Assembly (NCBI RefSeq): GCF_024345475.1
Contig: NZ_JAGQBE010000023.1
Span: 1-35,340, forward strand
Source: Cyanobium sp. T1B-Tous
GTDB lineage: Bacteria > Cyanobacteriota > Cyanobacteriia > PCC-6307 > Cyanobiaceae
Direction of reading: 5' to 3'
Length of the DNA stretch: 35,340 nt
Shown: piece by piece, positions 1 through 35,340 of the stretch
How the letters are laid out: every line of letters starts with the position of its first letter
Position numbering within the stretch: the first letter of the stretch is position 1
Translations under genes and position numbers: made by a program
The notes under the pieces: model-generated
The model's input: the letters and a program-made list of their open reading frames with translations, nothing else
Databases searched by the model: none
What the model was told of the DNA's origin: nothing

Positions 1-879
1 TCCTTCAAGGACCGGGGCATGACCATGGCCATTTCCAAGGCCAAGGAAGCGGGCTCGGAGGCGGTGATCTGTGCCAGCACCGGCAACACCTCCGCCGCCG
101 CGGCCGCCTATGCCCGCCGCGGCGGCATGCGGGCCTTCGTGCTGATCCCGGATGGTTATGTGGCCCAGGGAAAGCTGGCCCAGGCGCTGCTCTACGGGGC
201 CGAGGTGATCGCTATTCAGGGCAACTTCGACCGGGCCCTGGCGATCGTGCAGGACGTGGCGAACCAATACCCGATCACCCTGGTGAATTCGGTGAACCCC
301 TACCGGCTACAGGGACAGAAAACGGCGGCCTTCGAGGTGGTGGATGCCCTGGGTGAAGCGCCCGACTGGCTGTGTATCCCCGTGGGCAACGCGGGCAACA
401 TCAGTGCCTACTGGATGGGATTCAACGAATACAAGGCCGCAGGGCACTGCCGCCGGCTGCCACGCATGATGGGGTTCCAGGCGGCTGGCTCTGCCCCCTT
501 GGTGCTCGGCCACACGGTGGAGCAGCCCGACACCATCGCCACCGCCATCCGCATCGGCAACCCGGTCAACCGGGATAAAGCCCTGAACGTCCGCACTGAG
601 AGCGGTGGCGGCTTCATGGCGGTCACCGATGCTGAAATCATCGACGCCTACAAGCTGCTGGGCTCCGGTGAAGGGGTGTTCTGTGAACCGGCCAGCGCCG
701 CTTCCGTGGCCGGTCTGTTGAAGCGCCGGGACGAGGTGCCCGCCGGAGCCACCGTGGTGTGCGTGCTCACCGGCAATGGCCTCAAAGACCCCACCACCGC
801 GATCGAACACAACGACGCCCGCTTCCACACGGGCCTGGAAGCGGATACGGCGAAAGTGGCTGCCGTGATGGGCTTCTAA
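1..879 (+). CDS. thrC: Threonine synthase (3' part; 5' end outside window)
   Basis: PLP-dependent enzyme that converts O-phosphohomoserine to threonine, the last step of threonine synthesis. The reading frame is open from the first base and begins S-F-K-D-R-G-M, the family's PLP-lysine motif, with the Schiff-base lysine at bases 7-9. The internal ATG at 19 is therefore not the start, and roughly 50-70 N-terminal residues lie upstream of the window. About 292 residues are visible. They include the [14 protein letters not shown] substrate/phosphate loop near the start, the PVGNAGN phosphate-binding glycine motif, and a C-terminal [11 protein letters not shown] segment, all typical of bacterial ThrC. 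It ends with TAA at 877-879. It points towards the presumed origin and away from dnaN's promoter side, as remembered for picocyanobacterial origins. Confidence 0.95.
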
Positions 880-1279
880 ACCGGCCGTCCCCGACCAACC
901 AATGGACAAAGCGTCTGCTGGAAGCCTGGGGAAAACCAGCCCGACCCGGGGGACAGGCAGCCCACGCCGTCGCCTCGCCCAACTCGGCCGGTTTTCCCCA
1001 TGGACTGGAAAGAGCGGAAAACGGCGCGCTCCCCCCAGATCACTGGCACCAAACCCCAGCAGATCAGACCAAAAAACCCTTGTGCTGACTACTGTTTTTG
1101 AGGTTTTCCCCGATTCCCCCAGCCCCTACGACGACGGTTTGTTTTCTTCTCTTGAAATCCTTTAATCCGATGATCGAACAGGGCCTGGGGGACGGTTCAC
1201 CGGCGTTGCGCAATCAGCCCGCCTGTGGAAGCTTGGGGGCACCGTCCTCGCAGCCGTCAGGCCTGCCAGCCCAAACGCC
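880..1279. other. oriC: Putative chromosomal replication origin (oriC) between thrC and dnaN
   Basis: This 400-base non-coding gap is the longest in the window and sits directly upstream of dnaN, where cyanobacterial origins are commonly placed. Five motifs resemble the cyanobacterial DnaA box TTTTCCACA: TTTTCCCCA at 992-1000 (+) and 927-935 (-), TTTTCCCCG at 1104-1112 (+), TTTTCCGCT at 1013-1021 (-), and GCTTCCACA at 1224-1232 (-). Each differs at one or two positions. A T-rich tract at about 1134-1172, unusual in this GC-rich sequence, could be the unwinding element. The only open frames here, such as 902-1165, have low-complexity Arg/Pro/Ser content and no family resemblance. Assignment as oriC is inference from position and motifs. 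The dnaN promoter must also lie in here, but I could not pick a convincing -35/-10 pair. Confidence 0.6.
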
Positions 1280-2425
1280 ATGAAGCTGGTCTGTTCCCAG
1301 TCCGAACTCAGCACCAGCCTGCAGCTGGTGAGCCGGGCCGTGGCCAGCCGCCCCACCCATCCGGTGTTGGCGAACGTGCTGCTCACGGCCGATGCCGGCA
1401 CGGGCCGGTTGAGTCTCACCGGCTTTGATCTGAGCCTCGGCATCCAGACCAGCCTGCCCGCCAGCGTGGAAACCAGCGGCGCCATCACCCTTCCGGCTCG
1501 CCTGTTCGGTGAAATTGTCTCCCGCCTCTCGAGTGACAGCCCGATCACCCTGGCCTGCGCCGAAGGTACTGAACAGGTGGAGCTCACCAGCCTCTCGGGC
1601 AGCTATCAGATGCGGGGGATGCCCGCGGAGGATTTCCCCGATCTGCCCCTGGTCCAAAGCGGCACGCCGATTCGCCTGGAAGCCGATGCCCTGGTGAAGG
1701 GCCTGCGGGCCACCCTGTTTGCCAGCAGTGGCGATGAGGCCAAGCAGCTCCTCACCGGCGTGCATCTGCGCCTCGATCCGGCCGGGCTCGAATGCGCCGC
1801 CACCGATGGCCATCGCCTGGCCGTGCTGTGTCTCGCCCACGCCAGCGACCCCACGGCCGCCGCTGACGGAGAGCCCTTCGCCGTCACCGTGCCGGCCCGC
1901 TCCCTGCGGGAGTTGGAACGGCTGCTCTCCGGTCGCCAGTCGGACGAACCCCTCAGCCTCTTCTGCGACCGCGGTCAGGTGGTGTTTCTCTGGGCTGACC
2001 AGGTGCTCACCAGCCGCAGTTTGGATGGCACCTATCCGAACTACCGGCAGCTCATCCCTGAGAGCTTCAGCCGCACGATCAGCCTCGATCGGCGTGCCTT
2101 TGTCTCGGGTCTGGAGCGGGTGGCGGTGCTGGCAGACCAGCACAACAACGTGGTCAAACTCAGCGCCGAACCGGCCACCGGCCAGCTGGTGATCCAGGCG
2201 GATGCCCAGGACGTGGGCAGCGGCTCGGAAGCCCTGGCGGCCACCATTGAGGGCGACGCCATCCAGATTGCCTTCAACGTGCGCTACCTGCTCGATGGTC
2301 TCAAGGCCATGGCCTGTGACCAGGTGCTGCTGCAGTGCAACGCCCCCACCACCCCGGCGATCCTCACGCCCGCCGATGGGGCCCAGTTCACCTATCTGGT
2401 GATGCCCGTTCAGATCCGCAGCTGA
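1280..2425 (+). CDS. dnaN: DNA polymerase III subunit beta (sliding clamp)
   Basis: Ring-shaped processivity clamp that tethers the replicative polymerase to DNA and also binds repair and mismatch factors. The 381-residue product has the usual length of bacterial beta clamps (about 365-390) and reads through three clamp domains. It starts MKLVCSQSEL, has the conserved GMPAEDFPDLP segment near residue 115 and a TDGHRLA motif near residue 177, and ends YLVMPVQIRS, matching the conserved clamp C-terminus. The ATG at 1280 gives the standard N-terminal strand; there is no obvious Shine-Dalgarno sequence, which is common in cyanobacteria. It lies just downstream of the putative origin and is followed after 2 bases by the PRC-barrel gene, so the two are probably co-transcribed and translationally coupled. 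Confidence 0.97.
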   Translation: MKLVCSQSELSTSLQLVSRAVASRPTHPVLANVLLTADAGTGRLSLTGFDLSLGIQTSLPASVETSGAITLPARLFGEIVSRLSSDSPITLACAEGTEQVELTSLSGSYQMRGMPAEDFPDLPLVQSGTPIRLEADALVKGLRATLFASSGDEAKQLLTGVHLRLDPAGLECAATDGHRLAVLCLAHASDPTAAADGEPFAVTVPARSLRELERLLSGRQSDEPLSLFCDRGQVVFLWADQVLTSRSLDGTYPNYRQLIPESFSRTISLDRRAFVSGLERVAVLADQHNNVVKLSAEPATGQLVIQADAQDVGSGSEALAATIEGDAIQIAFNVRYLLDGLKAMACDQVLLQCNAPTTPAILTPADGAQFTYLVMPVQIRS

Positions 2426-2427
2426 CG

Positions 2428-3177
2428 GTGGCCGCTTTCCCGGAGCAGTTGCTGCTGAGTGAGCTGCTGCGCCGGCATGTGCGCTGTGATCAGGGGCTGG
2501 ACCACGGCGCTGGACTCCAGGTGTGGATGCATCCCCCCGTGCACCGGGTGCTGGGCTGGGTGTCCAAGCCGTCGGCCTTCGGATCCCGCCGTCTGGTGTG
2601 GCGTCTCAACCAATTGCGGGGGCTCACCGATCTGGAGGTGTTGGCCCAGGGCCCGCCGGCCGAAACCGAGCAGGCGATGGTGGACCGGTTGCCCTGCCTG
2701 ATGGACGCGGCCGTGCTCGATCGCCAGCAGCAGGTGATTGGCACCTTGGCCGATGCCGCCATCGAGCTGCGCACGGGCAGGATCGTGCACTACCTGGTGA
2801 GCCGCAGTGATCCGCGGCTGCCCGGCAGCAGCCGTTGGCGTTTGAGTTTGGATCGGCTGGTGGATCAGCAGCCCGGCCAGGTGTTCACCGGCCTGGCCAG
2901 CCTGGATGAGTTGCCCCTGGCCCGGGCCAGCGTGCGTCAGGAGTTTCTGCGTCGGTCGCGGCGCTGGCGGGATCAGGTGCAGGAGGCCGGCAGCCGTTTT
3001 GAGGAGCGGCTCGAGGGCTGGCTGGAGGAGCCGCCCTGGCAGGAGGAGCCGCGCGGCGCCAACGAAGCCGACGAATGGGACACCTGGCCCGAGTCGTTTC
3101 CCGAGCCGGCTCCTGACGACAGCCGTCGTCAGCGCCGGTCCGCACCACCACCCAACGACGAGGATCCTTGGTTCTGA
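2428..3177 (+). CDS. PRC-barrel-like conserved cyanobacterial protein of unknown function
   Basis: About 249 residues from a GTG start at 2428, two bases after the dnaN stop. The frame is open further upstream to 2335, but that part overlaps dnaN and is Arg/His/Pro-rich shadow sequence, so the GTG is preferred. The N-terminal region (LLLSELLRRHV, then HPPVHRVLGWVSKPSAF) and the middle region (TGRIVHYLVSRSDPRLPGS, then WRLSLDRLV) look like two PRC-barrel-type beta modules. The C-terminal third is charged: an Arg-rich helix (residues about 165-200) followed by an acidic, Trp- and Pro-rich tail ending NDEDPWF. PRC-barrels occur in photosynthetic reaction-centre H subunits and in RNA-maturation factor RimM. 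No catalytic residues are evident. I recall the same gene in second position in marine Synechococcus genomes. The function is unknown; PRC assignment is moderately confident. Confidence 0.75.
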   Translation: MAAFPEQLLLSELLRRHVRCDQGLDHGAGLQVWMHPPVHRVLGWVSKPSAFGSRRLVWRLNQLRGLTDLEVLAQGPPAETEQAMVDRLPCLMDAAVLDRQQQVIGTLADAAIELRTGRIVHYLVSRSDPRLPGSSRWRLSLDRLVDQQPGQVFTGLASLDELPLARASVRQEFLRRSRRWRDQVQEAGSRFEERLEGWLEEPPWQEEPRGANEADEWDTWPESFPEPAPDDSRRQRRSAPPPNDEDPWF

Positions 3178-3195
3178 CCAGTTGGACTGCGGCCG

Positions 3196-3220
3196 AATTC
3201 TGTACAGCCCGTACGGAATT
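3196..3220. promoter_or_regulatory. Near-perfect palindrome upstream of purL
   Basis: In the 140-base gap before purL, AATTCTGTAC (3196-3205) is followed by a 5-base spacer and GTACGGAATT (3211-3220). The arms are reverse complements at 9 of 10 positions. It could be an operator for purL-purF, a hairpin in the leader RNA, or a dispersed palindromic repeat: a near copy of its core lies inside ftsY at 14210-14230. The spacing does not fit NtcA (GTA-N8-TAC; here 7 bases) or the cyanobacterial LexA box. The rest of the gap (3178-3317) shows only a GC-rich stretch. Confidence 0.4.
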
Positions 3221-3317
3221 GGGGAGAGCGCTCCAGCGGGTGCCGCCCGCCCGCCGCAAGTCCACGGAAGCCCGGTGAGCCGCTCGGCCAGACTGGAACC
3301 AACTTGCCCAGTCGTCC

Positions 3318-5690
3318 GTGGTTGCTGCTTCAGAGTTCGCCCCCCCCGACTATTCGGTGCCCGAGGCGCTGAAGAAGGAGAACCTCAGCCAGGCCGACTA
3401 CGACGAGATCTGCCGCCGCCTCGGCCGCGCCCCCAACCGGGCCGAGCTGGGCATGTTTGGGGTGATGTGGTCGGAGCACTGCTGCTACCGCAACTCGCGG
3501 CCGCTGCTCCAGGGTTTCCCCACCACCGGCCCCCGCATCCTGGTGGGCCCCGGTGAGAACGCCGGTGTGGTGGATCTGGGCGAGGGCCAGCGCCTGGCCT
3601 TCAAGATCGAAAGCCACAACCACCCCTCGGCGGTGGAGCCGTTCCAGGGGGCGGCTACGGGCGTGGGCGGCATCCTGCGCGACATCTTCACCATGGGCGC
3701 CCGGCCGATCGCCCTGCTCAACGCCCTGCGCTTTGGCCCCCTGGAGGACGAGCGCAACGTGGGTCTGATGGAGGGGGTGGTGGCCGGCATCGCCCACTAC
3801 GGCAACTGCGTGGGCGTGCCCACCGTGGGTGGGGAGGTGGCCTTCGATGCCAGCTACTCCGGCAACCCGTTGGTGAATGCCATGGCCCTGGGGCTGATGG
3901 AAACCGAGGAGATCGTCTGCTCCGGCGCCGAGGGCGTGGGGTACCCCGTGGTGTACGTGGGCAGCACCACCGGCCGGGACGGCATGGGCGGCGCCAGCTT
4001 TGCCTCGGCCGAGCTCACCGAGGCCTCCCTCGACGATCGGCCCGCCGTGCAGGTGGGCGATCCCTTCCTGGAGAAGGGCCTGATCGAGGCCTGCCTGGAG
4101 GCCTTCCAGAGTGGTGATGTGGTGGCCGCCCAGGACATGGGCGCCGCTGGCCTCACCTGCAGCTGCTCGGAGATGGCCGCCAAGGGGGGCCTGGGCATCG
4201 AGCTGGATCTCGACAAGGTGCCCGCCCGTGAGGCCGGCATGACCCCCTATGAGTTCCTGCTGAGCGAATCCCAGGAGCGGATGCTGTTCGTGGTGAAGCC
4301 CGGCACGGAGCAGGCCCTGATGGCGCGCTTCACCCGCTGGGGCCTGCAGGCGGCCGTGGTGGGCCGGGTGCTCGAAGACAACATCGTGCGCGTGCTCCAG
4401 CACGGTGCCGTGGCCGCTGAGGTGCCCGCCAGCGCCCTGGCCGATGACACCCCCATCAACCACCACACCCTGATCAGCGAACCCCCGGCCGAGATCCAGG
4501 CCCACTGGCGCTGGAGTGAGGCCGAGTTGCCCGCCGAGTTGCCGTTCAGCTGGAACGACGCCCTGCTGGCCCTCCTGGACGATCCCACCATTGCCTCGAA
4601 GCGCTGGGTGTACCGCCAGTACGACCACCAGGTGCAGGCCAACACGGTGGTGCTTCCGGGCGGTGCCGATGCGGCCGTGGTCCGGTTGCGGCCCCAGCAG
4701 GGCGAGGGCGCCATGGTGGCGGCCACGCGCGGTGTGGCCGCGGTGGTGGATTGCCCCAACCGCTGGGTGGCCCTCGATCCCGAGCGCGGCGGCATGGCGG
4801 CGGTGGCCGAAGCCGCCCGCAACCTCAGCTGTGTGGGCGCAGAACCCCTGGCGATCACCGACAACCTCAACTTCCCCTCCCCCGAAACCCCCACCGGCTA
4901 CTGGCAGTTGGCCCTGGCCTGCCGCGGCCTTTCTGCGGCCTGCTCGGCCCTGGACACGCCGGTCACCGGCGGCAACGTGTCGCTCTACAACGAGACCCGC
5001 CTGCCGAACGGCACCATGCAGCCGATCCACCCCACGCCCGTGGTGGGCATGGTGGGCCTGGTGCACAACCTGCAGCACGTGCGCGGCCTGGCCTGGCGGG
5101 AGGCGGGCGATGCGATCTGGCTGTTGGGGGTGCCGCTGGAGGGGGGAGACACTCCCGCCGATGCGCGCCTGGGCCTGGCCGGCAGCAGCTACCTGGAGCG
5201 GCTCCATGGAGCCGTCACGGGGCGCCCGCCTGAGATCGACCTGGCGCTGGAGCGCTCGGTGCAGGCCTTCCTGCGCCAGGCGATCGCCCAGGGTCTGGTG
5301 GCTTCCGCCCACGACCTCAGCGACGGCGGCTTGGCGGTGGCCGCAGCTGAGGGCTGCATGGCTTCGGGTCTGGGTGCCCACCTGGAGCTTCCCGCCAGTG
5401 CGGCCCGGCTGGATCGGCTGCTGTTCGCCGAGGGCGGTGCCCGCATCCTGGTAAGCGTGGCGCCGAGCCAGGCGGCAGCCTGGCTGCAGGCCCTGGATCA
5501 GGCCCATGCGGCAGCTCCTGGCTCCGTGCCGGCCCAAGCGATCGGCAAGGTCACGGCGGCCCCGTCCTTCACCATCACCCAGGCCGGCAGCGTCGTGATC
5601 GAGCAGGCCGTTGCCGCCCTGCAAACCTGCTACGAGCAGGCCATTCCCCGGCGCATGGGGGCGCTGGTGCAGAATGAATTTTCACCGTGA
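3318..5690 (+). CDS. purL: Phosphoribosylformylglycinamidine synthase subunit PurL
   Basis: Synthetase subunit of FGAM synthase, the fourth step of purine synthesis; it uses ATP and ammonia delivered by PurQ. At 790 residues it is the small bacterial PurL type that needs separate PurQ and PurS proteins, neither of which is in this window. Features include [15 protein letters not shown] near residue 50, the substrate/metal motif [20 protein letters not shown] near residue 97, a central glycine-rich [18 protein letters not shown] segment, and DNLNFPSPE and [15 protein letters not shown] in the second half, consistent with duplicated PurM-like domains. The start is GTG at 3318 ([11 protein letters not shown]), preceded by a 140-base gap. 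The stop overlaps the purF start by 4 bases, so purL and purF are translationally coupled. Confidence 0.96.
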
Positions 5691-7213
5691 TTGTTGATGG
5701 GCCTGTGGTGGTGATGCATCCGGACCCCAGCGCCCAGGCAGCAGATCACGACCTGGACCAGCGCCCCGACAAGCCTGAGGAGGCCTGCGGCGTGTATGCC
5801 GTGCTGGCACCCGGCCAGCCGGTGGCCAACCTCACCTATTTCGGCCTCTACGCCCTGCAGCACCGCGGCCAGGAATCGGCCGGCATTGCCGTCTTTGACG
5901 CCGACCGCAAGGTGCGGCTGCACAAGGACATGGGCCTGGTGAGTCAGGTGTTTGACCAGTCCGTGCTGGAGCGCTTGACGGGCGATCTGGCCATCGGCCA
6001 CAACCGTTACTCCACCACTGGCAGCAGCAAGGTCTGCAACGCCCAGCCCGTGGTGCTGAACACCCGGCTGGGCCCCTTTGCCCTGGCCCACAACGGCAAC
6101 CTGGTGAATGCCGGGGAGTTGCGCCACGACCTGGCAGCCATTGCCAGCGAGCTCACCTCCACCACCGATTCCGAGCTGATTGCCTTTGCCCTGCAGCAGG
6201 GCGTGAACAGCGGCCTCGACTGGGACGGGGCCATCCGAGCCGCCGCCGAGCGCTGCCGTGGTGCCTTCAGCCTGGTGATCGGCACGCCGGAGGGTCTGTT
6301 TGCCCTGCGCGACGGCCACGGCATCCGTCCCCTGGTGTTCGGCCACATCGGCGAGACCTCTGAAGCCCAGTGGGTGGTGAGCAGTGAGTCGTGCGGGCTC
6401 GACATCATCGGTGCCGCGTTTGATGGCGACGTGGAGCCCGGCGAGATCATCCACTTCCGCCAGGGGGAGTCCGCTCCCAGCCGCAGCCGCTGGTGTGAGC
6501 AGCCGGCCAAGCTGTGCGTGTTCGAGATGATCTATTTCGCCCGGCCGGACAGCCGCTTTTTCGGCGAATCCCTCTACAGCTATCGGGTGCGGATCGGTGA
6601 GGCCCTGGCCCGGGAAACCCCCGTGGAGGCCGACATCGTCATTGGCGTGCCCGATTCCGGCATCCCGGCGGCGATCGGTTACTCCCAGCTCAGCGGCATC
6701 CCCTTTGGCGATGGTCTGATCAAAAACCGCTATGTGGGCCGCACCTTCATCCAGCCCACCCAGGCGATGCGGGAGGCCGGCATCCGGGTGAAGCTCAATC
6801 CCCTCCCCGATGTGCTCGCCGGCAAACGGGTGGTGGTGATCGACGACTCGATCGTGCGGGGCACCACCAGCCGCAAGCTGGTGCAGGCCCTGCGCGATGC
6901 CGGGGCCACCGAGGTGCACATGCGGATCAGTTCACCGCCGGTGACCCACCCCTGCTTCTATGGCATCGACACCGACACCCAGGACCAACTGATCGCCGCC
7001 CGGCTCACCCTGGCGGAGATCTCGGCCCATCTGGGCGTGGATTCGCTGGCCTACCTCAGCAAACAGGGGATGGTGGATGCGGCCCTGGCCAACTCCTCCC
7101 ACTTCTGCACCGCCTGTTTCGATGGGGCCTATCCGATCGAGATGGCCGAGCAGGTGCGCTCCAGCAAGCTGATGCTGGAGCCGGCCGGCATCGCCGCCAC
7201 CCTGGTGCCGTAG
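5687..7213 (+). CDS. purF: Amidophosphoribosyltransferase
   Basis: Catalyses the committed first step of purine synthesis, PRPP plus glutamine to phosphoribosylamine. The Ntn-hydrolase glutaminase domain comes first: EEACGVYAV places the nucleophile cysteine at about residue 34, so a short propeptide is removed to expose it. [10 protein letters not shown] follows. The phosphoribosyltransferase domain carries the PRPP loop [14 protein letters not shown] near residue 380. Cysteines in [18 protein letters not shown] and [11 protein letters not shown] match the four ligands of the oxygen-sensitive 4Fe-4S cluster of Bacillus-type PurF. The GTG at 5687 overlaps the purL stop (GTGA); an in-frame ATG at 5714 is an alternative that still keeps the propeptide. 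It is convergent with the topoisomerase gene, with 5 bases between stops and no visible terminator. Confidence 0.96.
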
Positions 7214-7218
7214 CAGCC

Positions 7219-9744
7219 CTAGCTGATCAGGGGCACCAGGTCTTGCAGCTGCTGACCGGCTGGCAGGTTGAGGCTGATCCCGATGCCGCCGCAGTCTTCG
7301 GCTGGGAGTTGGCCCAGGTCGATCCGACCACTCAGCCCCTTGCTGGTGAGGATGCTCATCACCGTTGACTCCGCTCCCTGAAGATCGATCAGGGCATCGC
7401 CCCGCTGTTGCAACCGCAGCCCGATCTGCCCCATGTCACCGCGCTGGCAGGGGCGCAGGCTCGACACCAGCAGCCGCTTCAGCTGACCGCCCGCCGTGGC
7501 TAGCACCACCGTGGCCTGGTCTTCGCCAGCGTTGTCGTCCGGTTGAGCGGGGACGCAGGCGGCACCCACCACCGTTTCACCCGGCAGCAGCCGCATCAAC
7601 ATCGGTCCCTGGGCCGCCCGGCCCATCAGGGGCAGGTTGGCCTCGTTCAAGTTGAGCCGCAGCATGCGGCCCGTGCTGCTGGCCACTACGAGGGTGTCGC
7701 CCTCCTGGCCACTCACCACCCGCCGCAGGCTCACGCCCTCCTTCAGCTTGAGCACCGAGGTGGCCCGCCCCGACAATTCCTGAAAGTCCTCCACCGGCAG
7801 CCGTTTGAAGCGGCCGTCGCTGCTCAGCAGTCCCAGGCTGCCCGCGCTGGGCAGGGGGAGTACCTGCACCACCTGTTCCCCCTCGAGGCTGTCGGGCAGG
7901 AAGCGCTCCAGTTTGCCCGGTTGCTGGCCAGCGAATTCCCAGCGCAGCAGGGCCACGCGTCCGCTCACCGTGAAGGCGAGCAGCAGGGGTTGTTCGGCGA
8001 TCGGCAGGATCAGCCGGGCGGGTGAGGGGTGCTCACCCAGCTCGGTGGCCGCATCGAAGTGGAGGCGTCCCAGCATCTGGGGGCTGAGGATTTTCACCGC
8101 CCCATCGGCCTGGATCAGCAGGCGGCTGTCCGGGGCCAGGGCGCCAAAGGCCTGTTGCCGCTGCAGTTCGGCGTTGGGACGGATGGCCGCGGCCCGCTGG
8201 GCCACCAGGGCGTCACCGCCTTCCACCAGCCGGGTGCGCCGGGGGGTGGCAAAGCGCTTGCGCAGGGCCTTGAACTCGCTCACCAGGGTGTCGAGCAGCA
8301 CGCCGCGGTCGTCGAGCAGGTGACGCAGCCGCCCCCGCTCTTCGATCAGGTCGGCGGCCTCCTTGCGCAGGCTCTCCTGTTCCAGCCCCGTGAGCCGCCG
8401 CAGGGGCATGCCCAGCACCGCATCGGCCTGGCGCTCGCTCAGGTCGAACTGCACCTGCAGCCCTGCCCTGGCACTGGCGGCATCACGGGCCGCGGTGATC
8501 AGGGCGATCACCTGCTGCAGGGCATCGAGAGCTTTGATGAGGCCCTCCACCACTTCGAGCCGGTCTTCGCAGCGCTTGAGGGCGTGGCGGGTGCGGCGGA
8601 TCAGGGTGAGTTCCCGGTATTCGAGGAATTCCTGCAGCAGGCGCCGCAGGCTCAGCTGCACCGGCTGGCCGTTCACCAGCGCCAACAGGATGGCGCCGAA
8701 ATTGCTCTGCAGGGCGGTGCGGCGTTGGAGGTCGGCCAGCACGGTTTCCGGATTGGCATCGCGGCGCAGCTCCACCACCACCCGCATCCCGTCCCGATCG
8801 CTCTCGTCGCGGATGTCGGCGATGCCGCCGATCTTGCCTTCGTTCACCTGCTCGGCGAGCTTTTCGATCCAGCCGGCCTTGCTCAGCTGGTACGGCAGCT
8901 CGGTGATCACCACGGCCCCCCGTTTGTGCCGCCCCTTGCCGGGCTGCACCTCCTCGATGTGGGCCACCCCGCGCATCGGGATGCTGCCGCGGCCGCCCAG
9001 GTAGGTGTCGCGTACGCCCTGACCCACCAACACCTCCCCACCGGTGGGGAAATCGGGGCCGGGCACCAGCTCCAGCAGCTTGTCGTCGCTCAGATCCGGC
9101 TTGCGCACCAGGGCGATCAGGGCATCCACCACCTCCCCCAGGTTGTGGGGCGGGATGTTGGTGGCCATGCCCACGGCAATGCCGGTGCAGCCGTTGAGGA
9201 TCAGAAAGGGCAGCTGGGCTGGCAGCACCGTGGGCTCCTGCTGGGAGCCATCGAAGTTGGGGGCGAAGTCGACCGTGTCGTTGCCGATCTCATCGAGCAT
9301 GCCCTCGTTGGCGATCGGCGCCAGCCGGGTTTCGGTGTAGCGCATGGCCGCCGGCGGATCGTCGTCGACGGAGCCGAAGTTGCCGTGGCCGTCGAGCAGG
9401 GGGTGGCGGCTGGCAAAGGTCTGCACCTGCCGCACCAGGGCGTCGTAAACCGCCTGATCGCCGTGGGGGTGGTATTTACCGAGCACGTCGCCCACCACCC
9501 GGGCGCATTTGCGGTAGGGGCGATCCGGGGTGAGGCCCAGCTCGTGCATCGCATAGAGGATGCGGCGCTGCACGGGCTTGAGGCCGTCGCGCACGTCCGG
9601 CAGGGCCCGTCCCACGATCACGCTCATGGCGTACTCGAGGTAGGAGCGCTGCATCTCCTGGTGCAGGGCGATCGGCTGGATGCGCGGGTCGTTGCCGGGG
9701 TTCCTGCCCGGTTCGATGGATTCCCCTGAACGCTCCTCGGCCAT
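7219..9744 (-). CDS. DNA gyrase / topoisomerase IV subunit A (ParC-like C-terminus)
   Basis: Type IIA topoisomerase breakage-reunion subunit, 841 residues. The N-terminal domain starts [28 protein letters not shown] (near residue 34, written here from two adjoining motifs), has the DNA-gate motif [12 protein letters not shown] (residues 90-101) and the catalytic tyrosine Tyr136 in [11 protein letters not shown] coiled-coil tower follows (about residues 370-490), then a beta-pinwheel C-terminus. The canonical GyrA box Q(K/R)RGG(K/R)G is not seen; the nearest is [10 protein letters not shown] late in the pinwheel. Cyanobacteria often carry two A-type paralogues, so this may be the topoisomerase IV-like one; I leave the symbol blank. 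Position 97, equivalent to E. coli GyrA Ser83, is Gln. The gene is probably downstream in a queG-TPR-topoisomerase transcript, with a 60-base gap before it. Confidence 0.93.
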
Positions 9745-9804
9745 CCGGTGCTGGGGTCTGGGGAGGGAAGGTGGGGCTCAGCCTACAGATGCTGTCCAGG
9801 CCTT

Positions 9805-10743
9805 TTACTCGTCCTCGCTGCTCTCGCCCTCGGGGCTGGCATTGGCCAGGGCCCGATCCACCACGGGCTTGAGGTCAGGCAGCAGCAGCAGCTCCTGGGT
9901 GGTGCTGCGCAGCTTGGGTCCCCACAGCTGATCCTTCTGGTAGCTCTCCAGCACGTAGTTGGGTTCGCTGTCGAGTGCCTTGCTGGCCAGGTCCAGGGCC
10001 TCCTGGCGGCCCTCGGGTCCCGCGGTGAACAGGCCGGCGGCCAGGGCCAGGCTCGGTTCGGCCGCGTCCGGTTTGATCGCCAGCACCTGGCGCCAGCGCT
10101 GCACCGCAGCTTTGGTCTTGCCCTGTTCGAACAGCACCAGCCCCTGGTTGTTGAGGGCTTCCCAGAACCCCTTGCGCAGGGAGGAGGCCCGTTCAAAGGC
10201 GGCCAGGGCCTCGCCGCTCTGGCCCAACAGGATGCGGGCGTTGCCCAGGTCGAAGTAGGCACCGGCATTGCCTTTGTCGAGCTTCAGTCCCTGCTCCAGC
10301 AGGGTGATCGCTTCGCTGGGTTTGCCGCCCCGCAGGGCCAGGGAACCCTCGGCAAACCAGATGCCGGGGTTGCGGGGATCGAGCTGTTTGGCCTTGGCCA
10401 GCGCCATCCCGGCCTGCTCGAGCTGGTTGCTGCGCAACTGGGCTTCGGCCAGCAGCACCCAACCGCGGGGGTCGTCGGGGAGCAGTTGCACGGTGAGGGC
10501 CGCCAGCCGGGCCGCATCTCCGGCCTGACCCAGCCGCAGCAGCCGGGCGGCTGCCTGGGCGATGCCGAGCCCAGCCCCTTCCAGCTCCTGCCGTTGGGGC
10601 ACGTACACGTAGGGCACCAAAGCCCGGGCGGGCAAGCCCTGGGCCAGTCCCAGCCCCAGGGCAGCCAGCACTACAGCCTTGGAGAACACCGTTTTGCGGG
10701 ACCCTGCGTGGGAGGAGTCAGGGCGCAGCCAGCGCGGTGCCAT
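9805..10743 (-). CDS. Exported TPR-repeat protein
   Basis: A 312-residue protein with a basic N-terminus (residues about 1-20), a hydrophobic stretch VVLAALGLGLA and a likely signal-peptidase site after LPARALA-type residues near 40, so it is probably exported to the periplasm or thylakoid lumen. From about residue 60 to 250 it has five or so tetratricopeptide repeats, seen in units such as GWVLLAEAQLRSNQLEQAG, IWFAEGSLALRGGKPSEAI and AYFDLGNARILLGQSGEAL. The C-terminus is acidic (GESSEDE). TPR proteins are scaffolds for protein complexes; the partner cannot be told from sequence. It lies 24 bases downstream of queG on the same strand and 60 bases upstream of the topoisomerase gene. I recall a TPR gene at this place in marine Synechococcus as well. 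Confidence 0.85.
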   Translation of the reverse strand: MAPRWLRPDSSHAGSRKTVFSKAVVLAALGLGLAQGLPARALVPYVYVPQRQELEGAGLGIAQAAARLLRLGQAGDAARLAALTVQLLPDDPRGWVLLAEAQLRSNQLEQAGMALAKAKQLDPRNPGIWFAEGSLALRGGKPSEAITLLEQGLKLDKGNAGAYFDLGNARILLGQSGEALAAFERASSLRKGFWEALNNQGLVLFEQGKTKAAVQRWRQVLAIKPDAAEPSLALAAGLFTAGPEGRQEALDLASKALDSEPNYVLESYQKDQLWGPKLRSTTQELLLLPDLKPVVDRALANASPEGESSEDE

Positions 10744-10767
10744 CGCTTGGGGACAGATCCATCCACC

Positions 10768-11715
10768 CTAGGCAGTGCCGCCCTGGCTGGCCCGCAGGTT
10801 GCGGCGCCACATCCAGGGTTTCAGGCGCCGCAGGGCCGAGGCCCGCAGCCGTTCATCCCAGTCGGCGTCGCTCCACTGCAGGGCCTCCTCGGCCCGCAGA
10901 TCGAGCAGCCAGGGGCGGGGCTGCAGATCCGGATCGTCGCTGCTGTCCAGCGGCTGCTGGTTCCAGGGGCACACCTCCTGGCAGAGGTCACAGCCCGCCA
11001 CCCAACCCTCCAGCGCCCCGGCGATCGCGGCGGGCAGTTCGGGATCGCGGTTTTCGATCGTGTGGAAGGCCAGACAGCGGCGGCTGTCCACCACGAACGG
11101 CTCCGAAATGGCGCCGGTGGGGCAGGCCGGCAGGCAGCGGCTGCAGCTGCCACAGAGGGGTTCGGCGGGGGTATCGGCCGGCAGGTCCAGGCTGGTGAGC
11201 AGGTGGCCGAGGAGCAGCCAGGAGCCCCGCTGGCGATGGATCAGGTTGCCGTGCTTGCCGATCCAGCCCAGGCCGGCCTCCTCCGCCCAGGCCTTGTCCA
11301 TCAGCGGCGCGCTGTCCACGCAGGCCCGCCAGCGCACCCCCGGCACCCGGTCGTCGAGCCAGCGCCCCAGCCGGCGCAGGCGCCCCTCGATCACCCGGTG
11401 GTAATCCCGTCCCCAGCCGTAGCGCGCCACCTTGAGCGCCCCCGGCGCCCGCTCGGCCGCCACGTAGTAGTTCAGGCCCACGGCCAGCAGGCTGCGCACC
11501 CCTGGCAGCAGCTGTTCCACCGCGCGCCGGCGCGGGTCGGCCATCCAGCCCATGTCGGCCTGGTATCCGGCGGCCAGCCAGCGTTCCAGGGCCGCCGTTC
11601 GCAGGCTCAGGCGATCCCCGGCGGGCACGGCGGCGAGGCCCACCGGATCAAACCCCAGCTGCCGCGCCTGCTCTTTTAACTGGTGTGCCAGCTCGTGGTG
11701 GGCGTCGCGCGTCAT
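10768..11715 (-). CDS. queG: Epoxyqueuosine reductase QueG
   Basis: Reduces epoxyqueuosine to queuosine in tRNA anticodons using cobalamin and two 4Fe-4S clusters; the last step of queuosine synthesis. The 315-residue product has the expected length. The N-terminal domain contains YHRVIEGRLRRLG and CVDSAPLMDKAWAEEAGLGW (the latter read as two adjoining motifs around residues 130-150), with the conserved acid in VDSAP. Two ferredoxin-like cysteine groups follow: CGSCSRCLPACPTGAI near residue 188, and CDLCQEVCPWN near residue 243 with the supporting CLAFHTIENR cysteine between them. Its start lies 47 bases from the divergent membrane-protein gene. It is likely first in a minus-strand transcript with the TPR and topoisomerase genes. 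Confidence 0.93.
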   Translation of the reverse strand: MTRDAHHELAHQLKEQARQLGFDPVGLAAVPAGDRLSLRTAALERWLAAGYQADMGWMADPRRRAVEQLLPGVRSLLAVGLNYYVAAERAPGALKVARYGWGRDYHRVIEGRLRRLGRWLDDRVPGVRWRACVDSAPLMDKAWAEEAGLGWIGKHGNLIHRQRGSWLLLGHLLTSLDLPADTPAEPLCGSCSRCLPACPTGAISEPFVVDSRRCLAFHTIENRDPELPAAIAGALEGWVAGCDLCQEVCPWNQQPLDSSDDPDLQPRPWLLDLRAEEALQWSDADWDERLRASALRRLKPWMWRRNLRASQGGTA

Positions 11716-11762
11716 CGCCCGTACAGTTGCGCCGTTCCTTCAATCTGCCGCGAGCGCATCCT

Positions 11763-12413
11763 GTGAGCACCGCCTCCTTCGGCCGCCTGGGCCACCTGCT
11801 CCGCTGGCTCGGCCTCACCCTGGTCGTGCTGCTGGGGCTTCAGCTGCTGGTGCTGCTGGGCTCCTGGAACTGGAGTGAGGAGGGCTATCGCCAGCTCCTG
11901 ATGGACCGGCTGGTGACCCAGTCGCCCATGGCCCTGGTGGGGCTGCTGCTGATGCTGTTCGGCAGCCGTCTCGACCATCCGGCCGCGGGCCGCACCCCCC
12001 TGCGCTGGCTGGTGGCCGTGCTGGGCATCCTGCTGGCCCTGGCCATGCTCGTGGCCGTGCCGGTGTCGATCAGTGGTGACCGGGCCCTCTCCGACCAGGC
12101 CGACCAGCAGCTGGCTGCCCGCAAGGGTCAGCTGGCCATGGCCCGCGCCCAGATGCAGAACCCCCAGGTGATCGACCAGCTGATCGCCCAGGGCGAGCAG
12201 GCCGGCCAGATCCCCGCTGATGCCTCGCCGGAGCAGAAACAGCAGGCCGCCAAAGCCTTCATGGAGCGCCAGCTTCAGCAGGCTGATTCCCAGCTGCAAC
12301 AGCAGCAGCGCGCCCGCGACCTCACCGTGAACCAGCGCCGGTTTGGCGGCACCGGCACCGCCGTGGTGCTGGCCATCGGCTTCGTGCTGGTGGCCCTGGT
12401 GGCCCTGCTCTGA
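11763..12413 (+). CDS. Small multi-pass membrane protein, HpsJ-like (tentative)
   Basis: About 216 residues from a GTG at 11763 (reads M-S-T-A-S-F-G). The frame is open back to 11685, but that would run into the divergent queG start, and its sequence is basic and unlike the rest. Hydrophobic segments are predicted by eye at about residues 14-34, 50-66, 76-98 and 195-215. Between the third and fourth is a Gln/Ala-rich helical stretch (residues about 100-185) with repeated QQ motifs, likely a coiled coil on one membrane face. The arrangement reminds me of the cyanobacterial HpsJ family, linked to secreted polysaccharide, but this is a loose match. It is 72 bases before the DUF502 gene on the same strand. 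No enzyme motif is visible. Confidence 0.75.
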   Translation: MSTASFGRLGHLLRWLGLTLVVLLGLQLLVLLGSWNWSEEGYRQLLMDRLVTQSPMALVGLLLMLFGSRLDHPAAGRTPLRWLVAVLGILLALAMLVAVPVSISGDRALSDQADQQLAARKGQLAMARAQMQNPQVIDQLIAQGEQAGQIPADASPEQKQQAAKAFMERQLQQADSQLQQQQRARDLTVNQRRFGGTGTAVVLAIGFVLVALVALL

Positions 12414-12485
12414 TCGATCGCCGGGTGCCGGTGGCTGGCTAAGTTGCCAACAGGTAGCTAGTAGGCCGGGCCCCCGGGTTGTCAC

Positions 12486-13211
12486 TTGGTTCAATCCAGT
12501 CCCAGATCGGATCAGCCCCTCGGGGATCGGCTTCAGGCTGACCTCAAGAACGACCTGATCGCCGGCTTGCTGGTGGTGATTCCCCTCGCCACCACCATCT
12601 GGCTCGCCACCACGGTGAGCCGTTTTGTGCTGGCGTTTCTCACGTCCATTCCCAAGCAGTTCAACCCCTTCAACACGCTCAACCCGCTGTTGCAGGAACT
12701 GATCAATCTCGGGGTGGGCCTGCTGGTGCCCCTGCTGGGCATCCTGTTGATCGGCCTGATGGCCCGCAACATCGTCGGGCGCTGGTTGCTGGAATTCGGT
12801 GAGGGCACCTTGCTGCGGATCCCGCTGGCGGGTTCGGTCTACAAGACCCTCAAGCAGCTGCTGGAAACCTTCCTGCAGGGCAATTCCTCCAAGTTCCGCC
12901 GGGTGGTGCTGGTGGAGTACCCCCGCGAGGGGCTCTACGCCCTGGGTTTTGTCACCGGCGCCATCGGCACCGCCCTGCAGGCCGGATTCACCGAGCCGAT
13001 GCTGAGCGTGTTCATCCCCACCGCTCCCAACCCCACCACCGGCTGGTACACCGTGGTGCCGGAGGGATCGGTCAAGGATCTGGAGATCTCGGTGGAGGAT
13101 GCCTTCCGCACGATCATTTCCGCCGGCATCGTCAACCCGGACGAAAAGTCCACCCCCAACCGCAGTTTCTCGAGCCTGTTGGCCCAGCTGCGCACTCCCC
13201 AACTCTCCTGA
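12486..13211 (+). CDS. DUF502 family membrane protein
   Basis: A 241-residue integral membrane protein of the DUF502 family, widespread in cyanobacteria, other bacteria and plants and of uncertain role. Two hydrophobic regions are clear: LIAGLLVVIPLATTIWLAT near residues 23-42 and LLVPLLGILLIGLMA near residues 79-93. Family motifs include IPLAGSVYKTLKQL near residue 118 and VFIPTAPNPTTGWYTVVP near residue 178, the second followed by an acidic helix. The start is TTG at 12486 (M-V-Q-S-S-P-R-S-D); homologues I recall begin the same way, and no ATG lies close by. It is followed after 15 bases by nusB, so DUF502-nusB-ftsY probably form one transcript. Confidence 0.88.
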   Translation: MVQSSPRSDQPLGDRLQADLKNDLIAGLLVVIPLATTIWLATTVSRFVLAFLTSIPKQFNPFNTLNPLLQELINLGVGLLVPLLGILLIGLMARNIVGRWLLEFGEGTLLRIPLAGSVYKTLKQLLETFLQGNSSKFRRVVLVEYPREGLYALGFVTGAIGTALQAGFTEPMLSVFIPTAPNPTTGWYTVVPEGSVKDLEISVEDAFRTIISAGIVNPDEKSTPNRSFSSLLAQLRTPQLS

Positions 13212-13226
13212 GGCAGAGCCGTCCTG

Positions 13227-13868
13227 ATGCAGAGCCGCACCCTCTCCCGTGAACTGGCCCTGTTGATGCTTGGCCAGACCAGTGACCGCGCCGGCGCGAC
13301 CCCCGTGGCCCAGCCCTCTTCGATGGAGGGGCTGCTCCAGCAGGTGCTCGCCACCCTCAGCCAGCACGTGCGCGAGGCCCTGGACCGTTCCGCTGAGGAT
13401 CTGCAGACGGCCCAGCAGCAATTGCTCGATAGCGAGTTGCAGGACCAGGGTGAGCAGCAGTTGCCGCGGGTGCGCCAACACCTCAATGCCGGCCTGGCGG
13501 CGGCCGAACAGGCGATCAATCGCCTCTCCGCCAGCCTGGAGCTGCCCCGGCTGCTGCTGCTGGCCGACCAGGACGAGGTGCGCCGCGGCGCCATCGCCCG
13601 GGTGGAGGCGGTGTTGCGCGACCGGGAAGCCATCGATGGGCGCCTCGACGGCGTGATGGAGGGCTGGCGGCTCACCCGTTTGCCCCGCATCGACCGCGAC
13701 ATCCTGCGGCTGGCCGCCGTGGATCTCGACAGCTTCCACACCCCCGCCGCCGTGGCCTGCAACGAGGCCGTGGAATTGGCCAACCGCTACAGCGATGAGC
13801 AGGGCCGCCGCATGATCAACGGTGTGCTGCGGCGCTTCACGGCTGCCCGCTCCGTGGCGGAGGCCTGA
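13227..13868 (+). CDS. nusB: Transcription antitermination protein NusB
   Basis: Helical RNA-binding protein that works with NusE (S10), NusA and NusG in rRNA antitermination. The 213-residue product is longer than E. coli NusB (about 139); the extra length is an N-terminal helical and Gln-rich region of about 75 residues, as usual for cyanobacterial NusB. The conserved core is in the C-terminal half: LPRIDRDILRLAAVDLD near residue 150, then ACNEAVELANRYSDEQGRR, and the final INGVLRRF, the family's hallmark helix. The ATG at 13227 follows the DUF502 stop by 15 bases, and ftsY starts 7 bases after the nusB stop. Confidence 0.93.
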   Translation: MQSRTLSRELALLMLGQTSDRAGATPVAQPSSMEGLLQQVLATLSQHVREALDRSAEDLQTAQQQLLDSELQDQGEQQLPRVRQHLNAGLAAAEQAINRLSASLELPRLLLLADQDEVRRGAIARVEAVLRDREAIDGRLDGVMEGWRLTRLPRIDRDILRLAAVDLDSFHTPAAVACNEAVELANRYSDEQGRRMINGVLRRFTAARSVAEA

Positions 13869-13875
13869 GCGCAGC

Positions 13876-15399
13876 ATGGTTTACGACTGGTTCAATCGCA
13901 CCGGGCCCACCGGAACCGACGGCGAGACTCCGCCCAGCGAGGGATCGGGGCCTCCGCTGGCCCCGGAGGAGACGACCCCAGCGGCTTCCGCTGCTGCCCA
14001 GCCCGAGGGGAGCCCGGCTGATCCCAACCCCGATCCCAATGCGGAGGCCCTCGAGTGGGCGCGTCAGGCCTACGCCCGCCTGAAAGCCCAGCAGCAAGCC
14101 CAGAAGCAGGCCCAGCAGGAGCCTGTGCCGAACCCCACAGCCGAAACTCCGGTCGGTTCCCAGGCGGAGCCCCAGCCCGAGCTCGAGCCCCAGCCGAGCG
14201 CCCCTCCTGATTCTGTACAGCCTGTACAGACTCCTGCAGAGGGCCTCGCTGCGCCCACCGCGGCCGGTCTGTCGTTGTTGGAGCAGGCCGCGGCCCAGCG
14301 GGCCGAGCGCCAGCAGGCGATCACCGCCCCTGGCCCTGAATCCCCGGACACTCCGCCGGCTGCAACCGATTCCCCTGAGCCCAGCCTGGGTGACTTCGAC
14401 ACCACCTTCACCTGGTCGGCCGAGGTGCTGGCGGCCCAGGGCAAGCGGGTCGACCAGGTGTCGCTCGAGGAGATCGACTGGCTGGGACGGCTGCGCCAGG
14501 GCCTGGAGAAAACCCGCCAGGGTTTCGTCACCCAGTTGCTCGACACCCTCGGTGACGATCCGCTCACTCCAGAGGTGGTGGACGACCTGGAAACGACCCT
14601 GCTGCGGGCCGATGTGGGTGTCCAGGCCACCGACCAGGTGCTGGACGCCCTGCGCAAGCGCCTCAACGAGGAGGTGGTGGATCCCGCAGAGGGCCTGCGC
14701 TTTCTCAAGGAACAGCTGCGCGCCATCCTTGACCAACCGATCGATTCCAGCGGCCACGCCCTGCTCGCTCCCCAGCGCCAGCAACTCAATGTCTGGTTGA
14801 TGGTGGGGGTCAACGGCGTTGGCAAGACCACCACCCTGGGCAAGCTGGCCAACCTGGCGGTGCGCAGTGGCTACAGCTGCCTGATCGCCGCCGCCGACAC
14901 CTTCCGGGCCGCGGCGGTGCAGCAGGTGCAGGTGTGGGGCGACCGCAGCGGCGTGCCGGTGATTGCCAATCCCAGCGCCAACGCCGATCCGGCGGCCGTC
15001 GTCTACGACGCCATCGGCGCCGCCCAGGCCAAGGGCACCGAGCTGGTGCTGGTGGACACGGCCGGTCGCCTGCAGACCAAGCACAACCTGATGGAGGAAC
15101 TCAGCAAGGTGCGCCGCATCGTCGACAAGCTGGCCCCCGAGGCGGTGGTGGAGTCGCTGCTGGTGCTCGATGCCAGCCAGGGTCAGAACGGCCTGCGCCA
15201 GGCCATGGCCTTTGCCAAGGCTGCCGGGCTCACCGGCGTGGTGCTCACCAAGCTCGACGGCAGTGCCCGCGGTGGTGTGGCCCTAGCGGTGGCTTCGGAG
15301 GCGGGCTTGCCGATCCGATTCATTGGCGCCGGTGAAGGCATCCGCGACCTGCGCCCCTTCAACAGCTTCGAGTTTGTGGAGGCCCTGCTTGCCCGCTGA
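13876..15399 (+). CDS. ftsY: Signal recognition particle receptor FtsY
   Basis: SRP receptor GTPase that docks ribosomes making membrane proteins. About 507 residues from ATG at 13876 (MVYDWFNRTGP), the usual cyanobacterial start; the frame upstream to 13822 lies inside nusB and is excluded. Residues about 15-175 form a Pro/Gln/Glu/Ala-rich, low-complexity acidic region. The NG domain follows: a four-helix N domain, then the P-loop GVNGVGKTTTLGKLA (near residue 315), DTFRAAA, DTAGRLQTKHNLMEEL and TKLDGSARGG (near residue 455), ending GEGIRDLRPFNSFEFVEALL. A palindromic element related to the one upstream of purL lies in frame at residues 112-118 in the low-complexity region. The gene follows nusB by 7 bases. 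Confidence 0.96.
   Translation: MVYDWFNRTGPTGTDGETPPSEGSGPPLAPEETTPAASAAAQPEGSPADPNPDPNAEALEWARQAYARLKAQQQAQKQAQQEPVPNPTAETPVGSQAEPQPELEPQPSAPPDSVQPVQTPAEGLAAPTAAGLSLLEQAAAQRAERQQAITAPGPESPDTPPAATDSPEPSLGDFDTTFTWSAEVLAAQGKRVDQVSLEEIDWLGRLRQGLEKTRQGFVTQLLDTLGDDPLTPEVVDDLETTLLRADVGVQATDQVLDALRKRLNEEVVDPAEGLRFLKEQLRAILDQPIDSSGHALLAPQRQQLNVWLMVGVNGVGKTTTLGKLANLAVRSGYSCLIAAADTFRAAAVQQVQVWGDRSGVPVIANPSANADPAAVVYDAIGAAQAKGTELVLVDTAGRLQTKHNLMEELSKVRRIVDKLAPEAVVESLLVLDASQGQNGLRQAMAFAKAAGLTGVVLTKLDGSARGGVALAVASEAGLPIRFIGAGEGIRDLRPFNSFEFVEALLAR
14210..14230. repeat. Copy of the purL-upstream palindromic element, inside ftsY
   Basis: This 21-base stretch in the ftsY linker matches 3197-3217 at 19 of 21 positions, including 13 identical bases in a row (ATTCTGTACAGCC). 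It consists of two CTGTACAG octamers, each self-complementary, separated by one C. It encodes S-V-Q-P-V-Q with two GTA valine codons, a codon seldom seen in the surrounding GC-rich genes. That suggests a short mobile or conversion-prone palindrome that landed in a tolerant part of FtsY. Confidence 0.5.
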
Positions 15400-15468
15400 G
15401 CCATCCCAGGCAACGCCGGCAGACCCCGCTATCTTGCGAACCCGCCGCGGCCGCCCCGTGCGCAATCG

Positions 15469-16869
15469 GTGAGCAACAAGCCACCCCCCCACTCGCTCCA
15501 GCAGGCCCCGTCTGCAGCCGTGCCGGTGCTCTCGGCGGCAGCTTCCTTGCGGCAGCTGTTGGACAGCCTCAGCCGGGAGCAGCGCCGCAACCAGGAGCTG
15601 CTGGCCTCCCTGGCCTTCACCCTGCGCAGTTTCACCAATCTGGGCCGCTTCCTGGAGCTGGTGCCCTTGGTGGCGGCCCGGCTGGTGGAGGCGGAGGGGG
15701 CGGTGCTGGTGGTGTTCCACGAGGATGGTCGCCTCTGGCGCGAGCAACTGCAGGCCACCCCGGTGGAGCGCTGTGCTGAGCTGATGCGCCAATTGGCGGC
15801 CCTCGGCGATGCCGAGCTGGCCGCCCTCAGTGGCGAGGAGGCCGTGGTGGCCCTGCTCGACCAGCGCATTGGCCGTCTGCTCGGCGACACCCAGGTGTTC
15901 GCCACGTCCGTGGTGTGCCGCAGTTTGCCCCGGGGCCGTCTCTACATCTTCAGTGGTCGCCAGGGATTTGCCTGGAGTGAAGTGCACCGCCGCCACCTGC
16001 AGCTGGTGGCCGATCTCACCGCCGTGGCTTTGGAGAATGAGGCGCTGCAGCAGACCATGCGGCGCCATGAGCGGCTGGACCGGCAGCTCAGCATCGGCGC
16101 CGAGATCCAGGCCCAGTTGCTGCCCGACCACTGCCCGGTGATTGACGGGGTGGAGCTGGCCGCCCGCTGCCGCCCCGCTTTCCAGGTGGGCGGCGACTAC
16201 TACGACTTCATCCCCACCCGGCCCCAGCTGCTGGGCCGCCGCCGCGAACAGGCCCGCTGGGCCCTGGTGATGGGGGATGTGATGGGCAAGGGCGTGCCGG
16301 CCGGCCTGCTGATGACCCTGCTGCGCGGCATGTTGCGGGCCGAGGTGCTCAGCGGCCATTCCCCCGAGCGCATCCTCCACGACCTCAACCAGCTGGCCCA
16401 GGAGGACCTGGCCCACTCGCACCGGTTTGTGACGCTGTTTTATTCCGACTACGACCCCCGCACCCGCCTGTTGCGGTACGCCAATGCGGCCCACAATCCC
16501 CCCCTGATCTGGCGGCGGCAGCGCAATCAGGTGGACCGTCTCGATGCGCCGGGCCTGTTGATCGGTCTGCAGAGCGATGCCGATTACGGCATTGCCGAGA
16601 TCGTGCTGGAGCCGGGCGATGTGTTGCTGTACTACACCGATGGGGTCACCGAGGCGTCCGGGTTCAGCGGCGAGCGGTTCGATGAAGAGCGGCTCGTGCG
16701 CCATCTGCAGGCCGCCTGCCGCTCCGGCATCGGCGCCCAGGGGATTCTCGATCAGTTGTTTGCCCGGCTCGACCGCTTTGTGGGCTCCGACCGGCAATTG
16801 GATGACGATGCCTCGATGGTGGTGCTGAAGGTGCGGGAGGAGGTGATGTTGCCCTCCCTGCCAAGCTGA
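15469..16869 (+). CDS. GAF-linked PP2C/SpoIIE-type protein phosphatase (RsbU-like)
   Basis: A 466-residue soluble protein. After a Pro/Ala-rich N-terminus, residues about 45-190 look like a GAF sensor domain (LASLAFTLRSFTNLGRFLEL, read as two adjoining motifs, through AVALENEALQQTM), followed by a short coiled linker. Residues about 205-455 are a PP2C-like SpoIIE/RsbU phosphatase: AEIQAQLLPD, VGGDYYDF and GDVMGKGVPA supply the metal-binding Asp residues, with YYTDGVTEA and DDDASMVVLK near the end. Such phosphatases act on phosphorylated anti-anti-sigma proteins in partner-switching pathways. No STAS or anti-sigma gene is adjacent, so its substrate is unknown. The start is GTG at 15469 (M-S-N-K-P); it stands 69 bases after ftsY and 48 before argH. 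Confidence 0.9.
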   Translation: MSNKPPPHSLQQAPSAAVPVLSAAASLRQLLDSLSREQRRNQELLASLAFTLRSFTNLGRFLELVPLVAARLVEAEGAVLVVFHEDGRLWREQLQATPVERCAELMRQLAALGDAELAALSGEEAVVALLDQRIGRLLGDTQVFATSVVCRSLPRGRLYIFSGRQGFAWSEVHRRHLQLVADLTAVALENEALQQTMRRHERLDRQLSIGAEIQAQLLPDHCPVIDGVELAARCRPAFQVGGDYYDFIPTRPQLLGRRREQARWALVMGDVMGKGVPAGLLMTLLRGMLRAEVLSGHSPERILHDLNQLAQEDLAHSHRFVTLFYSDYDPRTRLLRYANAAHNPPLIWRRQRNQVDRLDAPGLLIGLQSDADYGIAEIVLEPGDVLLYYTDGVTEASGFSGERFDEERLVRHLQAACRSGIGAQGILDQLFARLDRFVGSDRQLDDDASMVVLKVREEVMLPSLPS

Positions 16870-16917
16870 GGGCCCGGGAAGCTGACCCTCTGCCCCGTGC
16901 CGTGCGCCTAGCCCTGA

Positions 16918-18312
16918 ATGGCCGTTGATTCCACCGCCTCCACCTGGAGCCAGCGCTTTGAGCAGGGCCTGCATCCGGCGATTGAGCGTTTCAACGCCTC
17001 GATCGGCTTTGACATCGCCCTGTTGCAGCAGGACCTGGATGGCTCCATCGCCCATGCCCGCATGTTGGGCCGCTGTGGCGTGATCTCGGAGGCCGAGGCA
17101 GCCGAGTTGATCGAGGGTCTGGAGACCGTGCGGGCCGAGGCGGCCCGGGGCGCGTTCAACCCCGGCCTGGAGGCCGAAGACGTGCACTTCGCCGTGGAGC
17201 GGCGCCTGATCGAGCTGCTTGGGCCGTTGGGCAAGAAGCTGCACACCGGCCGTAGCCGCAACGATCAGGTGGGCACCGACCTACGCCTCTGGCTGCGGGG
17301 CCAGATCGGGGCCATTGATGGGGCCCTGCTGCGTTTTGAGCGGGCCCTGTTGGCCCAGGCCGAGCGCCACAGCACGGTGCTGATTCCCGGCTACACCCAC
17401 CTGCAGCGGGCCCAGCCGGTGTGTCTGGCCCACCATTTGCTGGCCTACATCGAGATGGCCGAGCGCGACCGCGAGCGCCTGGCCGACGTGCGCCGGCGGG
17501 TCAACATCTGCCCCCTGGGGGCGGCGGCCCTGGCGGGCACGCCGGTGCCGATCGATCGGCGCCAGACCGCGGCGGAGCTCGGCTTTGAGGCCATCTACGC
17601 CAACAGCCTCGATGCGGTGAGCGACCGGGATTTCGCCGTGGAGTTCATGGCCGCCGCCAGCCTTGTGTTGGTGCACCTCAGTCGTCTCAGTGAGGAGGTG
17701 ATCCTCTGGGCGTCTGAGGAATTCGGGTTCGTGGGCCTCACCGATCGTTGCGCCACGGGTAGCAGCCTGATGCCCCAGAAGAAGAATCCCGATGTCCCCG
17801 AGTTGGTGCGCGGCAAGAGCGGCCGGGTGTTCGGCCACCTGATGGGGTTGTTGACGATGATCAAGGGTCTGCCCCTGGCCTACAACAAGGACTTCCAGGA
17901 GGACAAGGAAGCCCTCTTCGATGGGGTGCGCACCTGTCTGGATTGCCTGGAGGCGATGGCGATCCTGTTCGAGGAGGGTCTGGAGTTTCGGCCCCAGCGG
18001 TTGGAGGCCGCCGTGGCGGCAGATTTTTCCAATGCCACCGATGTGGCCGACTACCTGGTGGCGAAGGGGGTCCCTTTCCGGGAGGCCTACCAGCTGGTGG
18101 GCGGTCTGGTGAAGGGCTGCCTGGCTGAGGGAGTGCTGCTGGTCAACCTGCCGCTGGAGCGCTGGCAGCAGCTCCATCCCGCCTTTGAAGCAGACATCTA
18201 TGCGGCCATCAGTCCACGGCAGGTGGTGGCGGCCCGCCGCAGCGAGGGGGGCACCGGCTTCGAGCAAGTGGAGCAGCAGTTGCAGCGCATTCGGATGCAA
18301 CTGGCCACCTGA
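16918..18312 (+). CDS. argH: Argininosuccinate lyase
   Basis: Last enzyme of arginine synthesis; splits argininosuccinate into arginine and fumarate. The 464-residue product has the standard length and belongs to the fumarase/aspartase superfamily. The signature [12 protein letters not shown] places the catalytic serine at about residue 282. Other conserved parts are [10 protein letters not shown] near residue 110, [12 protein letters not shown] near residue 157 and [13 protein letters not shown] near residue 322. The ATG at 16918 gives a normal N-terminus. It stands 48 bases after the phosphatase gene, and 90 bases separate it from the RNA-binding protein gene, which may have its own promoter. 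Confidence 0.97.
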
Positions 18313-18402
18313 GAGCGGGCAGTTTTCGTCAAGCGTCTTAGGGTGGGTTGGTTAGCGGCCCAATGGCCCACATGCATCGGCCACGCGGTCGATCTCTGGT
18401 TC

Positions 18403-18945
18403 GTGAGCATCTTTGTTGGCAACCTTCCCTTCCGTGCTGAGCAGGAAGACGTCGCGGAATTGTTTGCACCCTTCGGTGACGTGGTGACCTGTTCCCTGCC
18501 CCTCGAGCGCGACACCGGGCGCAAGCGCGGTTTCGCCTTTGTCGAGATGGCGGATGACGCCGCCGAAACCAAGGCCATCGACGCCCTCCAGGGGGCTGAG
18601 CTGATGGGCCGTCCCCTGCGCATCAACAAGGCCGAGCCCCGTGGCGGCGGTGGCGGCGGCGGTGGTCAGCGCCGTGGCGGCTACGGCGGCGGCGGTGGTG
18701 GTTATGGCGGCGGCGGCTATGGAGGCGGTGGTGGCGGCGGCTACAACCGGGGCAACGACGGGGGTGGTGGCTATGGAGGTGGTGGCGGCGATCGGGGTTC
18801 GGGGGCCCGCGGCTGGGAAGACCGCAGCTATGGAGCCGGGGCTCCCGCTTCAGGCGACAGCTTCGATGCCGGCCGCACCCGCCGCCGCCGCAGCGGCGGC
18901 GGTGATAGCGGTGGTGGTGACTATTACGGCGGTGCTGAGGGCTAG
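18403..18945 (+). CDS. RRM-type glycine-rich RNA-binding protein
   Basis: About 180 residues from GTG at 18403 (M-S-I-F-V-G-N-L). The frame is open back to 18343 but that part is not RRM-like. A single RNA-recognition motif fills residues 1-80, with RNP2 IFVGNL at residues 3-8 and RNP1 KRGFAFVEM near residue 43. The rest is Gly-rich with Tyr, Asn and Arg (GGYGGGGGGYGGGG type repeats) and a basic RTRRRRSGGG patch before the end. This is the cyanobacterial Rbp family; in other cyanobacteria members are cold-induced and some help place photosystem mRNAs at thylakoids. The 90-base gap before it may hold a leader that responds to temperature, but no motif there is clear. The Gly tract is coded by GGC/GGT repeats, prone to slippage. 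Confidence 0.9.
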   Translation: MSIFVGNLPFRAEQEDVAELFAPFGDVVTCSLPLERDTGRKRGFAFVEMADDAAETKAIDALQGAELMGRPLRINKAEPRGGGGGGGGQRRGGYGGGGGGYGGGGYGGGGGGGYNRGNDGGGGYGGGGGDRGSGARGWEDRSYGAGAPASGDSFDAGRTRRRRSGGGDSGGGDYYGGAEG

Positions 18946-18960
18946 GCGGTTGATTCCGGC

Positions 18961-20007
18961 CTAGAGCCCTCGCTCCTCCAGGGCCCGGGCGGCGGCGTCC
19001 AGCACCGCTGGCTCCGCATCCCGGGCACCCGCGGCTTGGGTGATCTGCTGGCGCCAGCGCCGGGCTCCGCTCACCCCTTCCACCACATGCACCAGGTGGC
19101 GGGCGATCGGCCAGAGCCGTTCTCCCCGGCTGCGCCACCGTTCGGCATAGGGAATCAGGCCCCGCACCACGGCTGATGCGCTGGCTGGGTGCTGGCTTCC
19201 ATCCCCAAACACCCGGTGATCCACGTTCACCCACTGGAGCGGATGGGCATAGGCCGCCCGCCCCACCATGGCCCCATCCACCTGGTTGAGCTGCTCCAGG
19301 CAGGCATCCAGGCTCTCCAGGCCGCCGTTCAGCTCAATGGTGAGCCCGGGCCGATCCCGTTTGAGCTGGTGCACCACGTCGTAACGGAGGGGGGGAACGG
19401 TGCGGTTCTGTTTGGGATCCAGCCCCTCCAGCCAGGCCTTGCGGGCATGCACGGCGAACCGCCGCGCGCCGGCTGCGGCCACCGGATCCACAAAGGCGAG
19501 CAGGTCCCCGTAGGCATCGCGCTCGTCGATGCCGATCCGGTGTTTGACCGTCACCGGCAGGGGGCTGGCGGCCGTCATCGCCGCCACACAGTCGGCCACC
19601 CGGTGGGGGTCGGCCATCAAGCAGGCCCCGAAGCGGCCCTTCTGCACTTTTTCGCTCGGGCAGCCCACATTCAGGTTGATTTCGTCGTAGCCCCAGTCGG
19701 CCGCCAGTCGGGTCGCCTTCGCCAGCAGGGCCGGGTCGTCGCCGCCCAGCTGCAGGGCGAGGGGGTGTTCCATCGGGTCGAAACCCAGCAGCCGATCCAG
19801 TCGGCCGCCGGCTGTGCTGGCCCCAGGGTCCCGGCTGGCGTGATGGAGGGCCTGGGCCACCACCATTTCGGTGTAGAGCAGGCTGTGCCGGGTGATCTGG
19901 CGCATCAACACCCGAAAGTGCCGATCCGTGTAGTCCATCATCGGAGCCACACTGAAGCGATAGCTGGCCGGATCGGTCTGCCCCATCAGCCCATGCTGCC
20001 CGCCCAT
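18961..20007 (-). CDS. dusA: tRNA-dihydrouridine synthase A
   Basis: FMN enzyme that reduces uridines in the tRNA D-loop. The 348-residue product begins with SVAPMMDYTDRHFR (residues about 19-32), the DusA form of the Dus motif, and has NVGCPSEKVQKGRFGACLM near residue 113, which carries the catalytic cysteine and the DusA-specific context. VKHRIGIDERDAYGDL and ELNGGLESLDACL supply further FMN/TIM-barrel elements, and GRAAYAHPLQW the phosphate site. The start at 20007 is plausible; a second in-frame ATG lies 7 codons later. Its stop is 15 bases from the RRM gene stop (convergent), and its start is only 23 bases from the divergent flavoprotein gene, so the two promoters must overlap. Confidence 0.94.
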   Translation of the reverse strand: MGGQHGLMGQTDPASYRFSVAPMMDYTDRHFRVLMRQITRHSLLYTEMVVAQALHHASRDPGASTAGGRLDRLLGFDPMEHPLALQLGGDDPALLAKATRLAADWGYDEINLNVGCPSEKVQKGRFGACLMADPHRVADCVAAMTAASPLPVTVKHRIGIDERDAYGDLLAFVDPVAAAGARRFAVHARKAWLEGLDPKQNRTVPPLRYDVVHQLKRDRPGLTIELNGGLESLDACLEQLNQVDGAMVGRAAYAHPLQWVNVDHRVFGDGSQHPASASAVVRGLIPYAERWRSRGERLWPIARHLVHVVEGVSGARRWRQQITQAAGARDAEPAVLDAAARALEERGL

Positions 20008-20030
20008 GCCCCCCCGCTTATCCCCTGCTG

Positions 20031-21329
20031 ATGCTGCCTAGTCATGCTGCCGTCGTGGTGGCGGGTGGCGGGGCCGCCGGTTTCATGGCCGCCATTGCCG
20101 CTGCTGAGGCCGGCGTGCGCGACATCGTGCTCCTCGAGGCCACCGGCGATCCGCTTCACAAGCTCTTGATCAGTGGGGGCGGCCGCTGCAATGTCACCCA
20201 CGCCTGCTGGGATCCCCGGGAGCTGGTGGGTCACTATCCCCGCGGGGGGCAGGCCCTGCGGGGTCCCTTTTCCCGTTTTGCCAGTGGCGATGCGGTGGCC
20301 TGGTTCCACGAGCATGGCCTCGAGCTGGTGGAGGAGGCCGATGGCCGCCTGTTCCCCCGGTCCAACCGTTCCGAATCCGTGGCGGCCACCCTGCGCCGGG
20401 CGGCCCTGCAGGCCGGCGTGCAGCTGTTCACGGGGGCGAGCCTGCAGGGGGCGGCCGTGGCGGCCGGTGGCGGGTTTGCCCTGCAGGTGCGCTGTAGCAG
20501 TGCCGGGGGGTCGGGTGGCAGTGAGCGCCGGCTGATGGGCGCCGATCGGCTGGTGCTGGCCACCGGCAGTCACCCCAGCGGCCGCCAGCTGGCCGCCGGC
20601 CTGGGCCATGGGCTGGTGGCGCCGGTGCCCTCCCTGTTCACGCTGGCCCTGGCCAATGATCCCCTCTGCGCGCTCGCGGGGGTGGTGATGGAGCCGGTGG
20701 TCCTGTTGCTGGAGCTGCCGGCCGACCCGGGGTCCGGAGCGACAGAGGGCCCCGTCCAGCGCTTCCGCCAGCGGGGTCCCGTGTTGATCACTCACTGGGG
20801 CTTGTCCGGTCCGGCCACCCTGCGGCTCACGGCCTTTGCGGCCCGCGCCCTCAAGGCCACTGGCTACCGCGGCGAGCTTCGGATCGACTGGAGCGACGGG
20901 CAGTCTCAGCCCCAGCTCGAGGCCCTGTTCGCCGAGGCGAAGCAGGAGCAGGCCAAACGGCAGCTGGCCAACTGGCGGCCCTGGCCGGCCCTCAGCCGGC
21001 GGTTGTGGCTGGCCCTGCTCCAGCGCCATGGCGTTGATCCCCAGCAGCGCTGGGCCGACCTTTCCAAGCGCCATCAGCAGCTTCTGGTGACGGCCCTGCG
21101 CGATACCCGGGTGGCTGTCACCGGCCGGGGCCCCTTCGGGGAGGAATTCGTGACGGCCGGCGGGATTCCCTTAGGGGAGGTGAATCTTGCCACGATGGCC
21201 AGCCGCGTGCAACCGGGCCTCTACCTGGTGGGCGAACTCCTGGATGTGGATGGGGTAACCGGAGGGTTCAACTTTCAGCACTGCTGGAGCAGTGGCTGGC
21301 TCGCGGGGCAGGCTTTGGCAGCAGGGTGA
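20031..21329 (+). CDS. HI0933/YhiN-family FAD-dependent oxidoreductase
   Basis: A 432-residue flavoprotein of the HI0933 (YhiN, BaiN-like) family. The FAD-binding Rossmann motif VVVAGGGAAGFMAA lies at residues 8-21. The family signature LLISGGGRCNVTH follows near residue 45, and the C-terminus GGFNFQHCWSSGWLAGQAL closes the FAD site. VLATGSHPSG and LVGELLDVDGVTGG are further FAD contacts. No experimentally firm reaction is known for most family members. It is divergent from dusA with 23 bases between starts and convergent with pilC with 7 bases between stops. No terminator is seen. Confidence 0.9.
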   Translation: MLPSHAAVVVAGGGAAGFMAAIAAAEAGVRDIVLLEATGDPLHKLLISGGGRCNVTHACWDPRELVGHYPRGGQALRGPFSRFASGDAVAWFHEHGLELVEEADGRLFPRSNRSESVAATLRRAALQAGVQLFTGASLQGAAVAAGGGFALQVRCSSAGGSGGSERRLMGADRLVLATGSHPSGRQLAAGLGHGLVAPVPSLFTLALANDPLCALAGVVMEPVVLLLELPADPGSGATEGPVQRFRQRGPVLITHWGLSGPATLRLTAFAARALKATGYRGELRIDWSDGQSQPQLEALFAEAKQEQAKRQLANWRPWPALSRRLWLALLQRHGVDPQQRWADLSKRHQQLLVTALRDTRVAVTGRGPFGEEFVTAGGIPLGEVNLATMASRVQPGLYLVGELLDVDGVTGGFNFQHCWSSGWLAGQALAAG

Positions 21330-21336
21330 TCTGGCG

Positions 21337-22596
21337 CTATTTGATTTGATCAAAGACGGCGAACATCGGCATATACATTGCGAGTAGGATGGAGCCCACA
21401 ATTCCACCCACCAGCACGATCAAAGCTGGCTCCAACATCGAAGTCAGCGCTTTTACCGAGGTCTCCACCTCGTCCTCATAGAAGTCAGCCACCTTGGAGA
21501 GCATGGCGTCCATTTCGCCGGTCTCTTCTCCGATGGCCATCATGCTGATTGACATATCGGGGAAAACCTTCATGCGTCCCAAGGCGACGCTCAGTGGGAT
21601 CCCTTGAAGCACATCCTGGCGGCTATTGTTGATGGCATCGGAGACGATGGAATTATTGCTGATTTCTCTTACGATTTCGAGCGACATCAGGATCGGCACA
21701 CCAGCGCGCGTCAATGAACTAAAGGTGCGACAGAATTGGGCCGTGGCCGTTTTTTGAATTAGATCGCCAAAGAGCGGAAGTTTGAGCACCAAGGCATCCA
21801 CCCGCCGTCGTCCGATTGGTGTGGCATAAAATCTGCCAAATAGAAAGATGGCGATTACCAAGCCGATCACCAGATAGAGCGAGAAAGTTGATCGCAGCAA
21901 GCTGCTCAGATCAACCATCATTTGGGTAAACCAGGGGAGTTCCGCTCCCAGACCATCGAAAATTCCGGCGAAGGTTGGGATAATGAAGATCGTCATGCCC
22001 AAGAAGACGGAAATGGCGATCACTAGCACCGCCACCGGATAGCCCATGGCACCCTTGATCTGGTTCTGCAGCTTGGCGTTGTCCTCGAGCAGCTTGGCCA
22101 GGCGTTTTAGGGAATCATCCAGCACCCCGCCGGCTTCTCCGGCTTCGACCATGGCAACGCTGAGCTTGTCGAATACCTTGGGCCAGCGCCGTAAGGCTTC
22201 CCCCAGCGAAATCCCCTGATTCACCTCCAAGCTGATCGATTGCAGGGCGCGCTTGAACAGGGGCATCTTTTGCTGGGTGGCCATCAGATCGATGCTGCGC
22301 ACGATTGGCACGCCGGCGTTGATCAGCGCGGACATCTTGCTGGCAAATACAGCTTTTTCTTTGATGCCCGGTTTGGCTTCCAGCAGTTCGTTCAGCTTGG
22401 AAAATTTGAGCTTTTGATTGAGCTGAATGGCCGCGCTGGAGCCGGTCGCACCGGCTTTCTGTTTGGCCTTGATTTCCGTTGCGCGAATGCCACGCAGTCG
22501 CAGGCTGCGCTTGGCCTGGGCCGGATTGGGTGCCTCGATATCCACGAGGGCCGACTTGCCCTGGGGGTTGACGTAGGTGGCGACAAAAGTGGGCAT
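21337..22596 (-). CDS. pilC: Type IV pilus inner-membrane platform protein PilC
   Basis: Polytopic platform of the type IV pilus machine (T2SF/GspF family), 419 residues. Two T2SF domains are seen: about residues 80-200 (FASKMSALINAGVPIVRSID) and 280-405 (FCRTFSSLTRAGVPILMSLE, with GEETGEMDAMLSKVADFYE). Membrane spans lie near residues 185-210 (VAVLVIAISVFLGMTIFII), 240-255 (LYLVIGLVIAIFLFG) and at the C-terminus. It is the third gene of pilB-pilT-pilC, 20 bases after pilT. Its G+C content is clearly lower than its neighbours: lines between 21600 and 22020 count at 47-53%, against about 63-75% in nearby genes. This may reflect acquisition from elsewhere or relaxed codon choice. Confidence 0.93.
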   Translation of the reverse strand: MPTFVATYVNPQGKSALVDIEAPNPAQAKRSLRLRGIRATEIKAKQKAGATGSSAAIQLNQKLKFSKLNELLEAKPGIKEKAVFASKMSALINAGVPIVRSIDLMATQQKMPLFKRALQSISLEVNQGISLGEALRRWPKVFDKLSVAMVEAGEAGGVLDDSLKRLAKLLEDNAKLQNQIKGAMGYPVAVLVIAISVFLGMTIFIIPTFAGIFDGLGAELPWFTQMMVDLSSLLRSTFSLYLVIGLVIAIFLFGRFYATPIGRRRVDALVLKLPLFGDLIQKTATAQFCRTFSSLTRAGVPILMSLEIVREISNNSIVSDAINNSRQDVLQGIPLSVALGRMKVFPDMSISMMAIGEETGEMDAMLSKVADFYEDEVETSVKALTSMLEPALIVLVGGIVGSILLAMYMPMFAVFDQIK

Positions 22597-22616
22597 GACT
22601 CAGTGGGTCCCAGGGA

Positions 22617-23696
22617 TCAGCCCAGTTGGTTGACGAGGCGTTTGAGCTCTTCAGGTTTCGAGGTTTTCAGCAGGGCCTCATCCATGGTCACCTGATTGCT
22701 GAGCACCAGATCACTGAGAGCCTTTTCCAGGGTTTGCATCGACAGCTGGCCGCCTGTTTGAATCTGGGAATAGAGCTGGGCCGTTTTGCCTTCCCGGATC
22801 AGGTTGGCCGTAGCCGGGGTGTTGATCATGATCTCCTGCGCCATCACCCGGCCGAACTGCCCTGGGCTTGGATTATGGCGTTTGCAGAGGGTCTGGGCAA
22901 ACACGGCCGCCAGGCTGCTGCTCAGCTGAACCCGGATCTGGGTCTGCTGGGTTGGGGGGAACACGTCGACCATGCGGTCGACGGTCTGGGCTGCCGAGCT
23001 GGTGTGCAGGGTGCCGAACACCAGGTGACCTGTTTCGGCTGCGGTGATCGCCAGCTGGATCGTGTCGAGATCGCGCAGTTCCCCCACCAGGATCACATCG
23101 GGGTCTTCCCGCAGGGCGGCCTTGAGGGCGTTGGCAAAGCTGCGGGTGTCGTCATTGAGTTGACGCTGGTGGATGACACTCTTGACCGGTTTGTAGGTGA
23201 ACTCGATCGGATCTTCGATGGTCAGGATATGTTCAGCGCGCGTTTGGTTGATGTGCTCCAGCATGGCCGCCAGGGTGGTGGTTTTGCCGGAGCCCGTGGG
23301 ACCTGTGACCAGGATCAGACCCTTAGGGATGTGGCTCATTTCCTCCACGATTGGAGGAAGGCCAAGACTTTCGAGGGTGGGAACGCTGTTGCCGAGGGCC
23401 CGCAGGCAGGCGGCATAGGTGCCCCGCTGGCGATAGACATTGACCCGGAAGCGGGCAACACCCTTGAGGCCGTAGGCACAATCGAGTTCCCAGGTTTGCT
23501 CCAGTTGCTTGCGCTGGGCATTGTTGAGCATCGAGAAGATCAGCTTGTTGCAGTCTTCCTCGTCCAGAAAATCATCCTGGAGTGGTCTCAGTTGACCGTT
23601 GAAGCGGCCGTAGGGCGGCAGGCCGGCGCTGATGTGGAGATCGCTGCCGCCATCCGTCACCAGCTGGCTCATCAGGTCTTCGATCATCACGGCCAT
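22617..23696 (-). CDS. pilT: Type IV pilus twitching/retraction ATPase PilT
   Basis: Hexameric ATPase that depolymerises the pilus, driving twitching and DNA uptake. The 359-residue product has the family's length. Motifs in order: DLHISAGLPP near residue 19, Walker A GPTGSGKTTT near residue 130, the Asp box TIEDPIEF, Walker B ALREDPDVILVGELRD near residue 195, and the His box HLVFGTLHTSS. The PilT-specific AIRNLIRE motif appears as ATANLIREGK. A TAAGGA ribosome-binding sequence overlaps the pilB stop and lies 4 bases before the ATG, supporting this start and coupling to pilB (7-base gap). Confidence 0.94.
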   Translation of the reverse strand: MAVMIEDLMSQLVTDGGSDLHISAGLPPYGRFNGQLRPLQDDFLDEEDCNKLIFSMLNNAQRKQLEQTWELDCAYGLKGVARFRVNVYRQRGTYAACLRALGNSVPTLESLGLPPIVEEMSHIPKGLILVTGPTGSGKTTTLAAMLEHINQTRAEHILTIEDPIEFTYKPVKSVIHQRQLNDDTRSFANALKAALREDPDVILVGELRDLDTIQLAITAAETGHLVFGTLHTSSAAQTVDRMVDVFPPTQQTQIRVQLSSSLAAVFAQTLCKRHNPSPGQFGRVMAQEIMINTPATANLIREGKTAQLYSQIQTGGQLSMQTLEKALSDLVLSNQVTMDEALLKTSKPEELKRLVNQLG

Positions 23697-23703
23697 AGCA
23701 TCC

Positions 23704-25539
23704 TTAGCGGCTGGTCAGACAGTAGGGACATTCAAGCCAGTCGTCATGGAGACCGGCTCCGCAGTTGCTGCAGGTGAGGGTGCTTAGGGAGCGCGATCGC
23801 CGCTCCGATTCGAGCCCGGAGTCGGTTAGCAGCATGCGCTCGACTTCCGCCAGGGTTGTGTGACCTTCGCGGACGAGCTGCAATCCATAGCCTAGGAGGG
23901 TTTTCATGCCGTTTTCAAGGGCCATGCGACGGAGCACGTCGGTGGTTTCCCGTTTGGCAACGGCGGCGGCCAGGGTGTCGGTCATCCGCAGAATTTCATA
24001 GACCCCAACGCGTCCCTTGTAGCCCGCCCCATTGCAGGCAGGACAACATCCCGCTTGGTTCTTGTGCTGGGTGTTGGCCCGGTAGAAGGTCACGTCGGTT
24101 TCATGGCTGCTCAGCAGGCCGAACCGACCCAGTTCCTCCGGCGAGGGTTTGTAGCTGATCCGGCAGGCCGCACAGACCCGTCGCAGCAGGCGCTGGGAGA
24201 CGATCCCCAGCAAGGAGGCGCTCACCATGAAGGGCTCCACCCCCATTTCATCGAGCCGGGCGATGGCGCTGGCGGCGTCATTGCAATGCAGGGTGGTCAT
24301 CACCAGGTGGCCGGTGAGAGCAGCTTCGATCGCCGTTTTGGCGGTTTCGAGGTCGCGGGTTTCCCCCACCAGCAGCACGTCCGGGTCCTGACGCATGAAG
24401 GCCCGCAGGGCCGTACTGAAGTCGAGACCCTTTTCGCGGTTCACCTGGGTCTGGGTGATGCCGTGGAGGGTGTATTCGATCGGGTCTTCAACGGTGGAGA
24501 TGTTGATGCCCGGGTCGTTGCGTTCGGCCAGCAGGGCGTAGAGGGTGGTTGACTTTCCCGAGCCCGTTGGGCCCGTCACCAGGATCATGCCGTAGGGCTT
24601 GGAACCCAGCTCTCGCAGGGTTTTTCGGGCATCAGCATCGGTGATCAAGGTTTCCAGGCCGAGCTGGGTGGCGCCGCTATCGAGCAGCCGCATGCAGATT
24701 TTCTCGCCATTGCGGCTCGGCAGCGTGCTGACCCGGAAATCCATCTTCCGGCCGCGGAACATGCGCCGGATTCGGCCGTCTTGCGGCAGCCGTCGCTCGG
24801 CGATATCCAGATCCGCCATGATCTTGATCCGGGAGGTGACAGCCGGCGTCAGGCTCTTGGGCAAGTCTTCGAAGTGCTTCTGCAGCACCCCATCGAGGCG
24901 GAAGCGAATCTCCAGGGTGTTTTCCTGGGGTTCCACGTGAATGTCACTGGCTCCTGAGGTGAGGGCCTCGATCAGGATCCGGTCCACCAGGCTGACGATG
25001 GGTGAGGCATTGGCGCTGCTGCTGGCGGCCGCCGCGTTGATCTCCAGGTCCTCCACATCGGCGACTTCCTGGAGTTCCCCGCTACCGCCGACACCGGCGA
25101 TCCCCAGGTCCTTGGTCAGGGAGCGGGGGGCGTTGGGTGCTGGGCTGGTTCTGGGCTGCTGGGAGTCCCTGGAGTCCTCCGAGGACGGAGCAACAGGCCT
25201 GGCCGCGAGCATCTCGGTCAGGTTGCTGGCCAGGGCCAGCTTGAGATCGGCACCGTATCCCGCCTTCTCCAGTGCGTCGCAGAGTTCCTGGCGCTGTTTC
25301 TGGACCCAGTGGCTCGGTACGGCCACGCTGAGCCGGCCGTTGGCCTCCAGCAGGGGCAGGGCACCGAGTTCACGCCAGCGTTCCGTGCTCAGTCCCTTGC
25401 CAGCGAGCAGCAGGTCCTGACCGGCGGCCTGGAGCTCGATTCCCTGGAGTACGGGCTCGCCCACCAGCAGTTCGACTTCCAGCCGTTGTTGTTCCTCGCT
25501 GCTGGCTTCGGGAACGGGACGCGTAGGGGTGAGAGTCAT
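23704..25539 (-). CDS. pilB: Type IV pilus assembly ATPase PilB (GspE family) with C-terminal zinc ribbon
   Basis: Extension ATPase that drives pilin assembly, 611 residues. An N-terminal region of about 170 residues with a low-complexity Ser/Pro stretch leads into the conserved core: SDIHVEPQENTLEIRFRLDG (read as two adjoining motifs near residue 200), Walker A GPTGSGKSTTLYALL near residue 325, STVEDPIEY, DPDVLLVGETRD and GHLVMTTLHCND. The GspE zinc site is CAACRISY plus CCPACNGAGYKGR. Beyond it, the last 20 or so residues carry a second Cys pair set, CSNCGAGLHDDWLECPYC, a probable extra zinc ribbon. First gene of the pil operon; 79 bases separate it from divergent grpE. Confidence 0.94.
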   Translation of the reverse strand: MTLTPTRPVPEASSEEQQRLEVELLVGEPVLQGIELQAAGQDLLLAGKGLSTERWRELGALPLLEANGRLSVAVPSHWVQKQRQELCDALEKAGYGADLKLALASNLTEMLAARPVAPSSEDSRDSQQPRTSPAPNAPRSLTKDLGIAGVGGSGELQEVADVEDLEINAAAASSSANASPIVSLVDRILIEALTSGASDIHVEPQENTLEIRFRLDGVLQKHFEDLPKSLTPAVTSRIKIMADLDIAERRLPQDGRIRRMFRGRKMDFRVSTLPSRNGEKICMRLLDSGATQLGLETLITDADARKTLRELGSKPYGMILVTGPTGSGKSTTLYALLAERNDPGINISTVEDPIEYTLHGITQTQVNREKGLDFSTALRAFMRQDPDVLLVGETRDLETAKTAIEAALTGHLVMTTLHCNDAASAIARLDEMGVEPFMVSASLLGIVSQRLLRRVCAACRISYKPSPEELGRFGLLSSHETDVTFYRANTQHKNQAGCCPACNGAGYKGRVGVYEILRMTDTLAAAVAKRETTDVLRRMALENGMKTLLGYGLQLVREGHTTLAEVERMLLTDSGLESERRSRSLSTLTCSNCGAGLHDDWLECPYCLTSR

Positions 25540-25618
25540 GGCGCCTGGAGGTGCGGGCTTCCGCCGCTTGTGGGAGGTGGGCCCGGAGCTTCAACATGTC
25601 TAGAACCAAAGTCTGACC

Positions 25619-26359
25619 ATGTCAGCCATGAGCGGTGACACCTCGATGAGCGGTGACAGCAACCCTGGATCCGAAACGTTTCCCTCCGTCGACCCCATGG
25701 AGACCCCGGCAGGGCCTGGCAGTGCTGGCGATCAGCCGACGCCAGGTGCTCCGGCTGAGTCCTCCGGCGAGGCTCCAGTGGAGGCCGGCGGGACCCACTC
25801 CCAGGGCGCCCAGTCCTCCGACCGGGCCATCCAGCTGGAGGCGGAACTGGCTTCCCTGAGGGCCGAGCATGAGGCTCTCAACGGGCAGTACATGCGGCTG
25901 GCCGCCGACTTCGACAATTTCCGCAAGCGCCAGAGCCGGGACAGCGACGACCTGCGGCTGCAGATCACCTGCTCCACCCTCGGGGAGATCCTGCCCGTGG
26001 TGGACAACTTCGACCGGGCCCGTCAGCAGCTCAACCCCCAGCATGAGGAGGCCCAGACCCTCCATCGCAGCTACCAGGGCCTCTACAAGCAGTTGGTGGA
26101 GGTGTTCAAGCAGCTGGGCGTGTCCCCGATGCGAGTGGAGGGAGAGCCGTTCGATCCCACCCTGCACGAGGCCGTGCTGCGGGAACCCAGCGAGGCCCAT
26201 CCGGAGGATGTGGTGATTGAGGAGTTGCAGCGCGGCTACCACCTCAATGGACGGGTGTTGCGCCACGCCCTGGTGAAGGTGTCGATGGGGCCTGGCCCGG
26301 CCGATGGCGGGACAGGACCTGCCGGGGACAACGGAACCGCTGAGGAGCAGGGCGGCTGA
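25619..26359 (+). CDS. grpE: GrpE nucleotide-exchange factor
   Basis: Exchange factor for DnaK. The 246-residue product has a disordered Ser/Pro/Gly-rich N-terminus of about 80 residues. A long coiled-coil helix follows (residues about 80-140) with [16 protein letters not shown], and a C-terminal beta-wing domain carries [25 protein letters not shown] and VLRHALVKV. The ATG at 25619 is used; a second ATG 3 codons later would make little difference. The stop overlaps the dnaJ start by one base (TGATG), so the two are translationally coupled. dnaK is not in this window. The 79-base gap to divergent pilB has no visible CIRCE-type repeat. Confidence 0.95.
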
Positions 26360-27477
26360 TGGCCGACTACTACGACCTGCTCGGTGTCGCCCGCGATGCC
26401 GATCCCGACACCCTGAAACGGTCCTACCGACGGCTGGCGCGCCAGTACCACCCCGACGTCAACAAGGACCCGGGGGCCGAGGACAAATTCAAGGAGATCG
26501 GTCGGGCCTATGAGGTGCTCAGCGATCCCCAGACCCGCGCCCGCTACGACCAGTTCGGAGAGGCGGGGCTGGGTGGCGGCGGTGGCATGCCCGACATGGG
26601 CGACATGGGGGGGTTCGCCGATTTGTTCGAGACCTTCTTCAGTGGTTTCGGTGGAGCGGCACCGGGTGGCGGGCCGCGGCGGCGGGGACCCCGCCAGGGT
26701 GACGACCTGCGCCTGGATCTCACCATCAGCTTCCAGGAGGCCGTGTTCGGCATCGAGAAGGAGGTGCAGATCCGTCACCTCGAAACCTGCAGTACCTGTC
26801 AGGGCTCCGGAGCCAAGGCGGGCAGCGGACCCACCACCTGCGGCACCTGCGGCGGCGCCGGCCAGGTGCGGCGTGCCACCCGCACCCCCTTCGGCAGCTT
26901 CACCCAGGTGGCCGCCTGTCCGACCTGTGAGGGCACCGGCCAGGTGATTGCCGATCCCTGCAGCGCCTGCGGCGGCCAGGGACTGCAGCAGGTGCGCAAG
27001 AAGCTGCGCATCAACATTCCCGCCGGCGTGGATTCCGGCACCCGGCTGCGGGTGGCCAATGAGGGCAACGCGGGCCAGCGTGGTGGCCCCGCCGGCGATC
27101 TCTACGTCTTCCTCTCCGTGCAGTCAGCCTCGGGGCTGCGGCGCGATGGCATCCACATCCACTCCGAGGTCACGCTCAACTACCTCCAGGCCATCCTGGG
27201 CGACACCATCGAGGTCGACACCGTCGATGGGCATGAGCAGCTGGAGATCCCCGCCGGCACCCAGCCTGGGGCCGTGCTCACCCTGCAGGGCAAGGGGGTG
27301 CCCAAGCTGGGCAATCCGGTGGCCCGGGGCAACCATCTGGTGAGCGTCAAGGTGCAGCTGCCCACCAAGCTCAACGGCGAAGAGCGGGAGCTGCTGGAGC
27401 AGCTGGCTGGCCACCACAGCAGCAAGGGGCAGAAGCATCCCCACAAGAGTGGGCTGTTTGGGGGCCTGTTCGGTTGA
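26359..27477 (+). CDS. dnaJ: Chaperone DnaJ (type I, zinc-finger Hsp40)
   Basis: Co-chaperone that delivers clients to DnaK and stimulates its ATPase. The 372-residue product has all type I parts: a J domain (residues 1-65) with YHPDVNKD; a Gly/Phe-rich segment (about 70-115); four CxxCxGxG zinc motifs between about residues 145 and 212 ([32 protein letters not shown]); and a C-terminal beta domain ending GGLFG. It overlaps grpE by one base and the TusA-like gene by four, making a tightly coupled four-gene set with rsgA. Confidence 0.96.
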
Positions 27478-27719
27478 GCCCGGCCCAGCCGCCGGCGCTC
27501 GATCTGCGCGGCACCCCCTGCCCGCTCAATTTCATCCGCACCAAGCTGGCTCTGGAGCAGGTGCCCCCCGGGGAGCTGCTTCAGGTCGATCTCGACGCCG
27601 GTGACCCCCAGCAGTTGGTGACCCAGGGACTGGAATCGGCCGGCCATGGGGTCTCCTGCACGCCCCATCCGGAGCAGGAAGGGGCGGTGCGCCTGCTGAT
27701 CCGTCGCCATGTCGGCTGA
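27474..27719 (+). CDS. TusA-family sulfurtransferase-like protein
   Basis: An 81-residue protein of the TusA/SirA/YedF fold. The motif [17 protein letters not shown] places the family's reactive cysteine, followed by Pro, at residue 16. TusA proteins carry persulfide sulfur to partners in tRNA thiolation and cofactor synthesis; the exact acceptor cannot be told. The start is TTG at 27474, overlapping the dnaJ stop (TTGA); no other start fits the short length. The end overlaps the rsgA start by 11 bases, so its translation is coupled on both sides. Confidence 0.87.
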
Positions 27720-28806
27720 GGCTGGCCGGCTCCGTCTGCCTGGCCAGGTGGTGGCCCTGCTGGCCAACTACTGCTGGGTGGAGCTCGATCGGCCGGGTCC
27801 CACCGGTCTGAGTCGCCTGCTCTGCACCCGCCGCACCCGGCTTGGCAAGAGCGGCCAGAGCATCGCCGTGGGGGATCGGGTCTGGGTGGACGGAATCGAC
27901 TGGCCGGAGGGGCGCGGCGCCGTGGCTGCCCTGGAGCCGAGGGATGGGCTGCTGGAACGCCCTGCGGTCGCCAATGTGGCGCGGGTGGTGGTGGTGGTGG
28001 CCCTGGCGGAGCCGGAGCTGGATCCCCTTCAACTCACCCGCTTTCTGCTTACCGCCGAGGCCACTGGCCGGCCGGTGCAGCTGGTGTTTTCCAAGGCGGA
28101 TCTGGTACCCGCGCCGCTGGCCCAGGACTGGTGTGAGCGGGCCGCGGCCTGGGGGTACGAGGCCCTGGCGGTGTCGACCCACACGGGCCAGGGTCTGGAG
28201 CGGCTTCACCAGCGGCTGGTCCAGCCCGGCATCGCCGTGCTCTGCGGCCCTTCTGGGGTGGGCAAGAGCAGTGTCCTCAACGGGCTGTGTCCCGAGCTGG
28301 GCCTCCGGGTGGCGGCGGTGTCGGGTCGGTTGCAGCGCGGGCGCCACACCACCCGCCATGTGGAACTCTTCCCCTTGGCGCCGGGGGCGCTGCTCGCCGA
28401 CACCCCCGGCTTCAACCGGCCGAGTTTGCCCGCCGAACCGGCCGGGTTGGCCGACCTCTTTCCCGAGATTCGGGAGCGGCTGAGCCGGGGATCCTGCCGC
28501 TTCAGCAATTGCCTGCACCAGGGAGATCCGGGCTGTGCCGTGGGGGCCGACTGGGAGCGCCACGGGCTCTACCTGCAGTGCCTGGCCGATGTGGTGCTGG
28601 ATGCTGAACGCCGGGCCCGGGCCTCCAGCCGCGCTGAGGGCCCCGGGCTGCGCCGCCGCGGCCAGGGGCTGGAGCCGCGCCTGGCCCCCCAGCTGCGGCA
28701 GCCGTCCAGGCGCCGCCAGCGCCAGCAGCTCTTGGACGGGGACACGGGTGACGACTCCGGCCGGGACACCGGCGGCGCGTTCAGCCCCCCAGACCCGGCA
28801 GGTTGA
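27709..28806 (+). CDS. rsgA: Ribosome small-subunit-dependent GTPase RsgA
   Basis: Circularly permuted GTPase that helps mature the 30S subunit. The 365-residue product has an N-terminal OB-fold, then G motifs in the permuted order: G4 as VFSKADLV (near residue 125), G1 GPSGVGKSS (near residue 181) and G3 ADTPGF (near residue 228). The C-terminal zinc domain shows [17 protein letters not shown]4 reads SKAD instead of the usual NKxD. The last 70 or so residues are Arg/Gln/Gly-rich and variable. The ATG at 27709 overlaps the TusA-like gene by 11 bases. The stop at 28804-28806 lies 26 bases inside the convergent ebfC gene. Confidence 0.94.
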
Positions 28807-29122
28807 GGTTCAGGCCGCCGGTGAGCTCTTCCATGCGGCCCTTCATCGTGCCGGTGGAGAGCTCATAGGCCGATTGCAGGGCCTCCAGCACGGCTGCTTC
28901 GCTGGCGGCGGCCCCTTCGGCCACCAGTTCCGGTGCCAGTTGCACCCGCAGCGGTTGCTGGTTGCCCGAGAGCCACACGCTGGCCCGGCCGTCGGCACTG
29001 CGGCCTTCCAGCTCCATGCCATCCAGCTCTTCCTGCAGCTTCTGGGCGTTCTGCTGCAGTTCTTGGGCCTTCTTGAAGGCCTCGGTGAGCTGACCGAAAT
29101 TGGGGAGTCCGAAGCCAGCCAT
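28781..29122 (-). CDS. YbaB/EbfC nucleoid-associated protein
   Basis: A 113-residue member of the YbaB/EbfC DNA-binding family, small dimeric proteins that bind DNA as a nucleoid-associated factor. Characteristic parts are the N-terminal helix with [20 protein letters not shown] (residues about 12-31), the strand [14 protein letters not shown], and the C-terminal helix [14 protein letters not shown]. The tail is Gly/Leu/Asn-rich ([10 protein letters not shown]). It is last in the likely murC-murB-ybaB transcript (35 bases after murB), and its 3' end overlaps rsgA by 26 bases tail to tail. Confidence 0.92.
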
Positions 29123-29157
29123 GCCCTGGAAGTTGTTTGCCGCAGGCTAAGGGTCCG

Positions 29158-30069
29158 TCAGCGCCCTGGTTCGAAGCCGAGCCGCTTCACTTCCGGGTGC
29201 AGGGCGATCCCATGGCTGGCCATCACCCGCCCCTGCACCTCCTGGATCAGGGCCGCGATGTCCGCGGCGCGGGCCGCACCGGTGTTGACGATGAAATTGG
29301 CGTGAATCGGGGACACCTGGGCCTCGCCGATCTGGAGCCCCTTGAGCCCCAGGGCCTCGATCAGCTGCCCGGCTTTTTGGGGCTCTGGATTGCGAAACAC
29401 GCTGCCGCAACTGGGTTGCTGATAGGGCTGGGTGCTGGTGCGGCTGTGGAGATTGGCGCTGGTGAGGGCTGTCACGCTGGCCGGGTCGTGGCCCGCATCC
29501 AGCCGGAAGGTGGCGGAGAGCACGATCCAGGATTCGGCCTGAAGCCGGCTGTGGCGGTAGGCGAAGTCGAGCTCATGGCCCTGGAGTTCGAAGGGTGCCC
29601 CGGGCCGCGACGGATCCAGCACCCGCACCGACACCAGCCAGTCGGCCGTGCAGCCGCCCTGGGCCCCCGCGTTCATCACCACCGCGCCCCCCACGGTGCC
29701 CGGGATGCCCACGGCCCACTCCAGCCCGCTCAGGCCCAGCCGGGCCGCCTTGCGCGCCAGGGTGGGAATCGGCTCACCAGCCTCGGCTTCCACCAAGCCA
29801 CTGTGGGCCTCCAGCCGACTGCCCTGCAGGCGGCGGTTGCAGAGCGTGAGCCCCGGCACCCCGGCATCGGCGATCAAGAGGTTCGAGCCCGCCCCGATGC
29901 AGCGCAGGGGCAGACCCTGGCCGTGGGCCCAGGCCGCCAGAGCGATCAGCTCAGCCTGGTCGCCCGGTTCGGCGAACCACTCGGCTGGCCCTCCCACTTT
30001 CCAGGTGGTGAAGGCGCTCAGGTTCACCTCCTGGCGTAGGGCTGGGGGGCAGCTGGGGGCCGCAACCAT
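29158..30069 (-). CDS. murB: UDP-N-acetylmuramate dehydrogenase MurB
   Basis: FAD enzyme that reduces UDP-GlcNAc-enolpyruvate to UDP-MurNAc. About 303 residues from ATG at 30069 (M-V-A-A-P-S-C). The frame is open to 30132, but that longer start would overlap murC by 58 bases. Motifs: [12 protein letters not shown] near residue 21, [10 protein letters not shown] near residue 57, [21 protein letters not shown] near residue 116 (two adjoining motifs), the catalytic SCGSVFRNP near residue 221, and a C-terminal HANFIVNTG with the later HPEVKRLG. Length and motifs fit the type II MurB class. It follows murC by 5 bases. Confidence 0.94.
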
Positions 30070-30074
30070 GGCCT

Positions 30075-31535
30075 TCAGGCCGCCAGGGGCGTTGCCCTTG
30101 GGGTCGTGCCCTGGTCGGCAGCCTGTTGCCATTGGCCCAGGCGATCCCAGAGGCTGTTCACATCGCCAGCGCCCATGGCCAGCACCAGGTCGCCCTCCCG
30201 GCTGGCGACGGCCACCTGGGAGGCCAGTTCCTCCAGGCTGTCCGCCACGAGCACCGGCAGCCCTGGGGCCAGCTCGCGCACGGCTTGGGCCATGGCGGCG
30301 CTGGTGACGCCGGGGATCGGGGCTTCCCCGGCGGCATACAGGGGAGCAATCAGCACGGAATCGGCCTGGGTGAGGGCCGCGGCGAACCCCTCGAGAAACT
30401 GGGCGGTGCGGCTGTAGCGATGGGGTTGAAAGACCGCCACCAGACGCCGGGGGGGGACGGGCAGGGAGCTGCGCCCGCTCTCCACCATCAGGCGGGCCAT
30501 GGCCAGGGTGGCGGCCACTTCACTGGGGTGATGGGCATAGTCGTCGACCACCAGTCGGCCCTCCCAGAGTCCCCGAAAATCAAAGCGCCGGCCGGGGGTC
30601 TGCAGGTTGGCGACCGCCTGGCGCAGCTCGGCGAAGGACACCCCCTCCAGTCGGCAGGCGGCCATGGCGGCCACCGCATTGCTGAGGTTGTGGCGCCCGG
30701 GCAGGGGCAGTTCAATGGAGCCCACCGCGGTGCCGTCTTCGTAGAAGTCGGCGACGGTGCCATCGCCGCGCTCCTCCCGAGCGATGGCTGCAAACGACAC
30801 GCCCTCGGTCGTTTCGATCGACCACCAGTGGGCCGGTTTGAAGCGTTCCCTCAGGATCGGGCAATCCCGGTTGGCCAGCAGCCGTTCGCTGTTTCCAGCA
30901 AACCGCTGCAGGGTGGTGATCAGGGCTTCCAGGTCGGGGTAGTGGTCGGTGTGGTCCAGCTCCACGTTGGTGAGCACCCCCAGGGAGGAGCGAAATTTCA
31001 CCAGGGAGCCGTCGGATTCATCCGCCTCCGCCACCAGCAGCCGCCCCTCGCCATGGCGTCCATTGCTGCCGAAGGCGGGCACGATGCCGCCGATCACGGC
31101 GGTGGGGTCGTGCTGGGTCGCGGCCAGCAGGGTGGCGATCAAGGTGCTGGTGGTGGTTTTGCCGTGGCTGCCCGCCACGGCGATCGAGGCTTGGCCGTTG
31201 ATCAGGGCGGCCAGCACGTCGGAGCGGTGGCAGATGGCCAGCCCCAGCCGCCGGGCTTCCACCAGTTCGGGGTTGGTGTCCGGCACGGCCGAGCTGATCA
31301 CCACCTGGGGGGCCATCGAGGTGCCGCTGCGGATCGCGGCCACGGTGGAGGCGCTCTGTTCCAGAAACACCCTCACCCCGAGCCGGCGCAGGCGGTCGAG
31401 CACGGCGTTGTCGCGGGGATCGGAGCCGCTGACCGCGTAGCCCCGTTCCGCCAGGATTCCGGCCAGGGCTGACATGCCGATGCCGCCAACCCCGATGAAG
31501 TGCAGCGGTTGGTGGCGATCGAGCAGGGGTGCCAA
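30075..31535 (-). CDS. murC: UDP-N-acetylmuramate--L-alanine ligase MurC
   Basis: ATP-dependent ligase that adds the first amino acid of the peptidoglycan stem. About 486 residues from the TTG at 31535 (M-A-P-L-L-D-R-H-Q), which has GGAG 6 bases upstream. The homologues I recall start a few residues before the LDRHQP segment. Longer starts (ATG at 31622 or 31667) would eat into the gap2 control region and add a basic, non-conserved extension. Motifs: [13 protein letters not shown] near residue 13, the P-loop [12 protein letters not shown] near residue 122, [20 protein letters not shown], and [10 protein letters not shown] near residue 346. It is head of the murC-murB-ybaB run and divergent from gap2. 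Confidence 0.93.
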
Positions 31536-31725
31536 GGGCAGCTCCAGGTCAGGGTCTGGTGAGCATGAAATTAAGCCGACAACAGCCCGTAAACCTTTAC
31601 GAGATGCTGCGCGTTTGCGCATGGTCCTCGGCGTGCGCCCTTCCTGCAAGAGGGGAGACCGGATCAATTTCTGTATGATCTGCAGCCAAAACCACCTTCG
31701 CTAGCGGCTTTTGCCGTGATCGGCC
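31536..31725. promoter_or_regulatory. Divergent control region between murC and gap2
   Basis: This 190-base gap (if murC starts at 31535) holds CGTAAA-CC-TTTACG, a perfect 6+2+6 palindrome at 31588-31601, and a -10-like TATGAT at 31674-31679 on the plus strand. No good -35 lies 17 bases upstream of TATGAT, so the gap2 promoter may need an activator. The region is more AT-rich than its surroundings. The palindrome could be an operator for either gene. Confidence 0.4.
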
Positions 31726-32748
31726 ATGACTTTGCGCGTTGCGATTAATGGATTTGGCCGGATCGGTCGCAACTTCACCCGCTGCTGGCTGAGCCGTGGG
31801 GCCAACACCGGCATCGAACTGGTGGGCATCAATGGCTCCGGTGACACCAACACCAACGCCCACCTGCTCAAGTACGACTCCATGCTCGGCCCCCTGCGGG
31901 GCGTGGACGTCACCACCACCGAGGACACGATCGTCCTCAACGGCAAGGCGATCAAAACCTTCTACGACCGCAATCCCGCCAACCTTCCCTGGAAGGAATG
32001 GGGCGTCGATCTGGTGATCGAATCCACCGGTGTGTTCAACGATGACGTGGGTGCCAGCAAGCACTTTGAAGCCGGCGCCAAGAAGGTGATTCTCACGGCT
32101 CCCGGCAAGGGCGCCAAGGTGGGCACGTTCGTGGTCGGGGTCAACGCCGATCAATACCGCCACGAAGACTGGGACATTCTCAGCAATGCCAGTTGCACCA
32201 CCAACTGCATGGCCCCTGTCATCAAGGTGCTGGACCAGGAATTCGGCATCGTGAAAGGCACGATGACCACCACCCACAGCTACACCGGTGACCAGCGGAT
32301 TCTGGATGCCGCCCACCGCGATCTCCGCCGCGCCCGGGCGGCCGCTGTCAACATCGTGCCCACCAGCACGGGTGCTGCCCAAGCGGTGGCCCTGGTCTAC
32401 CCGCCGATGAAGGGCAAGCTGAGTGGCATTGCCATGCGGGTGCCGACCCCCAACGTCTCGGTGGTGGACATGGTGCTCGATATCAGCCGTGACACCACCA
32501 AGGAGGAGGTGAATGCGGTGCTCAAGGCGGCATCGGAAAATGCCATGAAGGGCATCATCAAGTACTGCGATCTGCCCCTGGTGTCGAGCGACCACGCCGG
32601 CACCGATGAATCCACGATCATCGACTCCGACCTCACCTTGGTGATGGGCGGCAACATGGTCAAAGTGATCGCTTGGTACGACAACGAGTGGGGTTACAGC
32701 CAGCGCGTCGTCGATCTGGCTGAGATCGTGGCCAAGAACTGGAAGTGA
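31726..32748 (+). CDS. gap2: Glyceraldehyde-3-phosphate dehydrogenase, Gap2 (photosynthetic type)
   Basis: Calvin-cycle and gluconeogenic GAPDH that can use NADPH. The 340-residue product is full-length without a C-terminal regulatory extension. Motifs: [10 protein letters not shown] at residues 7-16, the catalytic cysteine Cys157 in [32 protein letters not shown], the phosphate-site [11 protein letters not shown], and the close [17 protein letters not shown]. At the position where NAD-specific enzymes have Asp (IND), this reads ING (Gly37), consistent with NADPH use. It is followed by a strong terminator at 32770-32797. Confidence 0.96.
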
Positions 32749-32769
32749 GCTGAGCGATCCAGTTGGATC

Positions 32770-32797
32770 CAAGCCGCTCCCTCGGGAGCGGCTTTTT
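32770..32797 (+). terminator. Rho-independent terminator of gap2
   Basis: AAGCCGCTCC at 32771-32780 pairs with GGAGCGGCTT at 32785-32794 around a CTCG loop, giving a 10-bp GC-rich stem, followed by a run of five T at 32793-32797. It begins 22 bases after the gap2 stop. On the minus strand no T run follows the stem, so it does not serve the convergent cyclophilin gene. Confidence 0.88.
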
Positions 32798-32832
32798 GAT
32801 GGCTTGCGCTTTTAGGGGATGTCGCCGCTCTC

Positions 32833-33936
32833 TCAACCGTGGGGCTGGAGGTTGTCGCCACCACCGATCACCCGAGCCCGGACGATGCCGTCCTCAGCCG
32901 TGAGTTCTTCCAGCACGTCAAAACCATCCACTACATAGCCGAAGGCGGCGTAACGGCCATCGATCAAGTTGAGGCCGGCGGGGGTGAGCTCTGGTTCGAA
33001 CAGAAAGAGAAAGAACTGGGAGGAGCCGTCGTCGAGCACCTCGTCAGAGTGGGCCCAGCCCAGGGTGCCCTTGGTGGAGAAGGGCAGCTCCGGGGCGGCT
33101 TTGAACAGGCCCAGGTCTTCAAACGTCTGGTTGTAGAAGGGGGCCGGTTGACCGGGCACCTTGATCTCCAGGGGTACGTGGCGCTCCGCCTTGCTCTTGG
33201 GGTCGATGAATCCCTCCTGGGGCCCTTCCGGGTCGCCGGTCTGCAGAACGTAAAAGTCCTCGGCACGGATGAAGGGGAGGCCGTCGTAGAAGCCCCGTTG
33301 CACCAGATCCACGAAGGCGCCGGCCGTCAGGGGCGCGTTGTAACCGTCCACAACGGCGGTGAGATCTCCTTTGGTGGTGGTGAGCTGCACGGTGGCGCGG
33401 CCCAGGAGGCGGGGCAGATCTGCAAACTCAGCGGGGATCTCGTAGGGGAATGGACCCACGAGCAGATCCTCGGCCTGGCCGATGCTGCTGAGGGCATCGC
33501 GCCGGGCAGACAGGAAGGGGTCGCGCTCCTGCCGTTCGGCGGCCGCGGCAAGCACTTGCAGCTGGTCTTCCAGTTGGTCCAGCAAAGCCCCAGCTTCGGG
33601 CCTGGTGTCTGCCGTAAAGCCGTCCAGGATGGCGGCCTTGCGGGTGCCGAGCAGGGAGCCGCAGCGCCGCACCGTGCTGTTCAGGGCCGGCCAGCGCTTG
33701 GCCCGCAGGTCATCGCTGGTGGCTTCTAGGCGATGCTGCAGATCCTGCAGGTCGGGGGCCTGAATCGGCAGGGCATTGCGCAGCAGGGCGGCCGGGTCGG
33801 TCACGGCGTTGCCCTGGGGCAGGGCGGCCCAGGCGGCAGGCCCAGCCATCACCATCAGCGCCAGCAGGGCGGCCAGGCCTGCCCAGCGACGGGCCCATCC
33901 GGACCACTGCGTCCATCCGGAATGGCCCCGTGCCAT
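32833..33936 (-). CDS. Cyclophilin-type peptidylprolyl isomerase, TLP40/CYP38-like
   Basis: About 367 residues from ATG at 33936, which has AGGA 5 bases upstream; a GTG at 33969 is a weaker alternative. An N-terminal hydrophobic signal segment ([17 protein letters not shown], residues about 20-37) suggests export to the thylakoid lumen or periplasm. A helical region (about residues 40-170) precedes the cyclophilin domain, which has [20 protein letters not shown] (two adjoining motifs), [15 protein letters not shown] in place of FHRVI..MIQGGD, and [20 protein letters not shown] near the end. This two-part layout is that of plant TLP40/CYP38, which helps assemble photosystem II. Convergent with gap2, divergent from efp. 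Confidence 0.92.
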
Positions 33937-33969
33937 GGCAATCCTGTGTCGTTGAGCGGACTTTGGCAC

Positions 33970-34050
33970 AGCTTCCGGGCCCCTGGGATGGCGCTGGGCA
34001 GGCCGGCTCCGGTAGCCAGCCGTACAATCCCCCAGATCCGAACCGCCGGA
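33970..34050. promoter_or_regulatory. Short divergent region between cyclophilin and efp
   Basis: This gap lies between the cyclophilin start (33936, or 33969 if the GTG is used) and efp. TACAAT at 34023-34028 on the plus strand could be a -10 for efp, leaving a leader of about 17 bases. No -35 match is seen at the right distance. Confidence 0.25.
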
Positions 34051-34611
34051 ATGATCTCCAGCAACGACTTTCGCACCGGTACTTCAATCGAGCTGGATGG
34101 CCAGGTCTGGAGGGTCGTGGAGTTCTTGCATGTGAAGCCCGGCAAGGGTTCTGCGTTCGTGCGCACCAAGCTCAAGGCGGTGCAGAGCGGCAACGTGGTG
34201 GAGAAGACCTTCCGTGCCGGCGAGATGTTGCCCCAGGCCGTGCTCGAGAAAAGCACCCTGCAGCACACCTATATGGAGGGCGACGACTACGTGTTCATGG
34301 ACATGGGCTCCTACGAGGAGACCCGGCTCACCGCCAAGCAGATCGGGGAGAGCCGCAAGTACCTCAAGGAGGGCATGGAGGTGAATGTGGTGGCCTGGAA
34401 TGGCAAGCCCCTGGAAGTGGAGCTGCCCAACTCGGTGGTGCTCGAAATCACCCAGACCGATCCCGGCGTCAAGGGCGATACGGCCACCGGCGGGACCAAG
34501 CCCGCCATCGTCGAAACCGGAGCCCAGGTGATGGTGCCCCTGTTCCTTTCGATCGGCGAGAAGATCAAGATCGACACGCGCACCGACAGCTACCTCGGCC
34601 GGGAGAACTGA
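34051..34611 (+). CDS. efp: Translation elongation factor P
   Basis: EF-P relieves ribosome stalling at proline runs. The 186-residue product has the usual length and three beta-barrel domains. It starts [17 protein letters not shown] and carries the loop [10 protein letters not shown], whose lysine (Lys32) is the modifiable position in EF-P, with the [16 protein letters not shown] stretch after it. The GREN C-terminus and SLGEKIK-like segment ([18 protein letters not shown]) are typical. The frame is open far upstream to 33733 but that part overlaps the cyclophilin gene and is not EF-P. No EpmA-type modification enzyme is in view. It is followed after 5 bases by accB. Confidence 0.95.
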
Positions 34612-34616
34612 TCGCC

Positions 34617-35102
34617 ATGCAGCTCAATCACGACCAGCTCCACAAGCTCCTCGATCTCCTCGGGGACAGCGACATCCAGGAGTTGAAGCTGGAGGGAGAT
34701 GACTTCCGTCTGGAGGTGCGTCGCAACCTGCCAGGGGCCGCTCCCACGGCGGTGATCCAGGCCTCTCCAGCCCCGGCCCAGGTGCTGCCGCTGGCGGCTC
34801 CGGCTCCCCTGCCGGTGACTCCCTCGGCGCCTCCTCCGCCTGCTGCGGCCAGTCGCAGCGATCTGCTGGAGGTCACGGCCCCCATGGTGGCCACCTTCTA
34901 CCGGGCTTCAGCCCCCGGTGAGGCCCCCTTCGTGGACGTGGGCTCCCGGATCAAGGTCGGCCAAACCGTCTGCATCCTTGAGGCGATGAAGCTGATGAAC
35001 GAGCTGGAGTCCGAGGTGGGCGGTGAAGTGGTCGAAATCCTGGTGGAGAACGGCACGCCCGTGGAGTTTGGCCAGGTGTTGATGCGGGTCCGGCCTGCCT
35101 GA
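34617..35102 (+). CDS. accB: Biotin carboxyl carrier protein of acetyl-CoA carboxylase
   Basis: Carries biotin between the biotin carboxylase and carboxyltransferase in the first step of fatty-acid synthesis. About 161 residues from ATG at 34617 (MQLNHDQLHKLLDLL). The N-terminal helical region is followed by a Pro/Ala-rich linker (residues about 45-80) and the biotinyl domain. The biotin-accepting motif EAMKLMNE places the lysine at about residue 125. The domain begins with APMVATFYRA and closes at LMRVRPA, the usual short end. Adjacent to efp, a pairing widespread in bacteria. Confidence 0.95.
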   Translation: MQLNHDQLHKLLDLLGDSDIQELKLEGDDFRLEVRRNLPGAAPTAVIQASPAPAQVLPLAAPAPLPVTPSAPPPPAAASRSDLLEVTAPMVATFYRASAPGEAPFVDVGSRIKVGQTVCILEAMKLMNELESEVGGEVVEILVENGTPVEFGQVLMRVRPA

Positions 35103-35103
35103 C

Positions 35104-35127
35104 GGGTCCCCGGGAAGGGTCCCCGGG
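35104..35127. repeat. Tandem 11-base repeat between accB and pdxA
   Basis: GGGTCCCCGGG occurs twice, at 35104-35114 and 35117-35127, separated by AA, in the 29-base gap between the convergent accB and pdxA stops. Because CCCGGG is self-complementary, the two copies can also pair as a 6-bp GC hairpin. There is no T run, so it is only a weak terminator candidate. Confidence 0.55.
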
Positions 35128-35131
35128 ATGC

Positions 35132-35340
35132 TCAGCCCAGATCCCGTGCCGTCACCAGGGCCGCCGCCATGCTCGCGGCCCTGGCCTCACCTCGGCCGGC
35201 GATGGCAAAGCCCGTGCCGTGGTCCGGAGAGGTGCGCAGGAACGGCAGGCCGAGGGTGGTGTTCACGGCGGCATCGAAGGCCAGCAGTTTCACCGGAATC
35301 AGGCCCTGGTCGTGATAGAGCGCCAGGTAGCCATCGGGAC
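35132..35340 (-). CDS. pdxA: 4-hydroxythreonine-4-phosphate dehydrogenase (3' part; 5' end outside window)
   Basis: PdxA oxidises 4-phosphohydroxythreonine in the DXP-dependent pathway to pyridoxal phosphate. The visible 68 or so C-terminal residues read [18 protein letters not shown], then [20 protein letters not shown] followed by [12 protein letters not shown]. These match the conserved C-terminal block of PdxA, including the metal-site and active-site His/Asp residues. The stop is TGA at 35134-35132, 29 bases from the accB stop. The start is beyond the window. Confidence 0.93.

Follow-up and report, generated by a model that had tools for sequence, protein, structure and literature searches.

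Does the gap between thrC and dnaN in Cyanobium sp. T1B-Tous hold the chromosomal origin of replication, and what do its unusual DnaA-box-like sites mean? The window, i.e. the whole stretch of 35,340 nucleotides analyzed here (from contig NZ_JAGQBE010000023.1), includes this gap at positions 880–1279, which had been predicted to be an oriC with degenerate TTTTCC-type DnaA boxes. In the known cyanobacterial arrangement, described for 'most of the cyanobacteria', oriC lies beside dnaN and carries TTTTCCACA boxes (PMC4674748), and some cyanobacteria replicate without DnaA (PMC7198777). The gap occupies the same intergenic position beside dnaN, and in almost every related locus a match to the thrC frame precedes dnaN. 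Our evidence on the gap is comparative and drawn from sequence only. The conservation sample comprised the 80 loci encoding the nearest dnaN relatives, and counts across relatives overstate independence since ancestry is shared.

All four TTTTCC hexamers and the single TTCCACA core of the original prediction lie where it had placed them (Table 1), and its claim of an excess is borne out: four hexamers in 400 bp compare with 0.10 expected from base composition (none of 5000 shuffles reached four), and with 0.68 expected when dinucleotides were preserved (P = 0.003). Nowhere else in the window do 400 bp contain at least four TTTTCC. Among 40 sampled ~20-kb stretches of a complete congeneric genome, two places reached four, one of which was the thrC-dnaN gap. 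Across the whole window, TTTTCCACA-like 9-mers with up to two mismatches were not enriched (38 found versus 40 expected), while TTTTCCNCA occurred 36 times genome-wide (2.71 Mb, two copies in the gap) against 31 times for its reversed control; hence the signal is local, and it is the cluster that matters. The gap has no exact TTTTCCACA, the match usual in cyanobacterial oriC, its best being two sites with one mismatch; the boxes are indeed degenerate. Box 5 reads TT[CT]CACA in nearly all relatives (1224–1230; TGTG[GA]AA on the top strand), and this agrees with the general DnaA box TTWTNCACA over its final seven letters. An Rfam scan of 700–1500 returned no match.

Table 1. Features of the thrC-dnaN region, in coordinates of the window.
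Feature	Position	Strand	Basis
thrC 3' part (threonine synthase)	1..879	+	ORF with stop at 879; left border of gap; name from the original prediction
Candidate oriC, thrC-dnaN intergenic region	880..1279	no strand	Box cluster, conservation, instability, congener skew
DnaA-box-like site 1, TTTTCCCCA, C7	927..935	-	Least conserved among the TTTTCC sites
DnaA-box-like site 2, TTTTCCCCA	992..1000	+	C7 in 82% of the 86-sequence close-relative set
DnaA-box-like site 3, TTTTCCGCT	1013..1021	-	A7 in 55% of the 86-sequence close-relative set
Weak box-like site X, CAAACCCCA	1050..1058	+	Alignment; consensus TTTTCCACA in low-GC relatives
DnaA-box-like site 4, TTTTCCCCG	1104..1112	+	Motif search and alignment
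Site 4b, ATTCCCCCA, abutting site 4 as a tandem pair	1113..1121	+	Consensus NTTTCC[CA]CA
GC-rich spacer GCCC	1122..1125	no strand	Sequence
DnaA-trio-like repeat CTACGACGACGG	1126..1137	-	Top CTA CGA CGA CGG = lower 3'-GAT GCT GCT GCC-5'
Candidate unwinding element, top strand pyrimidine-rich	1138..1175	no strand	Least stable DNA of the window
CGTTGCGC[AT][AT] element (CGTTGCGC = 1204-1211)	1204..1213	no strand	Nearly invariant in alignment
Box 5, GCTTCCACA	1224..1232	-	TT[CT]CACA hardly varies among 81 sequences
dnaN (beta clamp)	1280..2425	+	ATG start supported by conserved MKLVCSQS

A comparison of thrC-dnaN gaps, proposed as a check on the original prediction, showed that the TTTTCC sites keep their position and orientation in most of the 80 related loci, recurring at approximately equal distances. 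The cluster of DnaA-box-like sites is thus local, conserved and beyond chance, as in a dnaN-linked oriC. Aligning the relatives also brings out site X, box 4b and the CTACGACGACGG repeat, together with a T-rich stretch and two elements that hardly vary. We noted that the latter, CGTTGCGC[AT][AT] and TGTG[GA]AANCGTGGG within 1204–1237, are conserved more strictly than the TTTTCC boxes.

The genome to which the window belongs is fragmented into 122 contigs, and skew was taken from sampled stretches of relatives. The complete genome G049, of the same genus (40 sampled ~20-kb stretches), has one clear switch of both GC skew and AT skew, located between two stretches whose junction lies 140 bp upstream of the dnaN start; the best two-arm fit puts the origin at 2.32 Mb, with dnaN at 2,324,760. 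In 43 of the 53 loci with sufficient flank, the right side of dnaN had a higher GC skew than the left. Skew in G012, a complete genome of another genus sampled at 20 places, was weak and irregular with a best fit away from dnaN; irregular skew is common among cyanobacteria (PMC7198777). Within the window, helix stability reaches the lowest values of all 35 kb in the 30 bp from 1138 and the 40 bp from 1136, directly after the triplet repeat. The same genome has one intact DnaA gene, on contig C76, which along its length matches DnaA chains of solved bacterial structures. Because the sites are conserved, a probable unwinding module follows box 4 (see below) and the congener switches skew at dnaN, the gap is very probably the oriC, as in other cyanobacteria; the dnaN neighbor, the helical instability, the trio-like repeat and the single DnaA gene strengthen the predicted assignment further.

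TTTTCC sites also cluster outside the gap. A three-site cluster on contig C13 (26212–26320; TTTTCCCCA on the plus strand, then TTTTCCACA and TTTTCCCCA on the minus strand, with starts 58 and 42 bp apart; 5213–5321 of locus L082) lies upstream of a small gene resembling a high-light-inducible protein gene (hli), and CAGCAGTGGTGATC comes after it. Most of the good genomes in the genus share its spacing exactly or nearly so, with different DNA in between. A loose spacing pattern found such a cluster in 10 of the 16 genomes of the genus, as matches of 108–110 bp, and its reversed control found none; the locus could be seen to be the same only in some (by the hli gene in G049 and a shared neighbor gene in G043), and the match in G318 is of another kind. 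The cluster does not lie at the skew switch, and it was rejected as a rival origin: in G049 it is ~790 kb from dnaN. The C13 cluster resembles DnaA-binding clusters outside origins. Similar three-site geometry was observed in G045, G318 and genus g10 (loci L304, L305, L210 and L211, ~1501–1607 in each), adjoining other genes where neighbors were viewed. On contig C101 (L083, 4610–4663), two inverted TTTTCCCCA sites lie inside an inverted repeat that is long and imperfect, and CAGCAGTGCTGATC comes next. The motif in its loose form has nine copies in the genome.

How might this origin open? In the published unwinding module, DnaA bound to tandem boxes extends onto a single strand with 3'-GAT-5' repeats (PMC8287927). 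The gap shows the same order: box 4, the abutting box 4b, the 4-bp spacer GCCC, the CTACGACGACGG repeat and the weakest helix. Two of the features that define the basal unwinding system (BUS), namely one or two DnaA boxes joined to the trios by a short GC-rich spacer (here the tandem at 1104–1121 and the spacer at 1122–1125) and unstable DNA right after the trios, are present; the third is a run of at least three consecutive trios with a central A, and only the first of the window's four trios has one. This order, together with the skew switch in the congener, also bears on whether the sites could instead form a regulatory region of dnaN, controlled by DnaA or otherwise. All of them lie within 360 bp upstream of dnaN and the nearly invariant elements at 1204–1237 are close to its start, as such a region would have it, but the agreement with the published order, from the tandem boxes through spacer and repeat to the weakest helix, and the congener's skew switch make it very improbable, and we retain the origin as our reading.

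The repeat itself varies in a regular way among relatives. In 120 species, the first base of the top-strand triplets is nearly always C, and the center of the first trio is T in 117. At centers 2–4 the top strand has T 157 times, G 191 times, A 8 times and C 4 times; hence the trio center stays A or C on the contacted strand. In GC-rich members the central adenine of that strand gives way to cytosine, while the flanking G stays fixed and a central G or T is rare. Adenine and cytosine both bear an exocyclic amino group. On a dnaN tree of 101 taxa, parsimony gave ~42 changes at the three inner centers, ~34 of them between T and G, these counts being rough. Low-GC relatives carry CTACTACTACT, the canonical trio form. 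Counted in one register only, all 11 species below 35% GC have T at the first three centers, compared with none of the 61 above 56% GC (here and below, GC percentages are those of the gap region rather than of whole genomes).

Such a dependence would follow if GC pressure merely set the letters at tolerant positions while the mode of DnaA action stayed unchanged, and low-GC Prochlorococcus-like genomes do keep CTACTACTAC trios whereas GC-rich relatives do not. However, the trio centers take G for T and hardly ever C, unlike the neighboring columns: G:C is 191:4 at the centers versus 152:58 in the next six columns. The authors of the trio model noted that trios without a central adenine may exist (PMC8287927). 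The window's repeat falls outside the published trio rule and probably functions like a member. We put at about even the chance that it is a variant trio, 3'-G[A/C][T/C]-5', in which C is tolerated for the central A on the contacted strand.

We also surveyed the boxes, as TTTTCCNCN sites, in which position 8 is C by site choice; position 7 was mostly C or A, and position 9 was free. Outgroup cyanobacteria with at least 47% GC in the gap have TTTTCCACA at 21 of 23 such sites, two S. elongatus-like genomes among the outgroups (51% GC) at 13 of 13, and low-GC Prochlorococcus-like genomes at 19 of 29. The fraction is 5 of 50 in GC-rich picocyanobacteria with Thr at residue 435 of DnaA (E. coli numbering, assigned by alignment) and 10 of 250 in the close-relative set of 86 sequences. 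We refer to the latter as the Ser set, Ser being the residue at this position in those of its genera that were read; it includes MAGs whose DnaA was unread, and L202 (G163), whose DnaA has Thr. The retention of TTTTCCACA in low-GC genomes again agrees with GC pressure, but the S. elongatus-like outgroups retain it at 51% GC. GC pressure alone fails on these outgroups and on the near absence of C at trio centers; as the account of both boxes and trios it is possible but rather doubtful.

The original prediction had read the preference for CCCCA over CCACA as a possible shift in DnaA specificity. In E. coli, Caulobacter crescentus and Helicobacter pylori, the weak boxes to which ATP-DnaA binds are known to be marked by C at position 7 (C7; PMC8235120). 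In the gap, sites 1, 2, X, 4 and 4b carry it, and their likeliest meaning, which we hold with even confidence, would be ATP-DnaA-type boxes. Among the papers searched, none joined ATP-DnaA boxes with cyanobacteria. C7 boxes are common in GC-rich members of the family, including those with Thr435, whose boxes already have few TTTTCCACA; a change from Thr435 to Ser was thus ruled out as the sole cause of C7. D433, said to read box position 7 (PMC8235120), is unchanged, residue 438, which is M in this DnaA, is likewise M or L among the outgroups, and box 5 keeps A at position 7 (A7) throughout. The suggested shift in specificity is therefore not borne out as the explanation of the boxes.

Residue 435 itself does differ. 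The DnaA of the window's genome (contig C76; L085, 4371–5804) has Ser at this position, in the recognition helix (GGKDHSTV). Among the matches listed, Ser435 was found in every genome read of genera g1, g7, g8, g10, g11, g13, g14, g23, g25, g26, g30 and g31, all near the window's own, and Thr435 in the other genera read; Ser435 appears to mark a subclade among picocyanobacteria. Most genera encode it by TCN but one nested clade (g7, g13, g25 and g26) by AGC, and Ser may therefore have had more than one origin. When sites at similar GC are compared, the share with A7 is lower in the Ser set (50 of 135) than in the Thr set (34 of 50; Fisher P = 2e-4), but with one or two origins of Ser the relatives compared are not phylogenetically independent, hence this difference is a lead. 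It is what would be expected if T435S made DnaA favor or accept C7 and any base at position 9, a reading that we consider unlikely given the C7 boxes of Thr435 relatives, although some shift may accompany the subclade marker. We also noted a Lys-to-Gln change at the alignment position of E. coli Lys443, another difference from the compared DnaA sequences.

Given the position of the gap, its conservation, the congener skew switch, the instability and the substitution pattern, we infer a path from DnaA binding to strand opening. Either nucleotide form of DnaA would bind a few A7 sites, namely box 5 and, in many relatives, box 3, whereas the C7 sites 1, 2, X, 4 and 4b would be filled by ATP-DnaA. 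From the tandem pair 4/4b, by way of the GC-rich spacer, DnaA would continue onto the lower strand of the repeat at 1126–1137 and open the weak stretch from 1138, towards dnaN. GC-rich picocyanobacteria would then have exchanged their row of strong TTTTCCACA boxes for a set made up mostly of weak C7 boxes, with DnaA-trios that tolerate C for the central A on the contacted strand. For this group as a whole, a working trio variant 3'-G[A/C][T/C]-5' (A or C accepted, G or T not) combined with an origin run mainly on ATP-DnaA-type boxes seems to us as good as evenly balanced.

The location of this very probable oriC is ordinary, and its boxes and presumed opening-site triplets have drifted regularly from the textbook forms across more than 100 related species. 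Origin finders that require TTTTCCACA-like boxes and three central-A trios would miss or underrate GC-rich picocyanobacterial origins. The aligned set supplies natural variants for asking which trio-center base DnaA needs, and for asking whether boxes of the ATP-DnaA type can be the main ones on which an origin runs. If the variant trio is real, it would exemplify the deviant trio suspected by the authors of PMC8287927.

Among known systems, the gap is most readily set beside the dnaN-linked oriC of Synechococcus elongatus PCC 7942 and other cyanobacteria (DoriC; PMC4674748; PMC7198777): it lies beside dnaN, has TTTTCC-type boxes in both orientations, has a skew switch nearby (in the congener), and dnaA is elsewhere on the chromosome. 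Unlike the S. elongatus type, it is without exact TTTTCCACA, mostly C7 and variable at position 9. It shares with the BUS of B. subtilis incC (PMC8287927; PMC6669920) the tandem boxes, the 4-bp GC-rich spacer, triplets with an intact first GAT, the AT-rich DNA and the polarity; unlike incC, trios 2–4 of the window have C for A at the center on the contacted strand. C at position 7 recalls the ATP-DnaA boxes of E. coli, C. crescentus and H. pylori (PMC8235120), but, unlike in those systems, most recognizable boxes of the window's origin are of this C7 type.
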